In this document: piece after piece, positions 1-64,000 of the stretch
Layout of the letters: every line of letters starts with the position of its first letter
Numbering within the stretch: the stretch's first letter is position 1
Assembly: GCF_030908215.1 (NCBI RefSeq)
Contig: NZ_JAVFJK010000001.1
Location: forward strand, 1-64,000
Length of the DNA: 64,000 bases
Source of the DNA: Sinomonas sp. ASV486
Lineage (GTDB): Bacteria; Actinomycetota; Actinomycetes; Actinomycetales; Micrococcaceae
Direction of reading: 5' to 3'
Made by a program: the position numbers and the translations under genes
Notes under the pieces: generated by a model
The model's input: the letters and a program-made list of their open reading frames with translations, nothing else
Databases searched by the model: none
What the model was told of the DNA's origin: nothing

Positions 1-2
1 GG

Positions 3-1718
3 TCAGAGGCCGAGTTCGTTCAGGATGGGCAGGTGTGAGCGGGCGCCGGTGCGGGCGGTGTGGGCGTCGGGGGCGGTGAGGGCCGCCTCGGCGAGGGTCT
101 GGGCCTGGTGGAGGGTGATGGTGGCCAGGACGCGGTTGACGGCGGTGAGGGCGCGGGGGGACATGGACAGGGTGGTGACGCCGAGTCCGACCAGGACGGC
201 TGCCAGGGCGGGGTCTGCGGCGGCTTCCCCGCAGACCCCGACGGGTTTGGGGGTGCCGGTGGCGGCGGTGGCGGCGGCGGCGCCGTCGCAGGTGGCCTTG
301 ATCAGGTGCAGGACGGCGGGCTGCCAGGGGTCGTTGAGGTGGGCCAGGGGCCCGAGCATGCGGTCCGCGGCCATGGCGTACTGGGTGAGGTCGTTGGTGC
401 CCAGGGACGCGAAGTCCGTGCGGGCCAGGATGTGCCCGGCGGTCAGGGCCGCGGAGGGGACCTCGACCATGACCCCTGCGGTGGGCAGCCCGGCGTCCTT
501 CGCCAGCGCCGTGAAGTGCGCGGCCTCCTCGGTGGTGGCGATCATGGGGGCCATGACCCAGACCTCGGCCTCGCTCTGTGCGGCGGCGTGGGCGATCGCG
601 GCGAGCTGGCGGGCCAGGACGCCCGGGCTCGTCCAGTCGGTGCGGTACCCGCGCACCCCGAGGGCGGGGTTGGGCTCCTCGGTGTTGGTCAGGAAGGGCA
701 GGGGCTTGTCCGCGCCGGCGTCCAGGGTGCGGATGACGACCTTCTTCCCGGGGAACTGGGCGAAGACCGCGGTGTAGGCGGCGACCTGCTCGGCGTGGGA
801 GGGCTCGGTGTCCCGGTCCAGGAAGCAGAACTCGGTGCGCAGCAGGCCCACGCCCTCCGCCCCGGCCGCGGCGGCCTTGGCCGCGTCCGCCCCGGTGGCG
901 ACGTTGGCCAGCAGTGGCACGGGGTGCCCGTCCGCGAGCCGGTTGGCCCCGGCGAACCCGCCGGCCAGGGCCGCGGCGGCCACCGCCCACGCCGCCGCGG
1001 CGTCCCGCTCCGGGGCGCCCGGGGAGGTCGCGACGGTCCCGGCGGCGCCGTCGACGTAGACCTCGGTCCCGTCCGGGATGCCCTCGACCCCGGGCGCGGC
1101 CACGACCGCGGGCAGGCCCAGGGACCGGGCCAGGATCGCGGTGTGGGACTGCGGGCCCCCGCCGGAGGTGATCAGGGCGATGACCCTTCCCGGGTCCAGG
1201 GTGGCCGTGTCCGCCGGGGCCAGGTCGTGCGCGGCCAGCACGAACGGCTCCTCCGAGGCCGGGATCCCCGGGGCTGGCAGGCCCCTCAGCTCCGCGACGA
1301 TCCGGGCCCGGACGTCCAGGACGTCCGCGGCCCGCTCGGCCATGTACCCGCCCAGGGACTTCAGCTTCGCCGCCACCGCCGCCCCGGACTCCCACACGGC
1401 CCGCTCCGCCGACCGGCCCCCGCCGTCGGCGCCCGGGTCCAGCAGCTTAACGGCGCCCTTGACCAGCACCGGGTCCGCGGCCATCAGGGCAGTGGCCTCC
1501 AGCACGCCCCTCGCGTCCCCCGACGCCGCCGCGGCACGGGCCTTCAGGGCCGACTGGACGGCCCTGGACGCCGCCCGGATCCGCTCGCCCTCACCCTCCA
1601 CCGACGCACCCGCGCCCAGACCCGACCCCACACCAGGCTCCGACACCGGCGCCGGCATCTGCCGCACCCGCCCCACAACCCGCCCCGGAGTCACACCGAC
1701 ACCGTGAAACTGATCCAT
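3..1718 (-). CDS. ptsI: PTS enzyme I (phosphoenolpyruvate-protein phosphotransferase)
   Basis: Cytoplasmic enzyme I of the sugar phosphotransferase system; it takes phosphate from phosphoenolpyruvate and passes it to HPr, which feeds EII permeases such as MtlA encoded nearby. 571 residues, the usual family length. The phospho-histidine motif GGGPQSHTAILARSLG places the active His at residue 192; the PEP-binding barrel follows with LLRTEFCFLDRD, the GTNDLTQYA loop and the C-terminal GVCGEAAADP cysteine motif near residue 500. The ATG at 1718 has an AAAGGA ribosome site about 6 nt upstream. The gene diverges from the TetR regulator at 1888 across a 169-bp gap that holds palindromic operators. 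ptsH is not in the window and may lie past the left edge. Function is secure; control by the neighbouring TetR is inferred. Confidence 0.95.
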   Translation of the reverse strand: MDQFHGVGVTPGRVVGRVRQMPAPVSEPGVGSGLGAGASVEGEGERIRAASRAVQSALKARAAAASGDARGVLEATALMAADPVLVKGAVKLLDPGADGGGRSAERAVWESGAAVAAKLKSLGGYMAERAADVLDVRARIVAELRGLPAPGIPASEEPFVLAAHDLAPADTATLDPGRVIALITSGGGPQSHTAILARSLGLPAVVAAPGVEGIPDGTEVYVDGAAGTVATSPGAPERDAAAAWAVAAAALAGGFAGANRLADGHPVPLLANVATGADAAKAAAAGAEGVGLLRTEFCFLDRDTEPSHAEQVAAYTAVFAQFPGKKVVIRTLDAGADKPLPFLTNTEEPNPALGVRGYRTDWTSPGVLARQLAAIAHAAAQSEAEVWVMAPMIATTEEAAHFTALAKDAGLPTAGVMVEVPSAALTAGHILARTDFASLGTNDLTQYAMAADRMLGPLAHLNDPWQPAVLHLIKATCDGAAAATAATGTPKPVGVCGEAAADPALAAVLVGLGVTTLSMSPRALTAVNRVLATITLHQAQTLAEAALTAPDAHTARTGARSHLPILNELGL

Positions 1719-1774
1719 AAGAGTCCTTTCGGGGAGGGCCTCCGCAGCCGTGGTGGTTCGGAGTGATTTCGGTT

Positions 1775-1804
1775 ACCTTAGCGCCTATAGCATTGCTATA
1801 CCAA
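1775..1804 (-). promoter_or_regulatory. Candidate ptsI promoter
   Basis: Read on the minus strand, TTGGTA (1804-1799) and TAAGGT (1780-1775) are separated by 18 bp. The 15-bp palindrome at 1786-1800 fills the spacer, so a bound repressor would block RNA polymerase. Predicted by eye from consensus only. Confidence 0.45.
1786..1800. promoter_or_regulatory. Operator O1 (TetR-type palindrome)
   Basis: TATAGCATTGCTATA is a perfect palindrome around a central base. The reverse complement matches the site at 1855-1869 at 14 of 15 positions. Placement in the ptsI promoter spacer suggests repression of ptsI by the divergent TetR gene product. Confidence 0.7.
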
Positions 1805-1827
1805 GCAGAACATGATCCCCGAGTCGA

Positions 1828-1843
1828 AGTGATACGCATCACT
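1828..1843. promoter_or_regulatory. Second inverted repeat in the ptsI/tetR gap
   Basis: AGTGAT-ACGC-ATCACT is a perfect 6+6 inverted repeat lying between the two TATAGCA palindromes. It differs in sequence from them and may bind another regulator. Function unknown. Confidence 0.45.
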
Positions 1844-1851
1844 AAGGCTTC

Positions 1852-1880
1852 TTGTGTAGCAATGCTATATCCGTTACGCT
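1852..1880 (+). promoter_or_regulatory. Candidate leaderless tetR-mtl promoter
   Basis: TTGTGT (1852-1857), a 17-bp spacer and TACGCT (1875-1880) precede the ATG at 1888 by 7 nt, so the transcript would start at or next to the start codon. No ribosome site is seen before this ATG, which supports leaderless translation. Confidence 0.5.
1855..1869. promoter_or_regulatory. Operator O2 (TetR-type palindrome)
   Basis: TGTAGCAATGCTATA differs from the reverse complement of O1 by one base. It lies in the spacer of the candidate tetR promoter, as O1 does for ptsI, which suggests autoregulation. Confidence 0.7.
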
Positions 1881-1887
1881 AGCGGCC

Positions 1888-2757
1888 ATGCGTGACGATG
1901 TGACGGACCTCGCAGGAGAGGCCCAGGGTCCACCGACCCCGGCCCCCTCCCCGAGGGAGCGCATCCTCCGGGCGGCCCTCGACCTCGTGGCCGATTCCGG
2001 TGGAAGCCCCGTCTCGACTCGGCAGATCACCGAGCGAGCGGGCGTGACGGCACCCACGCTGTACCACCACTTCGGCGACAAGGACGGCCTCATGGGGGCC
2101 GTCGTGGCGCGGGGGTTCGAGGAATTCATGGGCCGCGAAGGAAGCATCGAGCGGTCCGAATCGCCGATCCATGACATCAAGGGGCTCTGGGACGTCCACG
2201 TCGAATTCGGCGTGACGCACGAGCAGCTCTACGTGCTCATGTTCGGCGCGGGAACAGGGCTGCGGCCCGCCGTCGTCGTGGAAGCCGAGCGGCTCCTCGA
2301 GAAGGAGCTCAGCCGCCTCGCCGTCGCAGGACAGCTCGCCGTTCCACCCGGCGAGGCAGCGAGGGCCGTCCTCGCGTCCAACATCGGAGTGACCCTCATG
2401 CTCATCGCCGAGAGCTCCGAGACCCCCGTTGCGGCCGGGACCAGGCAATCGGCGGAGGCACGCGTCAAGGCCCTCGTCGCCTCGCCCCTATCGACCCAGA
2501 CCCGTAACGCGGTGCTGCGTTCGGTACTCATAGACCCCAGCATCGTCGATACACCTCACGCCGGAGCGTCGGCCGGAGGGGACGGGCAGCCGAGCTACGT
2601 GGCTGCCGCCATCGCCCTCAACGCGACACTCCAGTCCTCGCATCCGGACCAGCTGTCCGGGACCGAGATGAAGCTCTTCCTGGAATGGCTCCACCGGCTC
2701 TCGACGACGCCCGCCGTCGCGCCGGACCAGCCGCTCGATCCAGAACAGACGGGCTGA
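1888..2757 (+). CDS. TetR-family transcriptional regulator of the PTS/mannitol locus
   Basis: DNA-binding repressor of about 289 residues. The N-terminal helix-turn-helix is visible in RERILRAALDLVADSGG followed by ITERAGVTAPTLYHHFGDKDGL (about residues 23-70); the rest is a helical ligand-binding domain plus a less conserved tail. An in-frame ATG at 1852 exists, but 1888 is preferred because a -10-like TACGCT lies 7 nt before it and operator O2 would otherwise fall inside the gene. It lies 53 bp upstream of mtlA, probably in one transcript, and diverges from ptsI. Mannitol regulators in other bacteria are usually of other families, so a TetR protein here is notable. Ligand unknown; the regulatory role is inferred from position and operators. 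Confidence 0.85.
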   Translation: MRDDVTDLAGEAQGPPTPAPSPRERILRAALDLVADSGGSPVSTRQITERAGVTAPTLYHHFGDKDGLMGAVVARGFEEFMGREGSIERSESPIHDIKGLWDVHVEFGVTHEQLYVLMFGAGTGLRPAVVVEAERLLEKELSRLAVAGQLAVPPGEAARAVLASNIGVTLMLIAESSETPVAAGTRQSAEARVKALVASPLSTQTRNAVLRSVLIDPSIVDTPHAGASAGGDGQPSYVAAAIALNATLQSSHPDQLSGTEMKLFLEWLHRLSTTPAVAPDQPLDPEQTG

Positions 2758-2810
2758 CCTTTCCATCCCCGCAGCCGCGCGCTGCGTCCTGAAACGAAAG
2801 CAGGATCTCC

Positions 2811-4817
2811 ATGTCGACCACAGCAGCGCCGTCGCGCCTGCACACGGCCCGCGCCGGGGTGCAGAGATTCGGTACCTTCCTCTCAGGCATGATCATGCCG
2901 AACATCGGCGCGTTCATCGCCTGGGGCCTCATTACCGCCCTCTTCATCGAGAAGGGCTACATCCCGATCGGAGCCCTCGGCGGGTTCGGGAAGGATGCGG
3001 CCGGCGTGCCCTATGTCGGGCTCGTCGGGCCGATGATCACTTACCTCCTTCCCCTGCTCATCGCCTACACGGGCGGCAAGGCCGTCTACGACGTCCGCGG
3101 CGGCGTCGTCGGGGCCATCGGGACCATGGGCGTCATCATCGGCGCGGGCATCCCCATGTTCATCGGTGCGATGATCATGGGTCCTCTCGGCGGCTGGACC
3201 ATGAAGAAGCTCGACGCCATCTGGACGCACAAGATCAGGCCCGGCTTCGAGATGCTCATCAACAACTTCTCGGCCGGCATCTGGGGCGCGCTGCTCGCGC
3301 TCGTGGGCTTCTACGCGATCAGCCCGGTCGTCGTGTACCTGACGGAAAGGGCGAGTGACGGGGTCCACTTCCTCGTCGACAGCAATCTCCTGCCGCTTAC
3401 CTCGATCCTCATCGAGCCGGCCAAGGTCCTGTTCCTCAACAACGCCATCAACCACGGCGTCCTGACGCCGCTCGGTATTCAGCAGTCCCTCGACTCGGGC
3501 AAGTCCATCCTGTTCCTCCTCGAGGCGAATCCCGGCCCGGGCCTCGGCGTCCTGCTCGCCTACTCCTTCTTCGGCAAGGGGGCCGCGAAGGCGTCCGCGC
3601 CTGGCGCCGCGATCATCCACTTCCTCGGCGGGATCCACGAGATCTACTTCCCGTACGTGCTCATGAAGCCGATCCTCATCCTCGCCACGATCGGGGGCGG
3701 CATGACGGGCATCGCTACCCTCGCGATCACCCAGTCCGGTCTCGTGGCGCCTGCTGCTCCGGGCTCGATACTCGCGGTCCTGGCCCAGACGGCGAGGGGT
3801 AGCTACTTCGGCGTGATCCTTTCGGTGCTTCTCGCCTGCACCGTTTCATTCGTCATCGCCTCGGTCATCCTGCGCACGTCCAAGGACAAGGGCGAGGGCG
3901 ACCTTGCCGCCGCCACGACGCAGATGGAGGGCATGAAGGGCAAGAAGTCCATGGCCTCGAGCCTGCTTGTCGGCGGTGGGACGGCGGGCGGCGTTGCACT
4001 CGCCACCGACATCAAGAACATCGTGTTCGCGTGCGATGCCGGCATGGGCTCCTCCGCGATGGGGGCCTCGGTGCTCCGCAACAAGATCAAGGCCGCCGGC
4101 CATGGCGATGTGAAGGTCACGAATGCCGCCATCGCGAACCTCACCGACACGTACGATCTGGTCGTGGTCCACCAGGACCTCGCCCTGCGCGCCGGGCAGA
4201 AGACGCCGAGCGCCCAACTCGTGACGGTCGACAACTTCATGGGCAGCCCGAAGTACGACGAGATCGTCGCGCTGCTGGACGAGCAGGCCGCCAACGGGTA
4301 CGGCGAAGCGCCTACGGCCGGTGACGTCGCGCCGTCGCCCGCAGCCGACGCCGTGACCGCGCCCGCCGCGGGTACCACGCGCCCGGCACAGGTGCTGCGG
4401 CGTGAGTCGGTCGTCCTGGCCGGCGCCGCGGGTGACATGTCCGGTGCCATCGACGAGGCGGGAAGGCTCCTGAAGGATGCCGGCGCAGTCGACGACGCCT
4501 ACATCGCGTCGATGCACGAGCGCGAGCGGTCCGTCTCGACCTATATGGGCAACTTCCTCGCCATCCCGCACGGCACGAACGAGGCCAAGGACCACATCCA
4601 GTCCTCGGCCGTCACGTTCGCCCGGTACGCGCAGCCGATCGACTGGAACGGCAAGCCGGTGAAGTTCGTCGTGGGGATCGCGGGCAAGGGCAAGGAGCAC
4701 CTCGGCATCCTGGCCAAGATCGCGAAGGTCTTCGGCGACAAGGAGCAGGTGGCGCAGCTCGAATCCGCCGCGACGGTCGACGAGATCCTCGACATCCTCG
4801 GGAAGGTCAACGCATGA
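2811..4817 (+). CDS. mtlA: PTS mannitol-specific EIICBA permease
   Basis: Membrane transporter that imports mannitol and phosphorylates it to mannitol 1-phosphate. 668 residues with the full fused order EIIC-EIIB-EIIA. The membrane EIIC part covers about residues 20-365. EIIB has the phospho-cysteine motif KNIVFACDAGMGSSAMGAS with Cys408. A roughly 60-residue Ala/Pro linker follows. EIIA has FLAIPHGTNEAKD with the phospho-His at residue 587. The start ATG follows a GCAGGATCT stretch. The next gene, mtlD, overlaps by 4 bp, so the two are translationally coupled. HPr and enzyme I (ptsI, divergent) supply the phosphate. Confidence 0.96.
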   Translation: MSTTAAPSRLHTARAGVQRFGTFLSGMIMPNIGAFIAWGLITALFIEKGYIPIGALGGFGKDAAGVPYVGLVGPMITYLLPLLIAYTGGKAVYDVRGGVVGAIGTMGVIIGAGIPMFIGAMIMGPLGGWTMKKLDAIWTHKIRPGFEMLINNFSAGIWGALLALVGFYAISPVVVYLTERASDGVHFLVDSNLLPLTSILIEPAKVLFLNNAINHGVLTPLGIQQSLDSGKSILFLLEANPGPGLGVLLAYSFFGKGAAKASAPGAAIIHFLGGIHEIYFPYVLMKPILILATIGGGMTGIATLAITQSGLVAPAAPGSILAVLAQTARGSYFGVILSVLLACTVSFVIASVILRTSKDKGEGDLAAATTQMEGMKGKKSMASSLLVGGGTAGGVALATDIKNIVFACDAGMGSSAMGASVLRNKIKAAGHGDVKVTNAAIANLTDTYDLVVVHQDLALRAGQKTPSAQLVTVDNFMGSPKYDEIVALLDEQAANGYGEAPTAGDVAPSPAADAVTAPAAGTTRPAQVLRRESVVLAGAAGDMSGAIDEAGRLLKDAGAVDDAYIASMHERERSVSTYMGNFLAIPHGTNEAKDHIQSSAVTFARYAQPIDWNGKPVKFVVGIAGKGKEHLGILAKIAKVFGDKEQVAQLESAATVDEILDILGKVNA

Positions 4818-6004
4818 GTGAGGTTTCCGGGGCGTCCAGGACGGCCGTACACTTCGGGGCCGGCAACATCGGCCGCGGCTTCGTGGGGCTGCTCCTGCAC
4901 AACGCCGGCTACCGACTCGTGTTCGCAGACGTCGCGGCCCCGCTCATCGACGCGATCAACGCGACGCCGTCGTACACCGTGCACGAGGTGGGCGAGGGCG
5001 GCGTCGACCATGTCGTGGACGGCTACGTGGGCGTGAACTCGGCCACGAACGAGGCCGAGCTCGTTGACCGGATCGCAGATGCGGACATCGTGACCACGGC
5101 CGTGGGGCCCAACATCCTCAAGTTCGTGGCCCCGGCCATCGCCCGCGGCATCGCCGCCCGTCCGGCGGCCGCCGGCCCGCTCGCGGTCATGGCGTGCGAG
5201 AACGCGATCAACGCGACGGACATCCTCGAGGCCTCGGTCCGCGCCGCGGCCTCGGAGGAGGGGCTCGACGACGACGCCGTGGACGCGCGCGCCGTCTTCG
5301 CCAACACTGCGGTGGACCGGATCGTGCCCGCCCAGGCTCCGGGGCAAGGCATCGACGTCCGGGTCGAGCCATACTTCGAGTGGGCGATCGAGCAGGGACC
5401 GTTCGGGGACGATGCCCCCGAGATCCCCGGCGTCACGTGGGTCGACTCACTCGGGCCGTACATCGAGCGCAAGCTCTTCACCGTCAACACGGGACACGCG
5501 TCGTCGGCCTACTTCGGGAGGCGTGCTGGCGCGGAGAAGATCTCCGACGCGCTCGCGCTGCCCGAGGTCCACGCCAAGGTCGAGGCGGTCCTGGCCGAGA
5601 CGAAGGCCCTCCTCGTCGCAAAGTACGGCTTTGCCCCAGAGCAGCAGCAGGCGTACGTCGAGAAGATCCTCGGCCGCTTCGCGAACCCTGAACTGCCGGA
5701 CACCGTGGAGCGCGTGGGCCGTGCGCCCTTGCGCAAGCTCTCGCGGCACGAGCGGTTCGTGGGCCCTGCCGCGGAACTGGCCGAGCGCGGGATGCCCGCC
5801 GATGCGCTGCTCGAGGCGATGGGGGCGGCCCTCGCCTTCGATGTGCCCGACGACGAGGAAGCCATGCGCCTTCAGGCGATGCTCGGCGGGGATTCGACCG
5901 ATGCCGCACTGGCTGAGGAGCTCACCGGCCTCGGCGCGGACCATCCGCTGCACGACGCGGTCGTCACGGTCGTCAAGGAGGCACGCGCCGCGCAGCCCGT
6001 CTGA
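4814..6004 (+). CDS. mtlD: Mannitol-1-phosphate 5-dehydrogenase
   Basis: Cytoplasmic NAD-dependent enzyme oxidising mannitol 1-phosphate to fructose 6-phosphate, the step after MtlA. 396 residues, close to family length. The N-terminal Rossmann motif reads AVHFGAGNIGRGFVG; RKLFTVNTGHAS in the middle matches the polyol dehydrogenase catalytic region. It starts inside the mtlA stop (ATGA overlap) and ends in front of a 21-bp repeat array that forms an 18-bp perfect hairpin, the likely operon terminator. Confidence 0.95.
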   Translation: MSEVSGASRTAVHFGAGNIGRGFVGLLLHNAGYRLVFADVAAPLIDAINATPSYTVHEVGEGGVDHVVDGYVGVNSATNEAELVDRIADADIVTTAVGPNILKFVAPAIARGIAARPAAAGPLAVMACENAINATDILEASVRAAASEEGLDDDAVDARAVFANTAVDRIVPAQAPGQGIDVRVEPYFEWAIEQGPFGDDAPEIPGVTWVDSLGPYIERKLFTVNTGHASSAYFGRRAGAEKISDALALPEVHAKVEAVLAETKALLVAKYGFAPEQQQAYVEKILGRFANPELPDTVERVGRAPLRKLSRHERFVGPAAELAERGMPADALLEAMGAALAFDVPDDEEAMRLQAMLGGDSTDAALAEELTGLGADHPLHDAVVTVVKEARAAQPV

Positions 6005-6032
6005 CCGCGCCCCTGGGCTTCGCTTCCGGTGG

Positions 6033-6116
6033 GGGGTCACCTCTCGCGGATGCGGGGTCACCTCTCGGGTGAGAGGTGACCCCGCATCGTTGGGCGGTGA
6101 CCCCGCATCGGTTCGG
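6033..6116. repeat. 21-bp tandem repeat array, inverted halves
   Basis: GGGGTCACC units begin at 6033 and 6054, and the inverted form GGTGACCCC begins at 6075 and 6096: 21-bp steps throughout. Two copies point each way, so the centre folds into a hairpin. Identical GGTGACCCCGCATC units recur at 58214 and 58235. Confidence 0.85.
6049..6088. terminator. Perfect 18-bp hairpin after mtlD
   Basis: Arms 6049-6066 and 6071-6088 are exact reverse complements around the loop GGGT. No T-run follows, so it may act as a strong pause/terminator stem or protect the mRNA 3' end. It is built from the 21-bp repeat units. Confidence 0.65.
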
Positions 6117-6156
6117 CGGGGGTGCCACGCCGCCAGCTGCAAGGGGGCAGAAGAAA

Positions 6157-6184
6157 ACCTGCATCGCGTCATTGAGATGCAGGT
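6157..6184 (-). terminator. Rho-independent terminator of the DUF427 gene, possibly bidirectional
   Basis: ACCTGCATC (6157-6165) and GATGCAGGT (6176-6184) form a perfect 9-bp stem with a 10-nt loop. On the minus strand the stem is followed directly by TTTTCTT; on the plus strand by CACGTTTT. It lies between the convergent mtlD and DUF427 genes. Confidence 0.7.
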
Positions 6185-6273
6185 CACGTTTTCGACTATA
6201 GGTGCGACCGCGTGAGATGCCAAGACGATGGCAACGTTTGCCGTAACTGAGTCGACGGTCTCTACGCGAGCCC

Positions 6274-7107
6274 CTAGGTCCATGACGTCTGGGGCCGGGG
6301 CACGGCGGCGCCGTCGGCCTCGGTGTCGACACGCTCGTCGAAGAAGGCGATACGGCCGTGGATCTGAGCCATTTCGGGGAACCCGGGGAGGCCAGGCGCG
6401 CCGGCGCCATAGCTCCAGGCCAAAGGTCTGCCGTCTCCGAGGCCCGGGGCCGACCAGTACACGGCCACGCCTTTGTACGGGCAGATGGTGCGCAGCGGGT
6501 CCGGCTCGAGGCGGTCCCAGACGACGTCCTCGGGGCGGAAGTACGTTCGCGGCGGCAGCCGGCCCTCGAAGAGCCGCACGGTTTCGGACGACTCCGCGAG
6601 CACCACGCCGTCGAGCGAGACGCGCATCCGTACCCCGGTCGCACGCATGTCGATCCGGCTGAACGGGTCCCTCGGATGCCCGATCACCGGCTCGGCCTCC
6701 TCGAACCATGTGAAGGCGTCTGTATCGAAGGCGACATAGCCGGCCAGATCCGGGTCGGCCAGACGGAAGGCCGCGTCCGGCAGGCGGGCGCCGTCGGTGC
6801 CGCCAACGACGACCGTGAGCGGCTCGCCGTCGGCGGTGTGCGGCGAGAAGGGGTAGCGCGAGCTCGCCGGCCCCGGAAGATGCGGGGCCGGACCGGACTC
6901 CGCGCCGAGTGGCTCAAGGCGCGCGACGACGTCGTCCTCGGGTACCGCGTGGACCGGCAGGTACCGCTCGGGTTCCCAGAGGACGACGGCGCGCCGCGAG
7001 TCGAGCACGGGAGCGTCGCCGAATCGCGCGCGCAGGCGCTTCGGGGTGGGCTCGTACCTCAGCTGCGGCCCGAGGCGCTTGAGTTCATGGGAAATCCTGA
7101 CGGCCAT
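6274..7107 (-). CDS. DUF427 domain-containing protein
   Basis: Soluble 277-residue protein with no signal peptide. It carries DUF427-type sequence twice: an N-terminal half with VVLWEPERYLPVHAVPEDDV and a C-terminal half with VVLAESSETVRLFEGRLPP, YFRPEDVVW and TICPYKGVAVYWS. This duplicated layout is common in actinobacterial members. DUF427 proteins are small beta-rich folds with no established reaction. The start at 7107 (MAVRISHELKRLGP) is preferred over an upstream in-frame ATG at 7179, which lies inside the 24-nt inverted repeat ending the next gene. It is convergent with mtlD and appears monocistronic. Confidence 0.8.
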   Translation of the reverse strand: MAVRISHELKRLGPQLRYEPTPKRLRARFGDAPVLDSRRAVVLWEPERYLPVHAVPEDDVVARLEPLGAESGPAPHLPGPASSRYPFSPHTADGEPLTVVVGGTDGARLPDAAFRLADPDLAGYVAFDTDAFTWFEEAEPVIGHPRDPFSRIDMRATGVRMRVSLDGVVLAESSETVRLFEGRLPPRTYFRPEDVVWDRLEPDPLRTICPYKGVAVYWSAPGLGDGRPLAWSYGAGAPGLPGFPEMAQIHGRIAFFDERVDTEADGAAVPRPQTSWT

Positions 7108-7158
7108 AGGGCCAGCCTGTGCCTGCGCGCGGAAGGTAGCAAGCCCCGCCCACAATGC

Positions 7159-7224
7159 ACAACCGCCCCTGAGGGGCATGACAGCCGGTCGAAACCAGCG
7201 GTCATGCCCGCCAGGGGCGGTTGT
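7159..7224. terminator. Long inverted repeat after the phosphoesterase gene
   Basis: Arms 7159-7182 and 7201-7224 pair at 22 of 24 positions around an 18-nt loop. It lies between the stop of the phosphoesterase gene and the start of the DUF427 gene, both on the minus strand. No T-run is seen. A terminator or 3'-end stabiliser is likely. Confidence 0.6.
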
Positions 7225-7264
7225 ACGTGGCGCTCAGCCGGCCAGAGGCTGGCGACGGGCCGGG

Positions 7265-8968
7265 CTAGCTGCAGGAGCCGCCCTGGCCGAGGTGCAGGCC
7301 GTTGTTGCCGGCACAGTAGGCGGGCTGGACCACGGTACCCGTCGTCGGGTCGAGGATCAGGCCGTCGTGGCGGGGCTGTGCGTTGAAGTTGAACATGTTC
7401 CCCAGCGAGCCGGCGATCGAGTCGAACGAACCGTCGCCGAGGCGGCCGAGGCCCCAGTTGTCCTCGACGAAGCGCAGGATCGAGGACTGCTGCGTGACCG
7501 TGTGGTCGACGAAGTTGCGCTTCGCGAACGGCGAGACCACGAGGAGCGGCTGGCGCGGGCCGGGGCCGCAGCGGTCGGCGTAGCCATTGAGGATTGGCGC
7601 GCCTGCCTTCGCGGCATCCATGCACCACGCGGCGTCTTCCTTCGGGTCGTTCGACGCGTTGAGGACCTTCGTCGCGACGTGGTCGTACCAGCCGTCGGAG
7701 TCATCGTAGGCGAGGACGATCGCGGTGGAGTCCCAGTTTTGCGACTTCTGGATCGCGTTGATCTGCTCGACCACGAACTTCTGCTCGTCGATCGGGTCGG
7801 AGTACGCGGCGTGCCCGTCCTGGTAGTTCGGCGCCTTGAGGAACGACACGGCCGGCATGTTGTCCGAGTTGACCACCTTGTCGAACGACGTCAGGTCGTA
7901 CTGGTGGTTGGCCCGGCCGTTGTGGCCGATCTCGGCGTCGCTCGCCGGGGCGAGGTGGTGGGGGTTCGACGTCGACGCGTAGTACTGGAACGGCTCGTGG
8001 TGCGGGTTGTAGTCGATCCGGGAGCCGCCGACGATGTTCGCGTGCGCGGTGGTGCACTGCGCGTAGTCGGTGCCGCCGATCTTCTTGGTGCCGTTCGGCG
8101 TGAAGCCGCCCTGGAACCAGCCCCACGAGACGTTCTTATCGTTGAGCAGGTCGCCGACGTTCTTGCCGCTCATCGATGCGAGCGCGAAGGACTTGGCGTG
8201 GCTGTTGTCCGAGCAGTCGTCGAAGGCCGGATCCGGGTCCTCGGTCATGGTGCCGACGCCGGCGGCGTTCGGGGACTTGACCGTGTAGGGGTCAGGGGTG
8301 GCGGTCGGCTTGCCCGTGAACGCATCGACGCTCGTGACGCCGTGGGTCTGACCAGCCACAAGGTTGAGCGCGCCCGGCGTGGACGGCCCGAACGTGTCGC
8401 TGAAGCTGTTGTCGCTCATCGCGAAGTGCTGGGCGTAGTTCCAGAGGCCCGTGACGGTGTTGCCGTCGTAGTAGTCCATGGTGAGGCCGGGCGCGGAGTA
8501 CAGGGGAGCCTTGCACGTGTCCGTGCTCGTGTTCTCGACGAACTTGTTCATGAGGCCGCCGTTGTAGGCCTTCTGCTCGGCGGTGTACTCGTGGTTCTGG
8601 TCACACGTCACGGCCTGGGCGGGCGAGAGGCGCGCGGGCTGGACCGAGTTGGGGTTGTTCGGCGCGAGCAGGTTCGCGTTCTCGAGCGTGTTGATGTTCT
8701 TGGGCGTGTTGGCGGCGGCCGTGAAGGACGACGCCGCGGTTCCCGTTCCCTGGACCCTCTCACCGGCGGTGTTGGCGGCGTTCGGGTAGGTCGCGAAGTA
8801 GTGGTCGAACGAGACGTTCTCCCCGAAGATCACGACGACATGCTTGATGGGTGTGGCTGTAGACGACGCGGCCTGCGCGGGCAGGGCAGCGACGGCCCCT
8901 CCAACCGTGGCAGCTGTGAGCGCGAACGCGCTCGTTGCTGCCGCGGCACGGATGCTGAACTTCGACAT
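7265..8968 (-). CDS. Secreted phosphoesterase (phospholipase C / acid phosphatase family)
   Basis: Extracellular hydrolase of the alkaline-phosphatase-like phosphoesterase family, acting on phosphate esters such as phospholipids. 567 residues. A Sec-type signal peptide (about residues 1-33) ends in PAQAA. The family start motif IKHVVVIFGENVSFDHYF follows at about residues 41-58; further family blocks are NSFSDTFGPSTPGALNL, DPDPAFDD, NHQYDLTSF and ILAYDDSDGWYDH-like VLAYDDSDGWYDHV. The C-terminus ends with a Gly/Cys segment. Only weak ribosome-site sequence (GAGAAAG) precedes the ATG. It is monocistronic and followed by a long hairpin. Specific substrate cannot be read from sequence; phosphate-starvation control is plausible, but no clear box was identified. 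Confidence 0.87.
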   Translation of the reverse strand: MSKFSIRAAAATSAFALTAATVGGAVAALPAQAASSTATPIKHVVVIFGENVSFDHYFATYPNAANTAGERVQGTGTAASSFTAAANTPKNINTLENANLLAPNNPNSVQPARLSPAQAVTCDQNHEYTAEQKAYNGGLMNKFVENTSTDTCKAPLYSAPGLTMDYYDGNTVTGLWNYAQHFAMSDNSFSDTFGPSTPGALNLVAGQTHGVTSVDAFTGKPTATPDPYTVKSPNAAGVGTMTEDPDPAFDDCSDNSHAKSFALASMSGKNVGDLLNDKNVSWGWFQGGFTPNGTKKIGGTDYAQCTTAHANIVGGSRIDYNPHHEPFQYYASTSNPHHLAPASDAEIGHNGRANHQYDLTSFDKVVNSDNMPAVSFLKAPNYQDGHAAYSDPIDEQKFVVEQINAIQKSQNWDSTAIVLAYDDSDGWYDHVATKVLNASNDPKEDAAWCMDAAKAGAPILNGYADRCGPGPRQPLLVVSPFAKRNFVDHTVTQQSSILRFVEDNWGLGRLGDGSFDSIAGSLGNMFNFNAQPRHDGLILDPTTGTVVQPAYCAGNNGLHLGQGGSCS

Positions 8969-9123
8969 CGGCGGTGTGCTTTCTCGAGGCGGATGGTGAC
9001 CCCGAGGGTGCGAGTGTTTACATGAATCCCCGCATTGACCCTAAGGCCACGCGCAGCCCGAGAAGCCCTATTTGCCGATCAATTCAGCCAACGTTCATTT
9101 TTTCTGTGAGGAGGCTGTGAGCC

Positions 9124-9780
9124 TCAGTTGCGCGTGTGGAGACCGTCGAAGAGGACGGTCACGACGTCGTCCGCGAGCCGCTGCGGGGTGAGGGAGCCGC
9201 CGGGCCGGTACCACTCGACGATCGAGTTGATCGTGCCGAAGAGGAGGCGAGCGACCGTGCGCGGGTCGATGTCGGTGCGCACCGTCCCCTCGGCGCGCGC
9301 CTCGTCGATGAGCCCGGCGACCTTGCGGTCGAACCCGCGCCTGCGCTCGAGGGCAGCCCGTTCCGTCTCGGTGTTCCCGCGCACGCGCAGGAGCAGGGTG
9401 ACGAAAGGCAGCCTGTCCACCAGCACGCCCACCGTGGAGCGGACCACGAACTCGAGCCGCTCCTCGGCGGTCCCGGACTGCGAGGCGGGCGCCTCCCACA
9501 CGGACTCGAGACCACCGAGCGCCTGCTCGAGCGCGAGGGAGAGCAAGTCCTCCTTGGAGGGCACGTGGTGGTAGATCGCCGACTTCGAGATGCCCAGGTT
9601 CTCGGCGAGGATCCCCATCGAGGTCGCGTCGTAGCCGTGGCGGTTGAAGACTTCGACCGCCACATTCAGCACGGACTGCTGGTCGTAGCCCGGGCGCCCC
9701 CGCCGTCCGGACGGCACGTTTCCGGACGGCGTTGGACCGGACGGCACGCGTCCGTCGGCATCTGTTGTGGTCGTGGGCAT
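9124..9780 (-). CDS. paaR: TetR-family regulator, PaaR-like
   Basis: 218-residue repressor probably sensing phenylacetyl-CoA. After a low-complexity N-terminus with three VPSG/TPSG units, the HTH reads SVLNVAVEVFNRHGYDATSM and LAENLGISKSAIYHHVPSKED (about residues 30-75). It is the third gene of the minus-strand paaI-paaK-paaR cluster, 22 bp after paaK. Matching operator-like sites lie in the paaI (11766-11779) and paaA (26524-26537) promoters. A TAGACT box 7 nt before the ATG at 9780 suggests an additional leaderless transcript. An in-frame ATG at 9879 would overlap paaK and is rejected. The gene name is by context; ligand not shown by sequence. Confidence 0.8.
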   Translation of the reverse strand: MPTTTTDADGRVPSGPTPSGNVPSGRRGRPGYDQQSVLNVAVEVFNRHGYDATSMGILAENLGISKSAIYHHVPSKEDLLSLALEQALGGLESVWEAPASQSGTAEERLEFVVRSTVGVLVDRLPFVTLLLRVRGNTETERAALERRRGFDRKVAGLIDEARAEGTVRTDIDPRTVARLLFGTINSIVEWYRPGGSLTPQRLADDVVTVLFDGLHTRN

Positions 9781-9787
9781 GGGGGAC

Positions 9788-9793
9788 AGTCTA
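9788..9793 (-). promoter_or_regulatory. -10 box of leaderless paaR transcript
   Basis: TAGACT on the minus strand lies 7 nt upstream of the ATG at 9780, inside the short paaK-paaR gap and paaK 3' end. No convincing -35. Confidence 0.35.
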
Positions 9794-9802
9794 GGCGGGT
9801 GC

Positions 9803-11173
9803 CTACGCCTGACTGCGCAGGTCGTAGATGCGGCGGAGCTTGCCGTTCGAGCGCTCGAGCGAGCCGGGCTCCACGACATCGATCACACACGAGGACCCGA
9901 CGTGGATCTTGATCTGCTGGCGCAGCGTTGCGCCGGCGGCCTGGCGCTGCTCCGGGGTCGTGCCGTCGCGGGGCTCGATCTTGACCGTGAGCGAGTCCAT
10001 GCGATGCCCCTCGGGGCGCGTGAGGATGAGCTGGAAGTGCGGGCTCAGCTCGGGGATCCGCAGGGCGATCTCTTCGATCTGCGACGGGAACAGGTTCACC
10101 CCGCGCAGGATGATCATGTCGTCCGTGCGGCCCGAGATGCGGCCCATGCGGCGGTGGCCCGGACGCGCGGTGCCCGGGAGCAGCGTGGAGAGGTCCTTGG
10201 TGCGGTACCGGATGATCGGCAGGGCCTGCTTGGTCAGGGAGGTGAAGACAAGCTCGCCCGTCTCGCCGTCGGACATCGTCTTGGCCAGGTCGAACGGGTC
10301 CACGATCTCCGGGCGGAAGTGGTCCTCCCAGATGTGGGAGCCGTCCTGTGTCTCGACGGACTCGCCGGCCACGCCCGGGCCCATGACCTCGGAGAGGCCG
10401 TAGATGTCGGACGCCTTGAGGTCGAACATCTCCTCGAGCTCCGTGCGCATCTCGTTGGTCCACGGCTCGGCGCCGAGCACGGCGTACTTGAGGGAAGTCT
10501 TGCGCGGGTCGATGCCCTTGTGCCTCATCGCGTCACCGATGGTGAGGAGGTAGGTGGGCGTGCAGCAGATCGCGTCCGGGGCAAAGTCCTCGATGAGCTG
10601 TATCTGCTTCTCGGTCTGGCCGCCGGACATCGGGATGACGGTCGCGCCGAGCTTCTCGATGCCGGAGTGGGCGCCGAGGCCGCCCGTGAAGAGGCCGTAG
10701 CCGTACGCGTTGTGGACCTTCATGCCCGGGCGTACGCCCGCGGCGCGGAAGCAGCGGGCCACGATCGAGGCCCAGTTGTCGAGGTCCTGCCGCGTGTAGC
10801 CGACCACGGTGGGGCGGCCCGTCGTGCCCGAGGAGGCGTGGATGCGGGTCACCTCGTTCATCGGCACAGCGAACATCCCGAAGGGGTACTCCTCGCGGAG
10901 GTCCTCCTTCGTCGTGTAGGGGAACTTGGCGAGGTCGTCGAGCTCCTTGAGGTCCTCGGGGCGCACGCCGGCCGCGTCGAACTTGCGCGTGTAGTGCGGC
11001 ACGCGTTCGTACGCGTACTTGACGGTCTCCTTCAGGCGGGTCAGCTGGAGGGCCTCGATCTCGTCGCGGCTCATCGTCTCCTCGGCGTCGAGGATGGCGG
11101 GGCCGAACGCCGGGGTCACCGAGGACGTCGGGGTCTCAGGGGCGGAAGCGGTCTGGGTCAAGGGGATGCTCAC
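9803..11173 (-). CDS. paaK: Phenylacetate-CoA ligase
   Basis: Cytoplasmic AMP-forming ligase that activates phenylacetate to phenylacetyl-CoA, the first step of the pathway completed by PaaABCDE at 26.5-30.5 kb. 456 residues. The N-terminal block LKETVKYAYERVPHYTRKFD is typical of the family; the AMP-binding P-loop-like motif is HASSGTTGRPTVVGYT (about residues 103-118), followed by YGYGLFTGGLGAHSG, YGLSEVMGPGV and the C-terminal GRTDDMIILRGVNLFPSQIE. The start is GTG at 11173 with only weak ribosome-site sequence. It lies 106 bp after paaI and just before paaR. Confidence 0.95.
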   Translation of the reverse strand: MSIPLTQTASAPETPTSSVTPAFGPAILDAEETMSRDEIEALQLTRLKETVKYAYERVPHYTRKFDAAGVRPEDLKELDDLAKFPYTTKEDLREEYPFGMFAVPMNEVTRIHASSGTTGRPTVVGYTRQDLDNWASIVARCFRAAGVRPGMKVHNAYGYGLFTGGLGAHSGIEKLGATVIPMSGGQTEKQIQLIEDFAPDAICCTPTYLLTIGDAMRHKGIDPRKTSLKYAVLGAEPWTNEMRTELEEMFDLKASDIYGLSEVMGPGVAGESVETQDGSHIWEDHFRPEIVDPFDLAKTMSDGETGELVFTSLTKQALPIIRYRTKDLSTLLPGTARPGHRRMGRISGRTDDMIILRGVNLFPSQIEEIALRIPELSPHFQLILTRPEGHRMDSLTVKIEPRDGTTPEQRQAAGATLRQQIKIHVGSSCVIDVVEPGSLERSNGKLRRIYDLRSQA

Positions 11174-11279
11174 TTCGTTGTCTGGTTCGGATGTGTCTGG
11201 TGCTGGCTGGGCGTCTCGCGGACGACGGCGGGTGGGCGCCGTTGCGGGTTCGGTGGGCTAGCGCTGCGGTTTCAGTGGG

Positions 11280-11741
11280 CTAGCGCCTGGGGATGGTGCG
11301 GGAGCGGCCCCGGAACTCGGCGACGAGGCGGCCGGGGGCATCGGCGGTGTGCGCGGTTCCTGCCGGCGAGGCGAAGACCTGCACGTCGTACACGCCGCTG
11401 CGGCCAGCCTGGGCACGCTGGGCGGCGACAGCTGTGATGGTCTCGCCCTCGTGGGCGGGTGCCAGGAAGTTCACGTCCACGCCTGCGGCAACGGTGATGG
11501 TGTTGTGGTCCTCGGCGGGGGCGTGCGGGTTGCACGCGAGCGCGAAGGCCGAGTCGGCGATCGCGAAGAGCATCCCCCCGTGGGCGATCCCGAAGCCGTT
11601 GAGCATCTCCCGGCGGAGCGTCGCGGAGACGGTCGCGGTGCCGTCGCCCAGTTCCAGGACCTTCAGGCCCATCCACTCCGTCGCGAAGTCGTCGGTGAGG
11701 ATCGGGTGGGCAAGCGTGTGGGCGGGAGCAACTTCGCTCAT
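11280..11741 (-). CDS. paaI: Hydroxyphenylacetyl-CoA thioesterase PaaI
   Basis: Hotdog-fold thioesterase (153 residues) that releases CoA from stalled ring-hydroxylated phenylacetyl-CoA intermediates. The family signature NGFGIAHGGMLFAIADSAFALACN is visible (given here in parts: NGFGIAHGGMLF, ADSAFALA), with the conserved HGG and Asp. The ATG at 11741 is chosen because GAGAGG lies 8 nt upstream; the ATG at 11759 would sit upstream of that site. First gene of the paaI-paaK-paaR cluster; its promoter carries a PaaR-like operator. Confidence 0.92.
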   Translation of the reverse strand: MSEVAPAHTLAHPILTDDFATEWMGLKVLELGDGTATVSATLRREMLNGFGIAHGGMLFAIADSAFALACNPHAPAEDHNTITVAAGVDVNFLAPAHEGETITAVAAQRAQAGRSGVYDVQVFASPAGTAHTADAPGRLVAEFRGRSRTIPRR

Positions 11742-11765
11742 AGGTGGCACCTCTCGCAATTATTT

Positions 11766-11809
11766 ACCGAATGTTCATTAGGTAATCCCATCAGGCCCCG
11801 ATGTGTCAA
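11766..11809 (-). promoter_or_regulatory. paaI promoter with PaaR-like operator
   Basis: Minus strand: TTGACA (11809-11804), then about 18 bp to TTACCT, directly followed by the operator AATGAACATTCGGT (11779-11766). The same order (-35, -10, operator, then TAA-rich stretch) occurs before paaA, where the operator reads AACGAACGGTCGGT (11 of 14 identical). The region also contains the repeat TTACC/GGTAA at 11764-11785. Confidence 0.65.
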
Positions 11810-11941
11810 GGCGCACACCGTGGCGTGAGACGACTCGCGCGGGCGGTTGCCCGAGAGCGGCACGTTACGCGCGCCGTCGTGCGCAACACCTGAGAGACTG
11901 GAGCGAGCAGTCCGGCGGCACCGAGATCACCAGGAGCCCAC

Positions 11942-14077
11942 ATGGCACGAGGCATCTATGTCAGCGCGACGACCCCGGGATCCGGCAAGTCGCTGATCGC
12001 ACTCGGCGTGGCCGAGGCCCTCCACACGCGCACCGGCCGGATCGGGTTCTTCAAGCCCGTCGTGCTGGGCGAGAGCCCGGATGAGGACCCCATGGTCGCG
12101 CTCATGCGCTCGCGGTTCCACCTCGCGCCGGACGTGTGCCGCGGCGGCCTGACCGCGCGCGAGGTGCGCCGGCTCCTCGCCGAGGGCCAGCGCGAGGAGA
12201 TTGACTCCCGCTGCGTCGAGGTGTTCGCCGAGATCGCGACCCACGTGGACATCGTCGTCGTCGAGGGCACTGACCTCACCGGACAGGATTCCGCGGTCGA
12301 GTTCGCGCTCAACGCGCGGCTCGCCAACGACCTCGGGTGCCCCGTGATCGCCGTCGTGAGCGGGCGTGACCGCACGCCCGAGGAGATCGCCGATGCCGTC
12401 GACGTGGCCCGCAAGGAGCTCTACGCCGCGCACTGCAGCCTGCTCGTCATGATGGTCAACCGCGCGGATCCCGAGCACATCGACCAGATCCATGCGGTCA
12501 TCCGGCCAGGCCTCTCCCACCGGCCCGTCTACGTCCTGCCCGAGCTCACCGAGATCTCCCGCCCCACGACGGGTGAGGTCTCGGGGGCGCTTCGGCTCCG
12601 CCAGATCGCCGGGAGCGCGGACATGGAGCGCGAGGTCAGCGGGGTGAAGGTCGCCGCGATGAGCGTGGCCAACTTCATCGGTGCGCTCGAGAGCGGTGAT
12701 CTCGTGATCGTGCCGGGGGACAGGGCCGATGTCATGGTGGGAGCACTCGCCTCGACGTTCTCCCCGGAGTTCCCCGTCCCGGCCGCCATGATGCTCACCG
12801 GGGGCCTCCCTCCGGACCCGCACGTGCTGCCGCTCCTCGCCCAGGCGCCGTTCCCGGTCTTCGTCTATGACGAGGACACGTACCATGCGGCGCGGGGCGT
12901 CTCCGAGGTCCGCAGCGAGATCTGGACGGGACACCGCCGCAAGGTCGCCTCCGCGCTCGGCGCCTGGTCCCAGCACGTGGACGACGACGAACTCGTGGAG
13001 CGACTCAATCTGCCTCGCCCCGACACGATGACGCCGTTGCGGTTCCTCCATGAGCTGATCGGCCGCGCCCGCGCCCAGCGCAAGCGGATCGTGCTCCCCG
13101 AGGGCACGGACGTGCGCATCCTGAGGGCGGCCGAGATCCTCCGGCGCCGCGACGTGTGCGATCTGACCCTTCTCGGGAGCGAGGCCGAGGTCCGCGAGAT
13201 CGCCGCAGCGAACGGCGTCTCGCTGACCGGGATCGACGTGGTCAATCCGGCACTCTCGCCGCTGCGCGAGCGCTTCGCCGAGGAGTACGCGCGGCTGCGC
13301 GCCCACCGCGGCGTGGACCTCGCGAAGGCCCTCGAGGTCATGCTCGACGTGAGCTATTTCGGCACGATGATGGTCCAGCTCGGGATCGTTGACGGAATGG
13401 TCTCCGGTGCCGCGCACACGACCGCCCACACCATCCGGCCCGCGCTCGAGTTCGTCAAGACCGTGCCCGGAGTGAAGATCGTCTCGTCGGTGTTCCTCAT
13501 GCTCCTCGCGGACCGCGTGCTGGTCTACGGCGACTGCGCCGTCAACCCGGACCCGGACGAGGCACAGCTCGCTGACATCGCACTGGCCTCGGCCGAGACG
13601 GCAGCCCAGTTCGGGGTCAAGCCGCGGGTGGCGATGCTCTCCTACTCGACTGGGGGGTCGGGCACCGGCGAGTCGGTCGACAAGGTGCGCCGGGCGACCG
13701 AGCTCGTGCGCGGACGGCGGCCGGACCTGGCCGTCGAGGGCCCGATCCAGTACGACGCCGCGGTGGACGCCTCGATCGCTGCCTCCAAGCTCCCGGGTTC
13801 GGATGTGGCCGGGCAGGCGACCGTGTTCATCTTCCCGGACCTCAACACGGGCAACAACACCTACAAGGCGGTCCAGCAGTCGGCGGGCGCCGTGGCCGTC
13901 GGGCCCGTGCTCCAGGGACTGCGCAAGCCCGTCAACGACCTGTCGCGTGGATGCACGGTCGAGGACATCGTCAACACGGTGGCCATCACCGCGATCCAGG
14001 CGCAGCAGACCGCGCAGCAGAACACAGCGCAGCAGAACCCGCAGCAGAACCCGCAGCCGACCGCGCAGGAGAACTAG
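11942..14077 (+). CDS. pta: Phosphate acetyltransferase
   Basis: Cytoplasmic enzyme interconverting acetyl-CoA and acetyl phosphate, coupled to AckA for acetate overflow or uptake. 711 residues, the long form: an N-terminal dethiobiotin-synthetase-like P-loop domain (SATTPGSGKSLIALGVAEAL, residues about 6-25), a DRTGG-type middle domain, and the catalytic PTA_PTB domain from about residue 375 (RIVLPEGTDVRILRAAEI; MLSYSTGGSGTGES; FPDLNTGNNTYKAVQQSAG). The ATG follows CAGGAG. The last ~25 residues are a Gln/Asn-rich tail (AQQTAQQNTAQQNPQQNP) that is unusual for the family. ackA begins 9 bp downstream, so the two form an operon. Confidence 0.95.
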   Translation: MARGIYVSATTPGSGKSLIALGVAEALHTRTGRIGFFKPVVLGESPDEDPMVALMRSRFHLAPDVCRGGLTAREVRRLLAEGQREEIDSRCVEVFAEIATHVDIVVVEGTDLTGQDSAVEFALNARLANDLGCPVIAVVSGRDRTPEEIADAVDVARKELYAAHCSLLVMMVNRADPEHIDQIHAVIRPGLSHRPVYVLPELTEISRPTTGEVSGALRLRQIAGSADMEREVSGVKVAAMSVANFIGALESGDLVIVPGDRADVMVGALASTFSPEFPVPAAMMLTGGLPPDPHVLPLLAQAPFPVFVYDEDTYHAARGVSEVRSEIWTGHRRKVASALGAWSQHVDDDELVERLNLPRPDTMTPLRFLHELIGRARAQRKRIVLPEGTDVRILRAAEILRRRDVCDLTLLGSEAEVREIAAANGVSLTGIDVVNPALSPLRERFAEEYARLRAHRGVDLAKALEVMLDVSYFGTMMVQLGIVDGMVSGAAHTTAHTIRPALEFVKTVPGVKIVSSVFLMLLADRVLVYGDCAVNPDPDEAQLADIALASAETAAQFGVKPRVAMLSYSTGGSGTGESVDKVRRATELVRGRRPDLAVEGPIQYDAAVDASIAASKLPGSDVAGQATVFIFPDLNTGNNTYKAVQQSAGAVAVGPVLQGLRKPVNDLSRGCTVEDIVNTVAITAIQAQQTAQQNTAQQNPQQNPQPTAQEN
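14003..14074 (+). repeat. CAGCAG microsatellite in the pta 3' end
   Basis: CAGCAG units at 14003, 14015, 14030 and 14042 encode the Q/N-rich tail of Pta. Spacing (12, 15, 12 bp) is always a multiple of three. Confidence 0.7.
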
Positions 14078-14086
14078 GAGCCACGC

Positions 14087-15238
14087 ATGCTCGTCCTCGT
14101 CATCAACTCCGGGTCCTCGTCCCTCAAGTACCAGCTGCGGGACGTCGACGCGGCCGAGCCGGAGTCGGCGGTGCTCACCGAGGGCGTCGTCGAGCGGATC
14201 GGGTTCGACGGCGGTCCCGCCGACCACGCGAAGGCCCTCAGCGACCTCGACGCCGCGCTCGCCGCCGTGCTCGGCGACCGGCGCATCGATGCGGTGGGGC
14301 ACCGCGTGGTCCACGGCGGCGAGCGCTTCGGCGAGCCGGTCCTCGTGGACAACGAGATCATCCGGGCGATCGAGCGGCTCAACCCGCTAGCTCCGCTCCA
14401 CAACCCCGCGAACGTCCTGGGTCTGCGCGCGATCGCCTCGAAGTGGCCGGACATGCCACAGGTTGCCGTGTTCGACACCGCCTACCACCGCACGCTTCCC
14501 GAGCACGCCTGGCGCTACGCGGTGCCGGACTGGCTCTACACCCACCACGGGATCCGTCGCTACGGCTTCCATGGGACCTCGCACCAGTACGTCGCGGGGC
14601 GTGCTGCCGCGTTCCTCGGCGTCGCGCCCGAGGAGTTCGACGGCGTCGTGCTCCACCTCGGCAACGGGGTTTCCGCGACCGCCGTGCAGGGCGGGAAGAG
14701 TATCGACACGTCGATGGGGTTCACGCCGCTCGAGGGCCTCGTCATGGGCACGCGATCGGGGGACCTCGATCCGTCGATTCTCGTGTTCCTCGTCCGCCAG
14801 GGACACTCCGCGGACGAGATCGACCATCTGCTGAACCGCGAGTCCGGGCTTGCGGCGCTCGCGGGGTCGAACGACATGCGCACCGTCGTCGAGGCCGCGG
14901 ATGCGGGGGACCGGCACGCGGCGATCGCGCTCGACGTCGCGTCCTACCGGCTGGCGAAGTACATCGGCGGCTACCACGTGGCCGTCGGCGGGGCCGCGGC
15001 CATCGTGTTCACGGCCGGGATCGGGGAGAACTCCGCGCCGTTCCGTGCCCGGGTCGCTGCCCGGCTCGGGGCGCTCGGCGTGGTGCTCGACGACGACCTC
15101 AACGCCGTGCGATCCAAGGATCCGCGCACGGTCTCGGCCCCTGAATCGGCCATTCCGCTGCTGGTGGTTCCCACCGACGAGGAGCGCGCGATCGCGGAGG
15201 CGACGGCCGCCGTCGTGCGCGTTGCGGCGCGCGGCTAG
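14087..15238 (+). CDS. ackA: Acetate kinase
   Basis: Cytoplasmic kinase converting acetyl phosphate and ADP to acetate and ATP. 383 residues, family length. The N-terminal signature is VLVINSGSSSLKYQL; the middle has GHRVVHGGERF and RRYGFHGTSHQYV; the nucleotide-binding part has VLHLGNGVSA and the C-terminal IVFTAGIGENSAPFR. The start lies 9 bp after pta with a ribosome site (GGAG) overlapping the pta stop region. Confidence 0.96.
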   Translation: MLVLVINSGSSSLKYQLRDVDAAEPESAVLTEGVVERIGFDGGPADHAKALSDLDAALAAVLGDRRIDAVGHRVVHGGERFGEPVLVDNEIIRAIERLNPLAPLHNPANVLGLRAIASKWPDMPQVAVFDTAYHRTLPEHAWRYAVPDWLYTHHGIRRYGFHGTSHQYVAGRAAAFLGVAPEEFDGVVLHLGNGVSATAVQGGKSIDTSMGFTPLEGLVMGTRSGDLDPSILVFLVRQGHSADEIDHLLNRESGLAALAGSNDMRTVVEAADAGDRHAAIALDVASYRLAKYIGGYHVAVGGAAAIVFTAGIGENSAPFRARVAARLGALGVVLDDDLNAVRSKDPRTVSAPESAIPLLVVPTDEERAIAEATAAVVRVAARG

Positions 15239-15365
15239 CGTCGAGGGGAGAGACACAGCCCACACGAGATCTGGGCCACACGGGAGATCTGAAGCACATC
15301 GATCGTGCTTACACTGGTCGGCGGCCCGCGCCCGCTGGCGCGGTCGAATCTCCTGAAGGACCACG

Positions 15366-16856
15366 ATGACCCACGAGCATCCCACGACGAGGGACGCAGC
15401 AGTCTCCGCTGAGGGCTACAAGAAGACCCTGACCCGACGGCACGTCCAGATGATCGCCATGGGCGGGGCGATCGGTGTCGGGCTCTTCATGGGCGCCGGA
15501 GGACGCCTCGCCTCGACCGGGCCAGCGCTCGTGTTCTCCTACGCGATCGCCGGTGCCATCGCCTACCTGCTCATGCGCGCGCTGGGCGAGCTCATCATGT
15601 ACCGGCAGACCTCGGGCTCGTTCGTGAGCTACGCGGGGGAGCTCTTCGGGCCGAAGGGTTCCTACCTGTCCGGGTGGATGTACTTCGTCAACTGGGCGAT
15701 GACGGGCATCGCCGAGCTCCTCGCGATCGGCCTGTACTTCCAGTACTTCTTCCCCAACGTCCCCGTCGAGGTCACAGCCATCTGCGCCCTCGTGATGCTC
15801 GTCGCGGTGAACCTCCTGAGCGTCAAGGCATTCGGCGAGTTCGAGTTCTGGGCGTCTGTGCTCAAGGTCGGCGCGATCTCCCTCTTCCTCATCGCCGGGA
15901 CCGTCATGGTGGTGCTCAACACCCAGGTCGGCGCGACCCACGCCTCGCCGGCCAACCTCGTGCCCGACGACGGCGGGATGTTCCCCCACGGGGCCTTCGC
16001 CATGATCCTGGTGCTCAATGCCGTGATCTTCGCCTACAACGCGATCGAGCTCGTGGGCATCACGGCGGGCGAGATGGAGGATCCGAAACGCGAGGTTCCG
16101 CGGGCCATCCGCGCCGTCGTGCTGCGTATCGTCGTCTTCTACGTCGGCTCGGTCCTGCTCCTCGCGATGCTCCTGCCCTCTGACCAGTACAAGGCCGGAG
16201 TGAGCCCGTTCGTGACGGTCTTCGACCAGCTCGGGCTCGGCTGGATCGGATCCGTCATGAACCTCGTGGTCATCACCGCGGCGCTGAGCTCGTCCAACAC
16301 GGGGCTCTACTCGATCGGGCGGATCTTCCGCACCATGGCGGACAACGGCCATGCGCCGGCGTGGCTCACCCGTATGTCCTCCCGCTACGTGCCCTACGCG
16401 GCCGTCCTGGCGATCGGTGCCGTGTACCTCGTGGGCATCGTCCTGAACATCTGGGCCGGCGGCAGCCACGCGTTCGACCTTGCCCTCAACACCGCCTCGA
16501 TCGGCGTCATCTTCACGTGGGGCTCGATCTTCGCCTCGCAGATCATGCTCCGCAGGAAGAAGGGCGACGCCGCGTCCTCGCTCCCGATGCCGGGCTCGCC
16601 CTGGACCAGCTGGCTGGGACTGGCCGCCTTGCTCGCGATCACGGTGCTCATCGGCTTCGACAGCATGACGGACAAGGCCACGGGCGAGGTCTTCCCGATC
16701 GGGCTCTACACGATCCTGTGCGTCCCCGTGATCGCTGTGCTCCTGTGGCTCGGCTGGCTCCTTGTGAAGCGCCGCGAGGCTTCGCGGGCTGCTGAGGCGG
16801 CGGCGGAGGCGCAGGCGCTTGGAACGCCCCACGATCGCGTCGACGCCAGAGCCTAG
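15366..16856 (+). CDS. Amino-acid permease (APC superfamily, AAT family)
   Basis: Inner-membrane proton symporter of 496 residues with about 12 hydrophobic segments. The family opening is TLTRRHVQMIAMGGAIGVGL, followed by LMRALGELIMYRQTSGSFVSY and IVFAYNAIELVGITAGE-like FAYNAIELVGITAGEMEDP. These match the asparagine / GABA / D-serine-alanine-glycine transporters (AnsP, GabP, CycA); the exact substrate cannot be fixed. The cytoplasmic C-terminus is Ala/Glu rich. CTGAAGGA precedes the ATG. It stands alone and ends at a 21-bp repeat array. Confidence 0.87.
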   Translation: MTHEHPTTRDAAVSAEGYKKTLTRRHVQMIAMGGAIGVGLFMGAGGRLASTGPALVFSYAIAGAIAYLLMRALGELIMYRQTSGSFVSYAGELFGPKGSYLSGWMYFVNWAMTGIAELLAIGLYFQYFFPNVPVEVTAICALVMLVAVNLLSVKAFGEFEFWASVLKVGAISLFLIAGTVMVVLNTQVGATHASPANLVPDDGGMFPHGAFAMILVLNAVIFAYNAIELVGITAGEMEDPKREVPRAIRAVVLRIVVFYVGSVLLLAMLLPSDQYKAGVSPFVTVFDQLGLGWIGSVMNLVVITAALSSSNTGLYSIGRIFRTMADNGHAPAWLTRMSSRYVPYAAVLAIGAVYLVGIVLNIWAGGSHAFDLALNTASIGVIFTWGSIFASQIMLRRKKGDAASSLPMPGSPWTSWLGLAALLAITVLIGFDSMTDKATGEVFPIGLYTILCVPVIAVLLWLGWLLVKRREASRAAEAAAEAQALGTPHDRVDARA

Positions 16857-16882
16857 CTAACAACCACCCCCCCCTTCTCGCC

Positions 16883-17008
16883 GAGGTCACCCCGTGTGAC
16901 GCCGAGGTCACCCCGTGTGGTGTCGAGGTCACCGGGTGTGGCGTCGAGGTCACCGGGTGTGGTGCTGAGGTCACCCCGTGTGGCGTCGAGGTCGGGTCTG
17001 CCGGTCCA
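16883..17008 (-). repeat. 21-bp tandem repeat array (GAGGTCACC orientation)
   Basis: GAGGTCA/GAGGTCG starts at 16883, 16904, 16925, 16946, 16967 and 16988: six units with an exact 21-bp step. The core is the reverse complement of the GGTGACCTC core in the array at 17205. It lies 26 bp after the permease stop. Confidence 0.9.
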
Positions 17009-17200
17009 AGGCGCCACGCCAAAGGGAGCCAGATGAATACCCCTCGGGAGGCTCACCTGTCTTGATGGGAGGTCCCTTTTTTGCAGGGCAGTCCGCCAAA
17101 AGAGCGCGTGAGGGCGAAACCGGAACTGTACACCAGCGAGGTTCACGCTCCGCCGAGTTCTGCCTGAAGGCCGGAAGACGGCGCTTCCAGCCCTGGCCGG
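17009..17200. other. Unassigned segment between two opposed repeat arrays
   Basis: No credible gene. It holds a T6 tract (17077-17082) after a short GGGAGGTCCC stretch, and a GAGCG...CGCTC imperfect stem (about 17104-17153) around a 30-nt loop. It is compositionally less repetitive than its flanks. Possible structured RNA or degraded gene; no known riboswitch consensus was recognised. Confidence 0.4.
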
Positions 17201-17204
17201 TGGG

Positions 17205-17345
17205 GTGACTTCGGCGTTGGGTGGGGGTGACCTCGGCGTCGGTGGGGGTGACTTCGGCGTTGTGCGGGGTGATCTCGGCGTCGGTGGGGGTGACTTCGGC
17301 GTTGTGCGGGGTGATCTCGGCGTCGGGTGGGGTGACTTCGGCGCG
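17205..17345 (+). repeat. 21-bp tandem repeat array (GGTGACTTCGGCG orientation)
   Basis: GTGAC/GTGAT units start at 17205, 17227, 17248, 17269, 17290, 17311 and 17332: one 22-bp step, then five exact 21-bp steps. The units alternate TTCGGCG and CTCGGCG. The array abuts the stop of the convergent oligopeptidase gene. Confidence 0.9.
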
Positions 17346-17350
17346 GGATG

Positions 17351-19561
17351 CTACGGGAGGAGGTCCCGCGCGCCGAGGGCGTCGGCGATGAATGCGTAGT
17401 CCCAGGCCCGGTCCTTCCACGCCTCGTACCGGCCCGAGGCCCCGCCGTGCCCGGCGTCCATCTCTGTCTTGAGCAGGATCGGCTGCCCCGAGCTCGTGGC
17501 CTCGCGCAGCACCTGGACCCACTTCGCGGGCTCCACGTACAGCACGCGGGTGTCATTGAAGCTCGTCACGGCGGCGACCTTCGGGTATGGGGCGGCGTGG
17601 ACGTTCTCGTACGGCGTGTAGGACTTCATGTACGAGTACACCTCTGCGTCCTCGATCGGGTTGCCCCACTCCTCCCATTCGAGGGCGGAGAGCGGCAGCT
17701 CGGGGTCGAGGATCGTCGTGAGCGCGTCCACGAACGGGACCTGGGCTACGGCGGCGGCGTACTTCTCGGGTGCAAGGTTCAGGACAGCGCCGATGAGCAG
17801 CCCGCCCGCCGAACCGCCCATGCAGGCGATCCTCTTCGGGTCCGCCCACCCCGAGGCCGCCAGCCAGTCCGTGGCCGCGACGAAGTCCGTGAAGGTGTTC
17901 CTCTTGTGCAGCTTCTTGCCGTCCTCGTACCACCTCCGGCCGAGCTCGCCGCCGCCACGGATGTGCGCGACGACGAACACGAGGCCCCGGTCCAGCAGGC
18001 TCAGCCGGGAGATCGCGAAGCCGGGGTCCATGCTGACCTCGTACGAGCCATACCCATAGACGAGAGCGGGGTTCGAGCGGTCCTGCTTCACCGAAGCCCG
18101 CCGCAGCACCGAGAGCGGAACCCGGGTGCCGTCGTCGGCCGTCGCCCAGGCGCGCTCGGCGACGTAGTCTGCCGGCCTGTACCCGCCGAGCACGGGCGTC
18201 TCCTTGCGCAGGAGCAGCTCGCCGGTGGCCAGAACGTAGTCATAGACCTGTGGGGGAGTGACGTAGGAGGTGAAGCTCAGCCGGACGAGCGGCGCCCCGT
18301 ATTCGGAGGCGCCTCCGTTCGCGGTGTACAGCTCCTCGCCGAACTCCGGCTCGGAGAAGGGCGGCGTAGTCCCCGCGCCGGCGGCCCGGACGGCATCGGC
18401 GAGCGGGGCGAACCGAAGGGTCGGGATCGTGTCCCGACGCAGCGAGACAATGAGGTGGGTCGCCGTGAGGTCCGCGCCCTCGATCTTCACGGAGTCGTCG
18501 TGGGCCACGAGAGCGGTCCATTCCTGCTCGGCGAGCGGCTTTGCGAACTCGGCCGGGTCGACGAGGGAGATCATGTTGTTCGGCGCAGCGCCCTCGGGCC
18601 CTGCGGGCCGGCCATTGTGCACGAGCAGCACCCGGGTACGGCCCTCGTGCTCGAAAGGCTCGGCGGAGTGCAGGATCCGATCGTCGCGACCGAGCAGAAG
18701 CTCGAGCTGGGCGTCGGGATCGGTCAGCTTGAGCATGCGTGTCTCGGAGTACTCCGAGTTTCCGATCCCCACGAGGAGCCACCGCCGGTCGGCGGACAGG
18801 TCGATCCCAGTCCACTGTGCGACGTCGTCCTCCTGATAGAGCACGGTGTCCTCGTCCACGGGTGTGCCGAGGACGTGCACGCGCACTTGGTAGGGCCGCC
18901 ATGACTCGTCCGCGACCATATAGAACAGGCGCGAGCCTTCGGGATCGAACTCGAGCCCGTAGAAGACGTTCTCGATGACCTCCGGGAGGTGCTCGCCGGT
19001 GCGGAGGTCCTTGACCCGGAGTGTGAAGGTCTCGTCGCCGGAATGGTCCACCGAGTAGGCGTACAGGTTCCCGTCCCGGGTCACGGCGGCGCCGCCAAGG
19101 GCGAAGAACGGGTGGCCCTCGGCCTCGGCGTTGCCGTCGAGGAGCACCTGCTCGCCCTCGATCGGGGTGCCGGGCACGACGGCGGGCGGCGTCCATGCCG
19201 CCAGATCCCCGCCGGGACCGGCAGGGGAGCCGTGCGCGCCTGACGCATCAGCAGCCCTGACCCTGCAGTAGATCGGGTACTGCTGGCCCTCAACCGTGCG
19301 CGAGAAGTACCACCAGCCGTCCCGGCGGGAGGGAACGGAGAGGTCGGTCTCCTGGGTGCGGCCCTTGATCTCCTCGAAGATCGCGTCCCTCAGGGGCTGC
19401 TGGTCCGCTGTCACGGCGTCGGTATAGGCATTCTCGGCCGTCAGGTGGGCGGCAACCTCGGGGTTCTCCTTGTCCCGCAGCCACTCGTACTCGTCCACGA
19501 ACGTGTCTCCGTGGTGCGTGCGTGCTGCGGGGACCTTCTTCGCGACGGGAGCTTCAGCCAT
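17351..19561 (-). CDS. ptrB: Oligopeptidase B (S9A serine peptidase)
   Basis: Cytoplasmic serine peptidase cutting short peptides after basic residues. 736 residues, slightly longer than typical. The N-terminal motif ARTHHGDTFVDEYEWLRDKENP is characteristic (HGD...DPYxWLRD-like); the beta-propeller covers about residues 80-440; the alpha/beta-hydrolase domain has YGSYEVSMDP, HIRGGGELGRRWYEDGK and the nucleophile elbow CMGGSAGGLLIG with Ser584, and a late GHGG motif supplies the His. A TAATGT box lies 6 nt before the ATG, suggesting leaderless mRNA. It is convergent with the permease, separated by the repeat block. Confidence 0.94.
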   Translation of the reverse strand: MAEAPVAKKVPAARTHHGDTFVDEYEWLRDKENPEVAAHLTAENAYTDAVTADQQPLRDAIFEEIKGRTQETDLSVPSRRDGWWYFSRTVEGQQYPIYCRVRAADASGAHGSPAGPGGDLAAWTPPAVVPGTPIEGEQVLLDGNAEAEGHPFFALGGAAVTRDGNLYAYSVDHSGDETFTLRVKDLRTGEHLPEVIENVFYGLEFDPEGSRLFYMVADESWRPYQVRVHVLGTPVDEDTVLYQEDDVAQWTGIDLSADRRWLLVGIGNSEYSETRMLKLTDPDAQLELLLGRDDRILHSAEPFEHEGRTRVLLVHNGRPAGPEGAAPNNMISLVDPAEFAKPLAEQEWTALVAHDDSVKIEGADLTATHLIVSLRRDTIPTLRFAPLADAVRAAGAGTTPPFSEPEFGEELYTANGGASEYGAPLVRLSFTSYVTPPQVYDYVLATGELLLRKETPVLGGYRPADYVAERAWATADDGTRVPLSVLRRASVKQDRSNPALVYGYGSYEVSMDPGFAISRLSLLDRGLVFVVAHIRGGGELGRRWYEDGKKLHKRNTFTDFVAATDWLAASGWADPKRIACMGGSAGGLLIGAVLNLAPEKYAAAVAQVPFVDALTTILDPELPLSALEWEEWGNPIEDAEVYSYMKSYTPYENVHAAPYPKVAAVTSFNDTRVLYVEPAKWVQVLREATSSGQPILLKTEMDAGHGGASGRYEAWKDRAWDYAFIADALGARDLLP

Positions 19562-19567
19562 GGCCCC

Positions 19568-19573
19568 ACATTA
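19568..19573 (-). promoter_or_regulatory. -10 box of leaderless ptrB transcript
   Basis: TAATGT on the minus strand, 6 nt from the ATG at 19561, with no ribosome site between. Confidence 0.35.
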
Positions 19574-19634
19574 GCGGGCGTCTACGACAGTCCTCGCACG
19601 CCGGGGGACTAGGACACCGGGCAGGGGAGCGGTC

Positions 19635-20720
19635 TCAGTTGCCGTTCTGCAGGTTCCGATCGGCAACGTACTGCGGCACCGTGCCGTTGGCCATCGCCGT
19701 GGCGAGGGCGTCCGTGGCCTCCTGGTTGAAGTTCACGATCGACTGCCCATCCGCGGACGTCCCGACCCCGGAGGTCGGAAGCGTGAAGCTCACGACGCTG
19801 GCTGGGCGGATGTCCTTCATCTCGAAGGCGAGCCCCGCGACTGCCTTCGAGTCGAGGCCGGTGTCCACCGTCACGAACGGCGAGAACTGGCTCACGATCT
19901 GGCTCACGGTGACCGGGTTCGCGAGCGTCTCCGGCTTGGCGATCTGCGCCATGAGGGCCTTGAGATATGTCTGCTGGTTCCGCACACGCTGGTAGTCGCC
20001 GTCGGCGAACGCGTACCGCTCGTGGACGAACGCGAAGGCGGTCTTCCCATCCATGTGCATCGGGCCTGCATCGAAGCGTAGGCCCGGGTTCTCGGCCATG
20101 GTCGAGGAGAACGGCCGCGTGACGTTCACCGTGACCCCGCCGACTGCGTCCGTGAGGCCCTTGAAGCCGTCGAATTCCATGAACGCGACGTGGTCGATGC
20201 GCTGGTGCAGGAGCGATTCGACGGTTTCGACCATGAGCGGGACCCCGCCGTACGCGAGCGCGGCATTGATCTTCGCCGTCCCGTGGCCGGGGATCGGCAC
20301 CCAGAGGTCCCGCATGATCGAGACGACGTACGCGTTCTTGCGGTCCGCGGGGACGTGCACGAGCATCATCGTGTCCGAGCGCTGGTCCGACGCCTGGCCG
20401 GACTCGGCCTGATCGATTGTGGCGCCGCGGCTGTCCGAACCGACGAGCAGGATGTTGACGGGCGTCTTACCGTTCGCCGCAGGGGTCGCCGAGGGGCGGG
20501 TCGATTCCTGGGGGAAGGCCGTGGCGATCTTCCCGGTCTTCGAATCGAACGTCCCGGCCACATTCGCGAGGTAGACGATCGCGACGACGGCAGCGAGCAC
20601 CACGACGCCTAGCGCGGAGAGGAGCACAATGAGCCCCGTTCGGCGTTTCGGTCGGCTCTGATCTTCGGATTCGGAGACTGTTCTAGTGGCCTCGTCCGGG
20701 GCCTGTCCAGGCAGCGTCAC
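19635..20720 (-). CDS. LytR-CpsA-Psr (LCP) family cell-envelope glycan ligase
   Basis: Membrane-anchored LCP enzyme that transfers lipid-linked anionic glycan or teichoic-acid-like polymers to peptidoglycan. 361 residues: a cytoplasmic N-terminus, one transmembrane helix (LIVLLSALGVVVLAAVVAIVYL, cited in part: VVVLAAVVAIVYL, about residues 30-52), then the extracellular LCP domain with VNILLVGSDSRG, RSDTMMLVHVPADRK, VSIMRDLWVPIPGHGTAKIN and FVHERYAFADGDYQRVRNQQ, holding the conserved Asp and Arg residues. GTG start at 20720 with a GGGAGGGGG ribosome site. It diverges from the PqqD/HprK-like/BY-kinase genes, which fits a joint role in envelope polysaccharide assembly. Confidence 0.92.
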   Translation of the reverse strand: MTLPGQAPDEATRTVSESEDQSRPKRRTGLIVLLSALGVVVLAAVVAIVYLANVAGTFDSKTGKIATAFPQESTRPSATPAANGKTPVNILLVGSDSRGATIDQAESGQASDQRSDTMMLVHVPADRKNAYVVSIMRDLWVPIPGHGTAKINAALAYGGVPLMVETVESLLHQRIDHVAFMEFDGFKGLTDAVGGVTVNVTRPFSSTMAENPGLRFDAGPMHMDGKTAFAFVHERYAFADGDYQRVRNQQTYLKALMAQIAKPETLANPVTVSQIVSQFSPFVTVDTGLDSKAVAGLAFEMKDIRPASVVSFTLPTSGVGTSADGQSIVNFNQEATDALATAMANGTVPQYVADRNLQNGN

Positions 20721-20828
20721 GGCACAGCCCCCTCCCTGTTTGGCGTCACGTTTGTGGATAGTATCAACATGACCCGTGTGCCATCGCCAGTATGTCGACG
20801 GACCGGAGGTCTGGTGCCACTACGTGGA

Positions 20829-20868
20829 CGGCCAGCATCTGGGCGGCCAGCACCTGGACAGCCAGCCG
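20829..20868. repeat. 15-bp minisatellite upstream of the PqqD-like gene
   Basis: GGCCAGCA/C units start about 20830, 20845 and 20860, a 15-bp step. It lies in the 193-bp gap between the divergent LCP and PqqD-like genes and stays open in several frames, which explains the long spurious reading frames there. Confidence 0.6.
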
Positions 20869-20913
20869 GCCACGCCACGGGCCGAACCGGCATGGGGGAC
20901 GAAGAGGGGACGC

Positions 20914-21276
20914 ATGGCACGCATCTGGCGCAGGGCCCGCCGTGTCGCGGAGGTTGTCTCCGACGACGGCGAGCGCGCTGCAGTGCTCAACGTTGACACC
21001 ACGCGGCCTATCGTCCTGACGGGCTCGGCCGCAAGGATCTGGTGCCTCGTGGACGGGCGGCGCACCGACGACCAGATCCATGCGGAACTCGGGTCTGACT
21101 ACGGCGCCGAGCCAGGGACCGCGTTGGATGAGGAAATCGGACGCGAAGTCTCGCGCTTCCTCGCCGAGCTCGCCTCGCGCCGGCTCATCGAAGAGGGTCC
21201 CGCTGACGAAGGCCTCGCCGAGGACGCCTTCGGCGAGACGAATTCCCCCCGCCACCCCGTAGGACCAGACGCATGA
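20914..21276 (+). CDS. PqqD-family protein
   Basis: Small 120-residue protein with the PqqD fold: VLNVDTTRPIVLTGSAARIW, then LVDGRRTDDQIHAELGSDYG and EVSRFLAELASRRLIEEG. PqqD domains (RiPP recognition elements) bind leader peptides, but stand-alone members next to HPr-kinase-like genes also occur in polysaccharide loci. The ATG at 20914 has AGAGGGG 5 nt upstream and is preferred to an in-frame GTG at 20776 that would translate the 15-bp minisatellite. It overlaps the next gene by 4 bp (ATGA). No precursor peptide gene or radical-SAM/B-protein partner was seen nearby. Function unknown. Confidence 0.78.
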   Translation: MARIWRRARRVAEVVSDDGERAAVLNVDTTRPIVLTGSAARIWCLVDGRRTDDQIHAELGSDYGAEPGTALDEEIGREVSRFLAELASRRLIEEGPADEGLAEDAFGETNSPRHPVGPDA

Positions 21277-22574
21277 CGGCGCCGATGCGGCTCGAGCTGA
21301 TCGGCGTGCCGGCCGTGGTCCACTGGGGCCGCGGGATCGGCGACGAGGACGCCGCACGGCTTGCGGCCGCCTGGTCGCGGTGCCATGCGGTGTTCGACGA
21401 CTCCCCCGATCACGAGGCGCCCGACGACGACGCGCTCGACGACGACAACCCGCCCGAGGACAACGCGCTCGCGGCCGCCGCGGCCGGCAAGGACTCACCC
21501 GCGGAGAGTCCCGAGCCCGCCGATACGGGAGGGTTCAGCGTCCGGGCTGTGCTCGCCGTCGGCGGCGCGGCACCCGTGGCCGTCGAGGCCGCGACGGTCC
21601 CTGAGTTCGCCTCCTACCTCACCTCGAGCCTGACCGTCGCGGCGATCGAGGAACGTGCGGGCGAGCTCATGATGCTCCACGCCTCCGGCCTCGCGGAGCC
21701 CGGAACGGGCCGGACCGTCGCACTCGTGGCCCGCTCCGGCATGGGCAAGACCACGGCCACACGTCAGCTGGCGACCCGGTTCGGCTACGTGAGCGACGAG
21801 ACCGTGGCGGTCGACCGCTCGGGCCGGATCCTCCCGTACCCCAAGCCCCTCTCCGTCATCGACGATCCTCCGCCCGCGCCGAAGGTCCAACGCGGGCCCG
21901 ATGAGCTTGGGCTCGCCCCGGCACCCGCCGGGGCGACACTCGCCGGCGTCGTGCTCCTGGAACGGCAGGCGGGCCTCGAAGCTGCGGTCGTCGAGCCCGT
22001 GGGGCATGCGGACGCGATCACCGACCTCACGCCCCAGACGTCCGCGCTGGCAAGGATCGAGCGGCCCCTCGCCTGGCTGTGCGGGATCCTCGACGCGTGC
22101 GGCGGTGCGGTCCGGGTGCGCTACACCGAGGCCGAGCAGCTTGCCGCCGTCCTGCCGGATGTGATCTCACTCCCCGCGCTCGCGCCTTCATGGCGGGACG
22201 CGCACGACGGCGCGCTGGTCGCCTCGGGCGCGACGGTCCCGCCCCTCGCCAAGGCGTCCCCGGGTGGCGCCGCCGGCCCGGGTCCGGGACGGGTCCGCCG
22301 CCGTGAGGTCGTGGATGCGGTTGCGGTCCCCGGCGCCGACGGGGGAGCGGCAGAGGTGCTCGTGCTCGCCGGACCGACGCTCCTGCGCTTGGGCGGCATT
22401 GCACCGGCGGTGTGGGACGCCCTCGCGGGGACAACGGGGGGAGCGGGATTGACCCGCGCCGACCTCGCGGCTGCCCTCGAGGTCAGCATCGGACTCCCTG
22501 ACGGCTACGAGCCGATCCTTGATGCCGCGTTGGCGGAGCTCAAGGCCAGCGGGCTCGTCGACGTCGTCCTGTGA
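21273..22574 (+). CDS. HPr-kinase-like P-loop protein
   Basis: 433-residue soluble protein. An acidic disordered insert covers about residues 45-85 (repeated Asp/Glu/Pro). A Walker A motif LVARSGMGKTTATRQLA lies at about residues 150-166, followed by YVSDETVAVDRSGRILPYPKPLS, which resembles the C-terminal kinase fold of HPr kinase and HprK-related proteins. The C-terminal ~120 residues return to a PqqD/winged-helix style (LRLGGIAPAVWDALAGTTGG and LAAALEVSIGLPDGYEPILD), so the protein may carry its own PqqD-like domain. It is coupled to the PqqD gene and followed 91 bp later by the BY-kinase. Likely a small-molecule or protein kinase in an envelope pathway; substrate unknown. Confidence 0.65.
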   Translation: MTAPMRLELIGVPAVVHWGRGIGDEDAARLAAAWSRCHAVFDDSPDHEAPDDDALDDDNPPEDNALAAAAAGKDSPAESPEPADTGGFSVRAVLAVGGAAPVAVEAATVPEFASYLTSSLTVAAIEERAGELMMLHASGLAEPGTGRTVALVARSGMGKTTATRQLATRFGYVSDETVAVDRSGRILPYPKPLSVIDDPPPAPKVQRGPDELGLAPAPAGATLAGVVLLERQAGLEAAVVEPVGHADAITDLTPQTSALARIERPLAWLCGILDACGGAVRVRYTEAEQLAAVLPDVISLPALAPSWRDAHDGALVASGATVPPLAKASPGGAAGPGPGRVRRREVVDAVAVPGADGGAAEVLVLAGPTLLRLGGIAPAVWDALAGTTGGAGLTRADLAAALEVSIGLPDGYEPILDAALAELKASGLVDVVL

Positions 22575-22607
22575 CGGGTGCTTTCGCCGGTCCAATATCG
22601 GCTCCGG

Positions 22608-22613
22608 TAGACT
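22608..22613 (+). promoter_or_regulatory. -10 box before the BY-kinase gene
   Basis: TAGACT, 7 nt before an in-frame ATG (22621) and 52 nt before the preferred GTG start (22666). No clear -35. Confidence 0.35.
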
Positions 22614-22665
22614 TGCGCCGATGATCTGTGCCCTGTGCGGGCCACGACGATGGGGAGCAACGAGC

Positions 22666-25038
22666 GTGGAACAAGAGCCCGAGGGCCGGCAGGACGGGAA
22701 ATCGCTGACGTTGACGGATGGCCTTCGGCTCGTCCGGCGCTACTGGATCGGCATCATCGCCTTGGTGGCGCTCTCTACCGCCGTCGCGTTCGGATGGTAC
22801 TCGATCCAGCCGAAGATGTACGCCGCCGACTCCAGCGGGATCGTCGTGGCAGGCGGCGCCGACAACCTCGGACTCTCCCTCGCGGGGGACAACCTGGCCA
22901 AGGCGAAGGTCAAGTCGTACAAGTCGGTCGCCGAGTCGCTCCTCGTGGCCAATCGTGTGGTCAAGGACCTCGGGCTCACCTCGGCCGGCGCGGCCATCTC
23001 CGGCGTGAGCGTGACGATTCCCGCCGACACCGCAGAGCTCCACGTCTCGGCGACCTCCACCGACCCCCAGATGGCGCAGAAGATCGCCGACGAGTGGGTC
23101 GTTGCCCTGGCCGCCCAGGTGCGCGAACTCGAGCAGGCCAGCTCGAGCTCACCGACGGCCGAGCCTGCCGTCCGCGTGGTTCCCCTCGCGAAGGCGTCCC
23201 TGCCCGGCGCCCCGGTCTCCCCGAACCTCAAACTCACCCTCGGCATCGGTGCCGCTGCCGGCCTGCTCCTCGGTCTGGGCTACGCACTGCTGCGCGGTTT
23301 CCTCGACCGTCGCATCCGTACGGCCAGCGAGGCGGAACGGACCGCTGGGCACCCTGTGATCGGAACCCTCCCGAACGATGCGCGTCTCGCCGAGGGCAGC
23401 CACATCCTCGATGCGCCCAGCACGGGCGCCCGCGGCAGCCACGCCATGGGGGAGGCATTGAGGGAGCTGCGGACCAACCTCCAGTTCATCGACGTGGACA
23501 ATCCCCCGCGCATCCTCCTCGTGACGAGTTCCGTCCCCTCCGAGGGGAAGTCCACGGTGATCGGCAACCTCGCAGCCACGATGGCCTCGGCGGGCGAGAA
23601 CGTCGTGGTGGTCGACGGCGACCTCCGCCGCCCGACCGTGCACGAGGTCTTCGGCGTGGTCCCTGGCGTCGGCCTCACCGACGTCCTCGCGGGCCGGGCC
23701 ACGGTCGACGACGTCCTGCAGTCATACCCAGGCCACCCGAACCTGCGCGTCCTCGGCGCCGGCCGGATCCCGCCGAACCCCTCCGAGCTCCTCGGATCGC
23801 GCATGATGAGCAACCTGCTCACGCACCTCGCCGAGGATGCCGTGGTCCTCGTCGACGCACCGCCGCTGTTGCCCGTGACCGACGCCGCGGTGCTGTCCCG
23901 CTCGGCGGACGGCACGATCATCGTTGCCCGCGTCGGCAGGACGACGACGGACAGTCTCGAGCGCGCCGTCGGGAACCTCGAGCGGGTGCGGGGCAAGGTC
24001 CTCGGGATCATCCTCAACGGGGTGTCGACCAAGGGCCCCGAGTCCTACACGTACGGCTACTACGGGACGTACTCCGAGCATCAGCGCGGCCACGAGAAGA
24101 TCCGCTCCAAGGGCAAGGTCAAGGTCAAGAAGCCGCGTCCCGCTTCCGCGCCCGCTGAGGTCGCCGTGCCGGCGCCCGCCTACGCGGCGGATCAGGTTCA
24201 CGCGGCCCCTGCGGCGGACTTCCTCGAGCAGGCGGCCCCGGTGGGGGACTATCGTGCAGAGGATGCGCCCTCTGAGGACTACCGCGCCCAAGCCGGTCCC
24301 GTCGCGGAGTCCTTCGTGCCGGACTCATCCGGCGCACACCATGCGGTGGACGTCGAGGACGAGCCAGCAGCTCTTGCCATGCCGGTTCCGCTGCACGGCG
24401 CGCACACCAACGGCGAGGTTCGGGCCTTCCCGCCGCCGCAGCTCGTGGTCTCAGACTACGTGGGCCCCGACCAGCGAGCGTCGGACCACGGCGGGCAGGC
24501 GGACGGGCTTCCGTTCGGGAGCTCACCGGAGGCTGAGGCCCTTGGTGCCACGGACCTCGACGCAGCTGAGCCCGACGCAGTTGACCATGAAGCAGTCCGC
24601 CACGAAGCAGTCCATGGGGACGCTGTGCATGGGGACGAACCGCGCTTCGGCCCAGTGGACCACGACGCACGGGACGATGACGCCGTGCGTGGGGTGGCCG
24701 CAAAGCGCCAGGACCGTTCGCGCGGCTGGCTGCACTTCACCACGACACGGCCGCAGCCGATCATCTCAGCCACCCCCCTGAGCCTCTCTCTTGCCCCCGA
24801 GGGGCCCGAACTGCCGGCCGAGTCCTCGGCCCCCTCAGTGGCGGCTGCCCCGAAAGGCGAGGACGGGGGTACCGGCGTGGACCGAGAAGGGGCTGCGCTG
24901 GAGACGCCCGGGAAGGACGCTGAGTCGCGCGCAGACCTCCCCGCCGACGACACCGTCACGGACAACGCGGCCGAATCGCCCACTGAGGGAGAGCTCTGGC
25001 TGCCGGTGCAGGTCCGCGGGCGCCGGTCGGCGGGCTGA
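22666..25038 (+). CDS. Polysaccharide co-polymerase / BY-type tyrosine autokinase
   Basis: Membrane protein of about 790 residues controlling exopolysaccharide or capsule chain export. It has an N-terminal Wzz part with two membrane helices (about residues 21-40 and 188-208) around an extracytoplasmic loop, then the cytoplasmic BY-kinase: Walker A SVPSEGKST with Lys295, Walker A-prime VVVVDGDLRRP (Asp317/Asp319) and Walker B VVLVDAPPLLP. A Tyr cluster SYTYGYYGTY lies at about residues 459-469, the likely autophosphorylation site. A further ~320-residue acidic, Ala/His-rich tail with short repeats (DHEAVRHEAVHGDAVHGDE) is unusual. GTG at 22666 has GGGGAG 8 nt upstream; an in-frame ATG at 22621 lies 7 nt after TAGACT and could be a leaderless alternative. 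The convergent tyrosine phosphatase probably reverses its phosphorylation. Confidence 0.88.
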   Translation: MEQEPEGRQDGKSLTLTDGLRLVRRYWIGIIALVALSTAVAFGWYSIQPKMYAADSSGIVVAGGADNLGLSLAGDNLAKAKVKSYKSVAESLLVANRVVKDLGLTSAGAAISGVSVTIPADTAELHVSATSTDPQMAQKIADEWVVALAAQVRELEQASSSSPTAEPAVRVVPLAKASLPGAPVSPNLKLTLGIGAAAGLLLGLGYALLRGFLDRRIRTASEAERTAGHPVIGTLPNDARLAEGSHILDAPSTGARGSHAMGEALRELRTNLQFIDVDNPPRILLVTSSVPSEGKSTVIGNLAATMASAGENVVVVDGDLRRPTVHEVFGVVPGVGLTDVLAGRATVDDVLQSYPGHPNLRVLGAGRIPPNPSELLGSRMMSNLLTHLAEDAVVLVDAPPLLPVTDAAVLSRSADGTIIVARVGRTTTDSLERAVGNLERVRGKVLGIILNGVSTKGPESYTYGYYGTYSEHQRGHEKIRSKGKVKVKKPRPASAPAEVAVPAPAYAADQVHAAPAADFLEQAAPVGDYRAEDAPSEDYRAQAGPVAESFVPDSSGAHHAVDVEDEPAALAMPVPLHGAHTNGEVRAFPPPQLVVSDYVGPDQRASDHGGQADGLPFGSSPEAEALGATDLDAAEPDAVDHEAVRHEAVHGDAVHGDEPRFGPVDHDARDDDAVRGVAAKRQDRSRGWLHFTTTRPQPIISATPLSLSLAPEGPELPAESSAPSVAAAPKGEDGGTGVDREGAALETPGKDAESRADLPADDTVTDNAAESPTEGELWLPVQVRGRRSAG

Positions 25039-25071
25039 GCGGCACCTCCATCGCGGCGTCGGCCGGAGGAT

Positions 25072-25671
25072 TCAGCCCCGCGCGACGAGGTCTGCGCGCC
25101 CGAAGATGACCTCGAGCGCGGGTACGAGCTCATCGGTCATCTGCGACCACACCTCGGGCCCCAGCCGATAGGGGTCGACGACGTCGTTCTCGCCCTCAGA
25201 TGCGGGACTGTCAGCGCTCTTGGCCTCCCAGGCCCTCGCGACCAGATGACGCCACGCCCCGCGGGGCTCGCCGTCCTGGGCCAGAGCATGCTCGGACGGA
25301 TCCACGGGCAGCGTCGCGACGAGCCGCGCGAACTCGCGGAGCGTGAACGTCCTCTTCAGCGCGGGATGCAGCCGCAGGATCGATGCTCGATGCCGCTCGG
25401 CGAGAATGAGGACCAGATCCGCCCGCGCGACCATCGACTCGGTGAGCTGCCGCGCGGTGAAGCCTTCGAGCGTCGAGCCGAATCTCGTCGCGATCGCCGC
25501 TGATTCCGGCTGGGCCGGTTCGCCGACGAGCGCGCGCGTCCCGGCGCTGTCGACGACGAAGTCTCCCGGCGCGATCTCGGCGAGGGCGTCACGCAGCACT
25601 GCCGCGGCGACAGGCGAGCGGCAGACGTTCCCAGTGCAGACCACCAGAATGCGGAACGGATCGTCGGTCAT
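25072..25671 (-). CDS. Low-molecular-weight protein-tyrosine phosphatase
   Basis: 199-residue cytoplasmic phosphatase. The P-loop ILVVCTGNVCRSP gives Cys12 and Arg18 of the CX5R signature right at the N-terminus; the general-acid Asp is in NDVVDPYR near the C-terminus. Its pairing with a BY-kinase is the standard arrangement in bacterial exopolysaccharide loci, here convergent with only 33 bp between stops. ATG at 25671 is preferred: a TACGTT box lies 7 nt upstream (leaderless), while the open frame further up has no start signals. Confidence 0.9.
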   Translation of the reverse strand: MTDDPFRILVVCTGNVCRSPVAAAVLRDALAEIAPGDFVVDSAGTRALVGEPAQPESAAIATRFGSTLEGFTARQLTESMVARADLVLILAERHRASILRLHPALKRTFTLREFARLVATLPVDPSEHALAQDGEPRGAWRHLVARAWEAKSADSPASEGENDVVDPYRLGPEVWSQMTDELVPALEVIFGRADLVARG

Positions 25672-25678
25672 CCCGTCC

Positions 25679-25684
25679 AACGTA
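25679..25684 (-). promoter_or_regulatory. -10 box of leaderless tyrosine-phosphatase transcript
   Basis: TACGTT on the minus strand, 7 nt before the ATG at 25671. Confidence 0.35.
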
Positions 25685-25715
25685 GCACCGCCGGAGGGCG
25701 CGGGGGCGCGCCGTC

Positions 25716-26456
25716 TCAGCGCGGTACCCCGATCCTGTCGAGCGGCCACACGCGGAAGATGACCTGCCCCACCACGGCCGATGCAGCCGCCGTCCGCACG
25801 CACGTGGCCGAGGCCCCGGAGCCCGCGGGGTTGGATCCAGTTGAGCCGGCATAGCGGCACTGGGCAGCCGAGTCCTCGGAGTTGGACCGATGGTCTCCCA
25901 GGAGCACGAGCTGTCCGGCCGGCACGAGAGTCTCGGGGAAGCAGCGCGGCGAGCGGGGCGCCGTCGTGCAGTCGAGGCGGCCCGGCCCGAACGGGAGGTC
26001 CTGGTACACATAGGGCTCATCGATCGGCTTGCCGTCGAGCAGGAGCCGGCCCTGGACGTCACAGCAGCTGATGCGCTGCCCGCCCACGGCCGCCACACGC
26101 TTGACGATGTAGTCCTCGTTGGACGGTCCGAGGCCCGTCAGGTCGCCGAACCCCCTCACGAGCGCCGAGAGAGGGTTTGCGGCCGGCGGGAGCGCGCCCG
26201 GCCAGCCGGGAGGGCGCACGACGGCGACGATGTCGCCCGGGCGCGGCGCGGCGCCTCCCACATAGGCGAGCCTGTTGACGAGGATGCGGTCCCCGCCCCA
26301 CTGTTGGCTCTGCAGCGTCTGCTCCATCGATCCGGACGGGATGCGCCCGATCTTGACGACGAAGGCCTGCACGAGGCCGACCACAGTCAGGCCGACCGCG
26401 AGGTTGAGGATGATCGCTGCCCAGAGCGGGAGCGGCCGGCGTCGGGGGCGCGTCAC
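25716..26456 (-). CDS. lepB: Signal peptidase I
   Basis: Membrane-bound serine protease removing Sec/Tat signal peptides outside the membrane. 246 residues. One N-terminal transmembrane helix (about residues 11-33) precedes the catalytic motif GRIPSGSMEQTL with Ser43; the Lys motif is DYIVKRVAAVGG near residue 117; the C-terminal box is LVLLGDHRSNSEDS. GTG start at 26456 with TAGCCT 6 nt upstream, consistent with leaderless mRNA. It diverges from paaA and lies 44 bp from the phosphatase gene. Confidence 0.93.
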   Translation of the reverse strand: MTRPRRRPLPLWAAIILNLAVGLTVVGLVQAFVVKIGRIPSGSMEQTLQSQQWGGDRILVNRLAYVGGAAPRPGDIVAVVRPPGWPGALPPAANPLSALVRGFGDLTGLGPSNEDYIVKRVAAVGGQRISCCDVQGRLLLDGKPIDEPYVYQDLPFGPGRLDCTTAPRSPRCFPETLVPAGQLVLLGDHRSNSEDSAAQCRYAGSTGSNPAGSGASATCVRTAAASAVVGQVIFRVWPLDRIGVPR

Positions 26457-26462
26457 CGGTTC

Positions 26463-26468
26463 AGGCTA
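26463..26468 (-). promoter_or_regulatory. -10 box of leaderless lepB transcript
   Basis: TAGCCT on the minus strand lies 6 nt before the GTG at 26456. Confidence 0.35.
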
Positions 26469-26493
26469 GCAGCGCGCGCCATCGTGAATTCGC

Positions 26494-26522
26494 TTGACGC
26501 TCGGCAGGCGCTCCCATATTCT
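26494..26522 (+). promoter_or_regulatory. paaA promoter
   Basis: TTGACG (26494-26499), 17-bp spacer, TATTCT (26517-26522). The PaaR-like operator begins one base downstream and would cover the transcription start. A GGAGGAG ribosome site (26551-26557) serves paaA. Confidence 0.7.
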
Positions 26523-26523
26523 G

Positions 26524-26537
26524 AACGAACGGTCGGT
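26524..26537. promoter_or_regulatory. PaaR-like operator before paaA
   Basis: AACGAACGGTCGGT, an imperfect palindrome of the ACCGACCGTTCG type seen for TetR regulators of phenylacetate genes. It matches the paaI site (AATGAACATTCGGT) at 11 of 14 positions and in the same position relative to the promoter. Confidence 0.7.
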
Positions 26538-26559
26538 AATTATTTCTTGAGGAGGAGAC

Positions 26560-27591
26560 ATGGCAGCTGCGACCTTGCAGTCCGTGCCCCAGTCCCAGCC
26601 TGGACAGGGTGATGAGGCCCCGTCCGCTGAGGACCTTGCGGGCCAGGCCTATTTTGATCGCATCATCGCGGAGGACTCGCGCATCGAGCCCCGCGACTGG
26701 ATGCCTGCGGCCTACCGCAAGACGCTCGTGCGCCAGGTGTCCCAGCACGCGCACTCCGAGATCATCGGCATGCAGCCCGAGGCCAACTGGATCACCCGTG
26801 CCCCGAGCCTCAAGCGCAAGGCGATCCTCATGGCCAAGGTCCAGGACGAGGCCGGCCACGGCCTGTACCTCTATTCCGCGGCCGAGTCCCTCGGGACCCC
26901 GCGCGACGTGCTGAACCAGCAGCTTCTGGACGGCAAGGCCAAGTACTCGTCGATCTTCAACTACCCGGCCCGCACGTGGGCCGACATGGGGGCGATCGGC
27001 TGGCTCGTCGACGGCGCCGCGATCGCGAACCAGGTCCCGCTGTGCCGCGCTAGCTACGGCCCCTATGGACGCGCCATGGTGCGTGTCTGCAAGGAGGAGT
27101 CGTTCCACCAGCGCCAGGGCTTCGAGATCCTGCTCGAGCTCTCCAACGGCACCCCCGCCCAGAAGCAGATGGCCCAGGACGCCGTCGACCGCTTCTATGC
27201 CCCGGCCCTCATGATGTTCGGGCCGCCGGACGACACCTCGCCGAACTCGAAGCAGTCGATGGCCTGGAACATCAAGCGCTTCTCGAACGATGAGCTGCGC
27301 CAGCGCTTCGTCGGCATGATCGCCGAGCAGGTCAAGGTCCTCGGCCTCACCCTCCCTGACCCCGAGCTCCGCTACGACGAGGAGACGGGCAAGTGGATCC
27401 ATGCCGACCTCAACTGGCAGGAGTTCAAGGACGTCATCGCGGGCAACGGCCCGTGCAACGCCCAGCGCATGGCTCGCCGCCGCGAGGCACACGAGAACGG
27501 CACGTGGGTCCGCGAGGCGGCCCGCGCATATGCAGACAAGACAGCGGAGAAGCGGGCCCAGCGCGCCGCAGCAGAGATCGGAGCAGCATAA
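26560..27591 (+). CDS. paaA: 1,2-phenylacetyl-CoA epoxidase, catalytic subunit PaaA
   Basis: Di-iron monooxygenase subunit that epoxidises the ring of phenylacetyl-CoA within the PaaABCE complex. 343 residues. Ferritin-like iron ligands are visible in [29 protein letters not shown] (ExxH) and [13 protein letters not shown] (ExxH). First gene of paaABCDE with a consensus ribosome site and a PaaR-controlled promoter. paaB starts one base after its stop region. Confidence 0.97.
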
Positions 27592-27885
27592 GTGAGCGAG
27601 CAGACCAACATCTGGCCACTCTGGGAGGTCTTCGTGCGGTCGAGCCGCGGCCTCTCGCACGTCCATGCCGGATCCCTCCACGCCCCGGATGCAGCGATGG
27701 CGCTGCGCAACGCGCGTGACCTCTACACGCGCCGCAATGAGGGCGTGTCAATCTGGGTCGTCCCGTCGGACGCGATCGCATCCTCGGACCCCGACTCGAA
27801 GGGCGCCTACTTCGAGTCCCCGCAGGGCAAGGACTACCGCCACGCGACGTATTACACCAAGAGCGAGGGCGTGAAGCACCTGTGA
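27592..27885 (+). CDS. paaB: 1,2-phenylacetyl-CoA epoxidase, subunit PaaB
   Basis: 97-residue small subunit bridging PaaAC units in the epoxidase. Family sequence WPLWEVFVRSSRGLSHVHAG and DLYTRRNEGVSIWVVPS is clear. GTG start directly after the paaA TAA; overlaps paaC by 4 bp (GTGA), so the operon is tightly coupled. Confidence 0.95.
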   Translation: MSEQTNIWPLWEVFVRSSRGLSHVHAGSLHAPDAAMALRNARDLYTRRNEGVSIWVVPSDAIASSDPDSKGAYFESPQGKDYRHATYYTKSEGVKHL

Positions 27886-28757
27886 GCCAGTCCTCTCCTG
27901 CACACCCTGCCACTGACCACTCCCTCGACTCCTTCGGAGACGCCGCAGCCTCGGCCACTCGCGTGACCCCGGGCAACGCGCTGCGCCCCGAGGACATCGC
28001 GATCGCGCCGGAGAAGCCCAGCGAGGAGGTCGCGCAGTACGCGCTGCGCCTGGGCGATGACGCCCTCATCCTCGCCCAGAGGCTCGGCCACTGGATCTCG
28101 CGCGCCCCGGAGCTCGAGGAGGACATTGCCCTCGGCAACATCGCGCTCGACACGCTCGGCCATGCGCGCTCGTTCCTCTCCTATGCGGGCCACGCATGGG
28201 GCAAGACGGAGGACGACCTCGCCTACTGGCGCGAGGAAGAGGAGTTCCGCTCCGCGTGGCTCGTCGAGCAGCCCAACGGCGATTTCGGCGTGACGATCGC
28301 CCGCCAGCTGGTCGTCTCGATCTTCCAGTACCTCCTCTACACGGAGCTGCTGGACTCGAGTGACAAGACGCTCGCCGCGATCGTTGCGAAGGCGATCAAA
28401 GAGGTCGACTACCACCGCGACCATGCGATCCAGTGGACCGTACGCCTCGGCGACGGGACCGAGGAGTCGCACCGGCGCATGCAGGCCGCGCTCGAGCTCG
28501 TCTGGCCATACGTCGATGAGCTGTTCGACGACGACGAGCTCATCGACGCCGTCGGCGACGCGGGCGTGCGCCCCTCGACCCTGCGAGAGACCTTCGACAA
28601 GCACCTCGCCGAGGTCCTCGACGAGGCCACCCTCACCCTCCCCAACGTCCCCCGCGCCACCGGCGGCGGCCGCCGCGGCGAGCACACCGAGCACCTCGGC
28701 TACATCCTCGCCGAGATGCAGGTCCTCGCGCGCAAGCACCCCGGGGCCACCTGGTAA
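27882..28757 (+). CDS. paaC: 1,2-phenylacetyl-CoA epoxidase, structural subunit PaaC
   Basis: Ferritin-like partner of PaaA without a functional di-iron site, needed for substrate and complex formation. 291 residues. Recognisable blocks: YALRLGDDALILAQRLGHW, LDTLGHARSFLSYAG and FQYLLYTELLDSSDKTLAAI. About 40 N-terminal residues are a low-complexity extension. GTG start inside the paaB stop. Confidence 0.94.
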   Translation: MSQSSPAHPATDHSLDSFGDAAASATRVTPGNALRPEDIAIAPEKPSEEVAQYALRLGDDALILAQRLGHWISRAPELEEDIALGNIALDTLGHARSFLSYAGHAWGKTEDDLAYWREEEEFRSAWLVEQPNGDFGVTIARQLVVSIFQYLLYTELLDSSDKTLAAIVAKAIKEVDYHRDHAIQWTVRLGDGTEESHRRMQAALELVWPYVDELFDDDELIDAVGDAGVRPSTLRETFDKHLAEVLDEATLTLPNVPRATGGGRRGEHTEHLGYILAEMQVLARKHPGATW

Positions 28758-28774
28758 GGCAGCAGGCAACCCAC

Positions 28775-29260
28775 ATGATCACCACCGATGACGAGGTCCG
28801 CGCGCTCGCGGCCACTGTGACCGACCCGGAGATCCCCGTGCTCTCGATCGCCGATCTCGGGATCCTCCGCGACGGCCGGATCGAGCCGGACGGCACCGTG
28901 CGACTCACCATCACCCCGACGTACTCGGGCTGCCCCGCGATGGACACGATCCGCGCGGACCTCGCCACGGTGTTCGCCGGGGCAGGGCACGACAAGGTCC
29001 AGGTCGACCTCGTGCTCTCGCCGGCGTGGACCACGGACTGGATGAGCGAAGAGGGGAAGGCGAAGCTCGAGGAGTACGGGATCGCCCCTCCGACGGGGAA
29101 GGCCCACGGCGGTCCCATCAAGCTCGGCCTGACCGTCAAGTGCCCCCAGTGCCACTCGCTCAACACCCGCGAGATGTCCCGCTTCGGCTCAACGTCCTGC
29201 AAGGCGCTCTATGTCTGCCAGGACTGCCACGAAACCTTCGACTACTTCAAGGTGCTCTAG
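28775..29260 (+). CDS. paaD: Phenylacetate oxygenase assembly protein PaaD
   Basis: 161-residue MIP18/DUF59-type protein thought to mature the Fe-S centre of PaaE or the oxygenase. N-terminal DUF59 part: VTDPEIPVLSIADLGILRDG. The C-terminus holds paired cysteines KCPQCH and VCQDCHETFDYFKV for a metal site. 17 bp after paaC, directly abutting paaE. Confidence 0.93.
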   Translation: MITTDDEVRALAATVTDPEIPVLSIADLGILRDGRIEPDGTVRLTITPTYSGCPAMDTIRADLATVFAGAGHDKVQVDLVLSPAWTTDWMSEEGKAKLEEYGIAPPTGKAHGGPIKLGLTVKCPQCHSLNTREMSRFGSTSCKALYVCQDCHETFDYFKVL

Positions 29261-30520
29261 ATGACTGAACAGCTGAATGCGGCCGCAGAAGCAGCCGCAG
29301 AACCCGCGGACGCCAACGCCGTCGACGACGAGACGGGCGGGACCGAGGGGACCGCGCGCCGTCGTGCGTCCTTCCACACGCTCGAGGTGAGCGAGGTCCG
29401 AAGGCTCACCAACGACTCGATCGAGGTGACGTTCGCCGTCCCGCCCGTGCTCGCCGACGAGTACGACTACATCCCCGGCCAGTACGTGGCCCTCCGCGCC
29501 CAGCTTGCGGACCCCGCGGATGGAGGCGAGGGCACGCCGCGTGAGGTCCGCCGCTCGTACTCGATCTGCGCCGCTCCGCAGCGCTTCGACGACGGGTCCA
29601 GCGAGATCAAGGTCGCGATCAAGCGTGACCTCGGGGGCGTCTTCTCGACGTGGGCCAACGAGAGCCTCGAGGCTGGCGCGACCCTCGACGTCATGAGCCC
29701 CGCCGGCGCGTTCATCTCGAAGCACAGGATGACGGGCCTGAACGATCCGAGCAGCATCGACACCGAGGCCGAGCACACGTTCGTGGCCGTCGCCGCCGGT
29801 TCGGGCATCACGCCGATCATGGCGATCGCCCGCACCGTCCTGGCTGCGAACGAGAACGTCCGCTTCGACCTCGTCTACGCGAACAAGGCCGCGATGGACG
29901 TCATGTTCGTCGAGGAGCTCGCCGACATCAAGGACCGCTACCCCTCGCGGTTCGCCCTGCACCACGTCCTCTCGCGCGAGCAGCGCATCTCGCCCCTGCT
30001 CTCGGGCCGGGTCGACGCCGAGAAGCTCACCACGCTGCTCAACACCGTGATCCACGCCGACGACGTCGACGAGTGGTTCCTGTGCGGTCCGTTCGAGCTC
30101 GTCCAGCTCGTCCGGGACACGCTCTCCGGGCGCGGCGTCGAGCCCGAGAAGGTCCGGTATGAGCTGTTCACGACCGGAACGCCGACCAACCTCGAGGGCA
30201 ACATCGGCCGGCCGGTGGTCGAGGACCCGAGTGGGAAGAACTTCGAGATCGAGTTCCGGCTCGACGGGCTGTCCGGCTCTGTGAAGTCCCCGGTTTCCGC
30301 GAACGAGACGATCCTCAACGCGGCACTGCGCGTGCGCCCTGACGTTCCGTTCGCGTGCGCCGGCGGCGTCTGCGGAACGTGCCGCGCGAAGCTCGTCACG
30401 GGCACCGTGGACATGGCGGAGAACTACGCGCTCGAGGCGGATGAGGTCGAGCGCGGCTTCGTCCTGACGTGCCAGTCCCGCCCGACCTCGGACTGCGTGT
30501 CCGTGGACTTCGACGCGTAG
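29261..30520 (+). CDS. paaE: 1,2-phenylacetyl-CoA epoxidase reductase PaaE
   Basis: Electron-transfer subunit carrying FAD and a plant-type 2Fe-2S cluster, feeding NADPH electrons to PaaA. 419 residues: a ~35-residue acidic/Ala-rich N-terminal extension, FAD domain with YIPGQYVALRA and RRSYSICAAP, NAD(P)-binding GSGITPIMAIARTVLA, then ferredoxin domain CAGGVCGTCRAKLVTG with a fourth Cys in FVLTCQSRP. The extension makes it longer than typical members (about 350-400). Stop of paaD and ATG are contiguous. Confidence 0.95.
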   Translation: MTEQLNAAAEAAAEPADANAVDDETGGTEGTARRRASFHTLEVSEVRRLTNDSIEVTFAVPPVLADEYDYIPGQYVALRAQLADPADGGEGTPREVRRSYSICAAPQRFDDGSSEIKVAIKRDLGGVFSTWANESLEAGATLDVMSPAGAFISKHRMTGLNDPSSIDTEAEHTFVAVAAGSGITPIMAIARTVLAANENVRFDLVYANKAAMDVMFVEELADIKDRYPSRFALHHVLSREQRISPLLSGRVDAEKLTTLLNTVIHADDVDEWFLCGPFELVQLVRDTLSGRGVEPEKVRYELFTTGTPTNLEGNIGRPVVEDPSGKNFEIEFRLDGLSGSVKSPVSANETILNAALRVRPDVPFACAGGVCGTCRAKLVTGTVDMAENYALEADEVERGFVLTCQSRPTSDCVSVDFDA

Positions 30521-30528
30521 GAGCCTGA

Positions 30529-31311
30529 ATGATCACCCTGTCCATCGCCGACGGCGTCGCCGAGGTTATCCTCGACGCGCCCGCGAAGCTCAACTCCCTG
30601 GACGAGGCCGCGCTCGCCGAGCTCTCGGCCGCGTACGACGACGCCGCTGCCGCAGCCTCCCGCGGTGAGGTGCGGGCGCTTCTCCTGCGCGGCGAGGGGC
30701 GCGCGTTCTGCGCCGGCCGCGACATCTCCGGCGTGAACCCGGCCGACGACGACGTGCTCGGCTACCTCGGCGGGCTCGTGACGCCGCTCATGCAGAAGAT
30801 GGCAGCCTTCCCGGCGCCCACCTTCGCCGCGGCGCAGGGGGCGACGCTCGGCGTGGGCCTCGGCCTCCTGCTCGCGACGGACGTCGTGTACGTCGCGGAG
30901 AACGCCAAGATCGGCTCGCCGTTCGCGAATCTCGGAGCGACGCTCGACTCGGGTGGCCACTGGTACTTCACCGAACGCCTGGGCATGCACCGGGCCCTCG
31001 ACCTCGTGTACACGGCCGAGCTCATGAGCGGCGCCGATGCCGTGCGGTCCGGGATGTTCTCCCGGGCCTTCCCTGCCGAGGAACTGCTTGGGCGGGCCCG
31101 CGCGATCGTCGCCGGAGTGGCCGGGGGCGCGACTGGCGCGTTCATGGCGTCGAAGGAGCTCGTCGCGCAGATCCGCGACCGAAGGCTCGGGCTGTGGGAG
31201 TCCATGGACTCCGAGAACAAGGCGCAGGCCTCCCTCTGCGCCTCCGAGGACTACGCCGAGGGCTTCAAGGCCTTCCAGGAGAAGCGCAAGCCGGTGTTCT
31301 CCGGGCGCTGA
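30529..31311 (+). CDS. Enoyl-CoA hydratase/isomerase family protein (PaaF/PaaG-type)
   Basis: 260-residue crotonase-fold enzyme, probably the ring-epoxide isomerase (PaaG) or enoyl-CoA hydratase of the phenylacetate pathway. Visible blocks: LLLRGEGRAFCAGRDISG (oxyanion loop), AAQGATLGVGLGLLLATDVV and IGSPFANLGATLDSGGHW. It starts 8 bp after paaE, so it belongs to the same operon. Which of PaaF or PaaG it represents cannot be decided from the sequence; paaZ, paaH and paaJ are not in the window. Confidence 0.88.
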   Translation: MITLSIADGVAEVILDAPAKLNSLDEAALAELSAAYDDAAAAASRGEVRALLLRGEGRAFCAGRDISGVNPADDDVLGYLGGLVTPLMQKMAAFPAPTFAAAQGATLGVGLGLLLATDVVYVAENAKIGSPFANLGATLDSGGHWYFTERLGMHRALDLVYTAELMSGADAVRSGMFSRAFPAEELLGRARAIVAGVAGGATGAFMASKELVAQIRDRRLGLWESMDSENKAQASLCASEDYAEGFKAFQEKRKPVFSGR

Positions 31312-31317
31312 CGCGCG

Positions 31318-31466
31318 CCAGAGACCCCGCAACGACGCGCCAGAGACCCCGCAACGACGCGCCAGAGACCCCGCAACGACGCGCCAAAGACCCCGCAACG
31401 TTGTGGGGTCTCTGGCGGTGGATTGTGGGGTCTCTGGCGGTGGATTGTGGGGTCTCTGGCCGTTTT
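31318..31466. repeat. 22-bp tandem array with opposed halves (terminator-like)
   Basis: CCAGAGACCCC units start at 31318, 31340, 31362 and 31384 (exact 22-bp step; the last reads CCAAAGAC). The inverted form GGGGTCTCTGG follows at 31405, 31427 and 31449, again 22 bp apart. The inner copies make a near-perfect stem around AACGTT; the last inverted copy is followed by TTTT. It fills the gap between the convergent hydratase gene and the membrane protein gene. Confidence 0.88.
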
Positions 31467-31476
31467 ACGGGTTCCC

Positions 31477-32238
31477 TCAATTTCCGGAGAGATAGGCGCG
31501 CACGCTCGCGTGGTTCATGGCTGTCGCGGCCCCTTCAGCGGAGGGGCACTCGGCGCTGATCGACACGGCGGACTTCGCCGACGGCACGGCGCGTACGGCC
31601 AGACGGACGTACGTGACCGTGCCGTCGGTGTGTGCCACCCGGAGATCGGCTCCGGCCATGTCCACGAGGGGGCCGCTGAGCGAGTCGAGGGTCGTCACGA
31701 CCGTCAAGTCCTGTGCGGTGACGCTCACCCGTGCCGCGGAACTCCGGCGCGACTCGACGGCGCCCGCGAGGGCCGCGCGTGTTGCCGCGGTCTCCGAGTC
31801 CGGACCGGATAGCGCCGGCGACGTGGGCACGGAGGAGGGGGCCGGCGTCGTGCGTCCTGCCGACGCGCTCGGCACCGGGCGCAACGGCCCGACGCCGAAC
31901 GTGAGGAGGCAGGAGTCTGATGCGGACGCGTAAGTCAGCGAGTCGGCGGCCGCGGTGAGCATGTAGTCGGCGCCCGGTTCGGCGTGCCAGACCGGCGGTA
32001 CCGTCAGCGGGAGAGCATCGGAGAGCCCATATGCGGTGACGGGTACGGCCGGCGCGGACGACGCCGCGGGGCTGGCTCCCGCGGATGGCGTCGGCTCGGT
32101 CGCGGGCGGCCGCGAGGACGGCGCCATGAAGAGTCCCGCGACAGCCACGATCACCCCGACGCCCACGAGGACGCACGCGGCCATGAGGAGCCACACCCAT
32201 GGTGGGCGCCGAGTCGCGGCCCCGCTGTCGGTCGCCAT
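31477..32238 (-). CDS. Membrane-anchored extracytoplasmic protein of unknown function
   Basis: 253 residues; no family recognised. A short cytoplasmic N-terminus is followed by one transmembrane helix (WVWLLMAACVLVGVGVIVAV, residues about 14-33), then a Pro/Ala/Ser/Thr-rich spacer (about residues 37-68) typical of cell-wall-spanning stalks. The exported part has a single Cys in SDSCLLTFGVGP and another in ISAECPSAEGA, which could pair. A GGAGG ribosome site precedes the ATG. It diverges from gadB and is convergent with the paa operon. No link to either neighbour is evident. Confidence 0.7.
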   Translation of the reverse strand: MATDSGAATRRPPWVWLLMAACVLVGVGVIVAVAGLFMAPSSRPPATEPTPSAGASPAASSAPAVPVTAYGLSDALPLTVPPVWHAEPGADYMLTAAADSLTYASASDSCLLTFGVGPLRPVPSASAGRTTPAPSSVPTSPALSGPDSETAATRAALAGAVESRRSSAARVSVTAQDLTVVTTLDSLSGPLVDMAGADLRVAHTDGTVTYVRLAVRAVPSAKSAVSISAECPSAEGAATAMNHASVRAYLSGN

Positions 32239-32393
32239 CGGCCCTCCTCACGCGTGCGTGCCTGATCCAACCATCCCACGCCGGGCGCCAGCTCGACGTC
32301 CCCCGCGGGCACAGGTAGCGTGGGGCTGTCCGGCCGGCCGCCGCCAGCCGTGGCGAGCAGTGACCCTTGACGCGACCCCACAGGAGTCCCACC

Positions 32394-33827
32394 GTGTCCG
32401 CCACACGCTCTTCCTTCCAGCCATCCTCCCGCAGGCACGTCGCCGGCTCGCGTCCGGAGCCTGAGTCGAACGTCGAGCTGAACCCACTGTTCAGCCGGGC
32501 CGGAGAGGCCACCGAGTTCCCGCGGTTCACGCTTCCCGAGGGGGAGAGCCTCCCCGGCACGGCGTACCAGGTAGTCCACGACGACGCGATGCTCGACGGC
32601 AATGCCCGGCTCAACCTCGCGACCTTCGTGGGCACGTGGATGGAGCCAGAGGCTGCTCGGCTCTACGCCGAGACCGTCGACAAGAACATGATCGACAAGG
32701 ACGAGTACCCCAAGACGGCCGAGATCGAGCACCGCTGCTGGCGCATGCTCGCAGACCTCTGGAATGCCCCCGATCCGGCGCACGCCGTCGGCACGTCCAC
32801 GATCGGCTCGTCCGAGGCGTCCATGCTCGCTGGGCTCGCGCTCAAGCGCCGCTGGCAGCACGCCCGGCGGGCCGCCGGCAAGCCCTCGGACAGGCCCAAC
32901 CTGGTGATGAGCTCTGCCGTCCAGGTGTGCTGGGAGAAGTTCTGCAACTACTGGGATGTCGAGCCGCGTTACGTGCCCATCTCACAGGAGCACCGGGTCC
33001 TCGACGGGTACGGGCTCTCCGAGTACGTCGATGAGAACACGATCGGCGTCGTCGCGATCATGGGCGTCACGTACACGGGCATGTACGAGCCGATCGCCGA
33101 GATCTCGCAGGCCCTCGACGAGATCCAGGCCTCCACGGGGCTCGATATCCCGATCCACGTGGACGGTGCCTCAGGCGCCATGATCGCGCCCTTCCTCACG
33201 CCCGAGCTCGTGTGGGACTTCCGCCTGCCGCGCGTCGCCTCGATCAACACGTCGGGCCACAAGTACGGACTCGTGTACCCGGGCCTCGGGTGGGTCGTGT
33301 GGCGGGACTCGTCGGCGTTGCCGGACGATCTCGTGTTCCACGTGAGCTACCTCGGCGGCGACATGCCCACGTTCGCGCTCAACTTCTCGCGGCCCGGGGC
33401 CCAGGTGCTCCTGCAGTACTACCTGTTCCTGCGGCTCGGATTCGAGGGCTACCGGGCCGTGCACGCGGCGTCCCGCGACGTCGCCGAGTACCTCGCCCGC
33501 GAGATCGGCGCCATGGATGCGTTCGAGCTGTGGAACGACGGCTCCGACATCCCGGTCTTCGCGTGGAGCCTCCGGCCCGAGCGCCAGGACACATGGAACC
33601 TGCACCACCTCTCGGACCGGTTGCGCATGAACGGGTGGCTCGTTCCGGCGTATCCCATGCCGGACGGGCTCGCCGACCTCACCGTGCAGCGGATCGTGGT
33701 ACGCAACGGCTTCACGCGCGATCTGGCCTCGAGCTTCCTCGACGACCTGCGCTCTGCCGTGGCCTTCCTCGACGCCGCCGAAACTCCATTCCCGGACCCG
33801 GGCCACTCGGGCGCCTTCCACCACTGA
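32394..33827 (+). CDS. gadB: Glutamate decarboxylase
   Basis: PLP enzyme converting glutamate and a proton to GABA and CO2, often for acid tolerance. About 477 residues. Family blocks: ARLNLATFVGTWMEPEA, the substrate loop GTSTIGSSEASMLAGLA, PIHVDGASGAMIAPF and the PLP-lysine motif INTSGHKYGLVYPG. GTG at 32394 is chosen because AGGAG lies 7 nt upstream; a TTG at 32367 is in frame but has no signal. No antiporter gene is adjacent; the AAT-family permease at 15.4 kb could exchange GABA, but this is speculative. Confidence 0.93.
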   Translation: MSATRSSFQPSSRRHVAGSRPEPESNVELNPLFSRAGEATEFPRFTLPEGESLPGTAYQVVHDDAMLDGNARLNLATFVGTWMEPEAARLYAETVDKNMIDKDEYPKTAEIEHRCWRMLADLWNAPDPAHAVGTSTIGSSEASMLAGLALKRRWQHARRAAGKPSDRPNLVMSSAVQVCWEKFCNYWDVEPRYVPISQEHRVLDGYGLSEYVDENTIGVVAIMGVTYTGMYEPIAEISQALDEIQASTGLDIPIHVDGASGAMIAPFLTPELVWDFRLPRVASINTSGHKYGLVYPGLGWVVWRDSSALPDDLVFHVSYLGGDMPTFALNFSRPGAQVLLQYYLFLRLGFEGYRAVHAASRDVAEYLAREIGAMDAFELWNDGSDIPVFAWSLRPERQDTWNLHHLSDRLRMNGWLVPAYPMPDGLADLTVQRIVVRNGFTRDLASSFLDDLRSAVAFLDAAETPFPDPGHSGAFHH

Positions 33828-33832
33828 CCCGG

Positions 33833-33857
33833 CCGTCCCGAGTCGTTTCGGGTACGG
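33833..33857. terminator. Hairpin between convergent gadB and lrp genes
   Basis: CCGTCCCGA pairs with TCGGG-T-ACGG (one bulged T) around a 6-nt loop. It occupies most of the 41-bp gap, so it can serve both genes. No long T-run. Confidence 0.5.
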
Positions 33858-33868
33858 ATCCGAGCAGG

Positions 33869-34354
33869 TCAGCGCGTGTCGAGGTCTTCGAAGATGAGGA
33901 AGGTCTGCGTGTCCAGAACTCCGGGCATGTCCTGCAGCTGGTCGAAGACCACGCGGCGCAGGTCGGTGTTGTCCAGGGCGCGGACCAGGATGATGACGTC
34001 GAAGTCCCCGCCGACGAGCGCAATGTGCTGCACCTCGGGGATGGTCCGCAGGCGTTCGCGCAGCTCGCGCCAGGACTGCTGGCGCACCTTGAGCGTCACG
34101 TAGGCGCTTGACCGCAGCCCCGCCTTGAGCGGATCGACGAGCGTCGTGTACTTCGTGATGACCCCGTCCGCCTGGAGCCGCGCGATCCGGTTGTAGGCGT
34201 GGGCGCGGGAGACGTGCACGTTCTCCGCAATGGTCGTGACAGACCGCCGCGCGTCCGCGGTGAGCTGGGCAAGGATCGCGCGGTCGACGTCGTCGAGCGG
34301 CTTCGGCTCGGCAGGTCGCCGGGGAGCCTCCTGACTCGCGTGCAGATCGTCCAT
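33869..34354 (-). CDS. Lrp/AsnC-family regulator
   Basis: 161-residue regulator, divergent from the E1-E2 operon and so probably its branched-chain amino-acid or keto-acid-responsive controller (BkdR-like). HTH: LDDVDRAILAQLTADARRSV and IAENVHVSRAHAYNRIARLQ (about residues 20-62); C-terminal RAM ligand domain with IALVGGDFDVIILVRA. ATG at 34354 has AGGAGG 4 nt upstream; the in-frame ATG at 34378 has none. Target sites in the 151-bp gap could not be picked out with confidence. Confidence 0.88.
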   Translation of the reverse strand: MDDLHASQEAPRRPAEPKPLDDVDRAILAQLTADARRSVTTIAENVHVSRAHAYNRIARLQADGVITKYTTLVDPLKAGLRSSAYVTLKVRQQSWRELRERLRTIPEVQHIALVGGDFDVIILVRALDNTDLRRVVFDQLQDMPGVLDTQTFLIFEDLDTR

Positions 34355-34505
34355 GGAACCTCCTGTGATCCACGTCATGGTGACTGGATGTCTACGAAAT
34401 CGACTCTCTCAGCACCACTCCTCCATGATCTACCCTCCTTGCGCATACGAATAGCCACCGAAGCGGATACTTGAGGAAAGTCCGGCGTCGTACCAAGGAG
34501 GAGCC

Positions 34506-35669
34506 ATGACCGTCCCAACCGAGGCACAGGAGGCCATCCGCAGCTTCGGGATCAGCATCGAGGACTACATGCTCCCGGTGCACGGCCGCGTGCCCCAGAT
34601 CCAGATTCTCGACGAGCACGGTACCCTCCGCCCCGAGGATGAGCGCGGCTCGGCCCCCGGCCACGAGTACCCGATCCCAGCCGCGGGCGAGCTCCTCGAG
34701 GCGTACCGCCGGCTCGTGATCGGCCGCCGCGTCAATGACCAGAACTCCGCGCTCGTGCGCCAGGGCCGCATGGCCGTCTATCCCTCCAGCCATGGCCAGG
34801 AGGCCTGCCAGGTCGCCGCCGCGCTGTGCCTCGCGGACGGCGACTGGATGTTCCCCACCTACCGCGACTCGGTCGCCGTCATGACCCGCGGCGTGGACCC
34901 CGTGGAGACCATGACGCTGTTCCGCGGCGACTGGCACGGTGGCTACGACTGCCACGAGCACAAGGTGGGCATCCAGTCCACGCCGCTGACCACCCAGCTG
35001 CTGCACGCCGTGGGCGTCGCGCACGCCGCGAAGCTGCGCGGTGAGGACACCGTAGTCCTGGCGATGTGCGGCGATGGCGCAACCAGCGAGGGTGACTTCC
35101 ATGAGGCCCTCAACTTCGCAGCGGTCTTCAACCTGCCCGTGGTCTTCTTCGTCCAGAACAACCAGTACGCGATCTCCGTGCCGCTCGCGCACCAGACCGC
35201 CGCGCCGTCGCTCGCCCACAAGGCGGTCGGCTACGGCATGGCGGGGGAGCGCGTGGACGGGAACGACGCCGTTGCCCTCCTCGCCGTCCTCGACCGAGCC
35301 GTGCGCCTGGCACGCGCCGGCTCGGGGCCCCTCCTCGTCGAGGCCTACACGTACCGGATGCAGGCCCACACCAACGCCGACGACGCGACCCGCTACCGCA
35401 ACGACGCCGAGGTCCAAGCCTGGGCGGCCAAGGACCCGCTCGTGCGGATGCGCGAGTACCTGCGCGCGGTGGGCGCCCTCACGGAGGCGACCGAGGCCTC
35501 CTTCGCCGCGGACGCCGAGGACGTGGCACGCCAGCTCCGCGACGGCTTGGGCGCCGACACGGACGTGGATCCCCAGGACCTCTTCCGCTTCGTCTACACC
35601 GAACCGACCCCCCAGCTGCGCGAGCAGGCGGCCCAGCTGGCCGACGAGCTTTCCCGAGAGGAGCGCTGA
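34506..35669 (+). CDS. 2-oxoacid dehydrogenase E1 alpha subunit (branched-chain/pyruvate type)
   Basis: Thiamine-diphosphate decarboxylase subunit of a branched-chain 2-oxoacid (or pyruvate) dehydrogenase complex. 387 residues. The family tract SSHGQEACQVAAALCLADGD, the ThDP motif CGDGATSEGDFHEALNFAAV ending near QNNQYAIS, and the phosphorylation-loop-like YRMQAHTNADDATRYR are visible. AAGGAGGAG ribosome site. It opens an E1a-E1b-E2 operon with 2- and 1-bp gaps. The dedicated E3 is not in the window. Heterotetrameric E1 with an Lrp neighbour favours the BCKDH role over PDH. Confidence 0.9.
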   Translation: MTVPTEAQEAIRSFGISIEDYMLPVHGRVPQIQILDEHGTLRPEDERGSAPGHEYPIPAAGELLEAYRRLVIGRRVNDQNSALVRQGRMAVYPSSHGQEACQVAAALCLADGDWMFPTYRDSVAVMTRGVDPVETMTLFRGDWHGGYDCHEHKVGIQSTPLTTQLLHAVGVAHAAKLRGEDTVVLAMCGDGATSEGDFHEALNFAAVFNLPVVFFVQNNQYAISVPLAHQTAAPSLAHKAVGYGMAGERVDGNDAVALLAVLDRAVRLARAGSGPLLVEAYTYRMQAHTNADDATRYRNDAEVQAWAAKDPLVRMREYLRAVGALTEATEASFAADAEDVARQLRDGLGADTDVDPQDLFRFVYTEPTPQLREQAAQLADELSREER

Positions 35670-35671
35670 GC

Positions 35672-36745
35672 ATGAGCACGGTTGCTGAGGCCGCGCAGGC
35701 CCGAGCCACTGCGACGGCGGGCCCCGAGGCCCTCACCTTCGCCAAGGCACTGACCACCGCGATGGCGGACGCCCTGCGCACGGATGCGAACGTCGTCGTG
35801 TTCGGCGAGGACGTCGGCACGCTCGGCGGGGTCTTCCGCATCACCGACGGCCTGCAGAAGGAATTCGGGGCCGAGCGCTGCTTCGACACGCCGCTGGCCG
35901 AGTCAGGGATTGCGGGGATGGCCCTCGGCATGGCCATGAACGGGCTCCGCCCCGTGATCGAGATGCAGTTCGACGCCTTCGCCTACCCCGCCTTCGAGCA
36001 GATCGCCAGCCACATCGCGAAGATGCACAACCGCACTCGGGGCGCGGTCCGGCTCCCACTCGTGATCCGCATCCCGTATGCCGGCGGGATCGGCGGCGTT
36101 GAGCACCACTGCGACTCGTCCGAGGCGTACTACGCCCACACCCCGGGTCTCAAGGTCTTCGCGCCCGCCACCGTCCCGGACGCCTACCGGATGCTCCGCG
36201 AGGCCATTGCGAGCGACGATCCCGTCGTGTTCCTCGAGCCCAAGAAGCTCTACTGGTCCAAGGACCTCGTGGACCTCGAGGCGCTCCGCGCTGAGTTCGC
36301 GGCAGGTCCCGGGCACGGCGGCGCGCGGCGGCTGAGCGTCGATGGCGCAGCCGTCGTTGCCCGCGCCGGAACCGACGCGACGCTCATCGCGTACGGGCCG
36401 AGCGTCCCGACCGCCCTGGCTGCGGCCGAGGCGGCCGCGGCCGAGGGCCGCTCGGTCGAGGTCATCGACGTGCGCACGATCGTCCCGTTCGACGACGAGA
36501 CCGTGTGCGCCTCCGTGCGCAAGACCGGGCGCGCCGTCGTGGTCGCGGAGGCAGCGGGCTTCGCCTCTGTCGCGTCCGAGATCGTGGCGCGAGTCCAGGA
36601 GCGCTGCTTCCACTCGCTCGCCGCGCCCGTGCGGCGCGTGACGGGGTTCGACATCCCGTTCCCGCCGCCCAAGCTCGAGCACTACTACCTGCCGAGCGTG
36701 GACCGCATCCTCGACGCCCTCGACGACCTGCAGTGGGAGGACTGA
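35672..36745 (+). CDS. 2-oxoacid dehydrogenase E1 beta subunit
   Basis: 357-residue transketolase-like subunit pairing with the upstream E1 alpha. Family sequence: VVVFGEDVGTLGGVFRITDG, DTPLAESGIAGMALGMAM, MQFDAFAYPAFEQIASHIAK and GADPVVFLEPKKLYWS-like SDDPVVFLEPKKLYW. C-terminal transketolase domain ends PFPPPKLEHYYLPSVDRI. About 25 extra N-terminal Ala/Thr-rich residues. Confidence 0.92.
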   Translation: MSTVAEAAQARATATAGPEALTFAKALTTAMADALRTDANVVVFGEDVGTLGGVFRITDGLQKEFGAERCFDTPLAESGIAGMALGMAMNGLRPVIEMQFDAFAYPAFEQIASHIAKMHNRTRGAVRLPLVIRIPYAGGIGGVEHHCDSSEAYYAHTPGLKVFAPATVPDAYRMLREAIASDDPVVFLEPKKLYWSKDLVDLEALRAEFAAGPGHGGARRLSVDGAAVVARAGTDATLIAYGPSVPTALAAAEAAAAEGRSVEVIDVRTIVPFDDETVCASVRKTGRAVVVAEAAGFASVASEIVARVQERCFHSLAAPVRRVTGFDIPFPPPKLEHYYLPSVDRILDALDDLQWED

Positions 36746-36746
36746 C

Positions 36747-38297
36747 ATGCCAACGACAGTGACTGCGCACGGCACCGCCGCGCAGAAGACGTTCCTGCTG
36801 CCCGACCTCGGGGAGGGCCTCACCGAGGCTGAACTCGTGCGCTGGCTTGTGGCCGTGGGGGACACCGTGGCCGTGGACCAGCCGATCGCCGAGGTCGAGA
36901 CGGCCAAGGCGATTGTCGAGGTCCCGACCCCGTTCGGAGGCACCGTTGCCGTGCTGCACGGCGAGCCGGGATCGACGCTCGACGTCGGCGCGCCCCTCAT
37001 CACCGTCGCCGAGGTCACCCCCTCTGGTGCCGAGGTCACCTCTGGTGGTGCTGAGGTCACCCCTGGTGGCGCTGAGGTCACGCCCTCTGGCGCCGAGGTC
37101 ACGCCGTCCCCCGATGAGATCTATCGCACCGAAGAGCGAGCCGGTTCGCGGGGGCGTCCTGAAGACTCCGGCTCCGGCAACGTCCTCATCGGCTACGGCA
37201 CCGCGGGGGGAACGGTAGGCGGCCGCACCCGGCGACGCAAGGGGGCCCCGCCGTCGTCCGCCACGCCTGCCGCGGAACCATCGCGCACGACGGCGCCGGG
37301 CCGGGCCGTGCGGGTCGTCTCGCCGATCGTCCGCAAGCTCGCCGCGGACCTGGGCATCACGCTCGGATCGATTTCCGGATCAGGCCCCGATGGGCTCATC
37401 ATGCGCCGTGACGTCGAGTCCGCCGGGGTGACTTCGGCACCGCAGGGGGTGACTTCACCTCAGCAGGCGGTGACTTCGGCACCGCAGGGGGTGACTTCAC
37501 CTCCGCAGGGGGTGACTTCGGCGACACACGGGGTGACTTCGGCGCCACAGGGGGTGACCTCGGCGGGGGAGACGGACGCGAAGACGGGCCTCGGCATCGC
37601 CTCCCGCACCCCCGTCACGGGCGTCCGCAAGGCCGTGGCGCAGGCCATGGTCCGCTCCCGCACGGAGATCCCGGAGGCCACGGTCTGGGTCGACGCCGAC
37701 GCGACGGAACTCGTGAAGCTCCGCAGCGACCTCAAACGCCGCGACCCGGACACCACGCCGAGCCTCCTCGCATTCATCGCCCGGTTCGTGCTCGCGGGCC
37801 TCGTGAAGTACCCCGAGCTCAACACCCGACTCGAGGAGACGGCAGAGGGCGCGCAGGAGATCGTCCGGTTCGATGGCATCAATCTGGGCTTCGCGGCCCA
37901 GACCGACCGGGGCCTCATGGTCCCCGCCATCCGCGGCGCCCACCGCCTGAGCGCACGCCAGATCGACGCCGAGCTCCGCCGCCTCACCGGTCTGGCAAGG
38001 GACGGCAAGGCATCTCCGGCAGACCTCACGGGCGGAACGTTCACACTCAACAACTACGGCGTGTTCGGCGTGGACGGCAGTGCCGCAATCATCAACCACC
38101 CCGAGGCCGCGATCCTCGGAATCGGCCGGATCATCGACCGGCCCTGGGCCGTGGACGGCGAGCTCGCGGTCCGGAAGGTCGTGCAGCTCACGCTCGTGTT
38201 CGACCACCGCGTGTGCGACGGTGGGACGGCGGGCGGATTCCTCCGCTTCGTCGCCGACGCGGTCGAGCAGCCCGGCAGCGTCCTCGCGGACCTGTAG
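36747..38297 (+). CDS. 2-oxoacid dehydrogenase E2 (lipoyl acyltransferase) with repeat-derived linkers
   Basis: Core acyltransferase of the complex, 516 residues. One lipoyl domain (residues about 14-88) has Lys54 in AEVETAKAIVEVP. Linker 1 (about 89-123) is five exact 7-residue repeats of the EVTPSGA type. The E1/E3-binding domain (about 190-226) reads VVSPIVRKLAADLGITLGSI. Linker 2 (about 228-276) is seven 7-residue repeats of the GVTSAPQ type. The catalytic domain ends in LVFDHRVCDGGTAGGF with His487. Both linkers are encoded by the same 21-bp DNA repeat that occurs between genes elsewhere in the window, once in each orientation. Usual E2 linkers are Ala/Pro-rich, so these Thr/Val-rich ones are atypical, though likely still flexible. 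Confidence 0.92.
   Translation: MPTTVTAHGTAAQKTFLLPDLGEGLTEAELVRWLVAVGDTVAVDQPIAEVETAKAIVEVPTPFGGTVAVLHGEPGSTLDVGAPLITVAEVTPSGAEVTSGGAEVTPGGAEVTPSGAEVTPSPDEIYRTEERAGSRGRPEDSGSGNVLIGYGTAGGTVGGRTRRRKGAPPSSATPAAEPSRTTAPGRAVRVVSPIVRKLAADLGITLGSISGSGPDGLIMRRDVESAGVTSAPQGVTSPQQAVTSAPQGVTSPPQGVTSATHGVTSAPQGVTSAGETDAKTGLGIASRTPVTGVRKAVAQAMVRSRTEIPEATVWVDADATELVKLRSDLKRRDPDTTPSLLAFIARFVLAGLVKYPELNTRLEETAEGAQEIVRFDGINLGFAAQTDRGLMVPAIRGAHRLSARQIDAELRRLTGLARDGKASPADLTGGTFTLNNYGVFGVDGSAAIINHPEAAILGIGRIIDRPWAVDGELAVRKVVQLTLVFDHRVCDGGTAGGFLRFVADAVEQPGSVLADL
37011..37115 (-). repeat. 21-bp array in frame in E2 linker 1
   Basis: GAGGTCAC starts at 37011, 37032, 37053, 37074 and 37095: exact 21-bp step. The orientation equals the array at 16883. 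Each unit encodes seven residues (EVTPSGA and variants), so copy-number change keeps the frame. Confidence 0.92.
37428..37574 (+). repeat. 21-bp array in frame in E2 linker 2
   Basis: GTGACTTC/GTGACCTC starts at 37428, 37449, 37470, 37491, 37512, 37533 and 37554: seven units, exact 21-bp step. Orientation equals the array at 17205 and is opposite to linker 1. Each unit encodes GVTSAPQ or a close variant. Confidence 0.92.
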
Positions 38298-38352
38298 GGT
38301 GCATGGCAGAATCGGGGACAACCCTGAGCGCCAAAGGAAGGACGGCACACAA

Positions 38353-39165
38353 GTGGCTGGATGGCAGGATCTCGGAGCGAACACCTACGTCCTGGCCACG
38401 GAGCCGCTCCGGCTCAACATTGGCCTCGTGGTCGGCGAGGAGCGTGCGCTCGTGGTGGATACGGGCCACGGGCCCCGCCAGGGCGCCGAGATCCTCGCGG
38501 CGGTGCGCGAGAAGACGGAGCTGCCGCTCGTCGTCGTGAATACCCACGCGCACTACGACCACTACTTCGGCAACGCCGTGTTCGCGGCCGCCGGGGCCAC
38601 GGAGTTCTACGCGCACGAGAACGCTGTCGCCGAGATCGCCCAGAACGGCGAGGCACACCGCCCGGCCGTGGCCGAGGCGGAGCCCGCGATGGCCGCTGGT
38701 GAGGGCGAGAACACGGAGATCGTCGTTCCCACGGGGATCGTGCGGGACCAGCCAGTGCTCGTGGACCTCGGCGGCGCTTCGGTCACGCTGTTCCACCTGG
38801 GCCGCGGGCACACGGACGGCGACCTGCTCGTGGGCACGGCGTCGACGCTGTTCGCCGGTGACCTCGTCGAGGAGGGCGCGTATCCGGAATTCGGGGACTC
38901 GTTCCCGGAAGAGTGGGCGGACGTGCTGCGCCACATCTCGGCACTGCGCAACCGGTACCAGTCGCTCGTGCCGGGGCACGGCCGGCTGTGCAGCGACGCG
39001 TTCGTGCGGACAATGGCCGATACTATGGCGACGGCGGTGCGCTCGGCCATCCAGGCCACGCGGGAGACGCCTGACGACGCCACCAAGGCAGTCCCGATCC
39101 TCCCATACGGACCGGAGCAGTCGCGGCTGTTCATCCGGCGGCTCAAGGCTGCCAGCCTGAGCTGA
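38353..39165 (+). CDS. MBL-fold metallo-hydrolase
   Basis: 270-residue cytoplasmic metallo-beta-lactamase-fold hydrolase. The metal motif VNTHAHYDHYFGN (HxHxDH) lies near residue 65; further ligands are in HLGRGHTDGDLLV, FAGDLVEEGAYPEFGDSFP and SLVPGHGRLC. This resembles the general hydrolase group acting on thioesters, lactones or phosphodiesters. GTG at 38353 follows an AAGGAAGG stretch at an unusually long distance, so the start is uncertain. 55 bp after E2, perhaps in the same transcript. Confidence 0.82.
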   Translation: MAGWQDLGANTYVLATEPLRLNIGLVVGEERALVVDTGHGPRQGAEILAAVREKTELPLVVVNTHAHYDHYFGNAVFAAAGATEFYAHENAVAEIAQNGEAHRPAVAEAEPAMAAGEGENTEIVVPTGIVRDQPVLVDLGGASVTLFHLGRGHTDGDLLVGTASTLFAGDLVEEGAYPEFGDSFPEEWADVLRHISALRNRYQSLVPGHGRLCSDAFVRTMADTMATAVRSAIQATRETPDDATKAVPILPYGPEQSRLFIRRLKAASLS

Positions 39166-39204
39166 ACCGCTTTCGCCAGGCACGCCGACGAGAGGGGCAG
39201 CACG

Positions 39205-40890
39205 ATGGAGATGTCAGCTGGGGAGCAGACTCCGCCACCGGTTCCGATGACCCGCCGCGAGGCCCGGCGCCTGCGCGAAGCGGAGGAGGCGGAACGCCAG
39301 ACGTCGCGCGGGCAGTCCGGCGGCGGGCAGGCTGAACCCACGGTTGATCCGGTTGCGGATGGGGCTCCTGGCGAGACGCCTCCTGACGAGGCGCCTGCCA
39401 CCGGAGGGCGCACGGTTGAGCCCCAGACGGAGGTGGCGCACGACGGCGACCGCTCGCCGGAGCGGGCCGGTTCGGCTCCCGACACGGCTTCTCCCGACAT
39501 GCCTTCCGACGATCGGGATCGCGCTGGCACAGTGGGGAGCGAGCAGCAACGGGAGGCCGCAGGCGGCGGCGAACCCGCAGGCGAGGGGCAAGCCGCGCCG
39601 TCGGCCGTCCCGCTCGGTGCGGGCGGCGTCCCTCCCCGACCGCAGGCCCCGCCGATTCAGCAGGCGGCAAAACCTCCCGAGCGGCCGACGGCGGCTCCCC
39701 AGACTCGGGCGGCTCCCGAGGCAAGGCCGTTGGCGCCGCGGGTTGCGCCCGTCGTGCGGTCAGGGCCGTCGCCCACCGCGCCAGCCCCCGTTATTCAGAC
39801 ACCCGAACCTTCCGTCGCGGCGCCCGTCGTTCCGGCCGCTCCAACGCCCGAACGACCGGCACCCGTCCCACCGACGAGCCGGCACGTCGAGAGGCCGGCC
39901 GAGCCCACGGTCGCAACCGTCCGCGAACGCTCCGTCGCCCCCACGCAGGAGCCCGTCGAGGCGCCGGCGGGGTTCATCCGTTCGGTTCCCGTTCCGCCGC
40001 CCGGGGGGCTCCGCGGCTTCCTGTACCGGGTCACGGGCGGGGCACTGAACCTCGGCCAGTCGGAGCGTGCGCGTCAGGACGAACTCGTCCAGAAGCAGAT
40101 CTCGCGTCGCCTGGAGGGGAACTGGAACACAGCTTTCCTCTCGCTCAAGGGCGGGATCGGCAAGACATCCACGACGGTGGGCGTAGGCCTGACGCTGGCA
40201 GAGCTGAGGCCCGAGCCTCCGTGCGCGATCGACGCGAACCCGGATGCCGGCGATCTCGTGGAGCGTGCCCTCGGCGAGGGCTCCTACGAGTCCGAGCGGC
40301 GGCACTCGATCACGAGCCTCCTGAGGGACTTCGACACCGTGAACTCGCGGGCGGACCTCGTGAAGTACCTCCACCACGCCGGCAGCCTGCACCTTCTCGC
40401 GGGGGAGCAGGACCCGGAGCTGTCCGATTCCCTCACGCCCGAGGACTACCGCCGCGTGCACGCACTCGTGAAGAGGCACTTCACCGTGACGCTCACCGAC
40501 TGCGGGACGGGGGTGAGCCGCCCCGCGATGCGCGGAATCCTCGAGGACGCGGACAACATCGTGGTCGTGGCCGGATATGCGGTCAGCGGTGCGAAGCGAG
40601 CGCGGGACACCCTGCGGTGGCTGTCCGCGCACGGCTACGATCGCCTCGCCCAGAGCGCGATCGTCGTCGTCACCGACAAGGATGACGTTTCGGCCCGGGT
40701 GGACAAGAGTGCGATCGAGGCGACGCTCTCCGGGATGTGCCGCGCGCTCGTGACCGTGCCGCACGACCGGTCGATGGCAGATGGCGACCTCGTGGACCTT
40801 GACCGCCTGCGCCCCGCGACGCGCGAGGCGTACCGGGAGATCGCGGCGGCGATTGTCTCGGGCTACCAGCGGCAGGGTCCCCAGGCCTAG
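39205..40890 (+). CDS. MinD/ParA-like ATPase with long disordered N-terminus
   Basis: 561 residues. The first ~285 are Pro/Ala/Glu/Arg-rich and without predictable fold. The C-terminal ATPase domain has the deviant Walker A LKGGIGKTSTTVGVG (Lys314, Lys320), CAIDANPDAGDLVERAL as the switch region and VTLTDCGTGVSRPAM as Walker B. This layout resembles the EspI-like/MinD-like proteins of actinobacteria, some linked to ESX secretion, but no ESX gene is in the window and no ParB partner is adjacent. GAGGGG ribosome site 7 nt before the ATG. Followed by a hairpin terminator. Confidence 0.8.
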   Translation: MEMSAGEQTPPPVPMTRREARRLREAEEAERQTSRGQSGGGQAEPTVDPVADGAPGETPPDEAPATGGRTVEPQTEVAHDGDRSPERAGSAPDTASPDMPSDDRDRAGTVGSEQQREAAGGGEPAGEGQAAPSAVPLGAGGVPPRPQAPPIQQAAKPPERPTAAPQTRAAPEARPLAPRVAPVVRSGPSPTAPAPVIQTPEPSVAAPVVPAAPTPERPAPVPPTSRHVERPAEPTVATVRERSVAPTQEPVEAPAGFIRSVPVPPPGGLRGFLYRVTGGALNLGQSERARQDELVQKQISRRLEGNWNTAFLSLKGGIGKTSTTVGVGLTLAELRPEPPCAIDANPDAGDLVERALGEGSYESERRHSITSLLRDFDTVNSRADLVKYLHHAGSLHLLAGEQDPELSDSLTPEDYRRVHALVKRHFTVTLTDCGTGVSRPAMRGILEDADNIVVVAGYAVSGAKRARDTLRWLSAHGYDRLAQSAIVVVTDKDDVSARVDKSAIEATLSGMCRALVTVPHDRSMADGDLVDLDRLRPATREAYREIAAAIVSGYQRQGPQA

Positions 40891-40921
40891 AGCCGCGAGA
40901 GGGGCCAGAAGGCAGGAGGAG

Positions 40922-40947
40922 CACGGCCGCCCCCAATAGCGGCCGTG
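40922..40947 (+). terminator. Hairpin terminator after the MinD-like gene
   Basis: CACGGCCGC (40922-40930) and GCGGCCGTG (40939-40947) form a perfect 9-bp stem with an 8-nt loop, followed by TCCCTTCT. Confidence 0.65.
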
Positions 40948-41103
40948 TCCCTTCTCAGTGCTGCCCCCATGACGTCCGCACAGCACCGAACAGGGCGCTC
41001 ACGCACCCGCACGGTTCTTCGCGAATGGTTTATCCAGACACTGGACTTAAGATACCCGCGGCCACGGCGACAAACAAGGGGATTTGGGCCCAGTCTGCTC
41101 GCC

Positions 41104-41109
41104 TAGAGT
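41104..41109 (+). promoter_or_regulatory. -10 box of leaderless MFS transcript
   Basis: TAGAGT lies 6 nt before the GTG at 41116. The rest of the 225-bp gap after the MinD-like gene holds only its terminator and no gene. Confidence 0.4.
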
Positions 41110-41115
41110 GGGGGA

Positions 41116-42312
41116 GTGGTTCGATCAGGCAACGAGCGGTTCTCCCTCCTCTCGATCGCCGTTCCGGCCTTCGGCCCGTCGGTGCTCTTCTCCCTCGGCG
41201 AGGGCGCGGTGCTTCCGGTCGTGGCGCTCTCCGCGCGTGACCTCGGCGGTTCCGTGGCGGTTGCCGCCCTCACCGTGACGCTGATCGGCCTCGGATCGCT
41301 CGTCTTCAACCTCCCGGCCTCGCTCCTCACGGTCCGGTTCGGCGAGCGCTGGGCGATCGTCGGGGCGCAGGCCACGGGGGCCATCGCCCTCGTGACCGCG
41401 GCCCTAGCGACCCAGCTGTGGCAGTTCATGCCCGCGCTGGTGGTGCTCGGAATGGCGTCCAGCGTCACGAACCTGGCCCGGCAGAAGTACCTCACCGAGG
41501 CGGTGCCGGCGCAGTTCCGCGCCCGCGCCCTCTCGACGCTCGGGGGGACGCTGCGGATCGGGCTGTTCCTCGGACCATTCCTCGGAGCCGCCGCGATCTC
41601 CGTGGGGGGCCTCCGCGGCGCGTACTGGGTCGGAGCCGTCGTGTTCGTGGGCGCGGCCGCGGTCGCGCTGTTCATGCCTGATCTCGAGGACGACGTCGCC
41701 GGGCCCTCGCGGGCTCCCCAGCCGCGCCTCGGCCGGGTCGCGGCCGCGCACTGGAGGGTCCTCACCACCGTGGGGCTCGGGGTGCTGTTCATCTCTGCCG
41801 TCCGGCAGTCTCGGCAGGTGGTCATCCCGCTGTGGGCCGAGCACCTCGGCCTGGATGCCCAGGCTGCCTCTCTCGTCTACGGAATCGCCGGAGGCGTGGA
41901 CCTCCTCCTCTTCTATCCCGGCGGCCGGCTGATGGACCTGCGCGGCCGGCTCGCGGTCGCGATCCCTTCGATGACCATCATGGGCCTGGCCCTCATCTCC
42001 ATGCCGTCCACGTCCTCGTTCTGGCCGTTCCTGGGGGTCTCGTGCCTCTTGGGCCTCGGCAACGGGATCGGGTCCGGAATGATCATGACCCTCGGCGCCG
42101 ACTTCTCTCCCGCCCACGGACGGGCACAATTCCTCGGGCTGTGGCGTCTCATGGCGGACACCGGGAGCACCGTGGGGCCTATCCTCCTCTCGGCCGTCAC
42201 CGCCGCTGCAACTCTCGGCATCGGCGTGGCCGCGACAGGTGGGCTCGGGCTGGTGGCAGCAGCCGTGCTCGCGTGGAGCGTCCCGAGGGCGCAGGCGAGC
42301 CCTCGCGCGTGA
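41116..42312 (+). CDS. MFS transporter
   Basis: Membrane transporter of 398 residues with about 12 hydrophobic segments in two halves. FGERWAIVGAQATGAIALV corresponds to the loop 2-3 region, and VTNLARQKYLTEAVPAQFRARALSTLGG is the cytoplasmic stretch before helix 5; the second half has GIAGGVDLLLFYPGGRLMD. Likely a drug/metabolite proton antiporter; substrate unknown. GTG start with a TAGAGT box 6 nt upstream; GGGGGAG abuts the start too closely for normal ribosome spacing. Alone between two terminators. Confidence 0.85.
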   Translation: MVRSGNERFSLLSIAVPAFGPSVLFSLGEGAVLPVVALSARDLGGSVAVAALTVTLIGLGSLVFNLPASLLTVRFGERWAIVGAQATGAIALVTAALATQLWQFMPALVVLGMASSVTNLARQKYLTEAVPAQFRARALSTLGGTLRIGLFLGPFLGAAAISVGGLRGAYWVGAVVFVGAAAVALFMPDLEDDVAGPSRAPQPRLGRVAAAHWRVLTTVGLGVLFISAVRQSRQVVIPLWAEHLGLDAQAASLVYGIAGGVDLLLFYPGGRLMDLRGRLAVAIPSMTIMGLALISMPSTSSFWPFLGVSCLLGLGNGIGSGMIMTLGADFSPAHGRAQFLGLWRLMADTGSTVGPILLSAVTAAATLGIGVAATGGLGLVAAAVLAWSVPRAQASPRA

Positions 42313-42314
42313 GA

Positions 42315-42333
42315 CGCGCCCCCGTGGGGCGCG
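42315..42333. terminator. Hairpin between convergent MFS and PAP2 genes
   Basis: CGCGCCCC-CGT-GGGGCGCG, a perfect 8-bp stem with a 3-nt loop starting 3 nt after the MFS stop codon. No T-run. Confidence 0.6.
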
Positions 42334-42415
42334 GGTGGCCGCGTACGACGGCGCGCGGCCGGGTTCCGCGGTTCAGGCAGCCCGGCAGCTGTGGAGAACC
42401 GACAGGCCCCGCGGT

Positions 42416-43348
42416 TCAAGTGCGGCGCGCGGCGGCGCTCACGAGCCAGGACGCCGCCACAGAGACGAGGTATCCGCTGATCGCGACGAACGCGCAGCCC
42501 GCCCAGAAGTAGTTCGTGGTGCTCGCCTCCTGGCCGGGCAGGGGCGCGATGCGCACGAGCGCCACGACCGCCACTGCGGCGGCACCCAGACCCGCGAGCG
42601 TGGGCAGGGCGACCCAGAGGCGCGAGGAGCCCGGGTGGCTTCCGAAGCCCTCCCAGGCGTTCCAGCTCCGGCCGGTGATCAGCACGACCCACGCCGCGGG
42701 GGCCATGAAGACCGCGACGACGAGGAACGCGGCCACGATATCCGCCGGGCGGTGCCACTGGTTCACGAGGGTTGCGATGCCGGTACCGACGGCGTACGTG
42801 GCGCCGGCGAACGCGACGAACGGCCGCCAGCGCGGCGAGGACACGAGGAAGATCGCCGCGGCGGCCGAGGCTGCGAGGGTCGTGTGCCCGGAAGGAAGGG
42901 AGTTCTCGGTGAAGGTCTCAATGCCGCGGTAGGGCCTCGTGAACACGTCGTTCTTGAGCACCTGCGTCGCAAGGTTGGCGGCCCCCGCGGCGGCGAGGGC
43001 CGTGAGGGAGGCGGCCCACCGGCGTCGCACGATCGCGGCGTAGCCGAGCGCGCCCGCTCCCAGGGCGGCGGAGATCGCGGGCAGGAAGTCAAGGAATCGC
43101 AGGGAGGCCTTGACCGCGGTTCCGTACAGCTCGGTCGCCTCCACGAGCGCCGACTCGTCGATGAACTGGCCCGTCGTGGTGCGCACGAAGAACAGATAGG
43201 TTCCGATGAGGCCGGCCACGGCCGCGAGGGCTGCGAGCAGGAACGGGCCGATCGGCGGCCGCCGGGAACGCATCGGTTCGGGGTCCTCGGTCGGCGTCGC
43301 GTGGCGTGCTGCCTGGGTCGTCTCTCTCGCGTTGCTCTTGACGGGCAT
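42416..43348 (-). CDS. PAP2-family membrane phosphatase (first of a tandem pair in coordinates)
   Basis: 310-residue integral membrane phosphatase, probably on lipid pyrophosphates or phosphatidates. PAP2 motifs: KNDVFTRPYRG (motif 1 region), NSLPSGHTTLAAS (SGH) and NQWHRPADIVAAF (C3 region with His and Asp). Six to eight hydrophobic segments. It is the downstream copy of a tandem pair with the gene at 43412-44284, from which it is separated by 63 bp; the two share the same blocks in the same order, indicating duplication. Confidence 0.87.
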   Translation of the reverse strand: MPVKSNARETTQAARHATPTEDPEPMRSRRPPIGPFLLAALAAVAGLIGTYLFFVRTTTGQFIDESALVEATELYGTAVKASLRFLDFLPAISAALGAGALGYAAIVRRRWAASLTALAAAGAANLATQVLKNDVFTRPYRGIETFTENSLPSGHTTLAASAAAAIFLVSSPRWRPFVAFAGATYAVGTGIATLVNQWHRPADIVAAFLVVAVFMAPAAWVVLITGRSWNAWEGFGSHPGSSRLWVALPTLAGLGAAAVAVVALVRIAPLPGQEASTTNYFWAGCAFVAISGYLVSVAASWLVSAAARRT

Positions 43349-43411
43349 GCGGTCTACCCTCCCACACGCATCTGAGGAGCGCCCAAGCGGAGCCTGGCAG
43401 GGGCGCGGCGG

Positions 43412-44284
43412 TCAGGGGCGTGCGCTGGCCGTGTGCGACCGGCGCGCCGCCCGGGTGACGAGGCGGCACGCCGCGGCCGAGCACGCGTATCCGCTGGCCG
43501 TGATGGCTGCCGCGCCGGCCGCGAAGAACTGGGGAACGGTGCCCACGCGCCAGCCCTCGGGGGGCACCACGAGGACGAGCATGAGTGCAAGGGCGGCGAC
43601 GACGGCCGCGCCGAGGGCGATACGCAGGGACACCCGTTCCCAACGGATCCGCAGCTGTGGGGGAGTGCCGGAGGCGCGTTCCGTCCGCAGCGCGAGCCAC
43701 GTGGCGGGTGCCGCGATGGCGGCCACGAGCAGGAAGGCAGCCACGACGTCCGCCGCGAGATGCCACTGGTTGACGAGCATGACGACGCCGGCCAGCACGG
43801 CGTAAGTGGCCCCAGCGAACGCCGCAAGCGGGCGGTAGCGCGGCGTGACTGCGAGGTAGACGGCTGCTGCGGCGGAGGCCGCAAGCGTTGCATGGCCCGA
43901 GGGCATCGAATTGCCGCCGAGCGCGTTGTGGCCGAGGTCGGGACGGTCGAGAACGTACTGCTTGAGAACGTAGGTGGCCGCGTTGGCCGCGAGGGCCGAG
44001 ACGAGAGCGATCGCGGAGGCGACCCATCGGCGTCGTATGAGCGCGGCCCAGCACAGCGCCGCCGCGGCGAGCACCACTGAGAAGGCAGGCATGCCGTTGA
44101 GGAAGGCGAGGGTGGTCCTGGACCAGGCGCCGAACATGGCGGCGGATTCGAGGAGCCCGCGCTCGTCAAGGTTCTGGCCGGCGTTCGTGCGGACGAACAC
44201 GAGGTAGACCGCGGCGAATCCGGCCGCGGCCGCCAGCGAGGCGAGCAGGAAGGGCCCCGGGCGCACGGGGCTCGGAGAGGCCAT
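43412..44284 (-). CDS. PAP2-family membrane phosphatase (paralogue)
   Basis: 290-residue paralogue of the 42416 gene, first transcribed of the pair. PAP2 motifs: KQYVLDRPDLG, NSMPSGHATLAAS and NQWHLAADVVAAF; the third motif has Leu-Ala where its partner has Arg-Pro, so the conserved Arg of the WHRPxD-type motif is missing, while His and Asp remain. Multiple membrane helices. It diverges from the sugar ABC operon at 44443. Confidence 0.86.
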   Translation of the reverse strand: MASPSPVRPGPFLLASLAAAAGFAAVYLVFVRTNAGQNLDERGLLESAAMFGAWSRTTLAFLNGMPAFSVVLAAAALCWAALIRRRWVASAIALVSALAANAATYVLKQYVLDRPDLGHNALGGNSMPSGHATLAASAAAAVYLAVTPRYRPLAAFAGATYAVLAGVVMLVNQWHLAADVVAAFLLVAAIAAPATWLALRTERASGTPPQLRIRWERVSLRIALGAAVVAALALMLVLVVPPEGWRVGTVPQFFAAGAAAITASGYACSAAACRLVTRAARRSHTASARP

Positions 44285-44353
44285 GGAACCAGCCTGTCAT
44301 GCCGTCCTGTACGGCCGCCGATGGGCCTGCTGTGATGCACGTGACATCGAGCA

Positions 44354-44369
44354 CTTGACACGTGTTAGG
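44354..44369. promoter_or_regulatory. LacI-type operator, distal
   Basis: CTTGACACGTGTTAGG: 13 of 16 match to the perfect palindrome at 44386. It includes the TTGACA -35 box. Confidence 0.7.
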
Positions 44370-44384
44370 TGTCACATCTACGAT
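44355..44384 (+). promoter_or_regulatory. Promoter of the sugar ABC/GH32 operon
   Basis: TTGACA (44355-44360), 18-bp spacer, TACGAT (44379-44384). One operator overlaps the -35 and another starts 2 bp after the -10, a tight repression layout. AAGGAGAG precedes the ATG at 44443. Confidence 0.7.
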
Positions 44385-44385
44385 T

Positions 44386-44401
44386 CCTAACACGTGTTAG
44401 G
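44386..44401. promoter_or_regulatory. LacI-type operator, perfect palindrome
   Basis: CCTAACACGTGTTAGG, a perfect 16-bp palindrome with the central CG typical of LacI-family sites. A third match precedes the lacI gene at 51581. Confidence 0.8.
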
Positions 44402-44442
44402 CGCGGTCCAAAAGACCGCACAACCCCCTCAAAAGGAGAGTC

Positions 44443-45876
44443 ATGGGCGACTCGCTCACTCTGCGCGAGATCTCGCGGCGCACCGCGCTCGGGGCCCTCG
44501 GCGCTGGGATCCTCGGAGCCACGGTGGCCTCGTGGCCCCGTTTGACCGGCACCGACATCCCCGGGCGCAACGACGGAAGCCTCAGCATCGCGATCCTCGG
44601 CACGGCCGCGGACGCGGCGGCCCGCCAGAAGGCCGTCGACGCGTTCCGGCGCCTCCACCCCGAGATCAAGGTCCGCGTCCAGGCCATCCAGGCAGTGGAC
44701 TGGAAGGACTTCTTCAGCAAGATCCTCACCATGGTCGCCGCCGGCAACCCACCGGACGTCGTCTACGTGGCCACCGAGGGCGCGCAGCTCTTCGCCGAGA
44801 AGCTCGCGCACCCGCTCGACGAGTACCTCCGCCGCGACGCGTCTGTCATGGCCGAGTACTTCGCCGATGTCCACCCGAGCCTTGTCGAGGCATTCATGTA
44901 CCGGGGGAGCCTCTACCAGCTCCCGATGGACTGGAACGCGGCGGACATGTACTACAACACGAAGGTGTTCGCCGCCTCTGGGCTCTCCCGCCCGGCCGAC
45001 GACTGGACCCACCTCGACTTCCGCTCCTCGCTCGCGGCCATGCGCCGCGCCAACCCGAGCGGCTTCACCCCCTACTACTGGACCAACCGGCTCTTCGGCG
45101 GCGTGGTCCCGTGGCTCTACGCGAACGGCACCTCCTTCCTCGCCGAAGAGCGCGCCACCGGCGGCGACTGGCTCTGGGACCGCTTCTACGGCACCGACCC
45201 CTCCCGCGCGTCCCGCTCCGGCGGGTACCTCTGGCAGACGCCCAACGCCGATGACCCGCGCGTCTTCGAGACCTTCGACTTCCTCCGCGGACTCGTCAAG
45301 GACGGCCTCGGAGTCCGCCCCGAGGAAGGCGGCGGCAACTCGCTCGTCGGGCTTTTCGCCTCCGGCCGCATCGGTGCGACGCCGGCTGGCGGCTACTGGG
45401 TCCAGGGCCTCTCCCAAGCGGGAATGGGCCCGGGCGACTTCGACGTCTCCTTCTTCCCCCGCTGGGCGAGCGGCCCCGGCGCTGCCGCCCAGCGCCACCA
45501 GTTCGGCACCGCCGGCTACGCGATCATGAAGACCGCGAAGGACAAGGACGCCGCGTGGGAGTGGATCAAGTTCAGCTCCTCCCGCGAGGCGATGGAGCTC
45601 ATCTTCTCCACTCCGACCACAACCCCGGCCCGCCGCTCGATGGTCAACGAGGCCCTCTACTCGGGCAAGGGTCCAGCCCATTGGAAGGTCTTCTACGACA
45701 CCTTGGACCGGTTCCCCGCGACCGGTCCCATCCCCGCGCCGCCGCAGCAGGCCGCCGTCGAAACCGCACTCATCAAGAACGTCTCGCTCGCCGTGAGCGG
45801 GGACGAGCAGCAGCTCAAGAGCGCGCTCGCCTCCCTGCAGAGCGACCTCGAGCTGGCCCTCAGGAGGACCGCATGA
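44443..45876 (+). CDS. Sugar ABC transporter substrate-binding protein (Tat-exported)
   Basis: 477-residue extracytoplasmic solute-binding protein of the carbohydrate family 1 (MalE/UgpB type). The N-terminus has a twin-arginine signal, ISRRTALGALGAG, without a lipobox Cys. Mature blocks include FRRLHPEIKVRVQAIQ, GNPPDVVYVATEGA, LPMDWNAADMYYNTKVF and WIKFSSSREAMELIF. First gene of SBP-permease-permease-GH32; context suggests sucrose, inulin- or levan-derived oligofructosides as ligand. Overlaps the next gene by 4 bp. Confidence 0.92.
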   Translation: MGDSLTLREISRRTALGALGAGILGATVASWPRLTGTDIPGRNDGSLSIAILGTAADAAARQKAVDAFRRLHPEIKVRVQAIQAVDWKDFFSKILTMVAAGNPPDVVYVATEGAQLFAEKLAHPLDEYLRRDASVMAEYFADVHPSLVEAFMYRGSLYQLPMDWNAADMYYNTKVFAASGLSRPADDWTHLDFRSSLAAMRRANPSGFTPYYWTNRLFGGVVPWLYANGTSFLAEERATGGDWLWDRFYGTDPSRASRSGGYLWQTPNADDPRVFETFDFLRGLVKDGLGVRPEEGGGNSLVGLFASGRIGATPAGGYWVQGLSQAGMGPGDFDVSFFPRWASGPGAAAQRHQFGTAGYAIMKTAKDKDAAWEWIKFSSSREAMELIFSTPTTTPARRSMVNEALYSGKGPAHWKVFYDTLDRFPATGPIPAPPQQAAVETALIKNVSLAVSGDEQQLKSALASLQSDLELALRRTA

Positions 45877-46841
45877 GCACCATGGCCGCCCGCCCCCGCG
45901 CTTCCCGCATCCGCGGGGCCTCGAACCGGGGCGCCCCCGCAGCCGCCCCGGGCGCCGTGCCCAGCGCATCGCGCGGCTCCCGCGCGATGGCCTGGCTCTT
46001 CCTCGCCCCCACGATCGTCGGCATGGGTGTGTTCACCCTCGTCCCCATCGTTGCCTCCGTGGGGCTCGCCTTCTTCCGCTGGGACATCCTCAGCGCCCCG
46101 CAGTTCGCGGGGCTGGACAACTTCGCCGAGATGGCCACGGACCCCACGGTGCGGGTGGCCTTCGGCAACACGCTCGCGTTCGTGGTCGTCGCCGTCGTGC
46201 TCCAGCTGGGTGTGGCGCTCGGCCTCGCCGTCCTCATCCAGGACCGACTGCCGAACTGGCTGCGCGTCTTCTTCCGCTCCGCGTTCTTCTTCCCGCTCAT
46301 CCTCTCTGCCGCGAGCGTCTCGATCTTCATGAAGTACCTCTTCAACGAGCAGTTCGGCGTGGTCAACTGGCTCCTCGGCACAGTCGGCATCCCGGCGGTC
46401 CCGTGGCTCACGACGCCGTTCGGCTCGGCCTGCGTGGTGGTGCTCGTCTACGTGTGGCAGAACTTCGGGTTCTCGTTCCTGCTCTTCCTCGGCGCGCTGT
46501 CCGCGATCCCGCAGGAGACCTACGAGGCGGCGTCCCTCGACGGCGCGACCGGATGGCGCAAGCACCGCTACGTGACGCTCCCGCTCATCAGCCCCACCAC
46601 GCTCGTGGCCTCCGTCATGGCGATCATCAACGCCCTCCAGGTCTTCGACCAGCCCTACGTGCTCACCCGCGGCGGCCCCGGCGACTCGACCCGCACGGCC
46701 GTCATGGTGATCTTCGAGACGGCGTTCCAGCAGCTCCAGTTCGGCAAGGCCTCCGCGATCGGCGTGGTCCTCATGCTCGTCATCATGGCCGTCACGGCCC
46801 TTCAGTTCCGGCTCAGCAAGCGCTTCGTCTTCTACCAGTGA
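45873..46841 (+). CDS. Sugar ABC transporter permease (MalF type)
   Basis: 322-residue inner-membrane permease with six helices after a ~40-residue Ala/Arg/Pro-rich N-terminus. Opening helix: WLFLAPTIVGMGVFTLVPIV; the ATPase-docking EAA loop reads ETYEAASLDGATGWRKHRYV. ATG within the SBP stop (ATGA) with AGGAGG upstream. Confidence 0.93.
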   Translation: MSTMAARPRASRIRGASNRGAPAAAPGAVPSASRGSRAMAWLFLAPTIVGMGVFTLVPIVASVGLAFFRWDILSAPQFAGLDNFAEMATDPTVRVAFGNTLAFVVVAVVLQLGVALGLAVLIQDRLPNWLRVFFRSAFFFPLILSAASVSIFMKYLFNEQFGVVNWLLGTVGIPAVPWLTTPFGSACVVVLVYVWQNFGFSFLLFLGALSAIPQETYEAASLDGATGWRKHRYVTLPLISPTTLVASVMAIINALQVFDQPYVLTRGGPGDSTRTAVMVIFETAFQQLQFGKASAIGVVLMLVIMAVTALQFRLSKRFVFYQ

Positions 46842-46849
46842 GGCCCACC

Positions 46850-47782
46850 ATGACCACCACCGCGACCCCAGTCCCCGCCACCCCTTCGAACCGGCGAGCC
46901 CGCTCTGGCAGTCCCGTGCAGCAGGACCACAGCCCGCGCCCCTGGGCGACACGCCGCCGTCGCCCGCTCGACTGGTCTCTCGCCGGCCGCATCGCGGTCC
47001 TAATCCTGGCCGCGGCGCTCACGCTCGGACCCGTCCTGTGGACCCTGTCGACGTCGCTGCGGCCCCCGGCGGACTCGCTCAAGCTGCCGCCCGCGTTCCT
47101 CCCCCTCAACCCGGACTTCAGCTCCTACGCGCAGGTCTTCAAGCAGGTCGACATGGCCCTGCTCGTGCTCAACAGCGCACTCGTCACGGGGCTCATCGCC
47201 CTCGGCCAGATGTTCTCCGCGGCGCTCGCGGGCTACGCGTTCGCGTTCCTGAAGTTCAAGGGGAAGGGCGCCCTCTTCTCCCTCGTCCTCGCGACCATGA
47301 TGGTCCCGGTCCAGGTCACGATCGTGCCTGTGTTCATGCTCATCCGCGGCATGGGCCTCTCCGACACGCTCCTGGCCCTCATCCTCCCGGCCATCCCCAC
47401 CGCGTTCGGCACGTTCCTCATGCGGCAGTACTTCCTCGGACTCCCCGCCGAGCTCGCCGAGGCTGCCGCGATCGACGGTGCGTCCCCGTTCCGCATCTTC
47501 CGCTCCGTCTATGCGCCACTGGCCATGCCGGGCCTCGCGATCGTGGGGATCCTCGCCTTCAACTTCCACTGGAACGAGTTCTTCCGGCCCCTCATCCTGA
47601 CCATCTCCGAGCAGAACTTCACGCTGCCCCTCGGCCTCGTGTCCCTCCAGGGCAACATGGGCACCGGGAGCATCTCCGTGGTCCTCGCCGGCGTCGTCCT
47701 GTCCATGATCCCTGCGCTGATCGTCTTCCTCGTCGGTCAGCGCACCCTCCGCGACGGCCTCACCGCCGGCGCCGGCAAGTAG
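46850..47782 (+). CDS. Sugar ABC transporter permease (MalG type)
   Basis: 310-residue partner permease. EAA loop: LAEAAAIDGASPFRIFRSV; the MalG-like stretch MVPVQVTIVPVFMLIRGMGL and the end LTAGAGK are typical. N-terminal ~40 residues are low complexity. No ATPase gene is in this operon; a shared MsiK/MalK-type ATPase encoded elsewhere would be needed, as is common in actinobacteria. 8 bp after the first permease. Confidence 0.93.
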   Translation: MTTTATPVPATPSNRRARSGSPVQQDHSPRPWATRRRRPLDWSLAGRIAVLILAAALTLGPVLWTLSTSLRPPADSLKLPPAFLPLNPDFSSYAQVFKQVDMALLVLNSALVTGLIALGQMFSAALAGYAFAFLKFKGKGALFSLVLATMMVPVQVTIVPVFMLIRGMGLSDTLLALILPAIPTAFGTFLMRQYFLGLPAELAEAAAIDGASPFRIFRSVYAPLAMPGLAIVGILAFNFHWNEFFRPLILTISEQNFTLPLGLVSLQGNMGTGSISVVLAGVVLSMIPALIVFLVGQRTLRDGLTAGAGK

Positions 47783-47793
47783 AAAGCACCTCC

Positions 47794-49197
47794 ATGACCT
47801 CCGTGTACCCCGCACCCGTAACCGTCGCGCCGGTCGCATCTCCCGTGGCTGCGTCGGCCGCGCACCCGGACCGCTCCTTCCCCCGCCTCCACCCGCGTCC
47901 CGACCGGGGCTGGGTCAACGACCCCAACGGCGTCGCCTTCGCCGACGGGCGCTGGCACGTGTTCTACCAGTACAACCCCGAGTCGGCGCGCCACCACCGC
48001 ATCCACTGGGGCCACATGAGCTCGCCGGACCTCGTGTGCTGGGACGCCCACCTGGTGGCGCTCGCGCCCCAGGAGGGCGGACCGGACGCCTACGGGTGCT
48101 GGACCGGCGTCGTCACCCACGACGCCGGCGTGCCGACCGCCGTGTACTCCGGTGTGGTGGACGGTTCCGGTCGCTCGCAGGTGGTGCTCGCCCGCGGCTC
48201 GGTAGACCTCGAGGCATGGACGCAGGACGGTACCGTGGCCGCCGGGATGCCCGCCGACCCGCGCGTCGTCGCGGTCCGCGACCCGTTCGTGTTCGAATTC
48301 GCCGGGCGGCGGTGGGCCCTCCAAGGCGCCGGCCTCGACTCCGGGCACGCTGCTCTGCTTCTGTACGGCGCCGACGACCTGTCCGCGTGGGAATACCACG
48401 GCGTGTGGCTCACGTCGGAGGACCCCGTGGCGGCCGGACTGCCCGAGGCGAACATCTGGGAGTGCCCACAGCTGGTCCATTCGGGGGACTCCTGGGCCGC
48501 CGTGGTCTCGCTGTGGCGCGACGACCAGCTCACCGGCGTGGGGCACCTCGTGGGATCGCTCGCGCAGGACCCCGCCACTGGGCTGCCCGTGTTCTCCCCC
48601 CGGGCCACCGGCCTCACGGACCTTGGAAGTTCGTTCTACGCGCCGCAGGCCGTCCAGGTCCCTGCCTCGGCAGGCGCGCCCGAGCGGGTACTCGTGTGGG
48701 GGTGGGCCAAGGAGGCTGCGCCGGCCGGGGTCCGAGGCCGGACGCAAGAGGACTGCGACGCCGTCGGCTGGTCCGGCGCGCTCACGTTCCCGCGGGAGCT
48801 GGGCGTGCTCGGCGACGCCGTCGAGGTGCGTCCCGCGTCCGAGCTCGCCGCGCTGCGAGCCGCGGAACTCGCGCCGGTCACCGGCTCCGCGCACGACGGC
48901 GGCACGCACCTGCCGCTGCCAGACCAGGCCGAGGCGGTGCTCACCGGCTCGGGCGCTGTGCGCCTCGTGCTGGGTGCGGCCGGGGACCCGCTCTGCGAAC
49001 AGCTCGTCTGGGAGGGCGAGCTCGCGGCGGGCGACGAGGTGCGCGTGCTCCTCGACGCCTCGATCATCGAGGTCTACCGGGCTGGCGGCGTCCCGACGAC
49101 CCTGCGCGCCTATCCCCGTGGCGAGGAGACGTACTGGCTCGACCTCGGCCCCGGCGTCGCCTTGAGGGCCTGGCGCCTCGCGGTGCCCGGGAAGTAG
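47794..49197 (+). CDS. Glycoside hydrolase family 32 beta-fructosidase
   Basis: 467-residue hydrolase cleaving sucrose or fructo-oligosaccharides. The three GH32 catalytic residues are visible: nucleophile Asp43 in WVNDPNGVAF, stabiliser Asp163 in AVRDPFVFEF and acid/base Glu223 in WECPQLVHSG. The five-bladed propeller is followed by a short C-terminal beta-sandwich (about from residue 350) ending ASIIEVYRAGG. No signal peptide, so the substrate is imported first by the ABC system 11 bp upstream. Exact specificity (sucrose versus levan or inulin oligomers) is open. Confidence 0.93.
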   Translation: MTSVYPAPVTVAPVASPVAASAAHPDRSFPRLHPRPDRGWVNDPNGVAFADGRWHVFYQYNPESARHHRIHWGHMSSPDLVCWDAHLVALAPQEGGPDAYGCWTGVVTHDAGVPTAVYSGVVDGSGRSQVVLARGSVDLEAWTQDGTVAAGMPADPRVVAVRDPFVFEFAGRRWALQGAGLDSGHAALLLYGADDLSAWEYHGVWLTSEDPVAAGLPEANIWECPQLVHSGDSWAAVVSLWRDDQLTGVGHLVGSLAQDPATGLPVFSPRATGLTDLGSSFYAPQAVQVPASAGAPERVLVWGWAKEAAPAGVRGRTQEDCDAVGWSGALTFPRELGVLGDAVEVRPASELAALRAAELAPVTGSAHDGGTHLPLPDQAEAVLTGSGAVRLVLGAAGDPLCEQLVWEGELAAGDEVRVLLDASIIEVYRAGGVPTTLRAYPRGEETYWLDLGPGVALRAWRLAVPGK

Positions 49198-49402
49198 GAT
49201 TCACCCGGGAACCGCCGTGCGCACCCGGGCGCGGATCGTCCGGCCGGTGACCGGTCGGGTCCGGCGGCAGGCCGCCTCGAAACGAGGTCCACGCCTCCCC
49301 CGAGCCCGTGGCTGGCAACCGTTCGCGTCTACCGACCGAGGCCCCACCACTGCCCCCGAGTTACGTTGCTACTTCAAGTAAAGGGTCGCGCTGCGCGCGG
49401 CC

Positions 49403-49436
49403 TTAGCCCCGGGGCCCTTCGGTGCGCCGGGGCTAA
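49403..49436. terminator. Hairpin terminator between GH32 and the low-GC gene
   Basis: TTAGCCCCGG (49403-49412) and CCGGGGCTAA (49427-49436) form a perfect 10-bp stem with a 14-nt loop containing TTCG. The remaining gap 49198-49402 holds no recognisable gene or site. Confidence 0.65.
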
Positions 49437-49454
49437 CCTCAGGCTAAGGCTGGT

Positions 49455-50321
49455 TCAGCGGAAGATCGCGATTGGGTGGAGGATAACCGTGGGGTATTCG
49501 AGACGAATATCGCTCTCTTCAACCGTTACGCCCAAAGCTGCGGCGGGCTCGATGAAGTTCCGCAACGCCTCCGTAATCGTCGATGTCTCCAGCTCCGTCG
49601 GCGGCGCGTCCCGAATTATCCGGATAGAAGGAACCTTTTCCTCGGGTACCAAAAGGTGTTCGATCTGTCCGATAATTGTGTACTGCCCCTCAATGGCCTG
49701 AGCCCCAGCGACCAAGTACCTCTCATCCAGTCTCGCTACCACTTTGGGATCCGAAACCCCAAACGGATTCAGTTCGACGAGGATGTTCTTCGCATCCCCT
49801 TTACCCTTCATCCATCCAAGCATCTGACGGGCAGTCTTCTTTGTCTCAGCAACATCCGCCGCCTTCTGTTTGAACACAGAGTCAGGGTTGGAGGCCTCAT
49901 TGGCGAAGCTAATGAAAGTATTAAAGATCTGATAGAGAGGAGCGAGGGCGACGTGAGCCTCGAGCCGGACGGTCTCACCCACACCGAGCTCCTCGCGGGT
50001 GTCCGCATCCCAACCCTCGAGCACTCCGAGTGCGTCAGCGGCATCCAGGTGGCCAAACCATGCGTCAAAAGCCGAGAACTTGGTCCGCGTCAACACCAGT
50101 TCCTCTTGAACGTTTTTAGTCGACGTCTTCTTTCCGCCTGCCTTAACCGGCCCATACCCGATCGAGCCATCCAAGCCACCCTCGCTTGCTTCGGACGCCT
50201 TTTGGATAATTTCATCCACCTTGCCAGATTCAAAGGCAGAAAGAGAGTTGATGATCGTGTCGTGATTCAGATATAAGAACTCACGATGGATCCGAACCTT
50301 TGGCTTCTTATAGTTCCCCAC
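49455..50321 (-). CDS. Orphan protein of unknown function, atypical composition (DUF6414-like?)
   Basis: 288 residues; codons here are clearly less G/C-rich than in all neighbours, a sign of recent acquisition. The start MGNYKKPKVRIHREFLYLNH followed by DTIINSLSAFESGKVDE, a Gly/Lys-rich segment and VQEELVLTRTKFSAFDAWF faintly recalls the DUF6414 group (REFLYLD... N-termini), an uncharacterised bacterial family; this match is from memory and weak. A central Lys-rich QMLGWMKGKGDAKNILVELN precedes a compact C-terminal domain (VARLDERYLVAGAQAIEGQY). No signal peptide or membrane segment. No partner gene, transposase or att site was found beside it. A defence or stress role is possible but unsupported. 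Confidence 0.7.
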   Translation of the reverse strand: MGNYKKPKVRIHREFLYLNHDTIINSLSAFESGKVDEIIQKASEASEGGLDGSIGYGPVKAGGKKTSTKNVQEELVLTRTKFSAFDAWFGHLDAADALGVLEGWDADTREELGVGETVRLEAHVALAPLYQIFNTFISFANEASNPDSVFKQKAADVAETKKTARQMLGWMKGKGDAKNILVELNPFGVSDPKVVARLDERYLVAGAQAIEGQYTIIGQIEHLLVPEEKVPSIRIIRDAPPTELETSTITEALRNFIEPAAALGVTVEESDIRLEYPTVILHPIAIFR

Positions 50322-50461
50322 CGGAGCAACCTAGCACCCCAAGAGGGCCGTTTCTTGACGACTTGCGGGGTTGCGCGAGTGTGGCCCCCCGGTGGACCGC
50401 GAAGAGGAGGCCGCGCAACGTTCCGGAGCTGGGGTGGGGCGGATCCTGCGTCGTGCCGGTT

Positions 50462-51568
50462 CTATGCCGACCGCTGGTTCGACGCCGCTGCGGGACCGGT
50501 CGACTCGCGCTCCACGAGCGTGCAGGGGACCAGCAGCGGCTCCGCAGGCGGCGTGCCCGAGCCGCCGCCCGCCGTCGTGCGTGACAACAGTGGACCCCCC
50601 GCGTCCAGGGCCGCGAGGACGGCCCGCATGGCCTCCTCGCCGATGGTCCGGAGGGGGAGCGCGACAGTGCTGAGCGGAGGCACCATGACCTCGGCGACAC
50701 GCCGTTCGTTGTCGTAGCCCATGATGGAGACGTCGCGGGGGACCTCGAGCCCGAGGCGCGCGGCGGCGAGGACCATGCCGACCGCCGCGCGGTCGTTGCC
50801 CGCGAGGAGCGCGGTGGGACGCTCCTCGGGAGGCGCCGAGAGCAGTGCCGTGGCGGCATGGTGCCCCGGCGCGAAGTCCCAGCCCGCCTCGATGACCCAC
50901 TCCTCGCGCACGGGGAGCCCCGCCTCGGCCATCGCTGCGCGGAACCCGGCCTCGCGGAGCGCGACCGCGGGGGAGGAGTACAGGCCCCCGAGGAAGGCGA
51001 TGCGTCGGTGGCCGAGGCGGATGAGGTGCGCGGCGGCGTCGTGCCCGCCCCGCACCTCGTCAGGCTGGATCGACGGCAGGGCCGCCGAGCCCGGGGGGGA
51101 GTCCGGGGCGGCGTAGCAGTTCGCGAGCGCCGAGGGGACGCTGAGCATGCCGCGGGGCACATGCAGCTCGTGGAGGCCCACCGTGACGTAGATGAGCCCG
51201 TCGACCTGGCGGTCAAGGAGCGTGCGGACGGCGTCGAGGTCGCGGCCCGCGTCCTGCTCGGTGTCGGTGGCGAGGGTCACGAAGCCGTGGCTGCGGGCGA
51301 GCGCGTCCGCGCCGGCGATGATCTCGCCGTCGAACGGGCTCGTGACAGCCTCGTCGGAGACGAGTCCGATGACGCGGGAGCGCCGGTCGCGCAGGCTCCG
51401 CGCGATCGCATTGGGCGTGTAGCTCAGCTCCGCGGCCGCCGCGAGGATGCGCTCTTGGGCCTCCTTCGCGACGTTGCCGTCCCCCCGCCCGTTGAGCACG
51501 AGCGAGACGGCGCTGCGGGACACGCCCGCGCGGTGCGCGACGTCGAGTGCTGTGGCTTTACGGGTCAT
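50462..51568 (-). CDS. LacI-family regulator of the fructoside operon
   Basis: 368-residue repressor. The N-terminal HTH and hinge are textbook: ATALDVAHRAGVSRSAVSLV and LSYTPNAIARSLRDRRSRVI; the periplasmic-binding-like core has GLVSDEAVTSPFDGEII and MGYDNERRVAEVMVPPLSTV. ATG at 51568; the open frame continues upstream but the LacI start motif fixes this position. An operator copy (51581-51596) lies 13 bp before the ATG, and two copies control the ABC/GH32 operon 6 kb away, so autoregulation plus repression of sugar uptake is likely. Confidence 0.92.
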   Translation of the reverse strand: MTRKATALDVAHRAGVSRSAVSLVLNGRGDGNVAKEAQERILAAAAELSYTPNAIARSLRDRRSRVIGLVSDEAVTSPFDGEIIAGADALARSHGFVTLATDTEQDAGRDLDAVRTLLDRQVDGLIYVTVGLHELHVPRGMLSVPSALANCYAAPDSPPGSAALPSIQPDEVRGGHDAAAHLIRLGHRRIAFLGGLYSSPAVALREAGFRAAMAEAGLPVREEWVIEAGWDFAPGHHAATALLSAPPEERPTALLAGNDRAAVGMVLAAARLGLEVPRDVSIMGYDNERRVAEVMVPPLSTVALPLRTIGEEAMRAVLAALDAGGPLLSRTTAGGGSGTPPAEPLLVPCTLVERESTGPAAASNQRSA

Positions 51569-51580
51569 GGCCGCAGTGTA

Positions 51581-51596
51581 CCTGACACGTGTGCGG
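51581..51596. promoter_or_regulatory. LacI-type operator before its own gene
   Basis: CCTGACACGTGTGCGG, 13 of 16 identical to the palindrome at 44386. Confidence 0.65.
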
Positions 51597-51651
51597 TTGG
51601 CTGTGCGCCCGTGCCTCTGGCCCCGATGCCGCGCCTCACAGCCGCCTCCGA

Positions 51652-51657
51652 TACCCT
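51652..51657 (+). promoter_or_regulatory. -10 box before the M50-like gene
   Basis: TACCCT, 8 nt before the GTG at 51666; consistent with a leaderless or near-leaderless transcript. Confidence 0.3.
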
Positions 51658-51665
51658 CGGGAACC

Positions 51666-52409
51666 GTGATCCAAGACTGGTGGCAGGAGTTCGTCAACGG
51701 GTTCGTGCAGGGGTTCGCCCGCACGGATCCCCTCGTGGTGCCGCCCACGGAGCTCGCGCTCCTCCTCGGTGCCGCGGCCGCGCTGTGCGTGGTCCCGGTC
51801 CTGTGGCAATTCTTCGGCCGGTTCGTGACCATCGTCCATGAGCTGGGGCACGCGTTCGCGGGGCTTGCGACCGGAATGCGCGTCACGGGTATCACGCTGC
51901 GCCTGGACCAGGGCGGCACGACCCACGGTGTGGGCCGGGGGAGGGCCGTGTGGTTCGGCTTCTGGGGGTACCCGTCGCCCGCAGTGGTGGGGGCGGTGCT
52001 CGTCTGGGCGTCCGCGGCAGGGTTCGGGCGGGCAGCGCTGTCGGTATCGGTGGTGCTCCTCGTTCTCGTGTTCCTGTTCATCAGGAACATGGCCGGGGTG
52101 TTCATCCTCTCCGGAGCCATCCTCGCCGTCGCCGTGATCGTCGTGGCGGTCCCGCCGGATGTCCAGGGTCACCTGACCCTCGCGGTCGGACTCGCGCTCG
52201 TGCTCGGCGCCGCGCGCGACTGGTGGAACGTCGTCTCGGTGCACACGTCGCGCCGCCGGGAGCTCGGCAGCTCGGACGCCTACATCCTGTCCCGCAGGAC
52301 CGGGGTTCCCTCGGCCGTGTGGCTCTTCGCCTTCGCCGCCGTCATCGCGCTCGCAGGCCTTGCCTCGTGGGCCGTGCTGGCCGGCGCCGTGCTTACAGTG
52401 GGCGCATGA
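51666..52409 (+). CDS. M50-type membrane metallopeptidase
   Basis: 247-residue integral membrane protein of the M50B-like group. The zinc motif VHELGHAFAGLATG (HExxH) sits at the end of the second hydrophobic segment; five or six more membrane segments follow. Such proteins are common in actinobacteria near envelope genes, with no known substrate. GTG at 51666 with a TACCCT box 8 nt upstream. It overlaps menC by 4 bp (ATGA), so it is translationally coupled to menaquinone synthesis, although a functional link is not obvious. Confidence 0.82.
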   Translation: MIQDWWQEFVNGFVQGFARTDPLVVPPTELALLLGAAAALCVVPVLWQFFGRFVTIVHELGHAFAGLATGMRVTGITLRLDQGGTTHGVGRGRAVWFGFWGYPSPAVVGAVLVWASAAGFGRAALSVSVVLLVLVFLFIRNMAGVFILSGAILAVAVIVVAVPPDVQGHLTLAVGLALVLGAARDWWNVVSVHTSRRRELGSSDAYILSRRTGVPSAVWLFAFAAVIALAGLASWAVLAGAVLTVGA

Positions 52410-53437
52410 GCGCTGTCTGGCCCCCCACATTGCCCGACCTTTCGGAGCTCGAGGCAGGTGCCGCCGTCGTGCGGCTGCCGATGCGCGTGAAGTTCAGAGG
52501 CGTGACCGAGCGCGAGGCGCTGCTCCTGCGGGGCCCGGCAGGGTGGGGCGAGTTCGCGCCATTCCTCGAGTACGACGACGCCGAAGCCTCCCGCTGGCTC
52601 GCCTCCGGCATCGAGGCCGCGTGGGAGGGGTTCCCAGCACCGGTCCGGGAGCGGGTTCCGGTCAACGCCACGGTACCCGCAGTCCCTGCCGGGCAGGTGC
52701 GGGACGTGCTCGCGGCCTTCGGCCCGGTCGACGCCGTGAAGGTGAAGGTCGCCGAGCTCGGGCAGTCCCTGGCCGACGACGTCGCACGGGTCGCCGCCGT
52801 GCGCGAGGCCCTTCCCGAGGCCGACCTGCGCGTCGACGCCAATGCCGGCTGGACGGTCGCCGAGGCCGTCGAGGCGCTCACCCTCCTCGGGGAGTTCGGC
52901 CTCGAGTATGCCGAACAGCCCGTGCCCGGGATCAATGGGCTCGCCGAGGTGCGTGCGCTGCTCGAGGCGCGCGGGACGCCCGTGCGAATCGCCGCCGACG
53001 AGGCCGTGCGCAAGGCCGAGGACCCGCTCCGCGTGGCCCGGGCCCGCGCCGCCGACCTCATCATCGTCAAGGCCGCGCCCCTCGGCGGGGTGCGTCGGGC
53101 CCTGGAGATCGTGCGCGAGGCGGGGCTGCCCGCCGTCGTGAGCTCGGCGCTGGACACGTCGGTGGGGCTCGCCGCGGGCGTCGCGCTCGCGGCGGCACTC
53201 CCGTCGCTGCCGCACGCGTGCGGGCTCGGAACCGGGGCGCTCCTTGCGCACGACGTCGTGCGCTCGCCTCTCGTGCCGGACGGCGGCTTCATCTCGGCGG
53301 ACCGTCTCATGGAGCGGGCGACGCCGGACCCTGAGCTCCTCGCGCGCTTCGCGGCGCCGGCCGAGCGGCGCGAGTGGTGGCTCGAGCGCCTCCGCCGCTG
53401 CCACGCCGTCCTCGCCGCTGCCCGCCCCGCCATCTGA
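52406..53437 (+). CDS. menC: o-Succinylbenzoate synthase
   Basis: Enolase-superfamily dehydratase making o-succinylbenzoate in menaquinone synthesis. 343 residues. Catalytic Lys pair in VDAVKVKVAE; metal ligands in DLRVDANAGW, LEYAEQPVPG and RIAADEAVR; second base in LIIVKAAPLGGVRR. Starts within the stop of the M50-like gene. Separated from menD by a convergent/divergent GH63 gene on the other strand. Confidence 0.93.
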   Translation: MSAVWPPTLPDLSELEAGAAVVRLPMRVKFRGVTEREALLLRGPAGWGEFAPFLEYDDAEASRWLASGIEAAWEGFPAPVRERVPVNATVPAVPAGQVRDVLAAFGPVDAVKVKVAELGQSLADDVARVAAVREALPEADLRVDANAGWTVAEAVEALTLLGEFGLEYAEQPVPGINGLAEVRALLEARGTPVRIAADEAVRKAEDPLRVARARAADLIIVKAAPLGGVRRALEIVREAGLPAVVSSALDTSVGLAAGVALAAALPSLPHACGLGTGALLAHDVVRSPLVPDGGFISADRLMERATPDPELLARFAAPAERREWWLERLRRCHAVLAAARPAI

Positions 53438-53492
53438 GGGTCACCTTCTGAGGGTCGCCCTCTGGGGGTCACGTTCTGGGGTCACCTTCTGA
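53438..53492. repeat. 14-bp tandem repeat between menC and the glucosidase gene
   Basis: GGGTCAC/GGGTCGC units start at 53438, 53452, 53466 and 53479 (steps 14, 14, 13), reading GGGTCACCTTCTGA. The core matches the 21-bp arrays but the unit is shorter. It begins directly after the menC stop, between convergent genes. Confidence 0.75.
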
Positions 53493-53526
53493 CCGGATTC
53501 GGGAGGCGTCCGGGTCCCGAGCCGGG

Positions 53527-56316
53527 TCAGCGGCGGCAGATGAGATGGGCCACGAGGGCCGTCCAGCCGGTCTGGTGGGACGCGCCGAGGCCCGCGCCGG
53601 TGTCGCCGTGGAAGTACTCGCTGAAGGTCGGGTGCGCATCCCAGAGCGGGCCTGGGGGGTGGGCACGCGGGGTGCTGGGCCTCCGGCTGCTTTCCGCACC
53701 ACTGCTGCTGGGGTCTCCGCCGCCCGGCCGGAACAGCCGGATCAGGCGGTCCTCGATGTCGCGCGCGGCCGCCGCAAGCGGGATCCTCGTGCCCGAGCCG
53801 GTGGGGAACTCGACCTCGAGGCCCTGCCCGACGCCCTGGGCATACACGGCCAGCGCGTCCGCGACGAGCACATTGACGGGGAACCACACGGGCCCGCGCC
53901 AGTTCGAGTTCCCGCCGAAGAGACCCGAGTCCGATTCGCCCGGAAGGTAGGCGATGGACATCGGTGTCCCCGCGACGTCGACCGTGAACGGCTCCCGGTA
54001 GGCCGCAGAGAGTGACCGGAGGCCGAAGGGCGAGAGGAACTCCTGCTCGTCGAACAGCCGCGTCAGGACGCGGTCGAGCCTGTCTCCGTGCAGGATCGCG
54101 AGCGTGGTCCCGCCGTCGCCGCTGCGGATGAGGGCGTCCGTCGCGTCGGGCCGGTGCCGCTGGAGCCAATGGAGGCTCTGCGCGTAGTCGGGCAGGGCGG
54201 ACGTCATCGCTTCCGGCGCGACCGCCACCGCGAGGAGCGGGAGGAGCCCGACCATCGAGCGCACCGGGAGTCGCTGCTGGGAGCCGTCCTCGCCGAGGAG
54301 CACGTCGTAGAAGAAGCCGTCGGCCTCGTCCCACAGGGACACCTCCGAGCTGCCGAATGCCTCCATGGCCTCTGCGATGGCGAGGAAATGCTCGAGGAAC
54401 TTGGTCGCCAGATCGTCCCAGACCCGGTCCTCGCGGGCCAGCTCGAGCGCGATCCGCATCATGGTCAGGCACGAGAACGCCATCCAGCTCGTCGCGTCCG
54501 ACTGCTCGAGCCGGTGGCCCGCAGGGAGATCCTTCGACCGGTCGAACAGGCCGATGTTGTCCATGCCGAGGAAGCCGCCCTCGAAAAGGTTGGAGCCATC
54601 CGCGTCCTTCCGGTTGACCCACCACGAGAAGTTCAGGAGCAGCTTCGCGAAGACGCGCATGAGGAAGTCCGTGTCCCGCGCGCCGTCGAGGAGGTACACC
54701 TGCCACGCGGCCCACGCATGCACCGGCGGGTTCACATCCCCGAACGCCCATTCGTAGGCCGGAAGCTGCCCATCCGGGTGCATGGCCCACTCGCGGCACA
54801 GCAGCACGAGCTGGTTCTTGGCGAACTCCGGGTCGACATGCGCGAGCGCGACGCAGTGGAACGCGAGGTCCCACGAGGCGAACCACGGGTACTCCCATTC
54901 GTCCGGCATGCTGATGACGTCGGCGAGCGCCAGGTTCCGCCAGCCCGTGTTCCGGCCCGATGGCCCACGGCGCCCGTCCGGCGGCGGAGGGAACGCCGGA
55001 TCGCCCTCGAGCCACTCGCGCACCGAATAGCGGTAGTGCTGTTTGCCCCACAGGAGCCCCGCGAAGGCGCGCCGGGCCACGAAGGCGTCGCCCGCCGTCG
55101 TGCCATCGCGGCGCTCGGGTCCTGCGAGCCTGCTCGAGGCCCCAGCACTGCCCGTGCCCCCAGCACTGGCCGGTGCCGGGATCACGGTCGCGTAGAACTC
55201 GTCCGCCTCGCGCTCGCGGTCGGCGAGGACGTCGTCGAACCCCTGGCCGAACGGGTCCGCGGGCAGGATCTCACCGGTGAGCCGCAGGCGCACGGTCACG
55301 CTCGCCCCGGGCGCGACGGCGTCCGCATGCCACCGCAGCGCGGCCTTGGTCCCGGTCTCGGCCGGGTTGAGCAGGGAACGGTCGCCGCGTACGACGGCGG
55401 CGTCCACGGCGTCTTTCGGGTGCGGCGAGCGGTTCTCGCCGCCATCGAAGAGGGCCGCGCTGTTGCTCTCGTTGTCGCAGAAGAGCGCCTCCGGTGCGCC
55501 GAGGGGTCCGGAACCGTCGGCGGCGAGGAGGTAGCGGCCGAGGAATCCGTGCGTCGCCTCGAGGGCCACGACCGACGGTGGCGAGAGCTCCGGGGCGCGC
55601 AGCCTCCGGAGGGCCGGGACCCGCGTGTCCCGGCCCCATCCCCAGGTGTTGCGGAACCACAGTTGGGCGATGAGGTCCAGGGGCGCGGGGTCCGGGCCGC
55701 GGTTGGTCGCGGTGATGGTCACGCAGATGTCATCGGGGGAGGCCTTCGCGTGCACCGTCTCGACGTCGAAGAAGCGGTCCTCGGCCAGGACGCCCGTGTC
55801 GGCGAGCTCGTACTCCTGGGCCGTGCGGGGCAGCGAGCCGTTGGTGCGCACGAGATCCTCGTACGGGTAGGCGGCCTGCGGATAGCGGTAGAGCGTCTTC
55901 GCCCACGAGTGGGTGGGGGTTGCGTCGAGGTGCCACCAGTGCTCCTTGACGTCCTCGCCGTGGTTGCCCTGGCCGTTGGTGAGGCCGAACCAGCGTTCCT
56001 TGAGGCGGTCGTCCCGCCCGTTCCAGAGGGCCACGCCGAGGTTGAGGAACCCGAACCGGTCGCAGAGCCCAGCAATGCCGTCCTCGCCCCACCGGTACGC
56101 GCGGCGATGGGCGTGGTCGAACGGGAAGTAGTCCCACGCATCGCCGTCGGGGGAGTAGTCCTCCCGAACGGTGCCCCATTGCCGGCCCGCTAGGTACGGG
56201 CCCCAGAGGCGCCACGGATCGGTGTCGCCGGGGGACTCTGAGAGGCGGCGGTGCTCGGCGGTGGTGGGCGTCGGCTGGTCGGATCGGGTTCGGCTCTGCC
56301 CTGCGCTCGGCGTCAT
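53527..56316 (-). CDS. GH63-type glucosidase
   Basis: 929-residue cytoplasmic glycosidase of the bacterial GH63/MGH1-like group. The N-terminal signature WGPYLAGRQWGTVREDYS and WDYFPFDHAHRRAYRWGEDG, then HWWHLDATPTHSW, are typical of proteins annotated as glucosidase. The (alpha/alpha)6 barrel has YEWAFGDVNPPVHAWA, FLGMDNIGLFDRS and NWRGPVWFPVNVLVADAL, with candidate acidic catalytic residues in the GDVNPP and NWRGPVW regions. The C-terminus has SEYFHGDTGAGLGASHQTGW. Substrate (alpha-glucosidic or mannosylglycerate-like) is not certain. It lies between menC and menD on the opposite strand. Confidence 0.87.
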   Translation of the reverse strand: MTPSAGQSRTRSDQPTPTTAEHRRLSESPGDTDPWRLWGPYLAGRQWGTVREDYSPDGDAWDYFPFDHAHRRAYRWGEDGIAGLCDRFGFLNLGVALWNGRDDRLKERWFGLTNGQGNHGEDVKEHWWHLDATPTHSWAKTLYRYPQAAYPYEDLVRTNGSLPRTAQEYELADTGVLAEDRFFDVETVHAKASPDDICVTITATNRGPDPAPLDLIAQLWFRNTWGWGRDTRVPALRRLRAPELSPPSVVALEATHGFLGRYLLAADGSGPLGAPEALFCDNESNSAALFDGGENRSPHPKDAVDAAVVRGDRSLLNPAETGTKAALRWHADAVAPGASVTVRLRLTGEILPADPFGQGFDDVLADREREADEFYATVIPAPASAGGTGSAGASSRLAGPERRDGTTAGDAFVARRAFAGLLWGKQHYRYSVREWLEGDPAFPPPPDGRRGPSGRNTGWRNLALADVISMPDEWEYPWFASWDLAFHCVALAHVDPEFAKNQLVLLCREWAMHPDGQLPAYEWAFGDVNPPVHAWAAWQVYLLDGARDTDFLMRVFAKLLLNFSWWVNRKDADGSNLFEGGFLGMDNIGLFDRSKDLPAGHRLEQSDATSWMAFSCLTMMRIALELAREDRVWDDLATKFLEHFLAIAEAMEAFGSSEVSLWDEADGFFYDVLLGEDGSQQRLPVRSMVGLLPLLAVAVAPEAMTSALPDYAQSLHWLQRHRPDATDALIRSGDGGTTLAILHGDRLDRVLTRLFDEQEFLSPFGLRSLSAAYREPFTVDVAGTPMSIAYLPGESDSGLFGGNSNWRGPVWFPVNVLVADALAVYAQGVGQGLEVEFPTGSGTRIPLAAAARDIEDRLIRLFRPGGGDPSSSGAESSRRPSTPRAHPPGPLWDAHPTFSEYFHGDTGAGLGASHQTGWTALVAHLICRR

Positions 56317-56400
56317 GGGACCAGTCTGCCAGCAGCATCCGACAGACCAAGGAGCGCGCCGGATCGTCGTCCTGCGCGGCTCGGAAGGGCCGCAAGTCCC

Positions 56401-56406
56401 TACGAT
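56401..56406 (+). promoter_or_regulatory. -10 box of leaderless menD transcript
   Basis: TACGAT, 6 nt before the GTG at 56413. GGGGAG abuts the start codon, too close to act as a normal ribosome site. Confidence 0.45.
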
Positions 56407-56412
56407 GGGGAG

Positions 56413-58107
56413 GTGAGTCCCCTCAGTTCTCTCGACGCCGCCCGCGAAGCAGTCTCCGAACTGCTCGCGGGCGGCGTCCGCTGTGTTGTTGTGTGCCCGG
56501 GCTCCCGGAGCGCACCCCTCGCGTACGCGCTCGCAGAGGCCGAGGGGAGGGGCCATCTGGAGCTTGTCGTGCGGATCGACGAGCGTGCGGGCGGCTTCAC
56601 TGCCCTCGGCGCGGCCCTCTCCTCGGGACGGCCGACGGCGGTCGTCACCACGAGCGGCTCGGCCGTCGGGAACCTCCTGCCCGCCGTCATGGAGGCCAAC
56701 CATGCCGAGGTCCCCCTCATCGTGCTCTCCGCCGACCGGCCCGAGGAACTCCACGGAACCGGCGCCAACCAGACCACCGAGCAGTTCGACCTCTTCGGCG
56801 AGCACGTGCGGTTCGCCGTGACGGTCGAGGCTGGCGCGTCGCCGTCGTCCTCCGTCCGGACGGCGGTCTCCGCGGCGACAGGGGTGCTCGAGGGCGTCCC
56901 CGCCGGACCGGCCCAGCTCAACCTGTGCTTCCGCGAGCCGCTCGTCCCCGAGGACGGATGGGAGCCACCGCTGAGCGGATGGGACCCTCCGCCCGTCCAG
57001 GAATACGCGTACCGGCGTCCGCCCGTGGCGGCGCTCAGCGGGCTTGAGCCGCGGCGCACGGTGGTCCTCGCGGGCCACGCCGCCGGGCCGATCGCTGAGG
57101 CGTTCGCCGCGGCGCATGGCCTTCCACTCCTGGCCGAGCCCAGCTCCAACGCCCGCTTCGGCGGGCACGCCGTCGGCCCCTACCGGCTCCTGCTCGACGG
57201 GCCGCCAGGAGACGTGATCGAGCGGGTCGTGCTGTTCGGCCGGCCCACGCTCTCCCGCCCGGTCACCGCGCTCCTCGCGCGTGAGGGCGTCCAGACCGCC
57301 CTGTACCACCCGCGCCCGGCGGCGTGGTTCCGTGAGGGGCGCCGCCGCGAACGCCTCGTGGCGGACCTCGACGTCCTCTCCGAGTTCGCGGGCCGCGGCG
57401 CCGAGGGCTGGCTGGACGCGTGGCTGCTTGCCGGTGCCGCGGCCCAGGAAGCGGTGGACCGAGTCATCGGCGCCCCGGGCGCCGCGCTCAGCGGCCCGCG
57501 TCTGGCCCAGCTCGTGTGGCAGAGTGCGAGGGGCCAGCTCATGCTCGGTTCCTCCAACGGGATCCGGGACGCCGACCTCGCCGCGGCCCCGCCCACCCTG
57601 CCCTGGGCACGCGTGTTCGCCAACCGCGGCCTCGCCGGCATCGACGGGACGGTGTCCACGGCCACCGGACTCTGGCTCGGCCGCCGCGTCGAGACCACGG
57701 TGTTCCTCGGCGACGTCACGCTCCTGCACGACGCCGGCGGGCTGCTCCTCGGCGAGGGGGAAGCCGAGCCCGACCTGCGCGTCGTCGTGCTCAACGACGC
57801 CGGCGGGGCGATCTTCGGGATTCTCGAACACGGACGGGTGGGCGGCGAGCCGGGCCGCCCGGGCGCGGCAGCCGCCGTCGAACGGCTCTTCGGCACGCCC
57901 CACCGTGCCGACCTCCGCGCGCTCGCCGCGGCGTACGGGATACGGCACACGATCGTGCGCACGACGGCGGAGGCCGCGGCCGCGCTGTCGGCTCCCCGGC
58001 GGGCGGGGCGCGAGATCGTCGAGGCGCGAGTGGACAGGACCGGGCTGCGCGGATTGCACGCCCGGATCCGCGCGGCGGTGGCAGACGCCGTGGGCGTCAC
58101 CTCCTGA
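56413..58107 (+). CDS. menD: SEPHCHC synthase MenD
   Basis: Thiamine-diphosphate enzyme adding 2-oxoglutarate-derived succinyl to isochorismate in menaquinone synthesis. 564 residues. N-terminal: CVVVCPGSRSAPLAYALAEA and RIDERAGGFTALGAAL; ThDP part: NRGLAGIDGTVSTATGLWLG and VVVLNDAGGAIFGILEHGR. GTG at 56413 preceded by a TACGAT box 6 nt away, so leaderless mRNA is likely. It diverges from the glucosidase gene by 96 bp and is followed by a repeat block. Confidence 0.95.
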   Translation: MSPLSSLDAAREAVSELLAGGVRCVVVCPGSRSAPLAYALAEAEGRGHLELVVRIDERAGGFTALGAALSSGRPTAVVTTSGSAVGNLLPAVMEANHAEVPLIVLSADRPEELHGTGANQTTEQFDLFGEHVRFAVTVEAGASPSSSVRTAVSAATGVLEGVPAGPAQLNLCFREPLVPEDGWEPPLSGWDPPPVQEYAYRRPPVAALSGLEPRRTVVLAGHAAGPIAEAFAAAHGLPLLAEPSSNARFGGHAVGPYRLLLDGPPGDVIERVVLFGRPTLSRPVTALLAREGVQTALYHPRPAAWFREGRRRERLVADLDVLSEFAGRGAEGWLDAWLLAGAAAQEAVDRVIGAPGAALSGPRLAQLVWQSARGQLMLGSSNGIRDADLAAAPPTLPWARVFANRGLAGIDGTVSTATGLWLGRRVETTVFLGDVTLLHDAGGLLLGEGEAEPDLRVVVLNDAGGAIFGILEHGRVGGEPGRPGAAAAVERLFGTPHRADLRALAAAYGIRHTIVRTTAEAAAALSAPRRAGREIVEARVDRTGLRGLHARIRAAVADAVGVTS

Positions 58108-58110
58108 TGA

Positions 58111-58255
58111 GGGGTCACCTCTCGGCGTTGCGGAGTCAGGTGTCAACGTTGCGGAGTCACTTCTCAATGTTGCGGGGGCACGTGTCTAGGACGGGCGTTC
58201 TCTGCTTTAGAAAGGTGACCCCGCATCGCAGGGAGGTGACCCCGCATCTGGTGGG
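58111..58255. repeat. 21-bp repeat block between menD and the amino-acid ABC operon
   Basis: Degenerate units GGGGTCACCTCTC / GGAGTCA... start at 58111, 58132, 58153 and 58174 (exact 21-bp steps). After a 20-bp break, two inverted units GGTGACCCCGCATC start at 58214 and 58235, also 21 bp apart and identical to units after mtlD. Here the flanking genes are co-directional. The rest of the 336-bp gap (58256-58443) holds a TTGACA at 58412-58417 without a clear -10 and no gene. Confidence 0.82.
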
Positions 58256-58443
58256 AGGTGTGGGCATCGTCTGTCATCCCGGACGGCACGCCGGCCTTCG
58301 GGGCTTGATTCCCTCGCCTGCATGTTGTCCAATAGTGAAACAGAAGTTGCCTGTGATGCACATCTCATCCGGCCGGTGGCAGGGGTAGGATTGGACGTCG
58401 CACTAGCACTCTTGACATATACCTCACAAGTAAAGGCAGAGAT

Positions 58444-59382
58444 ATGACTTTCTCCGCGAAGCTCGCGGCCAAGGGCGCAACCGTCCTCGCTGTCGGCGCT
58501 CTGGCACTCACCGCCTGCACGAACGCCTCCGAGACCGGCGGCGCTAAGCCCTCAGGCACGTCCTCCGCGGCGGCCTCGTTCGACCCGAGCAGCGTGGCCA
58601 AGGACGACTCGCTCGCTTCGCAGGTCCCTGCCGCGATCAAGTCCAAGGGCACCCTCGTGATCGGCTCCGACACGACGTATGCCCCGGCGGAGTTCCTGGG
58701 CGGTGCGGACAACCACACCGCGATGGGCTACGACGTGGACATCGCCAAGGCGATCGCCGCGACGCTGGGCCTCAAGGCCGACGTCCAGACTGCGGAGTTC
58801 ACCGGCATCCTCCCGGCGCTCGGCCCGAAGTACGACCTCGGCATCAGCTCCTTCACGATCACGAAGGAGCGTCTTCAGGCGGTCAACTTCGTGAGCTACT
58901 TCAACGCCGGCGTCTCGTGGGCCGTCCAGAAGGGCAACCCGAAGAAGTTCTCGACCGATGACGTGTGCGGGAAGTCCATCGGCGTCCAGACCGGAACCAC
59001 CGAGGCCGACGAGGTCAAGGCCCTCAGCGACAAGTGCACGGCCGGCGGCAAGACGGCGATCAACATCGTGACCCTCGATAAGCAGACGGACCTCAACACC
59101 CGTCTCGTCAACGGCGCCATTGACGCGATGTCCGCAGACTCGCCCGTGGTCGCCTACGCGATCCAGCAGACGAACGGCTCGCTCGAGAAGGTCGGCGAGA
59201 CCACTGAGGTCGCGCCTGAGGGCATTGCCGTTGCCAAGGGCGACACCGCGCTGGCCGACCTGATCCAGAAGACGATGACCAAGCTCATCGCCGACGGCAG
59301 CTACAAGAAGATCCTCGACGGGTGGAACAACTCCGACGGCGCCGTCACGAAGTCTGAAGTCAACCCGTCTGTTTCCTCGTGA
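58444..59382 (+). CDS. Amino-acid ABC transporter substrate-binding lipoprotein
   Basis: 312-residue family 3 solute-binding protein (glutamate/polar amino-acid type). Lipoprotein signal with lipobox LTAC (Cys at about residue 25) and a Ser/Gly-rich spacer. Mature motifs: KGTLVIGSDTTYAPAEFLG, GYDVDIAKAIAATLGLK and SFTITKERLQAVNF. Ligand not fixed. First of three genes with 4-bp overlaps. Ribosome-site sequence is weak (AAAGGCAGAG). Confidence 0.92.
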   Translation: MTFSAKLAAKGATVLAVGALALTACTNASETGGAKPSGTSSAAASFDPSSVAKDDSLASQVPAAIKSKGTLVIGSDTTYAPAEFLGGADNHTAMGYDVDIAKAIAATLGLKADVQTAEFTGILPALGPKYDLGISSFTITKERLQAVNFVSYFNAGVSWAVQKGNPKKFSTDDVCGKSIGVQTGTTEADEVKALSDKCTAGGKTAINIVTLDKQTDLNTRLVNGAIDAMSADSPVVAYAIQQTNGSLEKVGETTEVAPEGIAVAKGDTALADLIQKTMTKLIADGSYKKILDGWNNSDGAVTKSEVNPSVSS

Positions 59383-60389
59383 CCACCATGACTACACATC
59401 GGATGGAAACCCCTGAGGCCGTGAAGGGCGGCGCGCCGGAGCTGCTCAAGGCTGTCCCGGTGCGCCACCCGTGGCGGTGGGTCGGCGCTGCCGTCATCCT
59501 GATCCTCGTGGCCCTGACCGTCCAGAGCCTTGCGACGAACCCGAATTTCCACTGGGACACGTTCGCGCTGTACGTCCTGGATGTGAACATCATCCGGGGC
59601 GTGGGCTGGACGCTGCTCCTGACGGTCCTGTCGATGGTGATTGCGATCGTGCTGGCGATCCTTCTGGCGTTCATGCGGCAGTCGGACAACCCGATCTTCC
59701 GCTGGTCTGCCTGGTTCTGGGTGTGGTTCTTCCGCGGCACCCCGGTGTACACCCAGCTGATCTTCTGGGGCCTGGTCTCGGTGCTCTACCCGAAGCTGAG
59801 CGTTGGGGTGCCGTTCGGTCCCGAGCTGTTCGCCTTCACGACGCAGGACCTGCTGAACGCGTTCTGGGCGGCCGTGCTGGGCTTGGGCCTCAACGAGTCC
59901 GCGTACCTGGCGGAGATCTTCCGTGCCGGGCTGAAGTCCGTGGACAAGGGCCAGATGGAGGCCGCCGAGGCCCTCGGGATGCGCAACGGCAAGATCATGT
60001 GGCGCATCATCCTTCCCCAGGCCATGCGCATCATCGTGCCACCGACGGGCAACGAGACGATCGGCATGCTCAAGACGACCTCCCTCGTCCTGGCCGTGCC
60101 GTTCACACTGGACCTGACGTTCGTCTCGAACACCCTGGCCAACCGCACGTACCTGCCCATTCCGCTGCTCATCGTTGCGGCCTTCTGGTACCTGCTGGTC
60201 ACGAGCGTGCTCATGGTGGGCCAGCACTACATCGAGAAGTACTACGGCAAGGGCGTGGACAACCTCGCCCAGGCCCCGGTCAACGCGGCGGCGGCCAAGG
60301 CCGCCGGGGCAGGCTTGGGTCCCGCATCGCAGACCATGCCCGGCGGCCCGACCGTGGCCGGCAAGGACATCGAGGAGAGCGGACGATGA
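59379..60389 (+). CDS. Amino-acid ABC transporter permease
   Basis: 336-residue His/Glu/Gln-type membrane permease. Helices begin at [20 protein letters not shown]; the docking loop is [20 protein letters not shown] followed by [18 protein letters not shown] ~45-residue Ala/Gly-rich C-terminal tail follows the last helix. GTG at 59379 overlaps the upstream stop; in-frame ATGs at 59388 and 59403 are alternatives. Confidence 0.92.
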
Positions 60390-61192
60390 GCGCACCAGCT
60401 CCCGAGAACACAAAACGCCTCCGTCCCGGGGCCAGGGAACTCGTCCGGATCGAGGGCGTGCACAAGTACTTCGGCCAGCACCACGTGCTGCGCGGGATCG
60501 ACATGAGCGTCAAGTCCGGCGAGGTGGCGGTGCTCATCGGACCCTCTGGGTCCGGCAAGTCCACCCTCCTGCGCTGCATCAACCACCTCGAGACGATCAG
60601 CGCCGGCCGGATTGCGGTCGACGGCGAGCTCATCGGCTACCGCGAGCACGGCGGCAAGCTCCACGAGCTTACGGTCAAGGACATCGCCCGCCAGCGCCGC
60701 AACATCGGCATGGTGTTCCAGCGCTTCAACCTGTTCGGCCACAAGACCGCCCTCGAGAACGTCATCGAGGCCCCGATCCAGGTCAAGGGCCAGGACCGGG
60801 CTGCCGCCCGGAAGCGGGGGCTCGAGCTCCTCGACCGGGTCGGCCTGTCAGAGCGGGCCGGGCACTACCCGGCCCAGCTCTCCGGCGGCCAGCAGCAGCG
60901 TGTGGCGATCGCCCGTGCCCTGGCGATGGATCCCGAGCTCATGCTCTTCGACGAGCCCACCTCGGCCCTGGATCCCGAGCTCGTCGGCGATGTGCTCAAC
61001 GTCATGAAGGACCTCGCGAAGTCTGGTATGACCATGATCGTCGTGACGCACGAGATCGGGTTCGCCCGTGAGGTCGGGGACACCCTGACGTTCATGGACG
61101 GCGGCGTGGTGGTCGAGTCGGGCAACCCCCGTGACGTCATCGCCAATCCGCAGCACGAGCGGACCCAGGCGTTCCTGAGCAAGGTCCTCTAA
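60386..61192 (+). CDS. Amino-acid ABC transporter ATP-binding protein
   Basis: 268-residue ATPase (GlnQ/GltL type) powering the importer. Walker [22 protein letters not shown]-loop [16 protein letters not shown], signature [15 protein letters not shown], Walker [13 protein letters not shown] and H-switch [11 protein letters not shown] are intact. A ~15-residue insert ([12 protein letters not shown]) lies before the Q-loop. ATG inside the permease stop. Followed at once by a 21-bp-stem terminator. Confidence 0.95.
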
Positions 61193-61194
61193 GA

Positions 61195-61261
61195 CCAGAG
61201 ACCCCGCAACGGCTCGCCAGAGACCCCACAACGGACCTGATCCGTTGTGGGGTCTCTGGCG
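61195..61261. terminator. Perfect 21-bp hairpin between ABC operon and menF
   Basis: Arms 61215-61235 and 61241-61261 are exact reverse complements with loop CCTGA. An extra left-arm copy begins at 61195, 22 bp before the next (61217). The sequence belongs to the 22-bp family at 31318. It touches the menF stop codon, so it serves both convergent genes. Confidence 0.85.
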
Positions 61262-62683
61262 CTAGCGCTCGATGCCGAGCGCCTCGAGCATCGGACGGAA
61301 CTTGGCCCACGTCTCGGCGAGCTCCACCGCGGGCTGGGAACCCTCGACGATCCCGCACCCGGCGTACAGCCGCATCGCCGTCGGCGACTCGATGACCCCG
61401 CCGCGCAGCGCGATGCCCCATTCTCCGTTCCCGGCGGCGTCGAGCCAGCCCACGGGCCCCGCATACGGCCCGCGGTCCATGGCTTCGAGCTCCCGGATCA
61501 GCGCCCCCGCGACCGAGGTCGGCGTGCCGCACACGGCCGCGGTGGGATGCAGCGCATTGACGAGCGCGAGAGAGGTCGGCACATGCCCCTCGACGTCGGC
61601 GAGCTCCGCCTTGACGTCCGAGGCGAGGTGGAACACGTTGGGCAGCTCGAGGATGAACGGTTCGTCGTGTGCGTTCATGGCCTCCGAGAACGGTTCGAGG
61701 GCCGAGGTGAGCGACTGGATCGCGATCTCGTGCTCGTGCCGCTGCTTGGGCGAGCCAGCCAGGACGCGTTCGGCGTAGTTCTCGCCCTTGCCGTTGGCCT
61801 CGCGCCGGTCGAGCGTGCCCGCGAGCACGCGGGCCTGCGCCGTCCGACCCTCGACCTGGATGAGCATCTCCGGAGTCGCGCCGACCAGCCCGTCGACGCC
61901 GTACACCCACGTGTCCCAGTACGCCGCCCCGAGCCGCCGCAGCACCTCGTGCCGCTCGATCGGAGCGCCGTGCGTGACGACGATGTCCCTCGCCAGCACG
62001 AGCTTCTCGAGGTCGCCCGCGGAGATCCTCGCGACGCCGGCGGAGACCGCGTCCATCCACCGCTGCTCGCCGAGCGCGCCGGGGCCGAGCGTGACTGGCC
62101 CGTGCAGGGTCGTCTCGGGGAACCCTGGGCCGGCCGCAGCCGTCTCAGGTCCGGCGCCCCCGCGGACCGCGCCGTCGCCCGCGGAGTCCGCGTGCGCCGT
62201 CGTGCCTCCGGAAAGCTGGTTCGCCGCGCCGGTGCGGGACGCGAGCACGCGCACGACGGCGGCCCGCACCTCGGGTTCGCTGGGCTCGCGGCCGTCGTTG
62301 GTCACGAGCGTGGCCCATCCGCGGCCATCACGGATGCCGATCACGAGCTCCGGCACGATGAGCCGCGACAGGTAGCGCGATGTCTTGGAGAACGCGAAGC
62401 TGCCGAACGCGAGGAGGCCGGTGCCGGGATGCTGCACGGGATCGGTGATGCAGGCGTCGAGGGTGACCTGCTTCCACCACGCCTCGGCCTCGATGAACCG
62501 TTCAGGCCCGGTGACGCTGAAGCGGGCCGCCTCGCCGAATCCGACCTGCCCCTCGCCGCGACGAATCCAGCAGTACGCGTCCGGTGCGGTGAGGCATGTG
62601 CCCAGATCTGCGGTGCCCAGACCGTCGGTGCCCTGATCGACCGTGCCCAGATCGATCGTGAGGGCGCGCAAGGGATGCTTCAT
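61262..62683 (-). CDS. menF: Isochorismate synthase
   Basis: 473-residue chorismate-binding enzyme that opens menaquinone synthesis. Core blocks: [70 protein letters not shown] and [16 protein letters not shown], with the usual Glu and Lys residues. Near the N-terminus (about residues 13-32) a five-residue repeat [20 protein letters not shown] is encoded by a 15-bp minisatellite and is not a family feature. TACTCT lies 9 nt before the ATG. Confidence 0.93.
62598..62657 (-). repeat. 15-bp minisatellite in the menF 5' end
   Basis: GTGCCC units start at 62598, 62613, 62628 and 62643, an exact 15-bp step, in frame within menF (minus strand). Confidence 0.85.
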
Positions 62684-62908
62684 GATGGATCAAGAGTACG
62701 CGGTCGGGACACGTGGCCGACGGCGTGCGCTGCTTGCGCGCCGCGGGAGACGGCAGGACGCCATCCGGGCATGCCGTGCAGGCCCGGGCCCCGACGTCGG
62801 GCCGTCGCTGGTGGGTAATTCTGCGGCCAAGGAGGTGGCTGGTGCCTTCCGCGCAGCGGAGGACGCGGCTCGGTGCGCCGAAGGTCCTTCTGCGGTTCTG
62901 AAGTTTGG

Positions 62909-62914
62909 CAGAAT
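62909..62914 (+). promoter_or_regulatory. -10-like box before menG
   Basis: CAGAAT, 7 nt before the preferred GTG at 62922. The 238-bp gap back to menF shows no gene; an open frame runs through it but lacks start signals. Confidence 0.3.
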
Positions 62915-62921
62915 GGTGCGG

Positions 62922-63704
62922 GTGAGCAGCGCAGGCAAGAGGGCAACCCTCCAGAAGCGGCCCGACGAGGTCGCCACCATGTTCGACGAGGTGGCGCCCC
63001 GATACGACGTCATGAATGACCTCCTCTCGCTCGGCCAGACGCGCCGGTGGCGCAAGATCGTGCTCGACGCGGTCGACGCCGCCCCGGGACAGCGCGTCCT
63101 CGACCTCGCCGCCGGGACGGGAACCTCGTCCGAGCCCTACGCCGACGCGGGTGTGGACGTCGTCGCGTGCGACTTCTCCCTAGGCATGCTGCGTGTGGGC
63201 AAGCGCCGCCGTCCCGACATCGACTTCATCGCCGGGGACGCGACGAACCTGCCCTTCGCGGACAACTCCTTCGACGCCGTCACGATCAGCTTCGGCCTGC
63301 GCAACGTCAACGACCCGAAGAAGGCCCTGAGCGAGATGCTGCGCGTGGCAAAGCCGGGTGGGCGGATCGTCATCGCGGAGTTCTCGACGCCGACCAACCC
63401 GCTCTGGCGCACCATGTACATCGAGTACCTCATGCGCGCGCTCCCCGAGGTGGCCCGCCGTGCGTCCTCGAACCCGGACGCCTATGTGTACCTCGCCGAG
63501 TCGATCCGCGCGTGGCCGGACCAGGACAACCTCGCCGCGTGGCTCGCCGACGCAGGCTGGGGCGACGTCACCTACCGCAACCTCTCCGGCGGGATCGTCG
63601 CCGTGCACCGGGCCCACAAGCCCGCTGCACGCGATCCTTCCCACGCTCCGGGCGGCATGCTGCCGGCCAAGCTCCGCCGTGCCCGCCGCACGGCGGGGCA
63701 CTGA
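62922..63704 (+). CDS. menG: Demethylmenaquinone methyltransferase
   Basis: SAM-dependent C-methyltransferase for the last ring step of menaquinone synthesis (UbiE/MenG). About 260 residues. [20 protein letters not shown] is the family opening; SAM motif I is [19 protein letters not shown], followed by [20 protein letters not shown] and [20 protein letters not shown]. The start could be GTG 62922 (chosen, leaderless-like), GTG 62916 or ATG 62913; the last lies within the -10-like box. A basic tail ends the protein. Confidence 0.93.
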
Positions 63705-63723
63705 CGGCCAGCCCACGTCCGGT

Positions 63724-64000
63724 ATGGAAGTCCTCGTCATCGGAGCCGGCCCCGCCGGCTCGACCGCAGCTCACTACCTCGCGCGCTCCGGCGTGCCCGT
63801 CACAGTCCTCGAGAAGACCAGCTTCCCCCGCGAGAAGGTCTGCGGAGACGGGCTCACGCCCCGAGCCGTCCGCGAGGTCCAGCTCCTCGGCCTCCCGCAC
63901 GCGCCCCAGGACGGCTGGCGCCGCAACCGCGGCCTGCGGCTCATCGCGGGCGGCCGCAGCCTCGAGCTGCCGTGGCCGGACCTGGACGACTTCCCGGATT
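63724..64000 (+). CDS. Geranylgeranyl-reductase-family FAD oxidoreductase (partial, 5' part)
   Basis: Open to the window edge; 92 residues visible. MEVLVIGAGPAGSTAAHYLA is the FAD-binding GxGxxG motif, followed by VTVLEKTSFPREKVCGDGLT, the conserved PxxKxCGxG stretch of geranylgeranyl reductases. 19 bp after menG, so probably co-transcribed. By context it may saturate the menaquinone side chain (MenJ-like), as known in mycobacteria; this is inference. Confidence 0.85.
   Translation, partial: MEVLVIGAGPAGSTAAHYLARSGVPVTVLEKTSFPREKVCGDGLTPRAVREVQLLGLPHAPQDGWRRNRGLRLIAGGRSLELPWPDLDDFPD

Follow-up and report, generated by a model that had tools for sequence, protein, structure and literature searches.

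RiPP recognition elements (RREs) and HprK-type kinases are known for modifying small peptides. The linear polyphosphorylated peptide (LPP) RiPPs are described as restricted to Bacillota; their loci combine a discrete RRE, an HprK-like kinase, a signal peptidase and an NTP transferase with polysaccharide loci, and their precursors have a conserved N-terminus, a variable C-terminus and a [Y/W]xxP motif (PMC13381572). In the phosphorylated lasso peptides paeninodin and pseudomycoidin, an HprK-like kinase acts on Ser, with a PqqD-type RRE and a nucleotidyltransferase leading to a hexose on the phospho-Ser (PMC9266682). In the PEP-CTERM/EpsH exosortase system, exported proteins of many kinds, several of them in each genome, carry a short tag that tracks one enzyme family and exopolysaccharide (EPS) loci (PMC1569441). 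Apart from the restriction to Bacillota, these features have observed or predicted counterparts in the case described here. The block is probably part of a system not described before, whose peptide-binding domain, kinase and additional signal peptidase would all work on one tag at the N-terminus of exported proteins.

The DNA analysed was from the soil actinobacterium Sinomonas sp. ASV486 (GCF_030908215.1; contig NZ_JAVFJK010000001.1, positions 1 to 64,000 of the forward strand, hereafter the window). The original prediction placed the block at positions 20721–26456, and all six ORFs that it named were present where it put them:

19635..20720, minus strand: LCP-family glycopolymer transferase, oriented divergently to the PqqD operon (PF03816, E 2.5e-42; TIGR00350 over cut-off)
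20914..21276, plus strand: stand-alone PqqD-type domain, read as an RRE (PF05402, E 1.6e-10)
21273..22574, plus strand: P-loop protein of HprK/PEPCK fold with a C-terminal RRE, read as a Ser kinase (AlphaFold2 model and PDB fold matches)
21735..21755, plus strand: P-loop SGMGKTT, residues 155–161 of the P-loop kinase
21795..21800, plus strand: D175-E176 of the P-loop kinase, read as standing for the Asp-Asp pair of lasso-tailoring kinases
22284..22571, plus strand: C-terminal RRE/PqqD domain of the P-loop kinase, residues 338–433 (hhalign and fold match)
22666..25038, plus strand: BY-kinase/polysaccharide co-polymerase, an EPS partner (TIGR01007, E 5.9e-48, over cut-off)
25072..25671, minus strand: low molecular weight protein tyrosine phosphatase, LMW-PTP (PF01451, E 4.7e-24)
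25716..26456, minus strand: signal peptidase I (LepB), the third in the genome and read as dedicated to the tag (PF10502, E 3.3e-22; TIGR02227 over cut-off)

The likely start codons are ATG at 20914 for PqqD (by alignment), GTG at 22666 for the BY-kinase and ATG for the LMW-PTP, and the PqqD and P-loop kinase genes overlap by ATGA. Pfam and NCBIfam scans of the six proteins revealed neither a macrolactam cyclase nor a B2 leader protease.

No HPr-kinase model was among the Pfam matches of the P-loop protein up to E 1. When the kinase profile was searched against PDB sequences, the matches were generic P-loop ATPases, and a fold search was needed. The AlphaFold2 model (pLDDT 86.3) matched PEPCK 1xkv (Z 13.0, rmsd 4.5, 246 residues) and HprK/P 2qmh (Z 9.8, rmsd 9.9, 138 residues), and the protein has the HprK/PEPCK superfamily fold. 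It shares fold and P-loop with HPr kinase/phosphorylase but has an extra C-terminal RRE domain. The HPr-rel-A system (TIGR04352, TIGR04353), compared by model names and scores, also pairs an HprK-related kinase with a PqqD-family partner, but the matches here were weak and far under the curated cut-offs: the P-loop protein is barely similar by sequence to TIGR04352, the HprK-related kinase A model (E 1e-4, 21.6 vs 200 bits), and the other scores were 13.3–15.2 vs 35 bits. Residues S155, G156, G158, K159 and T161 of the P-loop were found in 60/60 alignment rows, as were H136, K159, D175 and E176. By our own pairing of residues, the latter four may correspond to the His-Lys-Asp-Asp set described as conserved in lasso-tailoring HprK-like kinases (PMC9266682), except that the last residue is Glu, giving Asp-Glu here in place of Asp-Asp.

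The C-terminal domain of the kinase was modelled by itself, because fold comparison of the full-length model hardly covers residues beyond 375. The match of this domain to Pfam PqqD is weak on its own (E 0.15). Profile–profile comparison with the stand-alone PqqD using hhalign gave 96.9% (E 1.9e-10), however, and the first PDB match of the separate model (pLDDT 94.7) was the lasso RRE TbiB1 (E 0.025, probability 1.00, TM 0.64). Both copies, stand-alone and kinase-fused, are thus of PqqD type by profile or fold, and the second PqqD-like domain that the original prediction placed at the end of the P-loop protein is real; structure prediction of the 21273–22574 product likewise bore out both folds, HprK and PqqD. 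Joined domains count in favour of the processing system proposed below: in four loci a second PqqD is attached to the P-loop kinase, and in two the LMW-PTP is in one open frame with it.

Relatives of the P-loop kinase led to its probable substrates. Inspection of five loci on the upstream side of PqqD revealed an N-terminus, SRRxVxKGAAWSxPVIAAAxAAPAAAAS, common to proteins, predicted to be exported, that are otherwise unlike in sequence; in one of these loci, L051, the first PqqD is a mere short remnant. Small-ORF clustering across loci gave mainly antisense and housekeeping ORFs. The first examples of the tag were picked by a pattern requiring R, W or Y, and P, and its profile was built from examples adjoining kinases. 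The twin Arg, W and P are each present in 65/65 sequences, the final Ser in 64/65 and I, V or L at the last position of W-x-x-P-x-[IVL] in 64/65; when the AxA-Ser columns were dropped from the profile, the Ser was still present in 62/63. Similarity between the proteins stops after this nearly invariant Ser. Twin Arg, hydrophobic stretch and AxA are the features of a Tat signal peptide, so that Tat dependence is predicted from sequence. No Pfam or NCBIfam model covered the tag over cut-off in the proteins scanned, and in the open-access literature, covered mostly as titles and abstract openings, no account of the tag or of an RRE–HprK system acting on exported proteins was found. Between 1 and 17 tag matches occurred per genome in the family sample. 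The genome of the window has a single tagged protein, on the same contig, 255 kb from the block, and just past it lies a glycosyltransferase-rich EPS locus. The absence of a leader peptide and a glycosyltransferase, as first proposed, therefore holds for the block but not for the contig.

The distribution of the kinase was examined in 295 genomes of the family and in a sample of the order; the two samples overlap. A strong homologue of the kinase was found in 83/295 family genomes, mostly beside EPS genes, and conservation extends far beyond the strain. Tag and kinase co-occur genome-wide: in the family sample 81 genomes had both, 2 the kinase only, 8 the tag only and 204 neither, and in the order sample, where the class spans eight families, the corresponding numbers were 80, 5, 9 and 302. 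Within Sinomonas, the 8/15 genomes with the kinase are also those that have PqqD, the tag and a third signal peptidase. Fisher tests of the co-occurrence take no account of relatedness among the genomes, and the division within Sinomonas may reflect a single event. Stand-alone PqqD was found in just 31/295 family genomes.

It could be argued that this association is passive: the tag would be no more than a variant Tat signal on proteins sharing an EPS lifestyle, and PqqD and the HprK-like kinase would act on something else. Signal peptides usually show features such as twin Arg and AxA, the tag genes are often in EPS loci, and tag-only genomes occur. Tat export does not, however, explain the conservation of W, P and Ser. 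Six Sinomonas genomes have the tag ~226–271 kb from the block on one contig, yet both co-occur (a distance check on 24 kinase copies from the best-listed rows covers four of these six), and Sinomonas genomes with the BY-kinase but without the P-loop kinase also have no tag. Such an explanation is unlikely.

The neighbourhood of the kinase was surveyed in 58 loci with gene-marker thresholds of our own. The loci are not a random sample (40 hand-picked from the family homologue matches, 17 from another search, plus the window) and several are short. At least one EPS marker was present in 51/58, BY-kinase in 47/58, LMW-PTP in 33/58, LepB in 30/58, NTP_transf_5 in 23/58 and LCP in 13/58, the last at this place in 8/8 Sinomonas loci. 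The genome of the window has one NTP_transf_5 gene, elsewhere on the contig, and one ABC transporter in its EPS locus. Tag genes were found in 27/50 non-Sinomonas loci, and none lay within 10 kb of the kinase in 8/8 Sinomonas loci. In the tree of LepB sequences, housekeeping signal peptidases are represented by just two rows, which come from a single genome and have long branches.

These EPS surroundings agree with the role first proposed for the block, a regulatory module for envelope glycan assembly in which kinase and PqqD act on the BY-kinase, LCP or other EPS proteins. PqqD is also often immediately ahead of the BY-kinase, and in two loci, from two genomes, LMW-PTP and P-loop kinase share one open frame. 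This proposal leaves the tag unexplained. Moreover, a BY-kinase match is found in 14/15 Sinomonas genomes vs 8/15 for the P-loop kinase, and six genomes with such a match (58–61% identical in five of them) have no kinase, PqqD or third signal peptidase. As the distribution of the BY-kinase differs from that of the P-loop kinase, the regulatory role was set aside as unsupported and very improbable. The kinase tracks the tagged exported proteins and the BY-kinase is distributed otherwise; this argues for EPS-tied processing of substrates and not for control of EPS assembly. We put the probability at about 55% that the block contributes the enzymatic half of a system, linked to EPS, for processing a class of exported proteins in Micrococcales.

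The comparison with LPP biosynthesis raises a further explanation, namely that the loci make small modified peptides, as an actinobacterial branch of the LPPs or of the phosphorylated lasso peptides, with the tagged genes encoding precursors that are trimmed small. The types of part, the leader motif and the EPS setting are as for LPPs, whose precursors of 35–200 residues have conserved N-termini and variable C-termini (PMC13381572). A discrete RRE adjoins an HprK-like kinase here too, NTP transferase genes occur as noted above, and the spacing from the aromatic residue to Ser is 17 in the tag and 18, by our count from the paper's numbering, in LPPs (PMC13381572). The tagged proteins, however, reach 500 residues or more, one having a DUF5122 beta-propeller, and their signal is of twin-Arg type. 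LPP loci have an archaeal-type SipW-like peptidase, whereas the best NCBIfam match here is bacterial signal peptidase I, over cut-off; an RRE is fused to the kinase here; the leader YxxPxVLxHQxIxFETxxS is absent save for its [Y/W]xxPx[LVIFA] part; and twin Arg and AxA, whole-protein substrates and an actinomycetotal host are all points of difference (PMC13381572). LPP systems also have an MsbA-like exporter, for which the ABC transporter in the EPS locus of the window's genome is a candidate counterpart, and a kinase that phosphorylates a Ser of the core, for which the nearly invariant Ser of the tag would be the candidate site. Because the signal peptidase is bacterial-type, the block was not classed as LPP, and production of small peptides is considered quite unlikely. 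In the lasso systems, for their part, phosphorylation falls on the Ser at the C-terminus of a small peptide, in contrast to the candidate N-terminal Ser of a whole protein here (PMC9266682). PEP-CTERM serves as an analogy only: its tag is C-terminal and its enzyme a transpeptidase-like membrane protein, whereas the common segment here is N-terminal and goes with RRE, kinase and signal peptidase (PMC1569441).

From the observed folds and co-occurrence we infer the following chemistry for EPS-linked protein processing. The RRE domains, both the stand-alone PqqD and the kinase C-terminus, would recognise the WxxP segment in the way that [Y/W]xxP is bound by the RREs of lasso and LPP pathways, and the HprK-like kinase (H136, K159, D175, E176) would phosphorylate the tag's invariant Ser in the cytosol. 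Export would come next, probably by Tat, and the dedicated third signal peptidase would cut at AxA|Ser, so that the mature protein would begin with a modified Ser. Where present, NTP_transf_5 may extend the phosphate, a step comparable to the addition of hexoses to phospho-Ser reported for PsmN. The EPS partners would be BY-kinase, LCP and PTP. Counting against such processing are the tag-only and kinase-only genomes, the numbers for PqqD (31/295) and LepB (30/58), the lack of a tag gene within 10 kb in the Sinomonas loci, and the Asp-Glu pair.

More tentatively, the phospho-Ser may become a phospho-sugar through NTP_transf_5, and once the signal peptidase has cut, the exported protein may be joined through its N-terminal phospho-Ser to exopolysaccharide or another glycopolymer. 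This possible, though doubtful, anchoring would be the N-terminal, kinase-driven counterpart in actinobacteria of PEP-CTERM/exosortase and LPXTG/sortase.

Here an RRE and an HprK-type kinase go together not with small peptides but with a class of exported whole proteins. If EPS-linked processing is correct, many hypothetical surface proteins would gain a role, as would the orphan PqqD, HprK-like, NTP_transf_5 and extra LepB genes found in EPS loci, and LPP-type logic would reach beyond Bacillota. It could also account for the modification or anchoring of many unknown surface proteins in these bacteria, and a link between surface proteins and EPS would become testable in harmless soil bacteria.

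The genomes with one partner only are of several kinds. In the two kinase-only genomes of the family sample (G124, G198), LepB and PTP adjoin the kinase region but no tag match was found. In the order sample, the five kinase-only loci (L174–L178) had no match to 16 other profiles within ~10 kb, and their kinases may for that reason be paralogues with another role. In the family sample, 8 genomes out of 89 are tag-only: G026 and G096 have weak tag matches, G061 and G083 keep kinase fragments, and G074, G077, G174 and G266 are the remaining four. A kinase was found at E 1e-6 in 0/8 further tag-only genomes of the order sample, outside the family; one of these eight, G588, has 10 tag matches.

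The block running from LCP to signal peptidase I has the following members:

LCP protein, (-) strand
PqqD protein, (+) strand, start probably at 20914
21273-22574, (+) strand, P-loop protein
BY-kinase, (+) strand
LMW tyrosine phosphatase (PTP), (-) strand
signal peptidase I (LepB), (-) strand

The end of the PqqD gene and the start of the P-loop gene share an ATGA at 21273. Among named relatives the nearest is Sinomonas cellulolyticus (L081; L numbers denote loci around kinase copies), 65% identical in the best segment, and the genus is called Sinomonas on that basis. Sequence models scarcely detect the P-loop protein: TIGR04352 scored 21.6 bits (E 1e-4) against a cut-off of 200. Its AlphaFold2 model (19 aligned sequences, pLDDT 86.3) matches the PEPCK/HprK superfamily. 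PEPCK 1xkv gave Z 13.0 with rmsd 4.5 over 246 residues, HprK/P 2qmh aligned over 138 residues at Z 9.8, though its rmsd was 9.9, and Foldseek found HprK/P chains with probability up to 1.00 and E ~1e-3. In an alignment of 60 rows, including the window's, W34, H136, S155, G156, G158, K159, T161, Y172, D175, E176, K191, P192, S194, K204, P209 and R231 were invariant (60/60). Lasso-tailoring HprK-like kinases have a His-Lys-Asp-Asp set, according to PMC9266682, whereas the set in the window kinase would end in Glu.

By profile and predicted fold, the C-terminal 96 residues of the kinase are an RRE (RiPP recognition element)/PqqD domain. Profile comparison with the stand-alone PqqD gave 96.9% and E 1.9e-10 in hhalign, and the first PDB match of the domain's own model (pLDDT 94.7) was TbiB1 with leader peptide (E 0.025, probability 1.00, TM 0.64). 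At L084, L085, L086 and L096 the kinase carries a second PqqD domain (hhalign 98.0%, E 1.8e-13).

With the window kinase as query, matches were found in 87 of 295 Micrococcaceae genomes; the 83 with E < 1e-19 were kept as strong and the four with E > 1e-4 were dropped. Seventeen loci came from a scan of named genomes, in Sinomonas, Rathayibacter, Phycicoccus, Microbacterium, Agromyces, Nocardioides and one further actinomycete. Among 58 chosen kinase loci, the neighbours were BY-kinase (47), PTP (33), LepB (30), tagged protein (27, see below), NTP_transf_5 (23), stand-alone PqqD (20), sugar transferase (Bac_transf, 17), MauE (16), UGD-like dehydrogenase (13), LCP (13), VanZ (9) and DUF4012 (9), and 51 had at least one exopolysaccharide (EPS) marker. 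Each of the eight Sinomonas loci has, within a single stretch, matches to the profiles for POP, LCP, PqqD, kinase, BY-kinase, PTP, LepB and paaA.

Five loci from a single genus (L049, L051, L053, L055, L057) each encode an exported protein upstream of PqqD, which in L051 is a remnant. These proteins share an N-terminus, here called the tag, and differ in the remainder; a scan of all loci gave further examples. Among 65 non-redundant examples, RR, W and P were present in all and a second P in 64, and Ser immediately followed AxA in 64, the position after it being variable. The first examples were collected with a pattern that needed R, W or Y, and P; the final Ser was not required. When the AxA-Ser columns were omitted from the profile, Ser was kept in 62 of 63 (Asn in the exception, L180), and when W, P and Ser were masked, W..P was kept in 63/63. 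Ten tagged proteins were scanned per library: none of the NCBIfam models passed its cut-off, and the Pfam models that did were solely of beta-propeller or repeat type, in the mature region of a single protein. No account of the tag, or of an RRE-HprK system acting on exported proteins, was found in the open-access PMC literature. Several tagged proteins (L078, L088, L091, L155) have a similar C-terminal end, ...GAGIL/NAGIL.

The tag profile matched in 89 of the 295 family genomes: 81 had both tag and kinase, two kinase only, eight tag only and 204 neither (Fisher p 2e-60, a test that ignores kinship). In a sample of 396 genomes from the order, which overlaps the family sample, the tag (E up to 1e-4) was found in 89 and the kinase (E up to 1e-15) in 85, with 80 having both, five kinase only, nine tag only and 302 neither (p 1e-66). 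Outside the window's family the order sample held 66 genomes with both, spread over seven further families, five with kinase only and eight with tag only. In the five kinase-only genomes (L174-L178) the HprK-like kinase relative lies away from any EPS, LepB or tag context. The two in the family (G124, G198) gave no tag match, though LepB and PTP lie near the kinase. Among the family's eight tag-only genomes, two have kinase fragments, two have weak tag matches and four are unexplained; those outside the family gave no kinase match at E 1e-6 (0/8), and one, G588, has ten tag matches. The fragments (L181:9811 and 9936, (+); L182:9823, (-)) are possibly decayed copies.

Within Sinomonas, the kinase, PqqD, the tag and a third signal peptidase occur in the same 8 of 15 genomes. 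The other seven have two signal peptidases each, and their best kinase match in a profile search has E 6.5e-7; that match is to the P-loop region, of a kind found throughout its match list. This split may reflect a single event. BY-kinase is present in 14 of the 15, at least 58% identical in 13. In six of the eight carriers the tag gene and the block lie on one contig ~226-271 kb apart, so their co-occurrence is not accounted for by close linkage. Four of these six were among 24 kinase copies checked for distance, chosen from the best matches listed; in the other 20 copies a tag gene is within 5 kb of the kinase in 19 and within 11 kb in one.

Of the three signal peptidases in the window's genome, two form a tandem pair on contig 16 whose neighbours suggest a housekeeping role, and the third is the divergent one in the block. 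Two further genes, each single in the genome, lie on C1, the window's contig at full length:

C1:276,503-277,093, (-) strand, ORF matching the tag profile
C1:304,240-305,190, NTP_transf_5

The tagged ORF likely begins further in, at a GTG preceded by GGAG, and would then encode ~174 aa. Between the two are genes for a sugar transferase, an epimerase, an acyltransferase, an ABC transporter, glycosyltransferases, a cytidylyltransferase, NeuB and Wzy_C proteins. The system looks complete in this genome, but is divided between two places.

For one linear polyphosphorylated peptide (LPP) of Paenibacillus, PMC13381572 shows that the leader is bound at YxxP by an RRE, that Ser 3 in the core is phosphorylated by an HprK-like kinase, and that the leader is removed by a signal peptidase, which acts poorly on unphosphorylated peptide. 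The aromatic-to-Ser spacing is 18 there and 17 in the tag. The two systems are alike in parts, motif, spacing and EPS setting but differ in peptidase type and full leader motif, and because of these differences the kinase-tag system was not filed as an LPP. By analogy, it most likely works as an LPP pathway does, but on whole exported proteins, with each chemical step inferred. NTP_transf_5 could extend the phosphate on the tag, as PsmN is reported to do in pseudomycoidin (PMC9266682). The boldest reading, from context alone, is that tagged proteins are anchored to EPS.

A single open frame holds both an LMW-PTP domain and the HprK-like kinase in two genomes from another family (L179:10623-12053, (-), PF01451 E 3.5e-11; L180:5102-6565, (+), E 1e-13), with the RRE-like C-terminus in a separate ORF. 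The usual PTP site is Cys-x5-Arg; inspection by eye did not show it at the beginning of the two PTP domains. Each of these loci encodes seven tagged proteins within 20 kb around the kinase. At L051:7789-14000 the kinase-BY-kinase pair occurs twice in tandem. AraC-type regulators recur by the kinase (L062, L063, L068, L074, L078, L088, L091, L092, L095), as do MauE-like proteins in these and other loci, and DUF4012 proteins of ~600 residues recur in kinase EPS loci (L084-L086, L089, L094, L095 and others). The window's BY-kinase has a tail of ~320 residues past the kinase domain (24068-25038, (+)), rich in acidic and His-Asp repeats; the relatives listed are mostly far shorter.
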